This document shows positions 1-64,000 of a DNA stretch of 64,000 nucleotides, piece by piece. The stretch comes from Tachypleus tridentatus (Eukaryota > Arthropoda > Merostomata > Xiphosura > Limulidae). The position numbers and the translations under genes were made by a program. Within the stretch, counting starts at the first letter, position 1; each line of letters begins with the position of its first letter. The notes below the pieces were generated by a model that did no database searches, was not told the DNA's origin, and saw nothing but the letters and a program-made list of their open reading frames with translations. The DNA lies in NCBI RefSeq assembly GCF_004210375.1, contig NC_134831.1:248001-312000 (forward strand), in the 5' to 3' direction.

Positions 1-110
1 TAATGACTAGCTGCTTTCCCTCTAGTTTTACACTACTAAATTAGGGACGGCTAGCGCAGATAGCCCTAGAGTAGCTTTGAGCGAAATTCAAAAACAAAAA
101 ACAAACAAAC
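1..110 (+). repeat. SINE-A, 3' half, cut by window edge
   Basis: This is the tail half of the SINE-A family. It shows the shared blocks GACTAGCTGC, TTAGGGACGGCTAGC and GCAGATAGCCCT, then GCGAAATTCAAAAAC and an A-rich CAAA tail. The tRNA-like head lies left of the window. Confidence 0.85.
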
Positions 111-1267
111 CGTCGATATCTTAATTTGTTGGGCTCTACTTTTTACAATTTCGCTGTAAGTTTGTCGATTAAAACATAAACTTTCAAATGGGTTAAATGG
201 AATGACAACAAATGAAATCAGTAGAAATCAGTAAAAGGTTCTAGCGCAAAAGGATTACGTATCGTCTAGTTTCCTGTATACTTTACGCAGAAAATGAGTG
301 ATTTCACCAAATTCTTTGGTTAGTTTAGTATATCAACGTAATGTAACGAGTGGATTCAAACCGTGGTGAAATATTTAAGAGCAAACTGATAATTTGGGAG
401 TTAAATTAATGAAATATAGTCAACAGAAAATAGAGGAAAGTTGTGTTGATGTAATAACATGTCCATTAAAGAAAAACTATTTAGCTAGTCTAATCCTCTA
501 AGCTTCACAGTTCAAATTATAAATCACTGACATCCTTTGTTTAATTTTTATCAAAATTAATGTTATAATAATAAACTTGTGTTGTTCGAAACAGAGGAAT
601 TTTAATTGCAGATGTGACATAATTATTCGCAGGACATGTTTTTTTTTTTTTTGTCTGCAATTAAACAGAAAACTGCATAATGGGTTGTCTGTATTTTGTC
701 CACTACGGGTATTGAAATCTGGATTACAGCGGTGTGAGTTCGTAAACATATCGCTGTGCCACTAGGAGGCATTCTTCGTAGAATTTCAAACGGTAATTTA
801 TTTCACTTTAGGCTCTTGGTACCAATACAGTAATTCTGAAATTTAATCAAAAACAATATAATTTAGAGAAATAAATGCAAGTTTTGTTAAGGGTAATTTA
901 TTTATTTGTATTATCACACTTAAGCATCGTGTATGTAACAATGTATTCTGTATCCGGTTTTTGATCTCGTTGCTGTATGTGATTTTTTTCTTTCACCAGT
1001 TAGCTAATCTAGAAAAATCCTATTTATTGTTTTAAAAACATGAAGGGTCAATAACTTTCGTATTATTTACTGAAGAATTTTAACAGTCTTCAGTTTTTGT
1101 CTTTTACAAATGTAAATTAGGATAAAAAATTTTTAATATATTACTAAAAGTCACATTATATACTACATTATTCACCGATAAGCAGTTATGATTTGTTTGT
1201 TATTAAGTGCGAACCTAAAAAAAGGAATGTTTGTACTGTATCCACCACGGGCACCGAATCTCGGGTC
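111..1267. other. Intergenic, no gene seen
   Basis: AT-rich DNA with frequent stops in all frames. It contains only two SINE-B fragments: 640-769, and a short piece near 1,225-1,265 with the CCACCACGGGCACCGAATC block. Confidence 0.6.
640..769 (-). repeat. SINE-B copy, inverted
   Basis: Read on the minus strand this begins with CCTAGTGGCACAGCGATAT. It has a B-box-like segment ending in CAATACCCGTAGTGGAC, then a tail of AATTGCAGAC and poly-A. It belongs to a second short family with tRNA-like A and B boxes, seen again near 20.4, 30.1, 32.6, 46.9, 51.8, 58.0 and 60.2 kb. The copy is diverged. Confidence 0.6.
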
Positions 1268-1566
1268 TTAACGTTATATTTTGTTTGTTTTGTTTTTTTG
1301 GAATTTCGCACAAAGCTACTCGAGGGCTATCTGTGCTAGCCGTCCCTAATTTAGCAGTGTAAGACTAGAGGGAAGGCAGCTAGTCATCACCACCCACCGC
1401 CAACTCTTGGGCTACTCTTTTACCAACGAATAGTGGGATTGATCGTCACATTATAACGCCCCCACGGCTGGGAGGGCGAGCATGTTTAGCGCGACGCGGG
1501 CGCGAACCCGCGAATTACGAGTCGCACGCCTTACGCGCTAGGCCATGCCGGGCCCTTAACGTTATA
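1268..1566 (-). repeat. SINE-A, full length with target duplication
   Basis: A full SINE-A copy on the minus strand. The tRNA-like head lies at the 1,555 end (GGCATGGCC, B box GGGTTCGCGCCCGC). The body includes GCGTTATAATGTGACG and TTGGTAAAAGAGTAGCCC, and the tail is T-rich on the plus strand. It is flanked by the perfect direct repeat TTAACGTTATA at 1,268-1,278 and 1,556-1,566. This shows insertion by LINE-type target-primed reverse transcription and defines the element as 1,279-1,555. Confidence 0.92.
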
Positions 1567-4450
1567 AACCTTGTGACTTACTGCTAAGCCAATGAAGAGG
1601 AGCAGTCTTAGAAAAATCGTCCGTTAACATTGTCCGTTGACTTACTACTGAAAAGAGAGACTCTCCTGAAAAGTATAGCTATTCAGTAATCGTGACGTAT
1701 TTGGTCATTGACAAGAAAACTATTAATGTGATATTAAAACAATATTTCTGCTCGTGTTACGTAATTTCCGTAGTTCATATTGGTGTACAGAAGACATTTA
1801 ATACTAGAAATAAACGATCTAATAACATTAAGCTGTTTTTTATTGGACCTTCAACGTTCTACTTTACAATTTTTTTTTTATTTTCTGTTCTTATTCTAGA
1901 AGAGCTGTTAAACCTGACGCCAGTGATGGAAAATAGTCCCTTGAAACACACCCTTCAGTTCAGGCTCAAATGCAATGTTACTTACCAGCTATATCTGAAA
2001 TAAAATAGCCCTTCCTAGCTTTGTTCCCCTTAACATTGTAACTTGCTTTATGAATGTATATCTTTCTACTCGACGTTTTACCCTGGGAGCAATGCATAAA
2101 TAAAATGTAATCTGATTAATGTTGTTGTCGGCCTTTGATCTAATTCATCGACTTCTTCGGTTTAGAAACCTGGAGCCGAATCTGAGTTACTCGCGATTTA
2201 CTAGGTCGCAGTCATCTTACTACGATAGTTATTTTAAGCTTTTGGAATAAATTAAACATAGACATCAGTAGTCAAGCCTGATATAATTTTTAAAGTACAT
2301 ATCCAATAGTTAGAAGAATTGGGGTTCTACCCAGCTAATTGTAACGTTTTCTTTTAAAATACATCTTATGAAGTTTTTAGTGAAGCCTTCATTTTCGTAG
2401 AATTGTGATAAAGCTCATAATAGTTATCAGTCTAATACATTTAATTACAAAAACCTGTTTTCTGACCATGTATATTTCAAATTACCTCTAATTTTAGTTT
2501 ACTGGTATTTATTATGCTCATTAACCTCCTTTTATCTTCATAACTGCAAAATAATAGTAATAAAACAGTCAGTGTTTTCTAACTAGAGCTCTTCACGCCG
2601 TTAATCTTTGGATTAACCCTTGCGTTGTATTGTGCTGCAGGCCCTTTATCAGTGTACATGTATGCGTTGTACCCCGGAAATTACAACATATGCTAACCTT
2701 CTTTCTCTACATCTTCTTATAGACATCATTTTCTTTGGCTTTGCATTTCACACATCCCAAGGAAATTTCTAAATTTCTGATATTATATATTGAATATGTC
2801 ACACAACAACAGAAGCATGTTTTCGACAGGATAATGCTCTTTAGCAAGAGTATGAAGAGAAATCCTGGGACTTTTTCGACATTCATTGCTTTACTTCTGT
2901 AGCTCTTCACTGAAATATACCTGAGAATAAGAAAAGTAGATATCATCAAGTATTCCTTCACTTGTACAAAAGAAGTTACTCCCCATCATCACAGAAAAAT
3001 CAAAGCAGTGTTTATAGAAGCCACAAGATTTATCACATACAGGTCGTGAATACCAAACGTATAAAATATGCAGTGTATCAAGAATGACAAACAATGCACG
3101 TGATAGAAGTACGCCTGCAAATGTAGCCCGAGTGATTTTTGACCACTACGAAAAAATAAATGAAACCGTAGCAAAAACTGTAACATTGTAACAAATTGAA
3201 ATGAAAGTTGCTGCCACAGTGACAAGGTTTATAGAGCATATGGAAACAAACTTATTGGAGTAAATCTATAGAACCGTGTAAACTTTCTATATAAAAATGA
3301 AATGAAAAGTCCTACAAAGTAGTCAAATGTAACTTTCATCTATGAGGGCATGAATATCGAGCTTTTAGATAGCAAATGTAAAACAGTAAACTTTTTTTTT
3401 TTTTCAATTTAATAACGTTTATACGAAACGTACAGCAGAAAATAAGAATAATGTAAACAAACTTATTGTTGCCTGAATACATTACAGATGAAGATAATGT
3501 TTAATCCATTACTAAAATGAATAAAATTACAGTAAATTGAAAGTATTATAACTGTCCTACATGCATATATATTATAATAATAATTCATACAATCAGCCGT
3601 CTAAACTTTAAATCCAAAGTAAGGCTTTGAATTGTTTTTTGTGTTCATAATCATAACGAAAGGTGGGCAAATACAAGAGCAATATATAATTATTTTTCTG
3701 TTTAAATATTGTCATCATTTATACGTCTATTACTAGCTTTAAGCAACACCATTTCAAAATATTTACAGGCACTATATAGTTTTTTGAATAATTGAGAGCT
3801 ACATTATGTTTTTAAGCTACGTTCGGATTTATTACATACACTTTATGTGAAATCTATAGATTATCAGTACCGTAAGCTCGTTTTCTTGCTTCTTACCTTG
3901 TTTATGTAACTAGTCTTTTTTCCTTTGTTTCAAAATGTACTTGTTTAGAACTAGAAAGGTTTCAAAATGTACTTGTTTAGAACTAGAAAGTACGAAAATA
4001 TTGTGCAAAAAAAAAAAACCCAACAAAAACGCGTAACACGTTTTCGTTGAAAAACTATATTAAAATAGTTTTGCAATTAAATAAGTATCTTATATGACTC
4101 ATTTAATAGTTTTTGTTTTCAAATTAGTTACAAATAATAAACTTTTGCTATTTCTTGTATGTAATCAAACAATTTCATTAGCTTTATTTATGTAAAACAG
4201 CTGTGGAAATAAAGAAACCCGAAATACAGCTTTTTTTTTTTTTTTTACGAAAAGTAATCTCGAACTGTCCGTGTACAAAATGATAATTTTCTATGTGTTT
4301 GAAGTTACCGCTTTAGAGCCTGTGAAGTTGTAAAGCGGTGTATACGAAAACTCCACGTACGGTCCAAACATGAAAGGTACCGTTCCGTTGTATAATACAA
4401 TTTGCTTATTTTTGCAAAGTAGGGGCAGGCAAATTTTGATTGAAGTGTTT
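1567..4450. other. Intergenic, no gene seen
   Basis: AT-rich DNA with short chance reading frames only (for example 1,692-2,003 plus and 2,707-3,225 minus). None shows codon structure, domain motifs or paired splice signals that I recognise. It includes homopolymer T runs near 3,391 and 4,232 and a 32-bp duplication at 3,927. Confidence 0.55.
3927..3990. repeat. Perfect 32-bp tandem duplication
   Basis: Positions 3,927-3,958 and 3,959-3,990 are identical (unit begins GTTTCAAAATGTACTTG). The exact identity in otherwise decayed spacer suggests a recent event. Confidence 0.9.
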
Positions 4451-4452
4451 TT

Positions 4453-4498
4453 ATTGGTGCGGCTTGCTATGTGTATAGTGACGTCACTCCATAATAGG
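4453..4498 (+). promoter_or_regulatory. CCAAT, CRE and CArG cluster (candidate promoter)
   Basis: Within 46 bp there is an inverted CCAAT box (ATTGG, 4,453-4,457), a perfect palindromic CRE (TGACGTCA, 4,479-4,486) and a perfect CArG box (CCATAATAGG, 4,489-4,498; consensus CC(A/T)6GG). They sit in a locally GC-richer patch. In known promoters this set binds NF-Y, CREB/ATF and SRF. Whether it acts as a promoter here is inferred. Confidence 0.45.
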
Positions 4499-4499
4499 C

Positions 4500-4679
4500 G
4501 CTCCGCGTCGGGCATGTGTATCTGTAGGAAGGTGGAGTAAAATTGTTATGAATCTACTCTTAGTCAAATATTGTTCGTTTCAAGTGAAAGAATGGTGAGA
4601 GTAACAGGCAAAATTATTATTTGTACATCAGTCAGGAAGCATAGACAAAGTGAAATAGTATAAGAAAACATTTGAAAAG
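4500..4679 (+). other. Possible noncoding first exon
   Basis: The stretch after the CRE/CArG cluster runs to a strong splice donor, TTGAAAAG|GTAAGA, cut after 4,679. It has no long reading frame. It could be a 5' UTR exon of an unseen plus-strand gene, or a far-upstream alternative first exon of Axin. There is no transcript evidence. Confidence 0.25.
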
Positions 4680-4681
4680 GT

Positions 4682-7600
4682 AAGATGTCGTAGTATTTGT
4701 TAATATATTGTTACTAACCAGTCCGTGCTAGTACTATAGCACTTTTTCTCACAGAAATCGTTCTCACGGAGGGTTTGTCCGATTATGGGCCACCGTTCAA
4801 AATTCGTCGTTTGGTTGTTGCTCGTTGTGTTAGGCTTAAAGAACTTGTTCAGCTGATAATAAACAAGAAGACTAATATGATTGTTACAGTCGGCTTGCGG
4901 GCTTGTAAAAATATCAAGTTTCTATCATTTAACTGTAAATAACATGAATTATAACTGTACAAATTTATAATGATTCACTTTGTAATGTTTATTTATAAAT
5001 TGCAAAAAAAAGTAAGTGGCATCACACTAATTTGATTTAATTTAAAGCCATAATATTTAGGTTAAAACATTTTTATGAAATATATAGTGTTTTGTGTATC
5101 AAGTATGTGTAATTTGTTTAAATATATCCAAAATACAAAGAAATTGGCCAGATAACGATATGCTCTAACATTTTAAAACTGTTTAATAGCAGAATGATAA
5201 TATGAAGTTATTAAAAATAAACGTGTAAACACTAAACTGCTGACTGTAAAAACTAATATTAAAGTCGGAGCTAAAACAAGTGATGCTTTCTGCATGTGTG
5301 GCTGTGAAATCTATAGGAATTATTAACATTTATTTGATAGAAATACAAATGTTTGTTATCCAACTGTTGATGGATATATTGTTTTAGATAGTTATTAATA
5401 GGAATGCTAAATCTTTACTATCATACCATTGCTTTTTATTTTGAAATTAATTTTTTTACTGAGACATTTCAATACAGGTTTATAATAAAATTTATTTTTA
5501 AAAAGCTAATGTGAATTGCCTTTTTTATTTTTACTTTAATATATTTAGTGGACTGTTTGATATTTTGTTAAATAAGTAATTATAGTTTTCTATTATTCAT
5601 TTAGTATGAGGACAAGATTTGAAACATTTGAACTATTTCTACAAGTTACAGTGAAAATGAAATTTGTGATTTGACAGCTTTTGTATGACTAATGTTATGA
5701 ATGAATGTTCAGAAATTGGTCCACTCATTTTTGCATACGAGTTGTATAAAAGAAAGTTTATCTATTTACATAAATATGTTAATCTATAATACAAAGATCA
5801 TCTGTAAAAGTAGATTTGATCAATCAGATATCTGTTTTTAAAATACTAGTTCTATAAGTAGAGTTGAAGGTATAGAAAATTAAAATCCTACCAACAAAAT
5901 TGTATTTTTAAGAAAGTTTATTGACAAGTTCCTGTATTAAAGAATTGCCCACGTTATGTAATTAATGGTCAACACTCATCAGACCTGCCCCATTAAAATC
6001 AGTTTTGTTAAATGTTCTCAGAGTGAGCTTTCTCATTGATAATCTTGTATTTAGCAACATGTTATTAATATAAGCACTAAACAATGAATGGTTTTAAAAA
6101 TAACTGACAAATTTCACAGTCATAGTTCTAAATGAAAGGAATCCTTATTTTTCCTTCTGTAATTGTTTACCATAATTTACATTGACAGAAGTTCTCTCTA
6201 GTCATAAGATTATCATCATACATGGTACTTATGATAGTGTAAACATTTAATAAAACATTGTAAGTTCAGTGTTATTTATGTTATTTATTGATGTTTTCTG
6301 TAGAAAATCAAAAGCACTCTGTATAATATAATTATATTGTACTACTAACCTTCTTAAAACTGGAGGAGTGAAAGATTGAGTGAAATAAGTTTTTTATTTT
6401 GTCTGGAGAATAAAGATCTTTTGTTTTTTCTCTATCTTTAGAGTAAAAACATCCATTTACAAATTCTTAAAAACAACAAAATGTTATAATAATGTTAACA
6501 ACTTGTTACTGATTCCAGTTTAAACCTTAAAACACTTGTTAAAGCAGAGGTTGTAAGAAACTTATTTTACGTTTTGTCATATAAAACTACCATACATTTA
6601 TGACACTTGTTTTGGAAAAATATTTAATTTTCAGTGCTACTGAATGGATTAAAAAGAATATTATTGTGAAATAATAATATTCATGGGTTTAAACTCTTGT
6701 AATCAAAAGTATATTTGATTTAAGAAAAACTTGTTTGAATTTAAAACCTTCAGTGTGTCCATCATATTTTTTTATAATTTTTACAGATGACATGATTTAA
6801 CTTTTTATGGATATTGAGGCTTAGATGATTATATGTTGCACAAATAGTTGGTTTATATCAAAATCAAAATACTGGAGTTGGTGAATTTTGTAAACTAGAT
6901 ATGTGCATGTATAACAATCATAACAAAACAGTTTGATTATTTCTCTATTTTTAGATGTATTTAACTGTTTATCTACATTTGGATATGTTTGTTACTGTCT
7001 ATATTTTTTAGCATGTTTGATCACTTGTTTACCTTTAAATAAGTCTGTTTGTTTGTCTGTTATCAATGTGTTTTGATCTTTTGCCTATCTTTGGTTAAGT
7101 TTCATATACTATTTAATTTTGAGTTTAATTATTATTAATGTGTGTGATTTCTTATTTAATTTTAGATGTCTATGATTCTTCTTTTTTTTTTTTTAACAAT
7201 TTGTCTAGCTTTGAGCAACTTCAGCTGATATTAAAAAAAACAGCAAGCTACCAAAGTCTGTTTTATAGCAAGTCAATATTTAAACAATTTTCAGAGCTAT
7301 GCATACTAACTTGTCTAATGACATGTTTTATGTTCATAAATTCTACTGATTGTTTTCTTTTGTAAACTGATGTAATGAAATAACCAAAAAAATTAATTCA
7401 TAATGCTTGTACCTTAGACAGTGTTTTTTGGGAAAGATTCTTATTTTGTGGCTATTTTTATACTGAATATTGCTTGACATGAGCAGCTGAAGGAAAGTTT
7501 GTGAATAACAAGAAATTTGTATGTACAGCTAAATGCTGTGGTTTTGACCATAATCTGGTTTAAGAAGTTAACCAGTAATTTATTTTGTCTGAGTAAACCA

Positions 7601-9118
7601 GTTTATTTATAATTGCTACCTAACAGGTTTTCATATTTCTGTGAAAATAGTTATTTTTAGACAATGTAAAATGTGTCATTTAGTAGGTAATTATAAGGTA
7701 ATTCTTAATTATAAGAATTAAGCTGCAGAGTTTGGAGACCACTATGGTTGTTCAACCAAGTAAATGCAAAATATAGATTAAAGTGACTTATTTGTATCTT
7801 TGTTCTGTTTATTGATGAATTTCTACATTTGGTAAGTATCCATGATTGTGGAACTATTTAGTGTGGTAATATGAGTGTGTCAAAAGTTATAAAAAGACAT
7901 AGATTAAAATTACTTGTACTTGTTTAATTAGCATTTTAGTTTATTATCAGAACACCAGCATAGGTTTGATAATTTAAATTAATTCAAACTTTGTGTGTTA
8001 GCTAGTTGTTACAGTAACATTATTTAAAATCTCTGGTTAAGAAATATTAAACTTTAAGTGCAGAATGTCTGTAGATCTGTGTATTTCTTAATAACTTGGA
8101 TTACTTACTGCTTTACTTGATCATATGATTGTCTTTTATATTTATGTCGAACAGTTTTCTTCAATTATTCTGAGGGTTTGGTAAAAACAAACAATAATTG
8201 AATATATATAACGAACTGGTAAAAGATTAAATTCTAATGAATTTTGTAAAAGATAATATAAATTGTTGGTAGTTGCATAAAACATTTGATGTACATGTGT
8301 TAATATTAGAAAAGCAGCAAAAGGAAAGTATATATTTGTAACACAGTAGTCCTGGTCCATCCATTCTTTCATTGCATCATCACCACCATTCTTGTGTACA
8401 TACTAATTTGGTTTGAATGATTCTGTAACTATAGTAGGAATATTTATATGTACTAATCCTTTAAAAGAATTGTCTGCAGCCATGTGTAAATGTATAGTGA
8501 AAACTGGATTTTTTTTTTTTTTGCATTACATTAACAAGTATTTAGGATAGACAGAAATTAAGTAAAACAAAAGTAGGTGACATTAAGCTTCTAAATGTTA
8601 AAACCTATATAGAAATCAAAATTTAAGAATATTTTTTATTATCATGATAGTCCGTGTCTGCAATATAAAGATTTTGAATGTTTTTTTTAAAGTTAGTTGT
8701 GGTGGATCATACTGCATGCTCTTGATTTGATAAAAATCTTGATACCACATTGCATTTTGAAAATTATATAAATTCCTTTCAGTGTAACACCTATGCAAAA
8801 ATTGCCAGCCATAAGGTGAATAAAACAAGCACCAACATGTATTGTATTTGATTGTGAGATAAAACTAAGTTCCTAGTTTACTTTGGTAAGACAGCTAATG
8901 GATGTTAATTGATGTCAAGATAGTTACTGAGTATTCAGTAATTGGATGTTAAGGTAGCTACTGAGTGCTTCTGTTTAACAAAATAACAAGACTTGATTAG
9001 ATAAATCGACTGGACTTTAAATTTTTAACCATAACGTATTATAAACAATATATCTGGGGTAATGTTTAAGCATCACCCACATTTCACAGTTAACTTATTT
9101 GGCCAGTGTCTGAATTTC

Positions 9119-9119
<1 letters not shown>
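4682..9119. other. Intergenic or intron, no gene seen
   Basis: Very AT-rich and low in CpG, with no recognisable coding exon. The low CpG contrasts with the CpG-richer DNA at 9.5-10 kb and 26.5 kb. It could be intronic if the candidate exon at 4,500 is real. Confidence 0.5.

Positions 9120-9166
<47 letters not shown>
9120..9166. repeat. (TA)n microsatellite
   Basis: An uninterrupted TA dinucleotide run of about 44 bp. Confidence 0.97.
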
Positions 9167-9168
<2 letters not shown>

Positions 9169-10468
9169 GTATGTTAAACAATGCAAAGTTGTAGTTAAAA
9201 GCTCTTGAAATTTCCCCAAAAATATTTTACAAGGATGGAGGTTTTGCTCATCATAACAAGGCAATGTTTTTTTGTTTGCAGAATAACAGTTTTATATTTG
9301 TGTATTTTTACCTTTTTGTAAATAGTTTTGATGTAGTTTCTGAAACGTTTAACATATCATAATACTTTAATGTTTGTTAAGAGTATAATTGTGTATTAAT
9401 AATATAATTTGGTATTTTTAAAATTACTAAAAATTAGTAAGAATCGAGTAAGAGAATGATAATGCTTAAATAATTTTATCTCATGTTCATAAAAATTTAT
9501 TATAATATTTTAAAAGGTTTGTCCTTGTTTGTCATAGGCGGATGTCGAAGCAATCGTTATCGTCACGTAGTCTTTGCCAGTGTTTAGACAAACGAAACTA
9601 TTAATGAAATAATTTATTTTATACAGAAAAAGAAAATTGACAATTCGTAATGTAAAGGCTGGAAGTCATAAAATTGAATTTTTCGTTGTATCTTCATTAA
9701 GATTAATCCGATTAAATGATTGATTCGCTTTAGGGTTTATCCCCCCCCCCCTCCATTCTTCTCCGAGTAAACGTGGAAGTTTCAAATTTAATTGGAACTT
9801 GCTGGTAAAGCAGCGCACTTGACGATGTATTGTTCGGTTCATTTGCCCTTATCTATTATTGATCGTCAACCGTCGTTGGCTGTTTGGTGAATAACAATAT
9901 TTGAATAGGCCGGAAGCGAGACCTAGTAGTTCAGACTATGTATGACTGGCGCGTGGAATAATGATGAGCCATACTGGAAATTCAGTGTATTTGTTTTTTT
10001 TTAAACTACAGTCAATATCTAAATAAGATTTCTACTTATTGCTAAAGGTTCTTTTTATATTAAGCTGTTGATAAAACTTCTGCTTGGAATCGATGAAACA
10101 AATGTTTGGAAAATTATACAGGGAAGATAATAGATGGTTTCAGTATTGTATGTAATTGTAAGTAATTCGAAAGAGCACAACAAAGAAACATAAATCAAGG
10201 TAAAACTAGGGATAAAAACTTGTATTTCGCATATGGAACAGTTTTTTGTTCTTGTTATGGTATCTCTTTTTTTCTATGCACAAAATTTATAAAACGTAAC
10301 GTCAATGTAGTGTATTTAAATTAAAACAAATAAATGACCTGTCCAGACTGCTCACTTGTGAGTTTAGGTACGTGAAGTTTATTAACGAATCTGATGGCCG
10401 TGCGAGACGTCTGAATGACCGCGAGGTTAAACACTATTTCTCCACATGCGATACCCATCAAACCTATC
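9167..10468. other. Intergenic, no gene seen
   Basis: No coding signal. It contains a poly-C run of about 12 bases near 9,741-9,752. Confidence 0.5.
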
Positions 10469-10715
10469 GGCCTGACGTGGCCAGGTGGTTAAGGCACTCG
10501 ACTCGTAATGTGAGGGTCGTGGGTTCAAATCCTCGTCAAACCAAAAATGCTGGCCCTTTTAGCCGTAGAGGCGTTGTAATACGACAGTCAATCTTACTAT
10601 TCGTTGGTAAAAGAGTACCCCAAGAGTTAGCGGTGGGTGGTGATGACTAGCTGTCTTCCCTCTAGTCTTAAACTGCAAAATTAGGATCGGCTAGCACAGA
10701 TAGCCTCCAAGTAGC
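10469..10715 (+). repeat. SINE-A copy
   Basis: The head GGCCTGACGTGGCCAGGTGG is followed by an anticodon-like loop ACTCGTAAT and the B box GGTTCAAATCC. The conserved body ends CTAGCACAGATAGCC. It is diverged and lacks the GCGAAATTC tail. Confidence 0.9.
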
Positions 10716-12028
10716 TGAATGGTCTGATGAAAAATGAGAAACCGATGAAGTTGTAGTAAGAGAGACACCTAATGCACAAGCGCACTGTACAACATTGTGC
10801 TTGAATTAGGTGTGTGCGAAATACCCGAGTTGTGGAAGAACTAGTTCGGAAAGTATAAATGATTTACGTAGGAAAGGTGTGTGAATCTTGCTGCCGATTA
10901 TGTTTGTATATGACATAAAATTTCGTATGGCTAACGATATAAACAATTGCCTGCTGAATTAACGTGTTTTTTGCCTGCTGATATAAACAGTTGCCTGCTG
11001 AATTAACGTGTTTTTTTGTGTGTCTTTACTCGTTCTACAAGTATCACAGAATCTGTTTTTAAACTTCGGAGAAAGATTTAACTGGTGCCAAAATTTGTTT
11101 CTTGTTATTATTATTATTATTAACGCATTACTTCTACGAACTATAAAGGTTGATAGTCATGATGGTGACTTATGTATTGTAATCAGTGGTGTTTTGAACG
11201 TTAATACAGGAGTAACCTTACTTAAGAATGTTCATTTTCTCATTGTGTATGACGAACTCTAATTACTGCAATCAGAAAAAAAACCCAACAAAAAAACACA
11301 TACATGTGATGGATCTGCCTTAAACGGTTCTGATGTAGTTCTACTCCCACTGATTAGTTCAGGCCACATACAGTTTACCGTGAGAGATGTGAAAACGGGA
11401 GCTATTTCAATATATAAAAAAAACACCAAGTGGTTTCCTTAGATAAATACATTTATTTTGTAATGACATGTTTGTGAATTTCATTGCTTATGTTACACAA
11501 TACTACAGGGTAATGCAAAAGTCGCGACTAGAATGTAATGTCCGAGGCCCGTCTTTATTACGACCTTCCTAAGTCGTGTCTTTTGTTCTACTATGTTTTG
11601 TTCTTTTTCATTTGTTACAATAATCAGTCGGAATTTCATTAATTTTGTGGGGGTGACTATTTTTTATGACGGTGGCCATTTCGTTTGTGGAAATTTCTAA
11701 ACTTGATGCTGTAGTTCGCTACATTACACGAGACGGAACCGTATCGTTTGTATGAAGGTAGGTGAATGTGCCACTTTAAATTGACTTCCATGAACCAGTC
11801 GAGGAAGATCTTTTCTGTTTCTAATGTTGGTAATTAGTACATCACATGACTGACTGCCTGACTTTGTTAGAAACTGGACTAGGGGGAGGAGAAAAACAAA
11901 AATTCAGTCTGTCCTAGTTCTTAAAAATAGTATGTGGAAAAGTGGGAGGAGACGCATCCTCATTTTGCCCACTATGTTAGGCGCCTCTGGTAAATCATTA
12001 GGTAAAAACATGTTTGCATAAAGTTTTT
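10716..12028. other. Intergenic, no gene seen
   Basis: No convincing coding exon. A 92-residue frame at 10,372-10,650 is read straight through the SINE and is not a gene. An imperfect duplication lies at 10,935-11,016. Confidence 0.5.
10935..11016. repeat. Imperfect tandem duplication, about 44 bp
   Basis: GATATAAACARTTGCCTGCT and the following GAATTAACGTGTTTTTT occur at 10,935-10,971 and again at 10,979-11,016 with one substitution. Confidence 0.85.
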
Positions 12029-12125
12029 GTATAAAACAGTGGTTCCCAACCTTTTTTATGCCCCGCACCCCTAAAAAAAATTTAATATTATCTCGCACTC
12101 CTGGTTGGGAACCACTGGTATAAAA
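12029..12125. mobile_element. hAT-type MITE, 81 bp, with 8-bp target duplication
   Basis: The inverted ends CAGTGGTTCCCAACC (12,037) and GGTTGGGAACCACTG (ending 12,117) enclose 51 bp with no coding capacity. The direct repeat GTATAAAA flanks it perfectly at 12,029-12,036 and 12,118-12,125. An 8-bp duplication with CAGTGGTTC-type ends is the hallmark of hAT transposons. The element needs a hAT transposase supplied elsewhere. The intact ends and duplication suggest a fairly young insertion. Confidence 0.93.
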
Positions 12126-12518
12126 GCTTGAAAAGTGAGCCTAACTTAATTGGTTAGAATCATGAAAACGAGCTCATTGTTAGTGTTTCATGTGGGGACT
12201 ACGTGAAGACGAGCTCATTGTCTGTGTTTCTTGTTTTTAGTCTGAAATTGGTTTCATAGTAATTTTCTGGTCAGTTTAGGGATATTAAATGTTACGTAAT
12301 CTAACAACTGTTTCGTAATAATGGAGCTTTGTTTCTCAAGATATAGTAAGTAGGTTTATAAGGGGAGTGTGAGTACAGCAGGGTATCTTAGACTATATGA
12401 CGAACAAATTAGGATAACTTCTTCATTCCTCTTTGTTTTCTACCTCTATATTGATGATCGAATTTTGATTATTTCGAAACGTTTAATAAATACTTCTTAT
12501 ATCACGTTTTTCATCAAG

Positions 12519-12775
12519 TTGGCCAGGTGGTTAGGACGCTCGACACGTAATCTGATGGTCGAGGGTTTGAATTCCCGTCACACCAAACGCATTTGTTCTT
12601 TCGGCTGTGGGGACGTTATAATGACTGTCAATACTGCTATTAGTTGGTAAAAGAGTAGCCCAAGAATTGGCGGTGGGTGCTGATGACAAGCTGCCTTCCC
12701 ACTAGTCTTACACTGGTAAATTTGAGGCGGCTTGCACAGATAGCCTTCGTGTAGCTTCGCGCGAAATTCAGAACA
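12519..12775 (+). repeat. SINE-A copy
   Basis: The head TTGGCCAGGTGGTTAGGACG is followed by B box GGGTTTGAATTCCC, body GTTGGTAAAAGAGTAGCCC and tail TTCGCGCGAAATTCAGAAC. It is moderately diverged. Confidence 0.9.
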
Positions 12776-13535
12776 ATTATTATGTTAGATTTTCTAAAAA
12801 CGAATCGATTACAAGCTTAATTATTTCGTTCAGCTTTAAGCCAAGGGATTTCACAGATTATACGGGATATATTTATGCCCATTACAACGATTTTGAGTAA
12901 TAACAAAGTATGTTTTTGTGAGTACCTCAGAATTATAAGTATGCTTCAGTAGTATAATGATGGTGAGCTGTCTATGTACATGACAAACACGTGTTGAAAC
13001 TATACACAGTTTGTTCTGTCAGTTCCATTCAAATTCAGTGAACGTTGGGCCAAGTGAGGATCGTTTAATCTTGCCCTCACCCCCCATTAACAAAACATCG
13101 TGCATCGAACTTCGAGGAAGTTAAAAAAATAACTTGTGTTGCTTTTTAAAATGAAATATGGGAATATTTTTAACAGTTTTAAGTCTATGTGTTTATATCA
13201 ATATTTGAGTTGTACAAGTTACTAATAGTGATTTTGTAATAATGAGTTACAAAATTATTTATATGCGCAGAGCAATGTTGAATTTCAATTTTTCTTTGTT
13301 AGGTTTCCTTTATGGGTGCTGTGTCGATATTGTTACATGAAGTCGCTTTTGTAGCAGTTTATCATACATTGAAACAAGCACTTTTTTATCTGTTTCTTAT
13401 GACATGCTATTTCGATAGGTACGATTTATATGCTTCAACTTACGCCACCGATCTCACGATAGATCGAAGACGGAATTAGAATAATTATTAATGATGTAAG
13501 ATTAATACTTATTTAAATCCCTCGCCATGGTCGAT
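12776..13535. other. Intergenic, no gene seen
   Basis: No coding exon, RNA gene or repeat that I can identify. Confidence 0.5.
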
Positions 13536-13712
13536 GAAGTTCGATTTGCAAATGGGCTAGTCGTGATCAAGTGGTCGTCGTGTGGGGTTGCATATAGGAC
13601 AAGATTCGAGACGTAATAGCACTGAATTGTGGGTGTGTTAAAAGAATGATAGCCAGTTCTGTTATTCGCCACCAGGTCATTAATATAATATTAGGGGCGG
13701 CTATACCTGAGC
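13536..13712 (+). repeat. Degenerate SINE-C copy
   Basis: This resembles the repeats at 27,852 and 29,396: an A-box-like GATCAAGTGGTCGTCGTGTG, then GATTCGAGACG, and an end TTAGGGGCGGCTATACCTGA related to the SINE-A/C tail. It is badly eroded, so the family call is tentative. Confidence 0.45.
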
Positions 13713-13744
13713 CATATGAATCTCTGACTTGAACATTTACTCGA

Positions 13745-14005
13745 ACATTGGCCCTATGGTTAGATTCGACTCGTATTCCGAGAATCGCGGGTTCGAATCT
13801 CCCTCACACCAAACATACTCGCCCTTCCAGCCGTGGGGGCGTTATAAGGTTACGGTTAATCCCACTATTGGTAAAATAGTAGCTCAACAGTTGGTGGTGG
13901 GTGGTGATGACTAGCTAACTTTTCTCTGGTCTTGTATTGCTTATTTAAGGACGGCTAGCACAGATAACCATCGTATAGCTTTGCGCGAAACTCAAAAACT
14001 TGCTC
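13745..14005 (+). repeat. SINE-A copy
   Basis: Head GGCCCTATGGTTAGATTCG, B box GGGTTCGAATCTCCC, body GGTGGTGATGACTAGCTAAC and tail TTTGCGCGAAACTCAAAAAC. The central TTCGTTGG block is shortened. Confidence 0.9.
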
Positions 14006-14218
14006 GAAGGAGATGCAGTTCAGGTTGAAAATATCAAATATTTACATGAGATATACGACATCTGGCGAATTTACATAATTTTGACATCCTATATACATAA
14101 AGTTAACAAGCCTGTTTTTGTGTTTTTAAACGCTTTTATTTAATTAATCAGAAAAAGTTTAAAACTGGAAACATTTCCATGTGATATAAAATGTTTCCTT
14201 GTAAAGTTTGTTGCTTTG

Positions 14219-14573
14219 CTTTGACAGCATTTATATATGTAAAAACGGCTCGTTTGGGTTGAGAAATTTTTTTACATAGAGCAGCGAACAACGTTTCGAC
14301 CTTTTTCGGTCATCGTCAGGTTCACAAAGAAAGAAAGAGAAAGCTGACCACATGTTTGAACTGACAAAAAAAAATTACGTAGAGGAGCGAGCGTTTTGAC
14401 CACATGTTTGAAAGAAAGAAAGAGGTAACTGACCGGAAGCTGACCACATGTTTGAAAGGGGTTGTGTAACTGAGTGTCGGAATGTAAAACGTTTTCTCAA
14501 CCCAAACGAGCCGTTTTTACATATATATTTTTCTTTACAAGTGGGTTTTCTCGACATCACTTTGACAGCATTT
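14219..14573 (-). mobile_element. Non-autonomous Penelope-related element (retrozyme-like)
   Basis: A 327-bp unit (14,233-14,559) is flanked by a perfect 14-bp direct repeat, CTTTGACAGCATTT, at 14,219-14,232 and 14,560-14,573. Its ends are inverted copies of TGTAAAAACGGCTCGTTTGG, followed on the right by the extra tail GTGGGTTTTCTCGACATCA. Both ends match those of the 2-kb Penelope-like element at 53.4-55.4 kb, but there is no reverse transcriptase inside. It contains a 42-nt hammerhead-like fold (14,284-14,325, minus) and repeated CTGACCACATGTTTGAA segments. By analogy with retrozymes, it probably moves with the machinery of the larger element. Confidence 0.8.
14284..14325 (-). ncRNA. Hammerhead-like ribozyme motif (copy 1)
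   Basis: Read on the minus strand: GTGAAC, CTGACGAT, GACC-GAAAAA-GGTC, GAAACGTT, GTTCGC. The outer strands pair (6 bp, one G-U) and GACC/GGTC pair perfectly. The single strands match hammerhead core segments CUGANGA and GAAA in the right order, with helix III reduced to an A-U pair around CG and a GUU before stem I. One extra U after CUGACGA departs from the consensus, so activity is uncertain. Confidence 0.55.
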
Positions 14574-16963
14574 GATTATATCAGGTTTGTATGTATAAAG
14601 GGACCAAAATTCTTTATAGTAGGTGTCTGTGACTTGTTGGCGGTAAATGTGGACAATTAACGAACAGCACACAACCCACTTGTTTTAAATTATTATATTC
14701 AAACCAATTCAAACGTGTGCAAAAATTTGTTACACCATTGGTTATCTCAGTTATATCCAAAGCTTTATATAATTTTCTCTTCTTTTCGCCAAAGTTCACA
14801 CTGGAGAGTTCAGTTGCTATGGGACACCCGTTGATAAAACAAATTGTTCTTCTGTGTTTGTTAAACTGTGAAATTCTCCCAATAAATCGCTCATTACAGC
14901 TAAACTAACAAGCATGCAGTCTAACTTCACTCTTTTTAACTTTTTCTGACTTAATTTTTTCTTATGCTCACCTGTACGTATATATAACTTTCAACAGACT
15001 AGGAGAGAGATGATGTAACCATACTCACTTAAGGCAATGAGGAAACTAGAACATTCGATAATATGATGTTACACTTATCGAATTGCGTAACGAAAGTTGT
15101 CATAACTATGACCATTAAAGTAGTTTCAACACTTTTGTCAAGAAAACTAAAGAACCATTAAATATTAAATCATTAAATGAACTAATATCGCTTACACTAA
15201 ATCCGTGTATATCCAACAAGTGATGAAGTCAAAATTTTCTATTTGTTTTTTGTTTTTGAATTTCGCGCAAAGTATTTCTGTAGTTGCTAATCAATTATGT
15301 ACTTAAAAAAAAACAACAACAGCCTAATCCACTCTGATTGTTCAGTGGCAAGTCTAAGGATTTATGCTAAAAGTGAGTACAGATACCCGTGGTGAGAAGA
15401 GCACAGAAAGCTCATTGAGAAACATTGCACTCAGCAACCAACAAATAAACATAAAATATTTAAAATGTGTGTCAGCCTCCCCTGAAACCGCTTGTACTCA
15501 TATTGTGACAAACGTGCAGCCTGCATGCCAAAAACAAAATAAAAGTTGACTCTGAATCGAACTTTGAATTTATAGTACTTTTATATAAAAACTTGAATTT
15601 TGATGTATTTTTATTCTGCCCTAGAGACAGAATAGGGAGAGATTTTCAGTTTTAGGATTAAATTATCAGTTAAACGACATTTATGGACGTTCCTATTATT
15701 GAGCCTTACTACCGCGTTTTAAAGGCGTTCCACACTGCCGCGGTGTTATCCAAGCCAAGAACTACTTCTGTAATACATACGTTAGATCCTTGTTTCTACA
15801 GTAAAGCCGTTGTGTGTAATTGCGCCGTAAGATTGGTTTGTCGTATTCTTTTACATGTCCTAACTGTACCGAGAACAGACAGTTCTTTAATTAATGTTAT
15901 ATTACTATTAGACCTTGAGACTAAGTACAACCACCTCACCACGTGATTGTAAAACTTAAAGAATTTTCAATTTACATATGTATATGTAACAACCATAACT
16001 GAACTGCGTAGTGGTCAAATTAATCTGTTGCAACAATACTTCCTTGAATACAGGATTTCTAGAATAATGCAAAAGAATTCTAATAACTGATACCGGAATC
16101 TGTAAGTCTACTTGTCTTAGGCCTAACATTAAGTTTTTTACTACGTGCGGCCTATATTCGACAAAGAAATAAATTAAAACTGTAAAATGTGTACGTTTTT
16201 GATTTAGTTTAGTTAGGGTTAAACTTTACGGTACTTAATGTTATCAATAAATAAACATGTTTTTCTGTGACTAAACGTTAGATCTTTTTAAAAACTTTTA
16301 AGTTTTTAATATTTTGTTCTATAAAATGTATTAATATATTTGCATCCATTTTCACTATACGTACGTGGTGTGCGAGCATGCGTATTTAGTTTAGATGGAT
16401 GAAAAGATCCCTCGTTCTTTAATGCTGTGTTGTAATTTCGGACTTATAAAATATATTTGTAAAAAATAACGAGGGAAAATGGATGTAGGTCAGAATGATT
16501 TGTATGGTGTTGAAAACGCATGTTAAATAAATACATTTCTGGTGGTATCGTGTCAAATAAAGTTTTGTTTTATAATTTTATTATATCAAATAAGCTACTT
16601 TTTAATTTAAACCTTGGGGAATATCATTGTATCAACTCTATATGTCGCGTGTTTTATACTGTTCTTGTTGAAGACTGAACCATCGTTGGTTTTATCGTAT
16701 CAACACAACTGGCAAGCCTTGAGCAATACTTGCACGTTGCGCTTTATAGGAAACGTGTTCAATGAGATGTATGCCACGTGACTTCCTTGGTTTGAAAGGA
16801 CTAGTTTTAGGGCAGTCTGCATGTTTGGTATGGGAGCTACAACAGCTGCATGTGCTTGGTGGCGGAACTTGCTATCCAGGATCTAGTTACTGAAGCTTGT
16901 CTGTAAATGCATATTAATAGAGTGGGAAAGTGTTTGACAGTTGATTTTTAAATCCCATTTTAC

Positions 16964-16995
<32 letters not shown>

Positions 16996-19211
16996 AGCAC
17001 ACACACGCATTTATTTGCGTGTGTGTTACAAATTTTAAATTTGTTTTCTAAGAGTAATGTCTATAAAGAACACGGATTTTGAAATAATTGATATTTGCAT
17101 GATTGACCATGGTTTGAATAAAGTTTTGAATCAAAATAAAAATAATAATTTAGATTATAAGAGAATGTAAAAGAAATCTAAAGTGCTTACTCGACTACTG
17201 ATCTCGTTTTTACTTGTAAAAATTTCTAAGTATTGTTAGTATTTTTTTTATAAAATAATGTTTCGAAACAGTGAAAACTCGTTAAATAGTCTTGTGTTCT
17301 GAAGCACGAGGTTAAAAACAAAAGCACGCTGTCGATTGAAATTTTTTGTATTTAACTTAAAAGTTTAATGGGTCAGCCCTAATATAAACTCAAATAATTG
17401 GTACAATTTGTAAATACGGTTAGCTTTTAAAGAGTTAATAATAAATTGAGAAAAGATATTGACAAAAGTTTGAAGTTTTATATATGAACTTATTACCGTA
17501 TTATGGTTTAGTTCAGATGAATAACTTAACTGTACTGTGTTTTTTGTTTTAAATAACCTGGCTAAACCCAGTGGTAATTTTGCTGGATGCTGTATCAAGG
17601 AGATCAGAGTTTGAGACTTGATGTTGCTGTACACGCTTCTTGCTTTTAGGTGTGGACGTTTAAAAAAAATCCCGTTTTTTGGTTCAAAGAGCTGGACAAA
17701 GCCTTCGAAGTTGATAGGTGATGCTGGTTGAGTACCCTTTATTTGGTCATTTCAAAATGAGAGGCGAGTATACCGAAGTCAAAGAGGTCTCTGAACTGTT
17801 AATTTAATGTTATTGAAGCTAAAAAATTACGATTTCTAAAACTTGTACAGAAAGAAGATAGTATTATATTTTTATACGCATTTCATTATTTGTTGAAAGT
17901 AATTCAGAGTACAGTCCACGTAAACGATAATAAATTACCTTAACTCCTTTAACGTTTCTACATGCTTGAACACTTGTACTCTGTCGTAAATTGTTGTTGG
18001 CCTATTTGACAACTTGTATTCAAACCTCTAACAATGGAAAAAACGTAAAATCAACTCGCTTCTACGGGGTAACTCGATAAGCACGAAAGCTAACACAAAC
18101 GAAAACTCTGAGACTCTTACGTTCTCATTTTGAAAAAAAACAAACAAAAAAAAAACGCGCTTTTGAGTTATTATTCACCTCTTGCATTTATTGCTAATCC
18201 ACGTTCTAGATATTTCACAAAGTCTCTGGATCGGTACGTTATAATTAAGACCCGTAGATCCGTCTAACAAACAAACAAATTACAACATTGAAATTGTAAC
18301 TTACAACAATACGCTTAATGATTCTTTACATGTGTATTTTATGAGACTGAAGTCCCAGTCATTTACAGATTTCAAGTAATTATAAAATCTGTAGTTTTTC
18401 TACACCAGCGTATCACCCTAACGAAAGTTTTACCGCTCAGTTAATTTGAAATAACTCTAACATAAATGCAAGTGATTGTAGTTCCTTATTTGCCCCAGGA
18501 GTGTTTCAATAACACGTGTAATTTACGTTATTATTCTTCTAGTTCTAATACGCACATATAAAAATTCCCAAGCTTGCGATATCCATCAGCCCCAGGACGG
18601 CTTGACCCCAGTGGAGCAAAACATCGAGTTCTCTCGGAAACGAAACCGGACCCCTTTATTATAGTTGTTCTTAGCTCCTGTAAGGCGGGCAAGATATTGA
18701 CATTATTTTACAGTAGAATGTCATGTCGTAATTTTTTTTAAATATTTTTATTGGTTTTCAATATAATAGTTTGTTGATTATTTACTTGTAATTATCGTTT
18801 AGAAAATTTAGTAACAGATGACATTGTTGTGTCGTTTTTATTTACCTAAATACTGACAAAATTGTTAGGCCAAAAATATCGTTATGAATACTGCATAGGT
18901 ATTCTATTATATTAAATGAAAGTCACAAAATTTGGTAGATTTGAGTAAACACTAGAAGGCTTTTGCACACGAAAACCAGATTTTATAATGAAGTATATTT
19001 AATATTTTAACAGGCAGTTCTGAAAGGGTTAAATTTAGATTTTGTAAATGTAATACTAGTAGTCTTAGTGATTAATTTGTAGACATTTAATAATTCTAGA
19101 TAGTTTAGGGAAATCAATAAAGAGATTTCGTAAAATGATTTTCTACTTAATTTAACGAAAGAGTTTAGTGAGTTAGGCTACTGTTGCTTATTCTCAAGTT
19201 GACCGCTTGTA
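14574..19211. other. Intergenic, no gene seen
   Basis: Several short chance frames (for example 15,364-15,549, 15,683-15,946 and 17,365-17,634) lack recognisable domains or splice partners. One microsatellite lies at 16,968-17,006. Nothing else is identified. Confidence 0.5.
16968..17006. repeat. (TA)n then (AC)n microsatellite
   Basis: A TA run of about 28 bp is followed by an ACACACAC run. Confidence 0.95.
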
Positions 19212-19392
19212 GAAGTAGCATGGCATGGCCAGTTGGTTAAGGAGCTAGACTCGTAATCTGAGGGTCCCGGGTTCAAATCCCCGTCACACCATACAGTCGT
19301 GGGGGCGTTATAATTGATGACCAATCCCACTATTCGTTAGTGAAAGAGTAACCGTCGTGTAGCTTTGCGCGAAATTTAAAAACGAACAAATA
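19212..19392 (+). repeat. SINE-A with internal deletions
   Basis: A well-kept tRNA-like head (GGCATGGCCAGTTGGTTAAG, B box GGGTTCAAATCCCC) runs into GGGGGCGTTATAATTGATGA and TTCGTTAGTGAAAGAGTAACC. It then jumps directly to CGTCGTGTAGCTTTGCGCG, so the GGTGGTGATGACTAGCTGCC to GCACAGATAGCC block is missing. A small deletion also removes the segment after CACACCA. Confidence 0.9.
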
Positions 19393-20224
19393 AACCGCTT
19401 GTGAAAAGTCGCCTTTAAAAATTTGAATAAGTGTAAAGTTATATGAAGAAGGTAAGAGATAAATAAAAGTGAAGCTAGTGGTAGTTGTGATAAGAGCTGG
19501 CCAGCAAGACAGCCGCTTTGGGCACTAAGTTACTAGGATCTGTATCGATGTTTTTATAATTAATTGTTTCTTTAAGGTGAAGTTGTAATACCCTAAAACC
19601 AACTTGTTTACAATAATTGTTAATGAACTTTCCAAACCATTGTATTGTACAGTTTTCTTCATTCGAAGTTTTTCCATGCACCGATGATCTCGGTTCAAAA
19701 GGTAATACATATATATAGACTTTTAAGTATTAAAATTTTAAAATAAATGATACATGGTAGAAGCTTATGCAATATATAAATAAAATAGTAGTGTGTGTGT
19801 GTGTGTGTGTGTTTGTTTATGTCTTAAAATTCGGTAGAAGAATGAATTACCGAACGTGGGTTTTCAACGAATGCCACATAGAAAAGTGTCAGATTCGTTT
19901 TTTTTCTTTGTTACTAGTCAGTCAAATTCATTGTTCTGAAAGGATGGATTCGCTAGTGTTAAAAATTACTGTCGTTAATTATTATCGAATTTTTATTGGC
20001 AAATACAATGCGGTGTTCCTCATTTGTTTAGGCTAGCTCTGGTTGCGATTATTTTGTTGAATTATATAAATTACAAAAAAAAGAAGAAAAGTTATGATTT
20101 AGTTTCAAAATTTGCAAGAAATAGTAAAATTAAAACAAGAAAGACGTAAATGCTAGCGAAAAATGCAAAATGTTCACACTTGGTTAAGTGTAGTAAGTCT
20201 ATTAAAAAAAAAAAAAACACGTGA
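19393..20224. other. Intergenic, no gene seen
   Basis: No coding exon is recognised. A (GT)n run lies at 19,791-19,812. Confidence 0.5.
19791..19812. repeat. (GT)n microsatellite
   Basis: About 11 GT units. Confidence 0.95.
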
Positions 20225-20368
20225 AGAAATTGTCATTAAACTGTGGTTCGCGGGTTACTTTCAGGTGGTGCCAGAAAACATTGTTTCCATAATTACAGAA
20301 ATGAAGAAATATTGTGTATAGGTTTCATTGTGGTTAGCGAACAAACAAAAAAGTTTGAGAACCACTGA
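20225..20368. mobile_element. Degenerate hAT-type MITE
   Basis: It starts AAACTGTGGTTCGCGGG and ends AAGTTTGAGAACCACTG, imperfect inverted ends of the CAGTGGTTC type. About 140 bp in total, with no coding capacity. No clean target duplication is visible, so the call rests on the ends alone. Confidence 0.45.
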
Positions 20369-20394
20369 ACTGGAGAACTAGCGGAACTTTGGTC

Positions 20395-20510
20395 GTCGGT
20401 GGCTCAGCTGTATGCTATAGCGTTTGTAATGTTAAAAATGCAGTTGTTTTTCATCCTTACGTCGGACATGGTGCAGATAATATATTGTGCATTTTTGGAT
20501 TTAAAATAAA
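20395..20510 (+). repeat. Degenerate SINE-B copy
   Basis: It begins CGGTGGCTCAGCTGTATGC (A-box-like), with GTTAAAAATGCAG and GGACATGGTGCAGATAATAT matching the family order. The B box is eroded. Confidence 0.45.
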
Positions 20511-20694
20511 ACAAGTTACGTCTTCAAAACAAATTATAAGTAAAATATCGACTTCTCTAACATGCTGATATGGCAGTTATAAAACTATTAACATTTATTG
20601 ATAAATGGCAAACAATTTGTATATTAAAAGAAAAGCTGTGCAACAGTTAACTTGTTATACATTGAAATGTTCATAATTTTCTAGACTTACAGTA

Positions 20695-20790
20695 CTATAA
20701 ATCAGGTTTTGATACCCGTGGTGGGCACAGTCAGTGTTGAACATTGTATAACTTTGTGCTTAACAATAAAAAAAGAAAGTCTAATAGTTT
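20695..20790 (+). repeat. SINE-B 3' part
   Basis: It contains the family B-box block TTTTGATACCCGTGGTGGGC, then TAACTTTGTGCTTAACAAT and an A-rich tail. The 5' head is missing. Confidence 0.65.
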
Positions 20791-22561
20791 GTCGTTTGGT
20801 GTCAGATAAATCGGAGTACACAATGTGAATGTTAGAATCAACTGTTATGCATGTGGAGTTGTTTAAAAAGTATCAACCAACCAACTGGTAGACTGTTATC
20901 CAAGCAGTTCATTAGGGAATTCCGATTCGATCACATTTTAAAGAATTACAATAATAGGATTACCTCAGATACATGTATCGTAATGCGTGCGTGCCCGTGT
21001 GTGTTCAAAGCTGTATGTAAGCATTCTTATCAATTACTGTGCGTAAGAAAATTTGAATAAATTAAATTTAAACTCTGTATTATTTCTTGTGTCGTTATAG
21101 AATACAATTATTACTAATTATCAGTCATTTTTTTTCTATTTGTTTTATTTATTTCGCATGTACTAGGTGGTTATTCTACAAATTGTTTTAAAAATAAGAA
21201 TCGTTATTTTCGCTGTTACCTATGAAGAGTGCATGCCTTGCACATATTTTTATTTTATTTGATTGTGTCTTATAAATTGTATAGTTTTTTATGTTCGTAT
21301 CTCTTGTCTGTGTACGTCGTAACTTGAGTATTACTTCCCAAATATGTTCCGTACTTTTGTAAGATTGAAAAATCTTATAACCTACAAATTCGCTTTCAAC
21401 ATTTAGGCGTTTTTTTAAAGGTAAAATGTAATCACAAGTAAGATTGCTTTGAGTAGATTATGGAATATTGGATTTCCTAGTTGATAAAAGGATTTGTACG
21501 CACGTTGCTTTTACGTGACGACTAGTTTGTATCGATACTTCCCAGCAAAGCTTAGTTATTACCGAATTCGGTGGTCCTCGATATTAGGAATTTCTATCTT
21601 TTTTAAAACGCGGTATTTGGGCAGCCTATAGCTGGCATATGGGTCAATAATGAATGGATATCTATTTTCCAACAAAATTGGACTTTTGGTTTTGTAAGTA
21701 TGTTCGATGAAATGGAATAGTTCACCAAAGCTCTGATTGTTTGCTGCTACTGATTAGACTAGGCTAATATTTTGCTCGACGTAATTAGGTAAGTTGATTA
21801 AAATAGCAAATTATCTCGGTGAGACGTGTGGTTTACCAACTGAAAAGGTTTTTTTTTTTTTATCAAGGGTGCATATCTTGACTATACGTGCTCTTGTTTA
21901 TTCTGTTTTTATTTCGCCTTTTGTAAAACTGGTGTTTTCCTACGTCTGTGTACAGTCCGTTAGAAATTGAACGATGTATTTCATGCAAGGACTAACCAAG
22001 CGACTCCATCTAAAGTTAGCTTCAGCTGAAAGAGTCTCGGATAAACCCTGTAGCCAACTTGTCACACAAGATCATTTTTCACCAAATTCAACTGCACTGT
22101 ATAAGCGTTGGGTTATTCTGAGCAATCATAGAATACGATCTCGGGCTAGACACGATTTTAGACAAAGAAAGTATGGTTAAAGTGTGTAGGCCTCAGTCAC
22201 GGTTGTTCCATCACTATTTAAACACGCACGGACACATGTATTTACGTGGGCAGTGTGGTAAGTGATCTCAAAGAGTGCGTGTAATTTATTCATTCATAAA
22301 CTTTTGTTTTATGAGCTGTATAATTTGCATACGTTCCGTTTCACCAGTGTAACAGAAAAATGAGATGTATTTTCGCATTCATTCGACACTAACATTCGAT
22401 TGGTGGGCTGGTTTCTGATATGGAAGCCTTGTATTTCCTTCAGGCACTGAAAACGATGCAGCCATTTACGTATGTCGTTTTTGTGCGTTGGTATTTATTT
22501 CAACTCGATGTACACGTGCTACTTTTTTCTTCTGTGGTTTATGGTTCCCATTCATATTAAG
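20791..22561. other. Intergenic, no gene seen
   Basis: Short frames at 20,851-21,060 and 21,974-22,180 have no recognisable motif. No repeat is identified. Confidence 0.45.
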
Positions 22562-22590
22562 TATAAAAAGGGACTGTTGTGCCATTCACT
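22562..22590 (+). promoter_or_regulatory. TATA-box promoter candidate
   Basis: TATAAAAAGG at 22,562-22,571 is followed about 25 bp later by an initiator-like ATTCACT (22,584-22,590). The first ATG downstream (22,635) opens a 20-codon frame ending at 22,697, with possible splice donors at GTAGGT and GTAAAT near its end. No protein family is recognised. The spacing fits a core promoter, but such matches also arise by chance in AT-rich DNA. Confidence 0.3.
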
Positions 22591-22699
22591 ATTGAAGGGA
22601 CAGAGAACACAATCACTTTCAACTATTTATTTAAATGGCTTTTAGAAAAATACGAAATGTTATTTCCTCAAATGTAGGTAAATTCTATGAATATTAATT

Positions 22700-23384
22700 T
22701 ATTTCCTAGTTAGAACATGCTTATAACAGTGTTACCGAGGAAAGTAATCTGATAATTTTTGGAAATATGTATTACGTACATATATATTTCTTCGGTTTTT
22801 GATTAATGTGCTAGTTTACTCTTGGGATTGTGTATCCTTTTGTTTTATACTGGAAACCACAGCCATTTTTAATTATAAGTTAATCATAATTTATTACTGC
22901 ATTGTTACTATAAAACTATACATTTCGATTTTACTTTATTGTTTTTGTTTTGCTATCGGAATTTTGTACTTCTGTGATACTTGTAGTAATTATTATTGTG
23001 TTATCAAAGTTATATCATTTTAATAACTGTTTATATAACGTGCAGTTACAACTGAATAAACGACAGTAAATTTTACTACGGTAGGTCGTACATCCTGTGT
23101 ACCTTTTAGAATATGTTAAAATATACGCCTCTCGTTTTATAAAAATATAGATAAAGAATTGCGTTTGGTATGAAGTTTTATTTCCCAATTCTGGTGAACG
23201 TATTGAATTTTTGGCATATAATATTTATTCGTTAATATACTAAAAGCTAAATATTGCTTTTTAAAAAGAAAGGAAAAATATAGAATTTTTCAGTGTTGAT
23301 ATAAATGTAACTTGTGTAAATCAGGGTGTGTTAGTTACGTCAACACGCTTGATTTATCTAGATATAACAGTTCGATTAATATCT
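22700..23384. other. Intergenic, no gene seen
   Basis: AT-rich. The hydrophobic 74-residue frame at 22,799-23,023 reflects T-rich composition rather than a gene. Confidence 0.45.
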
Positions 23385-23612
23385 GCTGGCATAGCCTGGT
23401 GGTTAAGGCACTCGACTCGTAATCTAAGCCATGGGGAGTTATAAAGTGACGGTCAATCCTACTATTTGTTTGTGAAAGAGTAGCCCAAGAGTTGGCGGTA
23501 AGTGGTGATGACTACCTGCCTTCCCTCTAGTGTTACACTGCTAAATTAGGGACGACTAGCGCAGATAGTCCTCGAGTAGCTTTGCGCGAAATTAAAAATA
23601 AACCAAACTACA
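23385..23612 (+). repeat. SINE-A with deletion in the head
   Basis: The head GGCATAGCCTGGTGGTTAAG with CTCGACTCGTAATCTAAG joins directly to CCATGGGGAGTTATAAAGTG, so the B box and following CACACCAAACATG block are lost. The rest (AAAGAGTAGCCCAAGAGTTG, TTAGGGACGACTAGCGCAG, TTTGCGCGAAATTA) is well preserved. Confidence 0.9.
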
Positions 23613-24844
23613 ATCTGTAGTTTACGATTTTAGTGACGGGAGTGCAAGGTGGTGGAAGCTGGTGAGTGTTGGTACAATAAGTCTAAAGTAAACTAGCTCA
23701 GAGCCAAGTGCATACAATTTATCACGAAAGTAAGAAAAATATTTTTACATTTAAATTATTTGCTGTTATATACCAACTTTTTATTTTTTTTAAACCCCTT
23801 TCACCAACAGAGACTTTAAGAAATCAAATATTTTTCCATTTTCGTTGTCTACCTTTCATTTTATACTTTTAGTGGAAACACCACAACAATATTAGGTTAC
23901 TAGCGTCAAAATGACAGTACAGGTACTACCATCGTTACACATAGTATACAACTAACTAAAATAATAAATTTGGCTAAATGAAGCTCGACTAACAAAAGGA
24001 CAGAAAAGTGTAACGAAGGCAGTCAAACGTCGTCATCTTTCTTTGTGGGATAATAAAAATTAATAAATTAATTAATAAACATTGAGATCATGAAGTGAAC
24101 TCATGACACATTTATTGGTACAAATCAGCAAGATTAACAACATCTGATAATGTTAGCATAGATTAATGTTTTATTAAGTATAGTCCTAAAGGGACGTGGG
24201 CAAGTCCAAATATATTTTGAAAACAGGGGTATAGTCACTTTCAGTGTGAATCATTGTAAATTAGAAACTATGTACGTGTCTTTTTAAAATGTTTACGTAT
24301 TTGTGTAAATGTATATTTTGTTGTATAAAGAATGAAATAAAAAAGCGAGAAATGTTTAAACAATTTGGACAGTAAGATATATGTAAATACCATTAGTACA
24401 TAGATTAATAATAATTGTTAGGTTATACTTTTGTTGCGAAGCAAATGACGTAATATCAGTTGTTGGAACGTATTTTTACCAAAATGCAATGGGTTTTCTC
24501 TATATTAGCATAAGAAGTTGCTAATCTAACCGATTTTCCTACTAAATATTCTATGAATATGCCACGAATTCATGAATGATCTAAATTTTGATTGACTTAT
24601 AAAGGAATTTACCGACGTTTCACTACCTCGACTACACTTTTTTGTCTGTCTGGTCAAGTTTAATTTCGAAAGATTTATTTCAGTTAGATATGAAATGTGA
24701 GGTTAAGGTATACTATGGAGTAGGGGTGATAGATTTGCACCGTCACTGTTGACGGACTATACACAAGTATTTGTGTGTATGTATATATTAAATAATTGGT
24801 AATTAATGAAAATAAATCAAGGAAAGTTTTTTTGCAGATTGTTT
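23613..24844. other. Intergenic, no gene seen
   Basis: No coding exon, RNA gene or recognisable repeat. Confidence 0.5.
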
Positions 24845-25045
24845 GTTTTGAACTTCATTCACTGAAGCTCCTCGAGGGCTGTCTATGCTAGTCGTGCCTA
24901 ATTTATAATGCAACGAATAGTAGGATTCAGCGTTACGTTATAGCACCCTACTACTTGCAGAGCAACCATGTTCGGTGACGAGTATTCGAACCCGCGACCC
25001 TCAGATTGCGAATCGACCGCCCTAACCATGAAGATATACCAAAGC
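24845..25045 (-). repeat. SINE-A, inverted, with internal deletion
   Basis: The minus-strand head reads GCGGTCGATTCGCAATCTGA and B box GGGTTCGAATACTCG. The body GGTGCTATAACGTAACGC joins early to the TTAGGCACGACTAGCATAGA tail, so the GGTGGTGATGACTAG block is missing. Confidence 0.85.
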
Positions 25046-26529
25046 CATATTTGTTGTTTCCACTAATTCTTTTCATCAGTCATTGCAACAAAGTAGTTAT
25101 GTATTTATTCGCTTAAATCTGTTTTGTTCAAAATAATACATATTGGTTGCTATTTTTATTCAAAACGAATTACCATGTTTTCTGTTGATGAAGTTAATTA
25201 TTTTATTTAAGATATCTATTTGTAATGAAGTCTACAAAGTTCAAGTTCGGTCTGAATAATCTAAAGTGTGTTGTCATATTCCAGAGGAGTTCGTCGAACT
25301 TGACGGCGTCAATTTCTTTGGCTATTTTTACACACGAGCGTTGCCACGTGGGAACATAGTTTGTCAGAAATATGCATATACCCTATACAGGTTGTTTGAA
25401 TAAAAAAGTTCGACGTAAATATACATAACATGTGCCCACTTCCTGTCTATATTTTGATCCATTAATCCTGTCCCGGGTATAAACAAATTTATACGTTTTA
25501 ACCGATTTCAGTTTTTCTATGTGTTTCTCTGGAATTCACACTTCAGTGTGATTAAAAAACAACAACAACAAAATTGTGGCATCTACTGAGCAATTACTTA
25601 AAACTTGTCAGATGCCTGTGCTTATGATAATATTTTGCAAAATAGGCTTACATCACAGGATTTCTATTACTTTTAATATATATATATATATGTTGACATA
25701 CACGGGTAAGGACCTATAGAGACCCTTGGAGAGTCCTAAGCTAAGCACGAGGGTCTGCTGAAAATCGGTTCAGTATTTAATCAGTTATAAGCGAACACAC
25801 ACACACACACAGTTTGTCAAATAGAGGTTTAGATACATACAGTAAATTAAAATTTTAGGAGTTTTTGGTTTGTTTGTTTTTTTTCAAAACTTGTTTATCG
25901 CGACCCACAAAATGTTTAGAAGTGAGGGCAAAGGAGACTGTCCATACGTGGGTCTCCTAAATGAGCTGGGGTTCCATTGCCATAGTGTAGTTTGCGTATG
26001 TGTGTTTATTCCTGTCTGACGATAAATGTCCCATAAAAACTGCTAATTAAGGGCCCCCTGACGGCCCCGAAATTATGCTCCTGTGGTACTCCCTCCATTT
26101 TTATTAATAATAACCAAAATATAAGTTATACATTAATTCAAACGATGAAGGTAAGTATCAACAGTGTGTACGCACCTGTATTAAATGAACACAGTAATTC
26201 CATTCGTGGAATGACGTCACAAAAGGAAACTTAGCAGTTTCGTTTTTCGTTGTTGTTCTTTTGAATCCGGATCTGAATATGTAAGTCGTTGTACTAACCA
26301 TAACAGTTTTGTGAAAATCGTTAGATTAACGTAATATGTATTTCATGTGAACTTTAGAAATTTTTTTAACAGTATTGTTTTTAAATATTAAGAAATGTGA
26401 ATTTACAATGTAAAACTGTCTTGTGGGGGAAAAAAATGTTTCCACCCTTTAGTATTTTACTTTTTCCTTCAGGTCCTTTGTAGATGTTTCAGATCAAATC
26501 AGAATCTCTCATTGATGTTTTTGTTTTCT
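25046..26529. other. Intergenic, no gene seen
   Basis: It contains an (AC)n run at 25,795-25,811, a short TA run near 25,677-25,691, and a palindromic CRE (TGACGTCA) at 26,212-26,219. No coding exon is seen. Confidence 0.5.
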
Positions 26530-26780
26530 AAGCTTTGATTCAGTGAGACGGTACTCGCGTGGCCTTGACGTTATTTATTTACGACGCAGTCACTCAGCTG
26601 CGCTCGGCGACGGTTACCGCCTTTGAAGTTACCGCAACCATTGTTACTAGCCTTAAGCGTTCGAGACGGCGCGTGAACACCGCAAGCGTAAACGTTGCAT
26701 CGTCTGCTCGTGACAAAAGGGTGTTTTCCTGTTACCAGTCGGAGAATAAAACTAAACAACTTTTAAGTTCGTAACATTTG
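26530..26780. promoter_or_regulatory. CpG-rich patch
   Basis: An abrupt rise in CpG (many CG dinucleotides in CTGCGCTCGGCGACGGTTAC and CGAGACGGCGCGTGAAC) stands out from the surrounding CpG-poor DNA. Frames of 62-71 residues on both strands come from the base composition and match nothing I know. A CRE lies 310 bp upstream. A promoter or an unrecognised exon or repeat are the alternatives. Confidence 0.3.
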
Positions 26781-27851
26781 CGTGAAAATAGTTTTAAGCT
26801 GTGCTTGCATTATTAGACCATTGTATTTAAGTCTATTCCAGGACAGAGTTTCGAAATCTTCGACATAAAGAAAACACCTCGTCATTTAGGGTTGCTGCAT
26901 TGGAGCTGTCGTCATAACCCCCTAAGTATAAGGTTCGTGACGTAGGTATAAGGCTGGTAATATATGAATTTTCTTTAATTTTGGTAACTTGTAATTACCT
27001 TTAATCTTGAATTAAAATGCATTTTAAATTATTAATATAAGATGTAAATATACATACACGTATATGGAAGTGAAAAAAACATTCTCCTGGGATTAGTTTA
27101 CTGTCGCAGAAGGCGTTACCATAACAAAAGAATGGTATTAGTTCAAGTCTTAACGTGTGTGATTACAAAGGGCGTTGTGTTACTTACAGACCAGATTGTG
27201 TGTTTCCGTGACGTACCTCTGCCTATCTCTCTGTGATTACCACCGAGAAAATGATCGAAACAGTTGATTGTTTAAAACTACGCTTTTGATGTAATTAACA
27301 CTTCTTTCACTCAAGTTACGTATTGTAAGACTTGATAATTCTTCAGTTAGCATTCACGTGAGAACTTTTGTTTTCCCAGAATTCGGAAATGTGTGTTATT
27401 GTAACTTAGTATATTGCGTAATGGTTAACGTTGTACAAACAGGTACTGCAGTAAGCATATCTCGTGACGGTAACTGAAAAAAACATGGGTAGAGGTCTTT
27501 TATAAAGTTTCTGATTACAAACAGAAGGGGGAGTTGAGGTATTAATGTAGTAGAACTTGGTAATCTGAGAAGTAGTGAAGTGTAGAGAGATGTAGACTGC
27601 AGTTATAATTTTTGACTTGAGGCATATATAAAGTAGTGATGGTCCGTAGGATAGAAGACGTGTGTTCCCGTAAGAGACGCTATAAACGACATTGTAATTA
27701 GTAGTTCTTGTCAGTTTTATAAAGGCCGAATACAATGTTCTCAAGGGCCACAATTTTGCCTTGAGGTGGTGGCATTGACTACAAAGGTAATAAAATTGAC
27801 CTTTCTTCTTTAAACTCCTGTTTAATCTACAATTGTTCCTGGCGTAATTTT
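26781..27851. other. Intergenic, no gene seen
   Basis: A 115-residue minus frame at 27,406-27,753 has no recognisable domain and no clear splice context, so I do not call it. Confidence 0.45.
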
Positions 27852-28128
27852 GGACGGGTGTGACCTAATGGTTAGTGTGCCGTGTAGTAAATCCAAGTTC
27901 CATGGTTTGCGTCCCTTGTTTGCAAGTCGCACTTAGCTCTGTCTAGCCATAGGTGCGTTATTAGGAGAGACAATCGAATATTATTATTATTCGAATGGAG
28001 TTGCTAAGAGTTGGCGGTGTGTGCTGTTATCTGGCTTCCTACCAGCTGAGTATATCAGCTCAAAATTAGGGACGGCTGACGATGATAGTCCATGAGTAAC
28101 TTTACGGTAATATATCAAACTAACTAAC
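27852..28128 (+). repeat. SINE-C copy
   Basis: The A-box-like GTGTGACCTAATGGTTAGTG is followed by GGTTTGCGTCCC in place of the usual B box. The body GCTAAGAGTTGGCGGTGTGTG and tail TTAGGGACGGCTGACGATGA are related to SINE-A. A different head on a SINE-A-like body defines this as a separate subfamily. Confidence 0.7.
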
Positions 28129-29395
28129 ACACATGTTCCACATACCAAAGAATCGTTGCAATAGCACCGTTATTTGGGCTTTTCTAATAAAAAAAATACA
28201 ACTTTAAGTTTTTGTTTGTTTGTTTTGTACATCTGCCGTTCAAGCCCGTTGTTAATAAGAGTACTCGAAACTATTAGATGTTAAGTGCAATTTTAAAAAC
28301 AATCTGTGCTTCAACACCAGAGACTCTGCGACGAATTTTAAGGCACGATGAAATTACTGAGAAACATTTGGGAAAAGGTGGTAAAATTCTTAATTGGGTC
28401 ATTTAAATGCCCTATGTAATAAAAAAGCAAATCAAGAAATCAAGTTCAGACCACTGTCCGACTTGTACAATGTCTACTTTATGGACAAAATTCAGTCATA
28501 CACCTGTTTAAAAAATAACATCTCGCCTCTGCTCAACATCTTATAAGCTGTTACTATAATTTATTTTACTACAATAATTATCCGTGTGCTTGTTCCATGT
28601 GTCAGAATCTTCTTTTACTGATTCTTTATAATTAATAACATTTGTATTACCTGAACAAAACGTGTTATTTCTCTGAAAGGAAACCAGTGGCTGCTTGGAG
28701 GGGGCACCCGTTTTTAACCCCTTGCACCATCACACAGTATTGTGTTGTCTGTCAGTCAGATATTAAAATGATTATACGTGAGGGATGCTTAACATTGGAA
28801 TTTGTACTGTCGTGACGTTAGTGAAACGTGCGCATGTCATGAACCACGAGAAGAATTATGCACTCTGAAGACTACAACACATCATGACATATGAATTTCG
28901 AAAGCAAGAAATATTTGTTACCCTTAATTTTAGTTTTATTTACTCGTGTAACAAAACATCGTCGAAGCACATCTAGTTACATGGTCTACCTATTTACTTT
29001 ACTGGACTTTTTCAATCTATTTCTTACTCATCTCTCTTTCTAACATAACTATGTATGTATGTATGTATGTATGTATGTGTATGCATAATTTATATATACA
29101 GAAGTTCTGTTCGTGTGCTTGTGGAAAGGGAAGAAGTTCTTAAATACTGGTGTATGTAGTTTTGTTTTACCTAATTTGTGAGGTATTAAATAATACAAGT
29201 TAAAATATACAGTAGCTAGTCAAAACCAAGGTGAACTGACGCATTTATACTGACATCTGTCGGAATATGTTTGTTTTATACTTGTTAATACCAATTAATA
29301 AGTGATAAATATAGCATTGTGAATACTTTTGTTTTAGATGGTGCTTTTGAAGATAATTAACGTACAGTTGGAGTGCCAGACGTGATCTATATTTA
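28129..29395. other. Intergenic, no gene seen
   Basis: It includes an (ATGT)n microsatellite at 29,050-29,080. Nothing else is identified. Confidence 0.5.
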
Positions 29396-29652
29396 TAGAT
29401 ACCTGGTACCTGGACTGTGAATTTGGGGGTTTCTGGCTCGCGTCCCGTTGCGTAGAAGAACCGCACTCCTGGGCTCTGGGTGCTGTATAAGTGTGACCAG
29501 TAAATCCTGTTATTCTGTCATGCAAGAATGCCAGAACAGTTGGTGATGGGTGCTGTTGGCCAACTGCTTTCCTTCATGTGTCTTATTTCAAAAGTGGAAA
29601 CAGTTGTGAGAAGGTAGCCTGTTGTGTAACTTTTTGCAAACATTATAAAACA
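29396..29652 (+). repeat. SINE-C copy
   Basis: It shares GGCTCGCGTCCCGTTGC, GGGTGCTGTATAAGTGTGAC and ACAGTTGGTGATGGGTGCTG with the 27,852 copy, and ends CTTTTTGCAAACATTATAAA. The head is eroded. Confidence 0.6.
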
Positions 29653-30559
29653 AACAAATCGAAAATTCGTGGTGCAACCCGTACGTTATTTACTGATTCC
29701 CGCAAGTCGCAGTGCACACAGTATATAAAACGTCGGTAAGATATAAGTAGATGTTCTTTGTAGAGAAAAACATCATTAGTTTTTTTTTGTGTGTGCATGC
29801 GTTAATACGGATTAAAACCACTTATTTCGTCGGATTTAAACAAGTGATATAAGCCATAAAAGGTGTTGCAAATCTAAATAATTTCCATCATTCAATTTCT
29901 AAAAGCTCGGCTTACTTTCTTGCGGGTTACACATTTTTTTATTGTAAGATGTTAAACAAAAAACAACAGTTTTGTGCACTTTTAAAATTCTCAAACGTTT
30001 ACGACCCACTTCTGTACGTTAGAGAAGTTTTTTTCTCTCTTTTCATCTGATGTTATAATGCGGGGTTTGTCGGTTAATATCAACTTGTTTTATGCTGCGA
30101 AAGAGCCCCTCCCGGTGGCTCAGCGGAAAATATGAGAGCTTATAACATTAAAATTCGGGTTTCGATACTTGCGTTGAGCACAGTACTGGTAGCCTTGCGT
30201 TTATAACACCAAAATGTTGGAAAAAATTAAAACGTTGATTACATACTCTCATGTTGGATAGAATTTACATTTTTAGGTTTATTAGTCACTACTCGAAATG
30301 CACGTGCAGTTTTTTAAAACGCCCAACTTTTCCCGTGTCGTATAATGTACCTTCACTGATCGATAACTGTTGTTGAACTTTACCAAGTCATACAGGAATT
30401 ACTGTCGACTAAAGTCCTGAACTGATCGGTCACTTTCAGGTGATTTGTAGAATGTTAGTTGTGGGATTCTTATGCTAGGAAAAAAAAGAGAGAGAGAGAA
30501 CATTATAGGGTGATTTAAAAAGCTGGTAGGTTTAATGCACGAGTCCGAAACTTCTACTG
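29653..30559. other. Intergenic with one SINE-B copy
   Basis: Nothing is seen apart from the SINE-B at 30,105-30,220 and a short (AG)n run near 30,489. Confidence 0.5.
30105..30220 (+). repeat. SINE-B copy
   Basis: It starts CCCCTCCCGGTGGCTCAGCG, has GGGTTTCGATACTTGCGTTG as B box, then GAGCACAGTACTGGTAGCC. The tail is eroded. Confidence 0.7.
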
Positions 30560-31170
30560 TCGCCGGAACGGTTCAGTGATCTTGCCTGCTATGAGTCAGC
30601 ATGCAGGTAAAGATTACGGGGCGATGGAATGTTGAAAAGTGTTGGATTTGTTCATCTCGAAGTTTTGAGTACGTACAGTGCCGCTGGGATGGGCCAGTGG
30701 CGCGTGAAGTGTGTGTTGGAGAAAAGAAACAGAACAAGGAAAAACATTTCCACGGTTTCATTTCTAGAGGGACAAACAGACCTTCTCGAATCATCCAATT
30801 CAACTTTGTGTGGTAGGTTCCCGCTATGAAAGTGGTTAGTGGAAAATTTCTGAGACTTATATGTGGGAGGCTTAGAAAAAGAACTGTAGTTATCCAACCA
30901 CGACAAGTTTTGGTACCCCGCAGCATCCCTGCCCCTCTTGAGGGGTCGGGTTTTCTTTCCTCAGAAACTCGCGGACAGGTTGAGTCCACTGATTATAGTT
31001 AGCCGAATGGTTCTTCTCGCGGTGGGGTCTGAAAAGTGGATCCATGCGCACGAGCGGGCCTCTCCTCTTTCAGGAACGTTAGCCCCCCGGGCACTACCAT
31101 CCCGTGATCCTGCCTTTGTGCTTACTTTATTCCGTTTTTCTCCCTTCAAACTGCTTTTTACCTTCTAACG
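30560..31170. other. GC-richer patch, function unknown
   Basis: A locally GC-rich block (for example GCCCCTCTTGAGGGGTCGGG and GCGCACGAGCGGGCCTC) allows frames of up to 138 residues on the minus strand and 71-76 on the plus strand. They overlap one another, have no domain and no clear splice context. It may be promoter-type DNA 3.5 kb upstream of Axin. I do not call a gene. Confidence 0.3.
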
Positions 31171-33349
31171 GCTAACTTGAGAAGCTACTCCCTAATTTAT
31201 AAAGCGACTTTTTTTGATAACTTTTATTCTGCTACAGCAATAGGACGTGGAGCTCGAGACAGCTCTGCATGCGCGTAATATTTTGTATGTACCCTGAACC
31301 ACGCTAGAAAAAGATATTAAGTGTAGAATTACTGTTTCAGCCCTAGTTTCACGAACCAGTGAAAGGAATTTGAATAGCTCAACAGGAAAGATCGACTAAG
31401 AGCTCGTGAACGTGCTGTAGGACTGTTTTCCTTACCATTCTTGTTACAGTGCCTCGTTCAATATTCCTAGTTACTGGCTTTCTTTTCTCTAGTTTATACG
31501 TAATCATCTACATGGGGCTCAAGTGGGGAGGAGAGCCATTGCTTGTAGTAGTTATACTCTAGAGATAGACGGATCGTTAAGCGCAATGGAAGGATTTACA
31601 AGAGCACTTGTGTTACGCTGGAGCAAGTCCAGCTATTGACTAGGTATGTATGAAGTTTTAAAATGTAATTTTTGCATGTTAAGGGGATACGACTGGAAAT
31701 AGCGCTATCGATCTTTCAACGTGCGCCCCAGTAAACGAAACGAGTGTACAAGTATAAACGTCAGATAATTGTGTAAATTCCAGTGTAAATATGTATCGAA
31801 ATTGCACGATTGCATAATTGATCTGTCGGGGTTATTAAATGGCAAATTTTACGTCACAAAGACGCTCGTGTTTTCCTATGGCTGAATCTTTTCTTTTTGT
31901 TACGTGATACTAATATTTCGAAGTCGCGAGTAACGTATCGAAATCGTTGTAGGGCTAACTGCGAAAGGTTCTTTTATGTTTTATGTTATACAAATTTAAA
32001 GTACGAATTACTGATTGGAGTTAAACAGCCCACGATGTGTGTTATGCAGTGAGCCAGTGATAACGGACTATTTCTTGATTGGCTATCAAACAAGTTAATT
32101 TCTTTATCATTACGGAACACTTCAATTTAATATAATTAACTCATCTTGTATGTGACCGTATTCGATTACGTCACAGACGTTGCATAGCAAATAACGTCAA
32201 GGCTTTCGACATTTAGATGTTTGGTCTGTCAATGTGTAACTTGTGAGCTGTTTCAAACAGTAACTTGACCAATAGGAGAGGAAGTGACCAAACCAGTTAG
32301 AGTAGAGCCAATATTCTTGTCCAGTGAAAAAAACTTTTGCACTGAAGTAAAACTGGCATTTAGTGATATTTATCATAGATTTAATGCATAAAAATTACGA
32401 AATTTGGACATATAACGATCTCGTTTGAGGGATCAATTTTGTTTTGTTTTTCACTTTTCTATTCTCAAGTTCTTGTGAAATTTAAGCCATTTCTTTTTTG
32501 TATGTTGGTAAATTGTGATAAATACGAAAAATAAAACCTAAAAAGTATTTTTATAGTAATATATACATTGTGCAGCTGTGTTCTCAACAACAACCAAACC
32601 ATCACTAGAAATGTTTGTTTCTGGAACCAATCTGATCCCAATTTCGGTGAGTCAGCGTTAAGACTGAGGGCTTATACCCTAAAAATCGGGTTTCGAGACG
32701 CATAGTGGGCAAAGCATAGATAGTTCTTTGTTTTGCTTTGCGCTTAACAACAAACATCTTAGAAGCTGTAACTTGTTCGTAACAAGTTACAAAATTCTCT
32801 TTCTTCATAACAGTAATTTAAGTCTCACTCATAGCCACAGTTATAACTTTTCACAATCTGTCTTTTTTCATAAGTTACTCACCTTTCACAGCTTAATAAT
32901 ATTTGTTCATAGCAATATTCACAAACATTTCACAATTTAATCTTTGTAAAAACAACAGTTACTATCGTCTCAGAACGTAATTTTTCTACAAAGTAACAGT
33001 TACTAACCCTAACAACCTTTGCACTTAGAAACTGTAACCTCTCACAACTTAATCTATGCTCATGGTAACAGTTACCAGCTTCTCAGAATTTCTGTTTATA
33101 GTTTGAGTGCTGCTTAAAGATAAGTTCATATGATGCTACAGAACAAATGATTCTAGTGTAAAATTAGAAACATTCTTAATACCTTTTAAACTGTGTAGAA
33201 AAAATCGTTACGTTCCAGCAAAATGTTTTTTTTTTGTTTTTTTTATCCGTACAGGAACAAAGAGGTTGAACTTCACGCGGGATTTTTTTTTGTACTCGTG
33301 TATGCAAAGCTGTAAGTGGCAGTGAAAGTTTTTGCTTGAATATTACGAC
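31171..33349. other. Upstream flank of Axin
   Basis: No coding exon. A possible donor CTATTGACTAG|GTATGT lies near 31,645 and could close a noncoding exon. A SINE-B copy occupies 32,630-32,757. Confidence 0.4.
32630..32757 (+). repeat. SINE-B copy
   Basis: It reads TTCGGTGAGTCAGCGTTAAG, then GGGTTTCGAGACGCATAGTG, GGCAAAGCATAGATAG and the tail GCTTTGCGCTTAACAACAAA. Head, B box and tail are all present. Confidence 0.75.
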
Positions 33350-33603
33350 AGGTGCTGGAAGAGAGGGTAGAATATGAGGGGGGGGTTGTCGGTACTATAG
33401 GTGTGAAGTGGGCAGCGGCAGTGTATGGGCCAAAGGGCGTCTCCAGCTTCGTGAGGAGGTCTGTAGTGTTGCCGGGTTTTGACTACTCTGTAATTATGCT
33501 GGCTTGCCGACTAGTATCGAGATTACTTTGTTGGCGGCTGTCCGGAGGCCTAGACATGACACCACGTGGGAACCCCGCCACAGCTGTGTTAAAGACTTAG
33601 TGG
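33350..33603 (+). promoter_or_regulatory. Candidate Axin promoter and 5' UTR exon
   Basis: This GC-rich block, 0.9 kb before the Axin start codon, contains a palindromic E-box/G-box CCACGTGG (33,562-33,569). It ends at a possible splice donor, TTAGTGG|GTGAGG, after 33,603. The matching acceptor would be TAATTTTCTAG just before 34,475. An 82-residue frame inside has no domain. Assignment to Axin rests on position and splice-site logic only. Confidence 0.35.
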
Positions 33604-34474
33604 GTGAGGGAGTGAGTTGCCAGTGGTGAAACAAGGAATTACTTCTACACTACGATCCGTGGCTGGTTATACGATGGACACAAATTACCATTTGTGCTAT
33701 TTACTTGTTATCATAATGTTTGTTTTCTTTCTGTGGCATAGTTTTACACACACATTTCATATTCAAAGGTTATTTAAGATGAATTAATAAAATGCTTGTC
33801 CATTTGAATGTGAAATGTATGGTTTGACGTCAACTTGATTTGATTTTGAAATGTAACTGTTAGCATGGTAATACGTTTTTATCTTTTTTCCATATGTGAA
33901 TATGGTCGTCTCATGAACGTGGAAACCTGATATAGCCTTTTATTTACAACAGTAACTTCTAGATCTGTATTTATTTGAGTTTCTTTTGGTTTAATACACA
34001 TTTGGATTTATAAAATATTATGTAAACTTAACATTTGCTATTGTATATTAATTATTTCTAGCCAGGGTCTTTAAAACTTTCATATGGAAACTAAAACCAG
34101 AACAATACATCACTAAATGACAAGGATATTAATTGGACGTTAGTGTAGAATATGTTATCAAGTTATTTCACTAAGTTAGTGTAAGTTGAATGATTGTCAT
34201 ACTCTTGGGGAGGTATCGCTTGTAAAAAGTTATTTTCGCAAACTTGTTTTAAGATGTTTTAACTGTAATAAAGCAAACGGTGTGATGTTCTCATTTTGTA
34301 GGTTGTGATGTTCTTTTCGCAGACGATAAAACAAACCTTTTAAACAGCTCAATTTCCAGATTTCTTTGTTTGCTTATATGAAAAGTGTGTTTTATTTTAA
34401 AGTACCAAGTTTAGTTAAGAACAGAGGAAATATTTAAGAAAACTGATTGATTTAAGAAAAAAATAATTTTCTAG
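33604..34474 (+). other. Likely 5' UTR intron of Axin
   Basis: AT-rich DNA between the candidate donor at 33,604 and the acceptor AATTTTCTAG ending at 34,474. No coding frame is seen. Confidence 0.35.
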
Positions 34475-34547
34475 CCTTGGAATGGAGTTAAAATGATGAA
34501 GGCAAGCAGAACCAGTGAGAGACATGGTGGATGGTGATACAGAATGA
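34475..34547 (+). promoter_or_regulatory. Axin leader with three short uORFs
   Basis: Three AUGs precede the Axin start. uORF1 is at 34,482-34,496 (MELK). uORF2 is at 34,493-34,537 (MMKASRTSERHGGW), in frame with Axin but stopped six bases before it. uORF3 is at 34,524-34,547 (seven codons then stop). uORF1 and uORF2 overlap through ATGA, and so do uORF3 and the Axin ATG. All have a purine at -3. In known leaders this arrangement limits translation and allows reinitiation. The effect here is inferred. Confidence 0.5.
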
Positions 34548-35547
34548 GTGGTGATGTGCATGGTTTAACTCCTCTCAAGCCCGGTGAAGGGAAAGTGATT
34601 CATCATCCAGTGAGGTCCCCTGCAGATGGAGAGGATAATGAGATCCACACAACACGGAGTGAAGTGCATGAAAAGTCCACCCACAGAAACAACGATAAAG
34701 ATGTTGGATCAGTGTGTGCTGGACAGTGGACTTCGTCAAAAAAAGTTAATGTTCATAAAGGCAGCAAATATAAAACTATTGAACTTCAAAGGGATTTCAG
34801 AGAAGGGGGTTGTGAATTCTTTCACCCAGTATTTGGGTGTAGCTCTCATGAAGTGCGTGATCAACATGAGGACTATGTTTCATTAAGTGCTGATGTTACA
34901 CCACCATTTTCAAGAAGTGGAACCCCAAGTTACCTCAAGTGGGCCGAGGATCTACAGTATCTCTTGCAGGATCTGGAAGGTGTGAATCTCTTTAAAAGAT
35001 ATCTAACTCAGGATAAATGTGCAGATAGCTTGGACTTTTGGTTTGCCTGTGAAGGTCTTAAGAAAGCTAGTGCCACTGATGTAAACTACATTCAACAAGT
35101 GATTAAGTTAATATATAAAAAATTTATAAGATCTAGACTTATAGAAATTAAACCTGAAACTAGAGAAGAAATAGCCAGTAAAATTGAAAGTAAAATGGGA
35201 CTTGATCAAACAATCTTTGATGATGCTCAAAAAAACATTGAAGATATCATGACAAGGACAACATATCCAAATTTTCTTAAATCTGAAGTGTACCTTCATC
35301 ATGTTCAGTTTATGCAACAAAATGTCCACCTGGGATCACCCAAACATGCAGAAGGTTTGGAATCTATCAGTGAAAACAGCAGTGATATCTCCAGGCAAGG
35401 ACTGGATATTTTACCCACATTACATGAAGATGCTGAAATGCATGACAGTCAGAGTCAAGAGGCAATACCTTTTACCAGGGAAGTGTTGAAGCAACGGTCC
35501 AGAATAATGGGAAATGTACTTCACAATCAGCCAGAAGGGCAGGCTGG
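34544..35547 (+). CDS. Axin: Axin coding exon 1 (N-terminus and RGS)
   Basis: 1,004 nt ending at donor GGCTGG|GTATGT, with two bases carried over. It holds the whole RGS domain, from YLKWAEDLQYLL through LEGVNLFKRYL and DFWFACEGLKK to FLKSEVYLHHVQFM. A single large first coding exon through RGS is also the vertebrate Axin layout. The tankyrase motif RSPADGED is at residues 24-31. An earlier PLKPGEG lies where a first motif would be, but lacks the required arginine. Confidence 0.95.
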
Positions 35548-38500
35548 GTATGTTTTTTTCAAGCTTGACATTTATTGATAACCTCTGCATTAAATTATCT
35601 TGTGTTCACATGTATTAAATCATTATATTTTGTTTTTATTTCATGATATATTTTTGAGAAAGAAAAGTAATTTAATTTTGTTTTTTTTTTCTTGATTGTT
35701 TTGCAAGGGTATTTTTTTAAGGGGTCATAATAGAATAACTTAACCCTATCAGTATCTTTTCTCCTCCCAGTATCTTTTCTTAACCTAAATTGCATCTGTG
35801 CACAACCTACAACCAAAATAAAACTTGGGTTCCACTGCTAACCTGAAAAAACAAAACAAACAACAACAACGAAAAACTGCTTTCTTAGCCTGAATCAGAT
35901 CGGGAGACCATCTAAAACCTGAATAAAACTTGGGTTCCACTCCAATCCTGAATAAAATCTGAACACTTTTCTAAACCTGAATAGAAACTGGACAAACCTG
36001 AATCAAATTTCCATGCAATTTAAGACCTGAATAAAACTTGGGTTCCACACCTAACCTGGATATTTAAAAAAAAAAAAAAACTGAACATGTTTTCAAACCT
36101 AATTATTTTATCCAGATGTAGAACATAGAGGTACATTATAAAATGTAAATTAAAGCCATGTTTATGTTTTTGGTGCATATCTTAAAATTATGATTTCTTT
36201 TTACGTAAGGTAAAGTTAATGACAATTCTTGGCTTTAGTATAATATGTGTACTTCATAAATAAACAGTATTTCTTATCTGTGCTATAACATCAAGTTCTA
36301 ATTCTTACAGGCTGCTTGGCTAACTTTTTTTTATTGAACTTGTTAAGTTGAAATTCAAGTTTTGTTTAAATATTTCCTTTTGGATTCATAATTCATAAAG
36401 TGTCACTGGTACTTGTTGTATGACTATCTAGAAAAAAAAATGGAATTTTATAAGATGAAAGGTAATGGTTAACTCAGACTGCCTATCCTTGATTCTTGAA
36501 TTTGGGTTCTTATAAGTTTTTTCATGAGTTTGTGCCTGGGAAGCTATAACTGTAAGACAGAGGCTAAATACATTTAACAACTGTTGCCCTTTTTTTAACA
36601 GGCACTACCTACATGGAACAAGTCGAGTTCCTAAACCTTACCACATGAAGTACTCAACTGTTATCCCAACCTCTGTCCAAGATAGTGAACTTCAAAGCCT
36701 GTCATCAGATGCACAAACTGATGATACAATGTCCTTGACAGATAGCAGCAGTGTGTAAGTAAAATTCCCTATATACATGCTTATAAATGTCTTAAACATT
36801 AAAATTCACATTAAAATCCTTCAGTTCATAACTGTTAAAGAACAGTCAATCAAGTTCATAACTGTTATCTAACTCTTGTCTTATCTAGTTGAACAAGCTA
36901 CCACTAAGTTACTGTACATACCCTGCCAGTAATAAAATGTAATGAAAAAAAAACTGACAAAAGCTGTTGATTCTTAATATAACTAGCTCCAAGTCTCTTC
37001 TAGAACTTGTACAGCTCACTGTTTCTAAAGTAGTCAATTATTCAGTTGTAGTGAAAAGTCATTGCTTAGAATTTTAGCCAAGAAACCATGTGTACAACAA
37101 ATAATTTTCCCAATTTTTAAAATGTTAATCACTGGACATTTTAGTGATTTAACAGTACCTCTATCTTATGTTTTTTTTTAGTTTCTCCTAAAATATGACA
37201 TTTCTGTTGTACATTTTAGATTTTCTTATTTTAAAACTTGCAACATATTTAACTCAGACTCAGTGTTTAGGTCATCGTTTTGTGTTGTAAATTATGACAA
37301 TGGGTTAAACATAAAAACATTTCCTGAAAGATAATACTTTTGTTAACCCTACATATAACTGTGTGATATATTTAGTTCCCAAAAAAACGTTTATTTATTT
37401 TCATGTAACAGCATTGCTGTAGGAAGCAGTTTGTGGAATGGTAAGGCTAGTATCATATTGCCATTGATATGTCCCCGGAAATTGTTTGAAACTTTAATGC
37501 AATGAGATTGACCCTTGAGCCATTTTAACTACAAATACTGTAATGTATTGATTTAAAATCAGCAAGTTTTAATGCTTCTACATTTTTACTGCCATAGTAA
37601 GTAACTGCCAGGCAAAGGAATGCAGCTGTTAATTATTTGTTTTTAAGATATGTACAGATATTGTTATTGGAATAAAAGCAACTATTATCCTGTCAAAAAC
37701 CTTCAACATGGAAATTACATCATAAAATTTGTTCTGCACAAACGTATCTGCTATATTGTGGTAGCATTTCTTTCTCCTTAATAAATTATTCAATTACTTT
37801 ATTATTTAATTTTATTTTTAATCATATCTTTTAGAATAGTAGTCCACTGTGCTAAGAAATGTTTTGATTTGAGGATATAATTATTTGCCAGCAATAGAAT
37901 GCACTGGCAGTCATTTACCATGGCACTCAAATGACCAGAAGTAAATTGTCATGACACCAGTTTTAAAACCACAAGTTGTAATTATATATGCCATGTTAAA
38001 GTGGTCAGATCTTGTCTTGGCTAGCCTTTCTGCTTCCTATGACCCCCAACAGTATAGTTATAACAATAACATTTTTGAAGGTATACCATATGCATTTTCT
38101 AATAGTGGAAAAAAAAACAGTATCAATGTAACTTATTAAAGATAAAAATGTTAATATATTTTTCTTTTGGAAAAATGTTAATTATTTGAGCTTCACGTTT
38201 ATTATTTTCTATGATGTCATTTTAATGTTCTATATACTTTCTTTTTTCAGTGACTGTGGACCTACTTTACCTTCGAGAAGTCAACTAAAAAGACATCAAC
38301 AAGCAATGAAGAAAAATGCCAGTTTAAACAGGGATTTTCTAGCCCATCAAACCATAATACCTGTATGATTTATTTATATTGAAATTGTCATTGCTTTTTA
38401 AAGTGAGCACACGCACGCACACACATGCAGAAAATACCATTAGAATTTTTTTTTGTTCATTTCCAATTTCTAACCATTGAATAAATACTCATTTCACCAA

Positions 38501-41500
38501 GAAATATTTTTTACAGTATAAAATATTTTTTAATCACAACAAATATTTTTTACATATTTTGATTAATTAGTTATTTGCTATAAATTCAATAACTTATGGT
38601 TTATAGATGTTTCTTACATCACATTCATAAAACATTTTTGGGCAAAAAATTAACCCTAAACTGACCTCATCTTTTTAAAGATACCTCTCAAAATTAACTA
38701 TGCCCTAATTTTGTGTTCATGATTGTAATAGTTAGAGTTCTCAATTACATACAAATCACACAAAAACAATTTAAACAAAAATACTATATTTTGCATTCAA
38801 CCCTATTTGCATAGGTGGAGGTCAAAGTATGCATTACTGCAAAGTTGTACTGAGTGCCATTCGACATGGTTTTATGCAGCTGATGACAGACTTGCTAATA
38901 TTTTCTGTTATTCTATATTACTGATTTTACAATGGTTCAGTTTAGAGTAAAGAAAATTACAGTATACAGGAATACTGTAAAAAAAACTGTAGATATGTAT
39001 GTAGGAAGTCATGGAGATTATGTAAATGGTACAATGGACTAAAATATTTATTACTCACAAAAACGTCACAGTGAACACCAATTTCTAAGAGCTCGAGTGA
39101 TATTGGTATTTCATAGATATACCTTATTATAAAAACATTAGTGATATATATGATTTGTTGTGTATGACAGACTTGTACAGTTAACTGAAAGTTTGTTTTC
39201 CCCATTTTCTGAAGATACACTTTCCAAGTTTAATGTTACTTTTCCAGTACGACGTTGATATAATGGATTGGTCTTGTGCACATTTAGTTAAATTAATTTT
39301 AAAATTAATGTTGGGAGTTTCCCCCAATACTTTACATAGAAAGTGATTTAAATAAAATAAAACCTTATAACACAAGCATTTTCGAAAGGTTGACCTTTCT
39401 TCTTGAGGGACAAAATGGGAGTGATGTATAGAGAGGAAGTTTAGTGACATCATGAAGGTCATCCAGTTTTCCAGGAAATGTTTATTTCATTATGTACTAT
39501 TGTAAGCGTCTTGTTTCCGGTACAGAATAGTCAATGGCAAGAGAGTACGTAAAAAGGTGTTGGAGATATTCTACTTTAGAAATTGCTAAAACTATGTTTA
39601 TTAGTGTTTTAAGTAAAATAAAGGTGCCACCTGGAGACTTATTGAAAAATGTGTTACACTAAAGAATTTATAAAAAACAGGTATGAAAAATTATCTTAAC
39701 TGAAATTTTTTAAAAGTTACTATTAATTTTTCATATCACATAAAAATATCAGCAAAGAATAAAGTTATTTTTCTTTTTCTGACAGAAATGGGAACAGTGA
39801 ACAGACATCGCTGATTCCAGGACCTATATTAATACCAAAACATAAAGTGATTATGCTAATAAATGTTTTTGCTCAGGTTTTTACACTGAATGTTGTAACA
39901 AGGGAAAACACAAGTAAAGAGTGGTATAAAAAAACATATATTGAGGGTTAAATTTCATGAAAAGGAAATGCAGTCTTAAATAACTCTGGGCCTGGCTTTA
40001 GCTTTTAATATTATGCATGAGTACTAGTATAATTATGTAGTATTTGTAAGTAAGAAATAGGTTTAACTTTATTTCAACTTGAGTTACTAAAGTTTTTTGT
40101 TTTGTTTTTTTTATCCTCAGCGAACTCAGCGACCACCAAAGGAATTTATCAAGCCCATGCAAGCAGAAGCTTTTGCAGCACTTTTAACCCAAAAGTTACT
40201 CCAAGTTAAGAAAGAAAGAGAAGCCCAGGAGAAGATTGAAGAGTCTATTCGAAAACTGGAGGTACTATTCTATCCTAAACTTGGAGGCACAGGCTTTTTT
40301 GTTCTTTGTCTACATTTAGTGGTTTTGTTAACAGCAGAGTTGGGTTGTATGGTAACTCATCTGAAAGACCATTTTTAATTCCTGGTTTTATTTTAAGTTT
40401 AACTGTAAACTTGTACTCAGTTTATTTGTGCTTACACATTTTTGCTTGAGTTAATTTCTTGTGAGTGAATTCTTGTCTATGATTGTTCTATTCCTTGACT
40501 TACTGAGATCACTAGTAGAGATAATTTTTTAAATTGCATTTATAGATAGAAGAAGAGAGAACACAATCTTGTGATATCAGTTTCCAGTCTTCGGTAAGTA
40601 GGTTTGCAGGTATTCCTTCTCAACTTCTGTCAGCAGCCATGAAAGAAAAGCAAGCAGTTACAGAGGAAAATGACCAGTCAATTTTGGACCAACATGTGTC
40701 AAGAGTATGGAATGATTCAGCACATCAAACTCCAGGTCAACTTTCTCCTTCACCAATTCCTTTATCACCTCCACTAGAAAGGCGAAGGTCTAGCGTGCCG
40801 GGATCATCAGGGTTTATTCCAATGATGGCTATGAGGTTGTCTACTTCAGGTTTAAACAGTGGAGGCCTCTATGTCAGCCCTTATCAATCTCTTCATTCCC
40901 ATCACAACAGCTTTGGCCGTCCCAGAAGGGTACGTGTTAAGGCTCTAAATATTTAAGAAAACTGGGGAATCAGTACAGTTGGACTGAATTATAAGTTAAA
41001 AGTTTATTTAATGTTACTTAAGCATCATGTTATTTAATAAACAACTGCAGGTTTGCACATACTAAAAGTACTGGTGTTTGTCCATCTTAATTTTATGGCA
41101 TTGCCATAGTCTGTAATTACTTAGTTATTATGATACAAGTATGGAATGTGTGAAACTGGTTCAGTCTCCACTGTGCTCATTTCTTGCTATTGTTAGTTCC
41201 AGTGGTGAACATAAAGTACTTTGTTTATGCCACAATGAACAAACTGTGATTGAATAGCAAGTGTTTTAAGTTGAACCATAACTATAATTATAAATACACT
41301 TTTAAACAGTTTTTGTAATGTAAGGACCTAAATTAAGTTAATATTTCAAAATTCAAAACCAGGTTCAGCATTTGTTCATAATTATTGGCCAGTAAGGATT
41401 TTTTCTTTTAGAACTTTTAATTGGTGTTTCAAAGTATTTACTTTTTCATGTCAGAGAAGAGAGTTTGGAGCATATTTTTGTTTTGAAATGGAAATGTGTG

Positions 41501-44500
41501 TAAGTTATATCAATCATCTCAATTTCTGATGTTAATATAAACTCAGTTGTACATAATCCATTAAGATGTTTTAATACAATTAAGTAGGTTTATTAGATGT
41601 TAAATACTTAAGTTGTATGAAATAAATTTAAAAGTTGATAAAGTGACTTCTCTAGTTTGTTTTTCCTTAAAAAGATTAAAATGTGAATGTTATGTAATTG
41701 TGTGAAAATTCCACAAGATATGAATTTTCTTAAATTACTGCAGCATTGTAGTAAAAGTAAAGAAACTATATTATCTTTTTCAGTTTCTCATTTATGGGGA
41801 CTTTCTCCAGAATTAGCTGGTATTGTTTTTATACATTATATTTAATCACTTTTATGGAGTGTGTGTGTGTAATTTGTTTTATTTTTTTGTCAACTAGGAC
41901 CGGGATGTATGCTCGAGTGATAGTGGAACAGTTCACGATTTCACTCCTGAAAATGAACCCACTAACTTCCCTAGTTTTCCCTTACACATCCATAAACATG
42001 TTCACCATCACCATCCAACAATGTCTAGAGGAACATTACCAGAACAGTTCACTACAGCTCCTGTGGAGCACCAGCAGATCCGGAGGTCAAAGGATACGTC
42101 TCGAAGATCAAGTAATAAGAGGTTATCAACCAATGACTCCAGCAGTAGTTGTATTGACAGTGGTGTCAGTGTAGCGTGTGATCCAATCCCACCCACCATG
42201 GCTTCTAGTGAACGGTAACAATGCAATTTTAGCTCAACTGCATATATTCAATTTGTAATTATAATATTTGAAAGTTTGGTCATAAGATGTCAATAAGGCT
42301 ATAGAATTTATACTCCAGTATTTCAAGACTGGTAAGAAATGAAATAGGATTATATGATTCTTTAATGAATTGAATAATAAGATTTTAGTACACAGAAGAA
42401 GAAGAAAAGTTTATCAACATGTTGATTTAATATAGTTTCATTAGTGAGGCTTTGTAAATATTTTGTGAAAACTAGTTTGAAAGCATGAAAAGTTACAGAT
42501 TATTTTATATATAACTTTCTAATTTATAAATACCTTTCTGATACTTCAGTAGTTAGATTCTTGAAATTTTCCATTGAATAATCTCATTTATGTGATTTTC
42601 TTTCATATTAGTCACATTCAAATCACACATATACAGGATTTTGCTTTCTAGTAATATAAACACAAGAAGGAAAATTAGTAGAAAGCTAAGAGACCAGTTA
42701 TTCTATACCATGAAATATTAAACACAGACTGACAGTACTGTAACTTCTCTTTTTGTTCTTAGGGTTTATCACTGGATGATGGACAATGAGAAATACACAT
42801 CTCATGGTCACGGCCCAGATTCAGAAAAAGATTCCTCCTCAAAACATAAGAAATCAAATCGTTCTACGTTGTCTACGACTTCTCCAATACCGTGTCGACA
42901 AAGGTTAAGAATAAATATATTTTTAACACAGTTGTGTGATAATGTTAATTTCATGATTTTTTTTCTTTTATGTCATTGTTGGATGTAATTGTTTTTTTGA
43001 AACTTCCCATGTGTCTGTGAATTTTTATCTCCAGTATAGGAGTGCACGGCATTTTCCTTACATTATAATCTGATCTAAATATACATTTTATTATTTAGAA
43101 AGCTAAGAGTAGTATGGAATTTATAATGTGTGTGTGTATGGCCAAAGATTTCAATAAGTGGATTTCCCTCTGAAAATGTATTGTTTATTACATCTCTGAG
43201 AGTGAAATTATTCCTCCATTATGTTTTTCATAGCAACTCCAAAAAGTCACCAGCATACAATATTCCACGTTCAACCTCCACAGAACGAGGTGGGCCTCCT
43301 TCTCTACATTTGCAAAGCAGTATTTCTTATTCCAAATCATCTAATCCCCATATCCCAACTCATCCTTTCCCCTGTGGGGTACAGCCTACCCAGCCCATTG
43401 CCCTAGATCCTTCCATGCCAATACTTCCTCCACCTGATACAGCCACACAACTTCTTGAGGCAAAGCGGAGGCTGGAAGATGAGGCTCGTTTTAAATCTGG
43501 TAAAACAAAGTAAGTTCGTAATTTAAGTACAACACCCGTCTTTGTTAAATCTGGTAAAACAAAGTAAGTTCGTAATTCAATTACGACGCCGTCTTTGTTA
43601 AATCTGGTAAAACAAAGTAAGTTCGTAATTCAATTACGACGCCCATCTTTGTTAAATCTGGTAAAACAATGTAAGTTCGTAATTCAAGTACGACGCCCGT
43701 CTTTGTTAAATCTGGTAAAACAATGTAAGTTCGTAATTCAAGTACGACGCCCGTCTTTGCTAATTGTTTATAATACAATCTGAAAATAATTTTAATCTGT
43801 CTTGGTCATTGCATTTAGAAATTAAAACTTTTTTTCTTTTATAAAATGTTATTTCTTTTTAAAGGTATCATCTGTGGATAAATTAATAGTAATGTTATGT
43901 GTTTTGCATGTTGAATATACAAATGTTTTTTTGGAGGGGTCAAAATTAATCAAACTGGTTTCATTTAGTTTGTCACAAATGAATCCAATATTTATATTGT
44001 TTAATAACAACATACCTAAATTTTTGACAATGACGTTTTGTTAACAGAACAACCTCCTCAAGGGATAAACAAGGTCACCAGGATTCGGGTCGAGGCAAAT
44101 TTCCTGTCAAAAATTTTGACATTACAGAAGATTCTGCCAACCCCAGGTACAACAATATATAAAAAAAAAAATTCTTATGTCATCGATATTTGAAACTGCT
44201 TTTACTCTAAACAAAGGCTAAAAGAATAATAATAATAATAATAGTTATTGTAACATTAATAGTATCATTGAATCTTCTTTAAACTTTATTTACCCAACTG
44301 AAATAAAATCATACTATTGATCTAGCTTGTATTAGTTGAATATGGGTATATGCAGTTAAGATAATCTGAATTAACATGCAGTCTGTTATCAATACTGATT
44401 TGAAGAATGACGTGTAAATTATTCATCCAGTTATATCAGTCGGAAAACCTTTACTGGTTATTAGTTTTGTCACACGTGGAGAGAAAGTTCATATAGAATA

Positions 44501-47500
44501 CAGAAATCATGGGTGTTTAACATACTATATTCAAGATTTATTATTTAACAGCTTTTCCAAAGTAGTCTGAAAAATTCAGTATAGATTCATTTCATATTTG
44601 CTTTGATATTAAATAGTAAAAATTTATATTTTTAAAATGAAGTGTACATCATGTTACAATTCCACTTGGGTTTCCTTTGTTTTGAATTTCATGCAAAGCT
44701 ACATGAGGAACTGTCTCTGCACTATCCATCCCTACTTTAGCAGTCAAAGACTAAAAGGAAGGCAGGTAGTCATCACCACCCTTTTCGAACTCTGCAGCTA
44801 CTCTTTATTAATGAATAGTAGGATTGACTGTCACATTATAAAGCCCCCATGACTGAAAAAGTTAGCAGGTGGGATGAGGATTTCGAACCTGCGACCTTCA
44901 GGTTACGAGTAGAGCACCCTAACCACCACCTGTCAATGCCTGGTCTGTACCAGAAAGAACATTGAATAAAATAATACTGAGTATTTTGTTTCACAGGGGG
45001 TGTATTTTTATAACTAAACTTTTGTTACATTTTGCAATTAATAGTATCATTCATCAATTACAACTCTCATTGTAGGGTAAGATGTTTTTGAATTTCATGC
45101 AAAGCTGCATGGGGTCAATCTGTGCTAGCTGTTCCTAATTTAGCAGAATAAGACTAGAGGGAAGGCAGCTAGTCATCGCTTCCCACCTCTAACTCTTGGG
45201 CTACTTTTTTTACCAACAAATAGTAGGATTGACCCTCAAATTATAATGTCCCATGGCTGAAAGGATGAGAACATTTGGTGGGATGATGATTTTGAACCTG
45301 TGGACCCTTATGTTGCATGTTGTACTCCCTAACCACCTCAGATATAACAAGCATAATTAAATTAGTTTTGTTTCTGTTAAATCAGGTTTTTGTTAATATG
45401 TTGTATACAGGAAACCTAAATAACATTAAAGGATTATTTAAACACTGTTTTCATGATACTTAATGCAATGATGAACTAATTTTTCAAAATGTAAGCTAAT
45501 GACAAAAGTTCTATTACCACCTAACTTTTAAAGTTTCATCATTTTATATTACATTGATCCTTAATATAAAGTGATGATAACAGTCATAAAATAACATTAC
45601 ACTGCAGCAGTACAAGGTGGATGTGCTTTGTTGTCAGTGGCAGTTGTTCCAAGCTGTGGCTTCATTTCATTATCAATACCAAATTGCTTTGTAAGCTATA
45701 AATGTTTTGGAACTTTTTTTTAAGTAGCATAAGGTTTTTGCTTTAGTATCTTTTGAATAATATTGCAAAAAGTAGCATACCATGAAAAGTAAGCATAGAT
45801 ACTTTCTTTGCCTTTCTTACTGTAGTAAGCATCCCAACCTACTTTTTAATTAAAGTATGGTCCATGAGTGTCAATTTGCTTAAATATTTGTTTTTATATT
45901 ACCAAAAAAATTTTATTTAAGATAAAATTGGAACCAAGGATGTGAAAAACTGGGTATGGGAGGTTCTGACACACACCCAGACATAAAGGATGTATACAGT
46001 GTACATAATACAAATGTTTTGGGTTTTATGAAGTTTGGCACCTCAATTTTTCAAAGTTTTTCATGAATAAAGTTTCAAAGTTAAATTATCTACTAAGTTT
46101 TATGTAATTTCATTTTGTCTTGTAGCTTAAGGAAGTCCAGCAAGAAATCTTCGCCACCTACTCATCATGCTATTTCTCTACCCATGACTCCCAGTGATGT
46201 CACTGTCATTGGTTATTGTTTCTCTGGAGAATCTGTGCCTTACCGAACTAAACTTTTAGGAAAAAATATTACACTCAAACAATTTAAAACTCTTCTTAGC
46301 AAAAAAGGAAATTATAGGTAGTTCTATTTTTCATACAAATATTTAACTATTAAAAAACTAAGTTTAGGTTTAAAGAATAGATCTGTTATTTAGTTGTTAA
46401 TTTAAGTTGTTTATTATTTTATATTTTTTCTTCAAAACTTTTGTGTGGTATGAAGACTGAACTTATTTACAATATAAATAATTTATTCAGGACCTTTTTG
46501 TTTTTGCAAAGTTGTTGCTTGTATGTAGTATGATTATTGGAATTAAAAATGATGTGGATAAAATTATAAAATTTTCTGGTTTTAATGTGAAAAGTGATTC
46601 TAACAGTTGAAGTTGATGATGGATGTAAGTTAAGTTAACCAAAACCAGGCATACCTGTAGTCACCAGAACTGCAAAAGCTTGCTGTATTAGTGACAGCTA
46701 TACACTTGAGTTTATGTTTCAGGGTTTTATTGTTTTAAAACACTACAGGAAAATACTGTTACAAATCCATGGTTGTAACTATGGTAATTTTGTCCATTTA
46801 CACATAATGATGCTAAACCTAAATTAATAAATAACAAAGTTTACTGATTGTTTATTTTTAATATATTACTGCTGTAGACTTCATACTAAATGCAAGGAAT
46901 AAATTGCAATAGTATGTCTGGGAAACAGTTTTTTTTTTTTTTTTTGCTTGGAGTTAAGCACAATGCTACACAATTAGCTATCTGTACTCTGCCTACCACA
47001 GATATTGAAACCCTGGTTTATAGTAATGTGATTCTGTAGACATACTGCTGAGCCATTGAAGGGGGGATAAAAGTTTTGGATTGGGAACATTTTCAAGAAC
47101 AGTTTTCTCTCAGGTACAACATTTCTCATCTAGGGATTGTCCCTGTAAGAAGGGGATCTATGGTCATTTAGAATTATGAACAACTGCAAACTAATGTCTT
47201 TTTGTTTCTAAAAGAAAATTAATTTTTAAACTTGCCTTCATTTAGATACCCAAGTTTTTGTAGTTCTTAGTGTATCTGTATATGATTTATATTTTCTTTA
47301 TCTAAACAATATTAGTTTTTCTATAAAACCTAAAATCTAAAATAATAATTTGAAAACAGTGGTTCTCAATCCATCAATGGTCAGCAGTGACACAGTGTGA
47401 ATACCTTTAGTATGATAAAAATAAAAAAGTTTTCAGCTTATTAAATAACTAAGTGAGCTGTCCTGTATTTTCAATGTCTGTCAACAACCCTTTTAAACAT

Positions 47501-47996
47501 TGATTGTGAATCTTGGATCAAAAACCCTGCTCTTAATAGTTATAAAATTTGTGATGGGTTTTGAGACATTATTCTTTAAATCAGCTAAAATTGCTATGAT
47601 AATCATTGGAGTCTCACCAGAAGTTGGCAAAACTGGTCTTATTCAGAAATGAACACATTGTGTATGTGTTTTAATACAATATTGAAAGAAACAGCAGATA
47701 TGTAAACAGATTTGTGCAGATAGAATTTGAACATCACTTGTAACCATTGTTTTTGAAACATACATGTTATTAAAAATTCTGTCTGTTCAATCAGAAGAAG
47801 AAACCTGAAATATTTCTCCACTACTAATGCAATGTTTGACCTCGGTAATGTTTTTTTTTTTCTCCATAGGTACTTCTTTAAGAAAGAATGCAATGAATTT
47901 GGAACTGGAGTTGTAAATGAGGAAATATCGGATGACAGTGAAGTATTACCTCTTTGGGAAGGAAAGATCTTTGCTACCATTAAATCAGTAGACTGA
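34544..47996 (+). CDS. Axin: Axin, complete coding region, 11 coding exons, 981 residues
   Basis: Axin scaffolds the cytoplasmic beta-catenin destruction complex (APC, GSK3, CK1, PP2A) and so restrains Wnt signalling. Joined exons total 2,946 nt with phases matching at all ten junctions. In order, the protein has a tankyrase-binding motif RSPADGED (24-31), an RGS domain that binds APC (about 130-255), the motif LSSDAQTDDTMSLTDSSVD (about 370-387), a GSK3-binding helix (about 424-470), a beta-catenin-binding helix QSILDQHVSRV (514-524), a His-rich stretch KHVHHHHP (about 635), RVYHWM (about 704-709), an Axin-type segment QLLEAKRRLEDEARFKSG (about 824-841) and a C-terminal DIX domain (about 901-979), which polymerises with Dishevelled. 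The length is close to other Axins. The start at 34,544 has A at -3 and is the first open AUG after the in-frame uORF stop. The stop is TGA at 47,994-47,996. Confidence 0.95.
35801..36075 (+). repeat. Degenerate tandem repeat in Axin intron 1
   Basis: The phrase CCTGAATAAAACTTGGGTTC, or parts of it, recurs about every 25-60 bp (for example near 35,824, 35,921, 35,945, 35,979 and 36,026). Copies are uneven in length and diverged. No coding signal. Confidence 0.75.
36602..36754 (+). CDS. Axin: Axin coding exon 2
   Basis: 153 nt between acceptor TTTTTTAACAG and donor GCAGTGT|GTAAGT. It encodes HGTSRVPKPYHMKYSTVIP and LQSLSSDAQTDDTMSLTDSS, a segment conserved in Axins between the RGS and GSK3-binding regions. 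It enters after GG and leaves after two bases of the Val codon. Confidence 0.93.
38251..38362 (+). CDS. Axin: Axin coding exon 3
   Basis: 112 nt between acceptor CTTTTTTCAG and donor ATACCT|GTATGA. It begins by completing SSVDCGP and encodes a basic stretch, RSQLKRHQQAMKKN. It ends on a codon boundary. Confidence 0.88.
40121..40261 (+). CDS. Axin: Axin coding exon 4 (GSK3-binding helix)
   Basis: 141 nt, acceptor TTTATCCTCAG, donor CTGGAG|GTACTA, phase 0 on both sides. It encodes RTQRPPKEFIKPMQAEAFAA and continues through LLTQKLLQVKKEREAQEKIE. This matches the amphipathic GSK3-binding helix of Axin in position and pattern (aliphatic face, then charged coiled stretch). Confidence 0.93.
40546..40929 (+). 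CDS. Axin: Axin coding exon 5 (beta-catenin-binding helix)
   Basis: 384 nt, acceptor GCATTTATAG, donor CCCAGAAGG|GTACGT, phase 0 on both sides. QSILDQHVSRV (from 40,675) is the beta-catenin-binding helix. It is followed by a Ser/Pro-rich segment, QLSPSPIPLSPPLERRRS, with potential proline-directed phosphorylation sites. A cryptic donor TCG|GTAAGT at 40,594 would skip the helix if used. Confidence 0.93.
41898..42214 (+). CDS. Axin: Axin coding exon 6 (His-rich)
   Basis: 317 nt, acceptor TTGTCAACTAG, donor AGTGAACG|GTAACA, leaving two bases of an Arg codon. It encodes the His-rich LHIHKHVHHHHPTMSRGTL, also present in vertebrate Axins, then a Ser-rich region, STNDSSSSCIDSGVS. Confidence 0.92.
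42763..42903 (+). CDS. Axin: Axin coding exon 7
   Basis: 141 nt, acceptor TTTGTTCTTAG, donor CGACAAAG|GTTAAG. It encodes RVYHWMMDNEKYTSHGHGPD, matching the short conserved Axin segment of type VYxWMxxNE, then a Lys/Ser-rich linker. Confidence 0.9.
43234..43509 (+). CDS. Axin: Axin coding exon 8
   Basis: 276 nt, acceptor TGTTTTTCATAG. It encodes QPIALDPSMPILPPPDTATQ and LLEAKRRLEDEARFKSGKT, a block conserved in Axins. The expected donor is ACAAA|GTAAGT after 43,509. That exon end and donor are the first unit of a five-copy tandem repeat. Confidence 0.9.
43493..43762 (+). repeat. 54-bp minisatellite built from an exon end and its splice donor
   Basis: Five units start at 43,493, 43,547, 43,600, 43,654 and 43,708 (spacing 54, 53, 54, 54). 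Each begins AAATCTGGTAAAACAA and carries RTAAGTTCGTAATT, so each repeats the last 17 coding bases of exon 8 and its GTAAGT donor. Units 1-3 have ACAAAGTAAGT and units 4-5 have ACAATGTAAGT. Only the first donor keeps Axin open, because TAA at 43,511-43,513 would be translated if a later donor were used. Confidence 0.95.
44048..44146 (+). CDS. Axin: Axin coding exon 9
   Basis: 99 nt, acceptor TTTTGTTAACAG, donor CCCCAG|GTACAA. It encodes TTSSRDKQGHQDSGRGKFPV and an acidic segment, DITEDSANP. It is a linker before DIX with little family conservation, but the phases fit on both sides. Confidence 0.85.
44670..44940 (-). repeat. SINE-A in Axin intron 9
   Basis: An inverted copy. The minus-strand head is GACAGGTGGTGGTTAGGGTG with CTCGTAACCTGAAGGTCGC and B box GGTTCGAAATCC. 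The tail is CTTTGCATGAAATTCAAAAC. It is diverged. Confidence 0.88.
45080..45350 (-). repeat. SINE-A in Axin intron 9 (second copy)
   Basis: An inverted copy in the same orientation as the one 140 bp upstream. The head GAGGTGGTTAGGGAGTACAA is eroded. The body TTGGTAAAAAAAGTAGCCC and AGCTGCCTTCCCTCTAGTCT is well kept. Confidence 0.88.
46126..46317 (+). CDS. Axin: Axin coding exon 10 (start of DIX)
   Basis: 192 nt, acceptor TTTTGTCTTGTAG, donor AATTATAG|GTAGTT. It encodes a basic linker, LRKSSKKSSPP, then DIX from VTVIGYCFSGESVPYRTKLL to TLKQFKTLLSKKGNY. These are the first DIX beta strands and the helix used in head-to-tail polymerisation. Confidence 0.95.
46928..47068 (-). repeat. SINE-B in Axin intron 10
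   Basis: The minus-strand copy ends in a poly-A tail (the T run at 46,929-46,945). It contains GCTTAACTCCAAGC, TGTAGCATTG and the block GGTTTCAATATCTGTGGTAG. Just downstream (47,353) CAGTGGTTCTCAATCC looks like a lone hAT end. Confidence 0.6.
47870..47996 (+). CDS. Axin: Axin coding exon 11 (end of DIX, stop)
   Basis: 127 nt after acceptor TTTTCTCCATAG. It encodes RYFFKKECNEFGTGVVNEEI, then VLPLWEGKIFATIKSVD and TGA. This is the C-terminal DIX half, ending at the domain edge as in other Axins. Confidence 0.95.
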
Positions 47997-50900
47997 AGAG
48001 GTGTTTGTTTTGTGTCATGTACTGCAAAAATATTCCATTTTCACTCCTTGAAATGTTGTTTTGTAAATATTTTTTAACTTTGTAAAAACAAAGTTTGACT
48101 TTTGCAGTTACTACTGTAACTTCCTTGAGAGAAAAATATTAAAGATAATTATTTATTATTCTGATTTTTTTTTATCATAGTGAACTAAAATTTAAAAGTA
48201 GTTATCTTCTTTCAAGACATCAGTGATCTCTGACTCATGAAAGATATGCCTGTGAACAGAATAAAAATACTTTTTAATCTTTTTTTTTCATATTCTGGGG
48301 ACTCTCCTGTAAAAATTGACATATCCAAAGTTTTATTTTTCTAAGTTTTGTGAAATGCTCAGTTACTTTAACATATATCAAACTCGTGAAAATAATACTC
48401 CTACGAATACATACGTGTATCTGTAAGTAAAGGTTTGAAATCTGAATGTATAATCAAGTATACATTGAAATTTTTTAAAGTTTTTGTAGTTACTACATTT
48501 TTATGTTTTATGTATTTATGTGAAATCAAGTTAAGGTATTAATTTTCATAGAAAATTCCATTTTAGACAGCTCAGTTGATGATATGGGTAACACTTATGC
48601 CTGGCTTAGTTTTTCTACTCTTAAACAGTCTAACAAGTATTAAAGAATCATGCCTCTTATTGTTGTTTTTTTTTAAATGTATCTATCTTTTCTTAAGTTT
48701 TTCATCACTGAAGTACAAATCCTGTAAGTTCTTTAACTGATTCAGAGTAATTTTTCAAACTGTTGGGAGAAAAATTTTAAACCGTAAATTTTTACTGTTG
48801 TCTGTTTTCTTGTTATTCTCTTTTTGAATATTTAGTTTTGCCTCTACTTTGTAGCAGCTATAAATGAAACAAAAACTGAATAATTTTCATACTTCCAGTA
48901 CTAATTATATCAATTCCAAAGGTGGAAATTAGTTGCGTTTGTTTTTAATTGAATTATTCAACCATTACAGTATTTCTGTGTTATATTAGTTAAATGTGTA
49001 TCTTACATGTGGTTACTTTGAAATACTATTAAAATGGTAAAGCAACAAGATTTAGTGTAATTCTTAAGTACTGGTAGATCGGTAAGTAATGTGTTTTTTT
49101 TTTTATTCAAGTTTTTTTCATTAATCTGGAAAAATTTCAGATAGGTGTATTATGTGGAAGTTTAAATCAAGATTCTTGTATTCTATTTACTTTTGAAGTT
49201 AGTATTAACAACAAGGATGCCAAAAGTTGGTCTTGTGACATTCACAGTTGAGTTTCTTAAGAGATTTTTTGGTTTCTGTTGTCATGCTAATTATATAAGT
49301 GTTAAAAGTACCTGAAGGTAAAGCAACTAAGATATAAAAAATAAATTGTTCAAATAAGCTCAGGAATACAATATTAATGTAACAGGGTTTTCTGTTTAAT
49401 TACTAGATCAAAGAAATGTTCAATGTAAGGTATGTAACATATTTTAAGTGTTAAAAATTGGCCCCATTTTTGGTACTATATCATTCTGTAGGATATGCAA
49501 ATAAATGAATGTTATACTGTTTGTACACATTGAAATAGGCACTTACTCCTTGTAGGGTTGTTGTTTTCAATGTTTTTTTTTTATCTCGCTGAAGCATTTT
49601 TTGTTATTATGGTGCCAAAAATGAAATCCATTTAAAGTTATTTAGTTTAATAGCAGTTTTTATATTTTGTTTGGATTTTAGTGACATTCAGGTATTCACT
49701 TAGTTATAATACAGGTAGTATTCACTTAGTTATAATACAGGTATCTTTTCAAACTTATCACTGATCTACCAGTACTTTTGAGGAGTGAAATGCAGACTGT
49801 CTTATATTTTTGTGTAAGCTAAGATATGCATATCAGTTGTTGCTTCCATGACTGAGCTACCATTTGGCTAATAGTAATAAATATACATTTGAAGAAGTAG
49901 TAATTTTTTCAGATGCATAAATGTATCTTGCATTTACTACTTTTACCTCATCTTCCAATTTTTGTTTTAAATAATTATTTATCAAACTCCCGCCAAAATA
50001 AAAGTTCAAATGGTAAGCTGTCAAGCTAGCAAAAAATTTTTATTATGTATGAAGTTAGTAATGCTTTTTGTGAATTATAAGTAAAATTCTGATGTTTTAA
50101 GTGTTAACAATTTAGTATTTTACAGGGTTGTCTGAAATCATTTTCTTATTTTCAAAATTTAATAGTTAACTAAGGAAATGTAACCATACAGTTTTCAATA
50201 TTTTGTAGCCCATCTCAATCAGTTTTTATTGACATGTCAGTAGACTTCTATGTATGCATCATTAGTGGTTCTCAGCATATTTAAATAATATTTGATGTTA
50301 GTCTATGCTTTCTGCAACATATCCATAGTTATAACAGCACTGGAGTCGGTTATCTTGCTCTAGCTCTGCAATGTTTGTTACAGGTGTGCAATGCATGATA
50401 TTCTTAACATACCCCCATACTTATCTTCTGTACTTATGTCTAGGGTTATACTTTACTAAAATTACTAATTTGATCTCTGCAAACCAAATAGTGTGTGTGT
50501 GGTAATACTAGCCACTGGAGTGAAAATAACTGTTTGAGCTGGGCTATAACACATTGAAAACTGTATAGTCATATGTCATTAGTTATTTAATTGTTAAATC
50601 TTGGAATAGGAAAGATAATTTTGGTTATCCTGTATACCATGAAGTTTTACAATTACAGGATCTACAAATATATTACTGTAGTGTGCAGTACTAAAATGGG
50701 AATATGGCAGCTGCTTTGTAAATAGGCATTGTGATGTATTACTTAAGACCTGTAATAATGTAAAAATTAGTGTCTATCAAAAAATTGTCCTTTGTAGATA
50801 AAAAAAAAAAATAGATGCTGTGCAAATTTAGCCTTACTGTAAATATAGAGATCAGATGTGTCTAGAAATATATGCAACTTGGTTTCTTCCAAGGTTTTGA

Positions 50901-51000
50901 TTTTCTCAAAGCTAGAGTGGTGTTTTTTGGATTATATTTTTAATACAACAAATCAAGTAATTATCATGCTTCAACATGTAAATAAATAAACCATTAATTT
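47997..51000 (+). other. Probable long Axin 3' UTR
   Basis: No coding frame and no SINE for 3.4 kb after the stop, unlike the rest of the spacer DNA. Poly(A) signals occur early (ATTAAA 48,138; AATAAA 48,260) and late (AATAAA at 50,981 and 50,985). Four Pumilio-type sites TGTAAATA lie at 48,062, 50,717, 50,838 and 50,977. Which poly(A) signal is used cannot be told from sequence. Confidence 0.45.
49692..49743. repeat. 26-bp tandem duplication
   Basis: GTATTCACTTAGTTATAATA plus CAG occurs at 49,692-49,714 and again at 49,718-49,740. It lies within the probable 3' UTR. Confidence 0.9.
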
Positions 51001-51436
51001 GTTGTTTCTTAATATAAAACTCTTGGCATGTTGGATAATTGTGTTGTACAGCCTTGTGATGACAACAATGTGTACATGTCAATTGGTTGTTTTATAGAGT
51101 CTTGTAATAAGGTTTAAACATCAAAGAATGTGCACATGGTTGTTTGTAGTCTTATAATGTATTTACACATCAATACAAAGTGCTGATTTGGTTGTTTTGT
51201 AAAGTCTCATGATTTACAGTCAAGAGAAGTGCATGTGACCATGATTACAGGTGATTAAAATGTTAACTGTTGATATCACAACACAATGTTATAGAGGGAT
51301 TACTTCATACATTCTTGTAATATTGACATTCCAACATGTGTGAAAAACCATAATGAAAGGACACAAACTGTCAGAAGATTTCAGATTAGATAAACTAATT
51401 TAAACACATTCATGCATCCTGTTCAGTTGCATCAAT

Positions 51437-51632
51437 CATGCTCGCTCTTTCAGCTGTGGGGGTGTTATAATGCGGTGGTCAATCCTACTATTCGTTGATA
51501 AAAGTAGCCCAAGAGTTGGCAGCAGGTGGTAATGACGAGCTGCCTACCCTCTAGTCTTACACTGCAAAATAGGGACGGCTAGTGCAGATAGCCCTCGTCT
51601 AGCTTTGAGGAAAATTCAAAAACAAACAGTTT
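51437..51632 (+). repeat. SINE-A, 5'-truncated
   Basis: It begins at ATGCTCGCTCTTTCAGCTG, so the tRNA-like head is absent. The body GGGGGTGTTATAATGCGG, the AAAAGTAGCCCAAGAGTTGG block and the tail GAAAATTCAAAAACAAACAG are present. Truncation at the 5' end is usual for reverse-transcribed copies. Confidence 0.92.
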
Positions 51633-51799
51633 CATGGTGTCATCTGGTAGGAAAATGGGTCAACACCTACACAACCCTAGAACTTGGATGCAGGTGATCA
51701 GGAAACTGTTAAACTTGAAATGTCTTATAACAAATATTACTGTACTGCTAAAAGTGTAAACTTTTAAAATATTAATCAAACATTACTTGGAAGTAGAGA

Positions 51800-51910
51800 C
51801 ATACTTCTTTGAAATTAAACACAAAGCTACACAGTGGGCTATCTGCTCTGCCCACCACGGGTGTCAAAACCTGGTTTCTAGCACTATGATTCTGCAGATG
51901 TACACTTTCT
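51800..51910 (-). repeat. SINE-B, inverted
   Basis: The minus strand contains TAGAAACCAGGTTTTGACAC, then GTGGTGGGCAGAGCAGATAG, CCCACTGTGTAGCTTTGTG and a TTTAATTTC tail. Confidence 0.75.
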
Positions 51911-51939
51911 GAGGTAATTCTCTCCCTTTTTGTGTTATT

Positions 51940-52075
51940 CTTTATCCCCCCCCCCCAATAGCACTGTGGTAAGTCCAGAGACAATGCCACAAACAGGGTT
52001 TTGGTACCAATGGGAAGCACAGCACAGACAACTATCCCTTTGTGTAGCTTTGTGTTTAATTACAAAGAAACAAAC
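51940..52075 (+). repeat. SINE-B copy, facing the previous one
   Basis: It begins in a C run, then CCCCAATAGCACTGTGGTAA, GGGTTTTGGTACCAATGGGA, GCACAGCACAGACAAC and the tail TTTGTGTAGCTTTGTGTTTA. With the copy at 51,800 it forms a near inverted repeat separated by about 30 bp. Confidence 0.75.
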
Positions 52076-53370
52076 TTATTCTACAGATGCTTGGGGATTG
52101 ACATTCTTGAGAAAACTTGTCTCATCTTAAACTGCTCTTATTCCTCACTTGCTGTTTCACACACTAAATATCCCAGTTCAGACTGCATTAATTGAACAGG
52201 CTCTGGTGTATTACAGCTATTACTTGATATTTCTGTGGAAGCATAATACGGTTTCTTTCCTCTTCGTAGAATTACATTTTTTTGCGATATTTGTCTCCTA
52301 GTGTGGAAGTATTTTCGTGGTTAAAAAATGCAGCGTGCATGTAGGTTGTGTATCAAGTCTTGATGGAGTGAACTAGATAAGGAATTTCTGCTTCTATATG
52401 GTAGAAACTGATATTCCACCTCACCAGAATTGTCAGTTTACATTTATAATTTTTGGTTGCATAAAATTCTCTCACATGCTACACGCATGGTTGTAATAAG
52501 TAAGATGGTGTCTTAGTATTGTATGGTACATTCAAGTGAACTTAATTAATCTTTGAAGTATTAGTTATTGGATATTTGGCGAAGATATTTATGACAAAGT
52601 AATGCCAAGTGGCTTAATTATTCGTGGTGTTAAATAGAATAATAAGAATGAAGCCAAAATTGAATAAAAATTTAATTTTTCTTGTAACACTAAATACAAA
52701 TGAACTTTGTATACTTGCTTTTTTCTTGCACGGAAATTTCGTTGTTACTTGAGTATATCACGTGTTACAGAACGTCTAAATCTAATGTTCTTTGGTTTAC
52801 AAGAAACATTGCATTTATTCAGAACGACTAGCACTTCAGGTGCTGGATATTTTGAATACAACACTCTGGAAGCTGCAACTTCTAGACATCACCAAAATGA
52901 CCACTATAGAAGAACTTAGCTGCATTAAGGAACATGCAGTATTGCAGCAATATCCCACTCTGCAGAACAGGTATTATCCCCTCTAGAACACAGTCAACTA
53001 GAATGAAATGAGTGGCTTTCAGAATGAATAAGATAAATATATATGGTATATTCACTTATAACAATTATTGTATTCCTTCTGTGTACCATCCATCTCTAAT
53101 TTTTTAGTTATCTATTTTCTGTTTTATAGAGTTTTCTAATTCTGATCAAAGGCATATACCAAATGCAGCCCGAGGTGAAACATTTTGATGTCAATCTGGA
53201 CAAAGAACTTTTGTTTCATGAAATAGTTGTATTCTATTTTACCTTATGTATAGAGGTCTGTTTTACTACTTTCGTATAGAACAAAGATTATTCCAAGTTC
53301 TTATGATCCAAATTTCTGATTGGCTAGCTAAACTCGAGGTGTTTTGTGACTAGTTATAGAACTTTCAAAT
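52076..53370. other. Intergenic, no gene seen
   Basis: Overlapping frames of 64-70 residues at 52,707-52,986 have stops just upstream and no acceptor that keeps them open, so I do not call an exon. Nothing else is recognised. Confidence 0.45.
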
Positions 53371-53437
53371 AATGCCCTTCCTGTATATATATGTAAAAAC
53401 GGCTCGTTTGGGTTGAGAAAATATATTACGATGAGGA

Positions 53438-53479
53438 GCGAACAACGTTTCGACCTTCTTCGATCATCGTCAGGTTCAC
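53438..53479 (-). ncRNA. Hammerhead-like ribozyme motif (copy 2)
   Basis: The minus strand reads GTGAAC, CTGACGAT, GATC-GAAGAA-GGTC, GAAACGTT, GTTCGC over 42 nt. Stem II changes GACC to GATC compared with copy 1, turning a C-G pair into U-G and so keeping the stem. It has the same order and core as copy 1. Confidence 0.6.
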
Positions 53480-53630
53480 AAAGAAAGACGTAACTGACCG
53501 GAAGCTGACCACATGTTTGAAAGGGGTTGTGTAACTGAGTGTCGGAATGTAGAGGGTGGTGTTAGATGTTTGAATATATAATTTTATTTATTATATTTAT
53601 TTAATTTATTAATAATTATATTTTATTATA

Positions 53631-54962
53631 TTAATATAGGTATAAAGGCATTCCTTTGTATTGGTTTATTTTGGGTTTAAGTTGTATAAGTAAGGCTTTT
53701 TTAATTTTACGTTTGTTTATGTTTGTTTCTTTATTTAGTATTTGAGTGTTTTCTATGGTTATGTTGCGTTTATTTGACTCGCAGAGTTCGAAAACGTGTG
53801 AAGGTGACTTTTTGTGTTCTTTGAATCTGGTTTCCATTTTTTTCCTTGTTTCTCCAAAATAAAAGTCGTGGCAGTTATCACATTGTATTTTATAAATAAT
53901 GTTGGTGTGTTGTTTGTCACTGTAGATTTTACATAGTATAGACCTCAGTTTTGTGCCTGGTTTTTGAATAAGTTTGGTATTAACTGGAATGTCATATTTT
54001 GTTACTAGTTTTTGCCAAATGTTGGTTATTTTTCTGCTGATGTCGGGAATATATGGTATGTAGCAGTATACGGTTTCGTGAGTTTTTGATTCGTGAGATA
54101 TATTTATTTTTGTTAGTTGATTTTGCTTTCTGTTTAGGTGTGTGCATATAATGTTTTCTACGGTTTGTGGAGGAAACTTGTTGATGTTGATGAAGTATTG
54201 TTTTATTTTGTTTAATTCATCGTTAATTTTATCTGGTGAACATAGTTCTATGGTTGTGTTTATTTGGTTTCTTAGTATGTTGAGTTTTTGTTTTGTTTCA
54301 TGTGCTGAGTCCCAAGGAATGTATAGTTCAGTATGGGTTATTTTTCGGTGGATTTCTGTTTTAAATTGTATGTCGGTTCTTGTAATTTTGAGGTTAAGAA
54401 ATGATATTTGATTGCTTTCTTCCTGTTCACATGTGAAGTTAATATTGGGATGTATAGAGTTAATGTGATTGAAAAAATTAAGTAGGTGTTCTGTAGATCT
54501 GAATCTCAGTACTGTCATCTACATATCTGTACCAGTATAGTGGTGGATGTAATGCTGTGTTAATTGCTTGTGTTTAAACTTGTGTCATAAAAATATTGGC
54601 TAGAACTGGTGATACTGGGTTGCCCATGCTTAGACCATTTGTTTGTATATAGTTGTGATTGTTGAACGTGAAGTTTGTCTTCATCGTGGTGAATATTATG
54701 AGGGTTTCTAATTGCATGCTGGGAATGTCTATAGATTGGTTAGGGTCTCGGATATAGAGTTCTAAGGCTATCTTGCAGGCTTCAGTGGTTGGAACTTCTG
54801 TAAAGAGGGATATAACATCGAAACTGGCCATTAAGGCTTTATGGTTAAGTTGATTTAGATTAGACTTGAAATTAAAAGAGTCTTTGATGAATGAGCTGGC
54901 TGATGTTACATATTTAGAGAATGCCCATGCTATGTATTTACCAAGATTGTAAATAACTATTC
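53631..54962 (-). pseudogene. Penelope-like reverse transcriptase / GIY-YIG endonuclease, broken
   Basis: On the minus strand the RT palm begins near 54,960 (YNLGKYIAWAFSKYV). Motif A is ASFDVISLFTEVP near 54,830, and GLSMGNPVSPVLANIF lies near 54,620. After MTQV there is an in-frame TAA. The open sequence resumes to the catalytic YVDD near 54,520, and a frameshift follows at once. The last 295 codons (54,518 to 53,631) hold the thumb, linker and a GIY-YIG domain with IIYKIQCDNCHDFYFGETRK and ETRFKEHKK. The N-terminal part of the usual protein is missing. One nonsense change, one frameshift and the 5' truncation make this copy non-functional. Confidence 0.9.
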
Positions 54963-54979
54963 ATATGTGGACATAAGTC

Positions 54980-55391
54980 ACCTTCACACGTTTTCGAACA
55001 CTGCAAGTCAAACCCAACATAACCATAGAAAACACTCAAATACTAAATAAAGAAACAAACCTAAACAAACGCAAAATTAAAGAAACCTTACTTATACAAT
55101 TTAAATCCAAAATAAACCAATACAAAGGAACACCTTTATACCTATATTAAAAATAATAAAATAAATAATATAAAATTATATATTCAAACATCTAACACCG
55201 CCCTCTACATTCCGACACTCAGTTACACAACCCCTTTCAAACATGTGGTCAGCTTCCGGTCAGTTACGTCTTTCTTTGTGAACCTGACGATGATCGAAGA
55301 AGGTCGAAACGTTGTTCGCTCCTCATCGTAAAATATTTTCTCAACCCAAACGAGCCGTTGTTACATATATATGTGGGTTTTCTTGACATCA
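54980..55391 (+). mobile_element. Inverted second copy of the Penelope 3' end
   Basis: The plus strand here repeats, in opposite orientation, the last ~55 codons of the element's ORF (TCACCTTCACACGTTTTCGA onward, now frameshifted), its AT-rich tail and its terminal region to TCAACCCAAACGAGCCGTTG. A single 13-bp target duplication surrounds both arms, so the inverted structure was probably made in one insertion event. Confidence 0.85.
55278..55319 (+). ncRNA. Hammerhead-like ribozyme motif (copy 3)
   Basis: Plus-strand GTGAAC, CTGACGAT, GATC-GAAGAA-GGTC, GAAACGTT, GTTCGC, identical to copy 2 and lying in the opposite arm of the same element. Each strand of the element could therefore produce one motif. 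Confidence 0.6.
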
Positions 55392-55669
55392 CTGAATGCC
55401 ATTCCTGAAATACGAAAGAGAAGGCTTTTTTTTATGCTTTGAAGCATCTGGACACATGCCGTAGAAGTCCTGTCTTTCTCTTACTGATCTGCTAATCATG
55501 AAGTTCCATTGTTTGTAGACTCCTTCTAAATGCAATTATTCATTTTCTTTGATGTATTTTTACTTTATAGCGCTATAAAGTACGTTGTTTTTTAACTAGA
55601 CATTTTTCTGTTTTTAACCATTTGTTTCAAATAAATTGTTTTATTTTATTCTAACTTCAATACTGTGTG

Positions 55670-55976
55670 TCTTTTGCTTCTGGCCTGACATGGTCAGGTG
55701 GGTTAAGGCGTTCGACTCGTATTCTGAGGGTCGCGGGTTCGAATTCCCGTCGCACTAAACATGTTCGCCCTTTCAGCCGTGGGAGCGTTATAATGTGACG
55801 GTCAATCCCACTATTCGTTGGTAAAAGAATAGCCCAAGAGTTTGGCGGTGGATGATGATGGCTAGCTGCCTTCTCTCTCGTCTTACACTGCTAAATTAGA
55901 GACGGCTAGCGCAGATAGCCCTCGAATAGCTTTGCGCAAAATTCCAAAAACAAAGAAACAGACATCTTTTGCTTCT
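55670..55976 (+). repeat. SINE-A, full length with target duplication
   Basis: The best preserved full copy. The head is GGCCTGACATGGTCAGGTGG, with anticodon-loop region CTCGTATTC, B box GGGTTCGAATTCCC and body GGGAGCGTTATAATGTGACG. The tail is TTTGCGCAAAATTCC with an A-rich end. The 12-bp repeat TCTTTTGCTTCT flanks it at 55,670-55,681 and 55,965-55,976, so the element is 55,682-55,964. The tRNA ancestor may be a Thr tRNA, because most copies read CTCGTAA in the anticodon loop. Confidence 0.95.
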
Positions 55977-56612
55977 TAAATCTATACGCAACGAACTACT
56001 TCAGCTTCCACATACTAGATCCTGGAACGTCTAGTGTTTGAGGACAAATTAGATATTTGTGAGATAGGTTTAACTTTGAGATGGACACAATACTGATACC
56101 AAACTGTACTTTTATTCATTAGTAAAGTATGTCTGCAGCTTTGAATTAGAAATATGCTTATATCTGCCATCGTTTTTGGAGTTTTTGTACGTTCCCAGCA
56201 TTTTTTTTTAAGAATTCCTAAGTTGATGTAGAGAAGTCCAATTCTGACAATAGTCTTTGTTTTTATCCTCTGAAACATAGCCATAATGTTGTATTTAGCT
56301 TTAAGCTTAATGCAAAAGTTGACTATAATCTTTTGCTAACAAAAACCAGAATTAGAGTGGTAAGAAAAAGATTGCTCCACCTTCCTCTGCACAAGGTTTA
56401 TTTGGTCACGTCCATATTTTAAAATCTGAAGCTCTGTCATCACATGCTGGACATATTACCTGCTCTATACTGGTGATTTAAAGAACTGACCTTTACATGT
56501 GGTCTCCTCTGGTTCGTATTGTCATAATGGTTTGCCCAGAAGTAAGGAAAGAAAAAATAATTAACGTAATCGCGGACACTCTTGGCTTCAAGTTCTGTAA
56601 CTGCTGCGATGG
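55977..56612. other. Spacer with a possible minus-strand exon
   Basis: Mostly featureless. On the minus strand, 56,594-56,491 lies between an acceptor-like GCAGTTACAG and a donor-like AAAG|GTCAGT. It stays open for 34 codons, including YVNYFFFPYFWANHY. No family is recognised and no partner exon is visible. Confidence 0.3.
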
Positions 56613-57773
56613 TATACTCTTCAAAAAAAGAAACACAAAAGGCAAAATTTGAGACAAATTGTTAACAAGTTTATTCCGGGTAGTTCTGTATGACATGTGT
56701 GAAACTTTGCACATTCACTGCTGAACATCCAAAATCTGCAAAAGCGAAGTCCACGCTCACTAGTTGACGTTTAACATCACTCAACGTCAATAACGAGTAT
56801 GACCCCCGTGAGCATCAATAACTGCTTGGCCTCTCCTGCCCATGGAAGCGATGAGATGACGAATCACATACTGTGGAATGGCTGTCCAATCAGCCTGCAA
56901 AGGTGCTTCAAGCTGAGGTAGAGTCTGCGGTTGAGGTTGTCGCCGTCGCAGACGTCAGTCCAACTCGCCCCAAAGATGTTCGATGGAGTTTAAATCTGGT
57001 GATCTGGAGGGCCAGGGAAGAACGTTGATGTTGTGGTGTCTCAAGAAGACAGTGGTGAGTCGGGCTGTGTGAGGACGGGCGTTGTCATGTTGAAAAACGT
57101 CGTTGACGTTCACCATGATGGGTTGCACATGGGGCCTAAGAATCTCGTCGACGGTTGCGTACGGTCTGATCGGAAATCCTACGCAGCCCTGGTATGGTTG
57201 AGGCAGTAGACGTCGCAGTGGTGGTCCTATCCCGAAGGTGACGTAACCGGATGTAGCGATCTTGTGCGGGCGTGGTCACACGAGGTCTGCCAGATCGTGG
57301 ACGGTCACGAGTTGATCCATGTTGTTGGTGACGATTCCATAGCCTTGTGATGGTGCTTGGGTGGACATTCACAGCTCTGGCAACATCTGATCGAGATTCG
57401 CCTGCTTCCAAGCGACCAATTGCGTTGTTGCGTTGTGCTTCAGTCAGTCTTGGCGTAACTGTATTGCGTGTCGGTGGCTTAACACTGAGCTATGGAAACC
57501 GAGAACCCGTCACTTTTATAGGGATTTTGCACATGTTGCACTTGCAGAACATGCAGATCTCTCAAACAAATTTATTGGACACGAATGCGTTTTGGCGAAA
57601 AATCCGTTGTTTTCATCCGTTTTCAAAGTGCACAACTTTTATTGTCATTTTGGTCTGACAATCAGTGCCTTAACACGTGTAACATCACATACTATGAGCT
57701 TGTAATGTTAGTACATATATTTCTCTTTAAAATAAAAAATATCCCTTTTGCGTTTCTTTTTTTGAAGAGTATA
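56613..57773 (-). mobile_element. Tc1/mariner-type transposon, internally deleted
   Basis: The ends at 56,615 and 57,771 are inverted repeats, TACTCTTCAAAAAAAGAAAC followed by RCAAAAGG. They are flanked by TA target duplications (56,613-56,614 and 57,772-57,773). The 1,157-bp element is shorter than the usual 1.3-1.7 kb because the middle of the transposase is missing. It could still be mobilised in trans, since the ends look intact. Confidence 0.93.
56787..57471 (-). pseudogene. Tc1-like transposase, middle deleted
   Basis: The N-terminal part from about 57,471 (RLTEAQRNNAIGRLEAGESR) carries the paired helix-turn-helix DNA-binding region (DVARAVNVHPSTITRLW, then a GRPR hook). After ISDQTVRNR the frame breaks. 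The sequence resumes in another frame at EILRPHVQPIM with FQHDNARPHTAR (second catalytic Asp) and SPDLNSIEHLWGELD (third acidic residue). The first catalytic Asp segment is gone. A TGA replaces the expected Arg codon after GELD, consistent with CpG decay, and the end GGHTRY matches the family. Confidence 0.9.
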
Positions 57774-58529
57774 TGTATGTCACTGGGTCCAATTGTTTTA
57801 TTTTTAACAACCAAGCTATACAGTGTGCAATTTGTGCTCTGGCAACTGCAACCACCGAATATCGACTTTTTATCGTTATAAGCTATTGAATGTTCCATTG
57901 AGTCGTTGGTGGGTTGAACATAGTAATTATAACTTAGATAAATTTATTTGTAGTTTAAGTACAAAAGTACACATTGAGCTATCTTCGCTCTGCTTACCAC
58001 GGGTATCGAAACCTAATTTTTAGCGTTAAAAATCATTGTCGTGCCACTAGGGGCGAGAAATTTAATGACGTATTATCATACTTCGCCAGTTAGAGAAGGC
58101 TTTCAGTTAATCTCTATAAACGGTAAAAAAAATACATTTATTGTTAGATATTTTCATTATCAAGCTCATTTTAGATTGATTCTAAATAGATATCTTGCTC
58201 AACCAAAAATCAATGTTACTTAATAGTGAACACATACTAAAATGAATTTTTTGTTTCTAAATTTGAGCAGTTATTATTAAATTAATTTTGTATTTTTGCT
58301 CACTCTTGTTGTTTTTTAGTTAACGCGCTGGACGTTTCTTTCGTATATGATCATAAAATTTCAGCGCGAAAAACATTGTTAAACAAAATTCCTTGTAGAG
58401 GGCAAAATACCTGTGACATAACGCCAGTGTTATCAAAATATTTTTGTGTGCGCAGCAGTAGGCGTGTATTTCGTTCCATATTACATTTAAATTTTATTTT
58501 TGTTGTTTAGTGACTACTATCGTTTTATT
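57774..58529. other. Spacer and probable promoter flank of the next gene
   Basis: It contains an inverted SINE-B at 57,955-58,052 (block TTTCGATACCCGTGGTAAGC on the minus strand). No clear TATA box lies in the 100 bp before 58,530. The start there has A at -3. Confidence 0.45.
57955..58052 (-). repeat. SINE-B, inverted
   Basis: The minus strand starts GCCCCTAGTGGCACGACAAT, has TTTCGATACCCGTGGTAAGC, and ends in a TGTACTTTTGTACTTAAAC tail. Confidence 0.75.
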
Positions 58530-58581
58530 ATGAATCAAGAATTGTGCGACATTTGTAATTTATTTATACCATCTGGGGAAA
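58530..58581 (+). CDS. TUT1: TUT1-like exon 1 (first half of zinc finger)
   Basis: Only 52 coding bases: MNQELCDICNLFIPSGE plus one base, then donor GGGGAAA|GTAAGT. It supplies the two zinc-binding cysteines. The exon is supported by how precisely it completes a C2H2 finger with exon 2. A second donor (CAGTAAA|GTAAGT, 58,599) is out of phase with exon 2. Confidence 0.65.
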
Positions 58582-61500
58582 GTAAGTACAGTAAAGTAAG
58601 TAACGGGGTATCAAAATAATATCGTTAAATATGCAAGTAACAGAGTGTACTATTCCAATAATAATGCAATGTGATATTGATAATACTAGTAATTGTTATC
58701 ACTGCATAAAATTAAAATTCCAAACGCTGCTGATTCAAAATAATGTCAAGTAATTTGTTTTAAAAAATGATGACTCTGGATAAATGAGTTTATTTACTTG
58801 AAGTTGAAAGTGCGTGAAAAACGACTTCTAGAGAAACTATTCTTTGTTGTGCTAATATATGCCCCGAGTCGCATTGAACACTGGAAAGGAAATGAATACA
58901 TTAGTAAGGAAAATAACATAACTCCTAAAGGAAATAAAGTATATTTTATAATGTTTCTTGTTATTTCTTATGATAATAAAAACCCTGAAAAAAGGAAGTT
59001 GTGACGTGTGTGTGTATATGTTTTCCGTTGCATGAATAATAAGACAAACACTGTTTTTGACTATGCAGATACCAAATCTGAAGTATAAAGTTACAAACCT
59101 GTTAATGTACGAGTAGTATTTCATGGTCATCAGTAACTCTGTGAGAAGTGGCTGGATTTCTGGATTCTTTAAATAAACAACAACAAATGTAATAGATGTT
59201 TGGAAGTTTTATTGGAATAAAACTTGTTTACAGACATGCAAAAGTGAATGTTTGCATAAATAAAAGACATTTTGTATCAATTACGATCGCCACAGAGTTG
59301 TGCTGCATGTAATTGTTGCAGTTTCAACTCTCTCTTCAACACTTGAGGGTGGAATTTTTATGGTTTCATCAAAACTTATTCAAAAATAGTTTTTGAAAAC
59401 ATTTTTAAGTCCATGATTATTTCATTGGTAGATAGGAGAACTTGAACAATGAGTGAAATGTATAATAGTTGGCAAACAAGTAGGCCTGATAAACCTGAAA
59501 TGCTTTATTACCATTGTTTTTTCTTAGCTATATATTCAGAATACGAGTGTATGAATAGTTGTAGTAAAGAAGACGCACATCAGTATCTGTATAATTATTT
59601 TTACAAGTTTTAGGTTCAAGACCATTTATTACTTTTATATAAATAAACTCATCTTTTGCATAATATTTTAGAAAGTAAATTATATATGTAGGGATTTTTT
59701 GTGTGTTTTGTTTAAGTCAGTTAAGACATTGTAAAACTAATTATATGAGTTATGGGGTAGGTCTTTTGTGATTACAAAAAGCTTACTTGAAGTAAAAATA
59801 TATCTCAGGATGGCTGGTATGGGTATTAAGGGTATTAACACTTTTACTAATAAAGTACAGAACAACATTTCAACCTTCTTATGTCATCTTCAGGTTAACA
59901 AAGGGTAGGTCTTTATTTTCTTACTGAACCAGAGGTCCATATTCTGAAACAATTCAGCTAATTAACTTTCAACAAGCTTTGTTTGAAGAAACATGTCACC
60001 AGGGGGCAATTTGCTGGCAGTTTAGTGCAGAAATGCAAATTCTCTCCATTTAAGAACAATTATATTGAAGTTTTCACATAAGGCACATATTATTTAACAT
60101 TAAGTTGGTTTATTCTTTTTTCTGTTCATTTTTCCTGAAAACCAACAGATTGATATATGCATTGCTTTGTTATAAAACTAAATTTAACATGAGTTTCATC
60201 CCCCACTGGGACATTGGTAAGTCTATGGATTTACAATACTAAAATCAGGGGTTTGATTCCCCTCAGTGGACACAGCAGATAGACAGATGCAGTTTTGCTA
60301 TAAGAAAAAAACACAAAAGAAGCAAGGTTCTTCCCAGAACAACAGACTCAGCATGCCCAGGTGGTTACGGCACTCAACTTCATATTCCGAGGGTTGTGGG
60401 TTTTAATCTCCATCACACCAAACATGCTTGCCCTTTCAGTCAGGGAGGTGTTATAATGTGATGGTCAGTCCTACTATTCATTGGTAAAAGAGTAGCACAA
60501 GATTTGACATTGGGTGATGATGACTAGCTACCTTCCCTCTAGTCTTATGTTGCTAAATTAGTGATGGCTAGCACAAATAGCCCCCGAGTAGCTTTGCGTG
60601 AAATTTGAAACAAACCAAACCAAAACCAGAACAGTGTATGTCCCTCTATGCTCTAAATCCAGTTTTTGTGTTTAGGCATAAATAAGAATTATGCTAGGAC
60701 CCTAAGACCAGATAATTTTATTGGGTTTCCTAGGGTACTAAAGTATTGTATAAATGTAGTATTGTCTATGGTTAGGAGTCACTTATCGTTTTATCTACAC
60801 AAATTAATAACTGTTATAATATTGAAGTACTGTTCATTTCAACATTGATACAAACTTTTCTAAACTTAATCCAGTTATGAGTGACATTAATAATGTTGTC
60901 AGTAATGAAGATGCCTGTTTAAAAAACTTCTCAGACAATCCATTATAAATAACTTGCTGATTTTCACTTCTTGAAGTATATTTCTAATATTAAGTTCATA
61001 CTTTACAAAACGTAGGTAATAGGAAAACTCATTACAGTGGTAAGAAACACATAGCCAATCTTGCTTTCAAACATCAGCGAGAGAAAGAAGCCCAGAGAAC
61101 TATATATGTTGAAGGATTTCCTCCAAACATGGATGAGTTGCAATTAAGTGACTTTTTCTCCAAGATAGGAAAAGTGAGACAAGTGATTATTGACAAGGAA
61201 ATGGTAAGAGTTTTTTGTTTCACTAAAATTGATTTGTTTTATTGTGCAAAATGAAGTATTAACTCTCTTAAGACAACCAAAAACTACAATTTCTAGCCAT
61301 AGCACCTTATCTTAGCATATCTTGTTTAGTAATGTTACTCTCCACTTGAGAGTTTAAGTGCAGGAAGGGGGAAGCTTGGTTTAATGTTTTAGCATAGATC
61401 ATTGTAGTTTTGTTGGGGAGTCGCATTTTATCGTTGTTTTTTCAATGTTCTAAAAAGTTTTTGGGGCACTCAAAATATCACAGTTTTATGATGAAGACAT

Positions 61501-63971
61501 TAAACTGTTATTCATATCATGTCACAAATATAATAGGAATACTTAACTTGTTGATTGTTATAATTCTGCTGCTGCTAAACTCTTTCACAAGTTTTATCTG
61601 TGCATGGTGGTAAACCAAGGTCTGTGTAGGTTTTGTTAGTTAGCAATACTATAGTAGACCTTTATCACTTGGTGAATATGGGGTGAATGATAAAATGTTA
61701 TGGACAGTTCTCTGAGATATTTTTATTATTGAAAATGTTTAATTTATCATAATGTCAAAATACTGAAAAGAAAGTGTGTTTTCCCTGGTACTTTGAAAGC
61801 AGTTTCACTTTTTAAAGACAAGTGAGTTGGATATCAAAGTTGAGTGCATTGTTTGTAAAGCTGTGTTTTTAATATCATCTGGTAGGAGATTGAACATATG
61901 AATAATACTGCCAAGAAAAAACAAAAGAAACATTTTGAAATGTGGGCTAGTCCATCCCAGTTTTGTGGTTTGGAAATCTGGTCATTCTAAAAGTCACATA
62001 ATGCTGAGATGACTTTATTTTATTTGTGAAGACATCGTCAATTTATTAGATTGATCAAGAAATTGCAATTAGAAGTTCGTATCTTAAGAAATATGTAGGA
62101 ATGTTGAGCAACAAAACTGTGAGCTTCAGTACTCAGTTAGGTATGTTGTTTAAATGACATCTAAAGCAAATAACAGATTGTGTGTCATTGGAAGAAACTT
62201 CCATCTTTGAATAAAGTAAGTTTTCTACTTCTGTGTGAGTTTTTGATCCACCTAACACTTGAGTACTGGACATTTATGTGGGCATGCAATTTGGCAGTGT
62301 GATGTTGATGCTATCAATAAAACTATTAAGCTGTATTTTGAAATGCATGGCCTGCCATAACCTATTTGTCTGTGCAAACAGAAACTATCAGTTTAGGATT
62401 GTCAAGGGTATAGACAATTAAAAGCTTGTTTGTTTTTTAAGTGACACATCCCACAAACCATTAGAAATACTTTTTTGCATATTATAAAAGTTCTTAACTG
62501 TTACAATGGTGTTTAGAACATTAAAAAAGTGAGATGGAAAAGGCCATTGTCTGTCAAAGTCACTTCTCTTTTTAAATTCTTGTAATTTTTTTAATCCAAC
62601 ATAAATTTCTCTTTCTTTGGTTTCATGTACCTACTCAAAAAATGTTAATATTTTATGTTATATGTAGACACTTCATCAAGCAAAACCATTTCACAATTTT
62701 ATATTTTAACTAAAAAGCAGTTGTATTGCCAAGTGTACTTTGAGTAGTAGCCTTTTTTGACTATGTAAGAGAGAGTATAGAATTTATGGTTTGCTTCTGG
62801 TCACACTTGATGCTTGTATTCTTGTTAGTTTAAATTGTTACCTGTACATGAACATTTGCAGGTTACTGAGGGCATCATTTGTGTGAGTTGGAATGTGTAG
62901 AATTGTTATTTTGTAACTTTTCAGTAATCAGGCACTTTGAAGTTTATTAAAATATCAGATGTGACTGGAAGTAATTATCCAATGTCTAAATGTATGAATT
63001 TTAAAAATGAGCAGAAATCTGAAGAGCTCTGATTTTCTACAAGAGTAGGATTATTTTGGGGCATTCTGTACTTTATTGGTGCAGTATTTTAATTATCATT
63101 TTATTCGTTTACTAATAACCTCTCACTGAATGTCCTGCAGTTCTGTGCTTATTCATAGGGCTATTGTACTTGTAGTATTAAAATGATAAGCTATTAGAAA
63201 AGCTTCTGTTTGATCAGTTGATGTATTTTTAATATATTGCTCTGATTAAGACCAGTCTGTTTATAATAAATATAATCCTAGTTCCATTTGTTTTCTAGTT
63301 AGTTGGTTAATAGTGCAAGATTTTACAAGTTTACTAACTGGCTGGTTATTGAAAATATTTTTTATTGCAATAGAAGAAGCAATAAAGAAATTCTGAAAAT
63401 GTGTTTTACTGAAATTATTAATTATAAAATGGAAATTAATCTATATTACTTGTAAGTTGCATGTTTATTTGTAGTTTTCTGACAATTCTATATGTCTTAG
63501 GTAGTATTATAAACAATATATTTATCTCCGTAATTAATTTAAAATTTATAAAAAAGATTATAAACTGAGATTTATTTGTGTTAAAATGAATGCTTGATAG
63601 TATATACATGTTTCTTCACTTTTATTAACTTCCTCATTAAAGAGAAGATTTGCCTTTGTGAAATTTGAAAATGAAAGTTCAGTAGCTGCAGCCTTAGGTA
63701 TGAAAAACTCGTTTATCATTCATCGTTATCAACTTCAAGTGAAACCACGGAAACTGAAGTCAGATAGTCTCTATAAAAGAGCAGAGTTACTCGGATCAAA
63801 ACCATTTTCTGTACCTGTAGATCACAAAACTCTGGTGGATAAATTCATTTCTGAGGACACAGTGAGTAGTGAGTTTTTGTCTTGTATTGCAGTAAAAAAA
63901 CAACTTAAATTTCACTTAAGAGAAAATCCAAAAGTTTTATTTGGTACTAAAACATTGGGATTTTTATTGAT
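58530..63971 (+). CDS. TUT1: TUT1/Star-PAP-like nucleotidyltransferase, 5' part (zinc finger and RRM)
   Basis: Three exons encode about 189 residues before the window ends. They give a C2H2 finger (CDIC, 13 residues, H-YSGKK-H), then immediately an RRM: RNP2-like TIYVEGF, the helix MDELQLSDFFSKIGKVRQVI, and RNP1 RRFAFVKF. A basic linker follows (QVKPRKLKSD). The finger-then-RRM start is characteristic of TUT1/Star-PAP, a nuclear enzyme that oligouridylates U6 snRNA and polyadenylates selected mRNAs. The catalytic Asp triad is not in the window. The last exon's FGTKTLGF resembles the FGSxxxGF that opens the nucleotidyltransferase fold, but is degenerate. Another zinc finger-RRM protein is the main alternative. 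Confidence 0.62.
59858..59899 (-). ncRNA. Decayed hammerhead-like motif (copy 4)
   Basis: The minus strand reads GTTAAC, CTGAAGAT, GACA-TAAGAA-GGTT, GAAATGTT, GTTCTG: the same 42-nt layout as copies 1-3, with CUGAAGA also fitting CUGANGA. Both stems have lost pairs and the GAAACG segment has become GAAATG, so this copy is probably inactive. No surrounding Penelope coding sequence is visible. Confidence 0.45.
60204..60316 (+). repeat. SINE-B in TUT1-like intron 1
   Basis: Starts CCACTGGGACATTGGTAAGT, has GGGGTTTGATTCCCCTCAGT as B-box region, then GGACACAGCAGATAGACAG and an A-rich tail. Confidence 0.7.
60350..60622 (+). repeat. SINE-A in TUT1-like intron 1
   Basis: Head AGCATGCCCAGGTGGTTACG, body GGAGGTGTTATAATGTGATG and ATTGGTAAAAGAGTAGC, tail CTTTGCGTGAAATTTGAAAC. 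Full length and moderately diverged, with many CpG sites changed to TpG or CpA. Confidence 0.92.
61016..61203 (+). CDS. TUT1: TUT1-like exon 2 (finger end and RRM start)
   Basis: 188 nt, acceptor TTACAAAACGTAG, donor GAAATG|GTAAGA. With one base from exon 1 it reads SNRKTHYSGKKHIANL (the zinc-binding histidines), then a charged stretch and TIYVEGFPPNMDELQLSDFF, the RRM RNP2 strand and first helix. A nearer AG (AATAG, 61,022) gives the wrong frame, which fixes the start at 61,016. Confidence 0.8.
61204..63642 (+). other. Intron 2 of the TUT1-like gene
   Basis: 2,439 bp of AT-rich sequence with no SINE or other repeat that I recognise. A 67-residue frame at 61,410-61,613 has no support. The intron interrupts the RRM just before RNP1. 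Confidence 0.6.
63643..63971 (+). CDS. TUT1: TUT1-like exon 3 (RRM end and linker)
   Basis: 329 nt, acceptor CTCATTAAAG, phase 0 entry. It opens with the RNP1 strand RRFAFVKFE and ends the RRM at IIHRYQLQVKPRKL. An acidic/hydrophobic linker follows (DKFISEDTVSSEFLSC). The frame reaches TAA at 63,973-63,975, but a good donor, TTGAT|GTAAGG, lies just before it. I infer that the exon ends at 63,971 and the gene continues past the window. Confidence 0.7.
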
Positions 63972-64000
63972 GTAAGGAGGATAAATATATGCATTATGTG

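Follow-up and report, generated by a model that had tools for sequence, protein, structure and literature searches.

Minimal hammerhead ribozymes of Penelope-like elements (PLEs) were reportedly described by Cervera and de la Pena in 2014 and by Lunse, Weinberg and Breaker in 2017; in the latter work hammerheads of this kind are said to act as dimers. Minimal type I hammerheads are known from PLEs (reviews PMC7761336, PMC6155905), where they lie in the terminal repeats in thousands of copies per genome, combine the type I order and the core with a near-absent helix III, and are described as tandem motifs. The hammerheads of metazoan retrozymes (PMC7229834) have type I order and core together with a real helix III or loop contacts, and are found in small tandem repeats. 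PAc, a Poseidon element of Anolis carolinensis, carries a hammerhead at the start of its ORF, which begins at stem II with C3 and G8 placed before the ATG, and is described in tandem repeats; in vitro, its protein can cleave either strand and extend it, and reverse transcription starts internally at two adjacent sites, with no start-site difference between the strands (PMC11167929). Animal Penelope insertions with inverted, mostly head-to-head ends, one of which has an optional tail, are also already described: in Adineta vaga the inverted pLTRs are accompanied by target duplications (8-10 bp where named) and the optional tail is 31 bp long (PMC3846280). The word hammerhead is absent from the text of the Adineta paper.

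The DNA analyzed here (the window) is a stretch of 64,000 nucleotides from Tachypleus tridentatus (NC_134831.1, positions 248,001 to 312,000). The original prediction had located in it two identical 42-nt hammerhead-like motifs, which is correct: the coordinates are right, and the two motifs, on opposite strands, do not differ in a single letter. A third core, related but slightly different, lies elsewhere in the window.

53438..53479, minus strand: first of two minimal type I hammerhead motifs; putative cut site behind GUU, 53444/53443
55278..55319, plus strand: identical copy of this minimal hammerhead motif; putative cut site 55313/55314
14290..14319, minus strand: third hammerhead core of the window, found by the core-pattern search

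The motif RNA reads, in order, GUGAAC / CUGACGA-U / GAUC-GAAGAA-GGUC / GAAA-CG-U-U / GUUCGC. Read from these letters, stem I has six pairs, one of them G-U, and stem II four pairs, one of them U-G, while helix III is reduced to one possible A-U pair around CG (GAAA-CG-UU). Type I order, CUGANGA, GAAA, A15.1-U16.1 and H17 are all present. Stems I and II would frame the CUGANGA...GAAA core, with the cut predicted after GUU. With helix III almost absent, the motif belongs to the minimal type I hammerheads of the PLE kind, which have already been described. It shares with the PLE hammerheads of the reviews the order, core and near-absent helix III, as well as its place in terminal repeats and its thousands of copies per genome; the motifs there are described in tandem whereas the present insertion has two inverted ones, and otherwise no essential difference was established. 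With the hammerheads of metazoan retrozymes it shares the type I order and core, but not the real helix III or loop contacts nor the small tandem repeats.

It does not belong to the canonical hammerhead family of the Rfam models. The covariance-model search proposed with the original prediction found no hammerhead, either in the whole window at gathering scores or in the segment 53000-55800 at E up to 10; the motif is not assigned to the canonical family because of this lack of a match, and its helix III has one possible pair instead of several. The window holds a real ribozyme-like family undetected in it by the Rfam models, whose covariation was tested in one genome with more than 12,000 copies.

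The core pattern CTGACGATN{8,30}CGAAACGTT has three matches in the window, a number reached by none of 100 dinucleotide shuffles (shuffle maximum 0). The genome searched comprises 2.17 Gb in 205 contigs. The coagulogen family PF02035, a mark of horseshoe crabs, has 19 matches in it and none in any of 14 control genomes. The genome contains 12,617 matches to this pattern (6313 + 6304), against 10 + 0 for the reversed pattern used as control, and 121 matches (54 + 67) to the exact 35-nt form of the window, for which the reversed control gives 0 + 0. Helix III interior letters other than C and G are found in 389 matches versus 71 in the control. The extra U after CUGANGA and the GUU cleavage triplet had been taken as marks of a divergent variant, a view that is not supported. 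GUU obeys the NUH rule, and the form without the extra U (CTGANGAG...CGAAACGTH) is rare, with 116 matches versus 20 in the control, many of the 116 being, by eye, one-letter variants of the main family. The U is present in all 12,617 copies found, a constancy that the search pattern itself demands. The arrangement CUGACG-AUG moreover matches that of PAc, where C3 and G8 also precede the ATG (PMC11167929). Literature searches gave no paper titled on hammerheads among the matches listed for the letters CUGACGAUG, and none on horseshoe crabs with both hammerhead and Penelope among the matches listed, which is not proof of absence.

Compensatory change among genomic copies, whose absence the original prediction had named as its own refutation, is found in both stems. 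Matches with a stem II pair changed on both sides and the core kept number 175 versus 2 in the control in a first search, and 315 versus 5 in a second one. The alignment was built from 30 loci of the first search and 40 selected stretches, drawn from 100 places listed per search, plus the window rows; the resulting 288 rows (287 in the test with slid partners) were reduced to 38 non-redundant ones less than 75% alike. Pairs 1, 2 and 3 of stem I are standard in 63, 79 and 63% of the 38 rows (40, 43 and 41% in shuffles), and pairs 2, 3 and 4 of stem II in 82, 87 and 84% (46, 49 and 66% in shuffles); pair 5 of stem II is weak (58 versus 46%) and pairs 4 and 5 of stem I show no covariation in the 38 rows. 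When the partner is slid by one to three places, pairing falls from 78/114 (68%) to at most 35% in stem I and from 96/114 (84%) to at most 54% in stem II. All three stem I pairs are kept in 16 of the 38 rows, and pairs 1-4 of stem II in 24; some of the rows look decayed. The searches required stem II pair 2 or 3 to differ but did not require it to pair, and the stem I pairs and stem II pair 4 lay outside the selection. The constancy of the core, of the first stem II pair and of ACGU is no evidence, since the searches demanded these letters. Stems I and II are real by compensatory change, the outer pairs 4 and 5 of stem I being unsupported, and layout and covariation together bear out the type I order with minimal helix III.

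The same data bear on the idea that the fold is a chance likeness, or that its letters are kept for the start of a reading frame (CTGACG-ATG...) rather than for an RNA structure. The motif does hold an ATG at the place where the PAc ORF begins (PMC11167929), but the frame in the window copies stops after 13 codons, and stem II together with its loop takes lengths between 11 and 22 nt that do not differ by multiples of three, while pairing is preserved. Chance is excluded by the reversed-pattern, shuffle and changed-stem controls. We regard this explanation, disfavoured also by the covarying stems, as extremely improbable.

The claim that the motifs sit in both arms of a Penelope-like element was borne out by the inverted arms (53385-53810 and 54975-55372), by the reverse transcriptase of a relative (locus L032) and by the pieces of protein left in the window.

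53371..53383, no strand: left copy of the target-site duplication, AATGCCCTTCCTG, 13 bp, matching the right copy at 12/13
53384..54974, minus strand: left arm, a 5'-truncated Penelope-like copy, its short-tailed 3' end at 53384 facing outward
53631..54518, minus strand: C-terminal part of the element protein, a 295-aa open stretch, 87.8% identical to L032
54511..54951, minus strand: reverse transcriptase piece, 92.5% identical to L032, interrupted by one stop and in another frame than the C-terminal part
54975..55147, plus strand: remnant of the C-terminal end of the same element protein, by its match to the L032 protein
54975..55394, plus strand: right arm, a second, shorter 5'-truncated copy with a long tail at its outer end
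55395..55407, no strand: right copy of the target-site duplication, AATGCCATTCCTG, 13 bp
14220-14232 and 14561-14573, no strand: 13-bp duplication TTTGACAGCATTT flanking the short element, coordinates derived from the duplication scoring
14233..14560, no strand: short head-to-head element that contains the third motif and whose right arm starts past it

A 510-aa frame of L032 matches RVT_1 at 2.9e-12. The window copy matches the L032 protein in two pieces of the left arm, separated by a frame change, the first of which (92.5% identity) has one stop inside. The 295-aa open stretch that makes up the second piece (53631..54518; 87.8% identity) has no Pfam match of its own. For GIY-YIG (PF01541) there was a match only below the cut-off of 22.6 bits, at E 0.002 and 18.8 bits, in a single relative among four proteins; the window copy reads YKI...YFG. 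A fold model of the window ORF had a mean pLDDT of 35.4, too low for use, and the best hit of a PDB sequence search had an E of only 0.075. Penelope-like features found are the repeated pLTR ends, the unequal tails and the target duplication. By reverse transcriptase, layout and hammerhead, the carrier is a decayed Penelope-like element.

The insertion occupies 53384-55394, and the 13-bp repeats on its two sides are identical at 12 of 13 positions. Its left arm corresponds to positions 2650-4212 of L032 and its right arm to 3817-4212; the arms meet head to head at 54974/54975, bluntly and without overlap, with both 3' ends outward. The motifs are found on both strands because one insertion consists of two 5'-truncated copies joined head to head. 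The order is not peculiar to this locus: among the first 100 motifs listed, all in the first 12.3 Mb of contig C1, the 16 neighbouring pairs closer than 5 kb are all head to head, and one pair of other order appears among the matches listed when the limit is 10 kb. By their flanks, three of the 16 close pairs listed repeat others, leaving 13. A target duplication scoring at least 10 accompanies 16 of 21 elements, while none of 300 random pairings scores above 8, and a convincing one is absent in the other five elements scored (L022, at a locus edge, was left out of this scoring). Nine of the 16 duplications are exact 13-mers, and 13 bp is the commonest length.

On C1, three head-to-head insertions are each found twice, 0.1 to 1.2 Mb apart (614039/1378845, 699442/814044 and 8509107/9748533). 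Their flanks match, in one case mirrored, and they represent segmental duplications or a duplication in the assembly.

The two ends of these insertions differ. By local alignment, each of the 24 scored elements with two tails, 21 of which are distinct, combines a long tail with a short one; the long tail has about 34 nt more and ends near CATCACTGA. The threshold of 12 used in this test was set after the outcome of an earlier, laxer one had been seen, which gave 18 of 21 one-long-one-short and three long-long elements. In the null of 400 55-mers from the window, the 99% level was 10.0 and the maximum was 20.5, which equals the long-tail score of the window element itself, a tail that the null 55-mers could include. 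Left out of the 24 were L041, whose right tail was not found, as well as L047, L049, L050 and other one-tail loci. Measured from the beginning of the motif core, the tail starts at 56 nt in 28 of 30 loci and at 46 nt in one, and one locus has none. The rule of one long and one short tail per paired insertion, in this sample, is what the present analysis adds; no description of it was found in the passages covered of the publications cited here. Together with a duplication of mostly 13 bp, it bears on the open question of how Penelope-like elements integrate.

Head-to-head arms, target duplication and unequal tails are all directly observed, and for their origin we infer the following order of steps. 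The two target strands would be cut about 13 nt apart and both cut strands would prime reverse transcription; the two cDNAs would begin at different internal sites, giving a long and a short tail, both downstream of the hammerhead; and their truncated heads would be joined. Priming on two strands, two start sites and head joining would lead to outward 3' ends, a target duplication and unequal tails. PAc offers a parallel in its two adjacent internal start sites and in both of its strands being cleaved and extended, and its hammerhead likewise lies where the ORF begins, C3 and G8 preceding the ATG; it differs in its tandem repeats, the close pairs listed here being head to head, and in showing no strand difference in start site in vitro, whereas each scored pair here uses both sites (PMC11167929). 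Adineta vaga Penelope is alike in its inverted pLTRs, head-to-head order, target duplications and optional 31-bp tail on one pLTR, its duplications of 8-10 bp where named contrasting with the mostly 13 bp found here (PMC3846280).

Inverted arms could also arise by copy-back, one cDNA folding back to copy its own tail end; for Penelope of rotifers, palindromes found at the joints led to such a proposal, with self-priming on an antisense template (PMC3846280). The arms of one pair do resemble each other, but the likeness between mates is about that seen among other members of their subfamily. Copy-back predicts equal tails, whereas all 24 scored pairs combine a long tail with a short one, which favours priming from both strands; in 16 of 21 elements it is the composite as a whole that a target duplication flanks, and in the window the joint is blunt and the arm lengths are very different. 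Copy-back is thus unlikely. Arms from different subfamilies in one pair would prove two templates; no such pair was shown among the 12 compared. L040 looked mixed but is without a clear target duplication. The identity of 72.8% for L032/L033 in the pair comparison, versus 98.5-99.4% for the BLAST arms, probably reflects a difference in arm length. We consider it highly probable that this is a minimal hammerhead in a Penelope-like pLTR, whose opposite-strand copies come from one doubly primed, head-joined insertion, and whose activity is to be expected in dimers or with protein.

The expectation concerning activity comes from the ACGU palindrome. It would let two motifs share a helix III of 4 bp, and activity is therefore expected from dimers or together with the element protein, not from a single copy. 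The original prediction that either transcript could self-cleave is doubtful on two counts: a dimer needs two sense motifs, of which each strand has one, the kind being reported active as dimers or with protein; and when the element is folded as a whole to minimum energy, the motif is hidden on either strand, each of its 42 bases being paired with the antisense motif in the opposite arm. Folding and cutting in cells, like the dimers, are inferred. For the isolated 42-mer the computed minimum-energy fold has -12.6 kcal/mol versus -8.6 for the open hammerhead, and keeps both stems with core letters also paired; the fold computed for the dimer (-26.6) does not have the form of paired hammerheads.

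A trace of cutting might be expected in element ends exactly at the predicted site. Their raw number is 90 at G1.1, compared with 18 at U1.2, 17 at C1.4 and 25 at G12, and 40 of the 90 ends were inspected individually. AAC precedes the site in 23 ends, as the loss of one GTT unit would give (of two inspected, L162 fits unit loss and L161 does not); 16 belong to one array on C6 (one inspected); 15 have CAG, and the eight inspected all share GTTC with the other arm; 11 have TGG, six of the seven inspected sharing GTT. The remaining 25 do not stand out against 18, 17 and 25. With filter BND the neighbouring G16.2 has 48 versus 46, and with both filters 21 versus 46, or versus 30 without the C6 array. 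Most of the excess at the cut site may be due to unit loss, the C6 array and letters that the two arms have in common.

The C6 array (37763195-37789845) holds 16 tail copies that start exactly at the cut site, on one strand and within 27 kb. Each is preceded by TAA, and they are part of a tandem or segmental array.

It is possible, although we hold it the less likely case, that the structure is kept to hold two RNAs together or to bind the element protein, cleavage being weak or a by-product. The end counts show no clear footprint, and inserted copies with the motif cross the cut site (the 56-nt spacing from motif to tail holds in 28 of 30 loci), so that the template of each such copy was uncut there. 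Work on PAc points both ways: hammerhead mutants insert normally and no RNA-seq reads end at the cut site, but its RNA does cut when protein is added and C3G and G8C abolish cutting (PMC11167929). The presence of the catalytic core in the motif here also speaks against this alternative. A more specific proposal, quite unlikely in our estimate, is that of a dimer device, in which two element RNAs, paired through ACGU in a common helix III, would serve both strands of a target cut about 13 nt apart, one with the long and one with the short start. This would yield head-to-head insertions that have a long tail at one end and a short one at the other, and cutting would come late or release used templates. 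Should the palindrome hold two template RNAs together, a puzzling motif would gain a purpose.

Hammerhead-like sequences of other kinds were also seen in the genome. At about 114524093-114525279 of C1 (L060 1076-2262) there is a 61-bp tandem array of 19.4 units with 93% matches, each unit of which has a hammerhead-like core CTGACGATGGAGTTTATAGATTCCGAAACGTT; it is a hammerhead satellite whose stem I is weak by eye. L103 (C6:157510287, 157510333) has two hammerhead-like cores separated by 46 bp, their stem I being of 5 bp (TAGCC/GGCTA), and another pair lies 104 bp apart in L111 (C9:161786480, 161786584); both are very small tandem units. Within the window, the tRNA-like head of a probable SINE adjoins the Penelope-like element at about 55690-55960 (by eye). 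At 56955-57489 (minus strand), two overlapping frames look by eye like a decayed Tc1/mariner-type transposase. A tRNA-like Rfam match at 60203-60270 (plus strand) is barely over threshold (29.7 bits versus 29). A 346-aa open stretch at 34538-35575 (plus strand) encodes an RGS domain (PF00615, 5.3e-23) and resembles the start of Axin.
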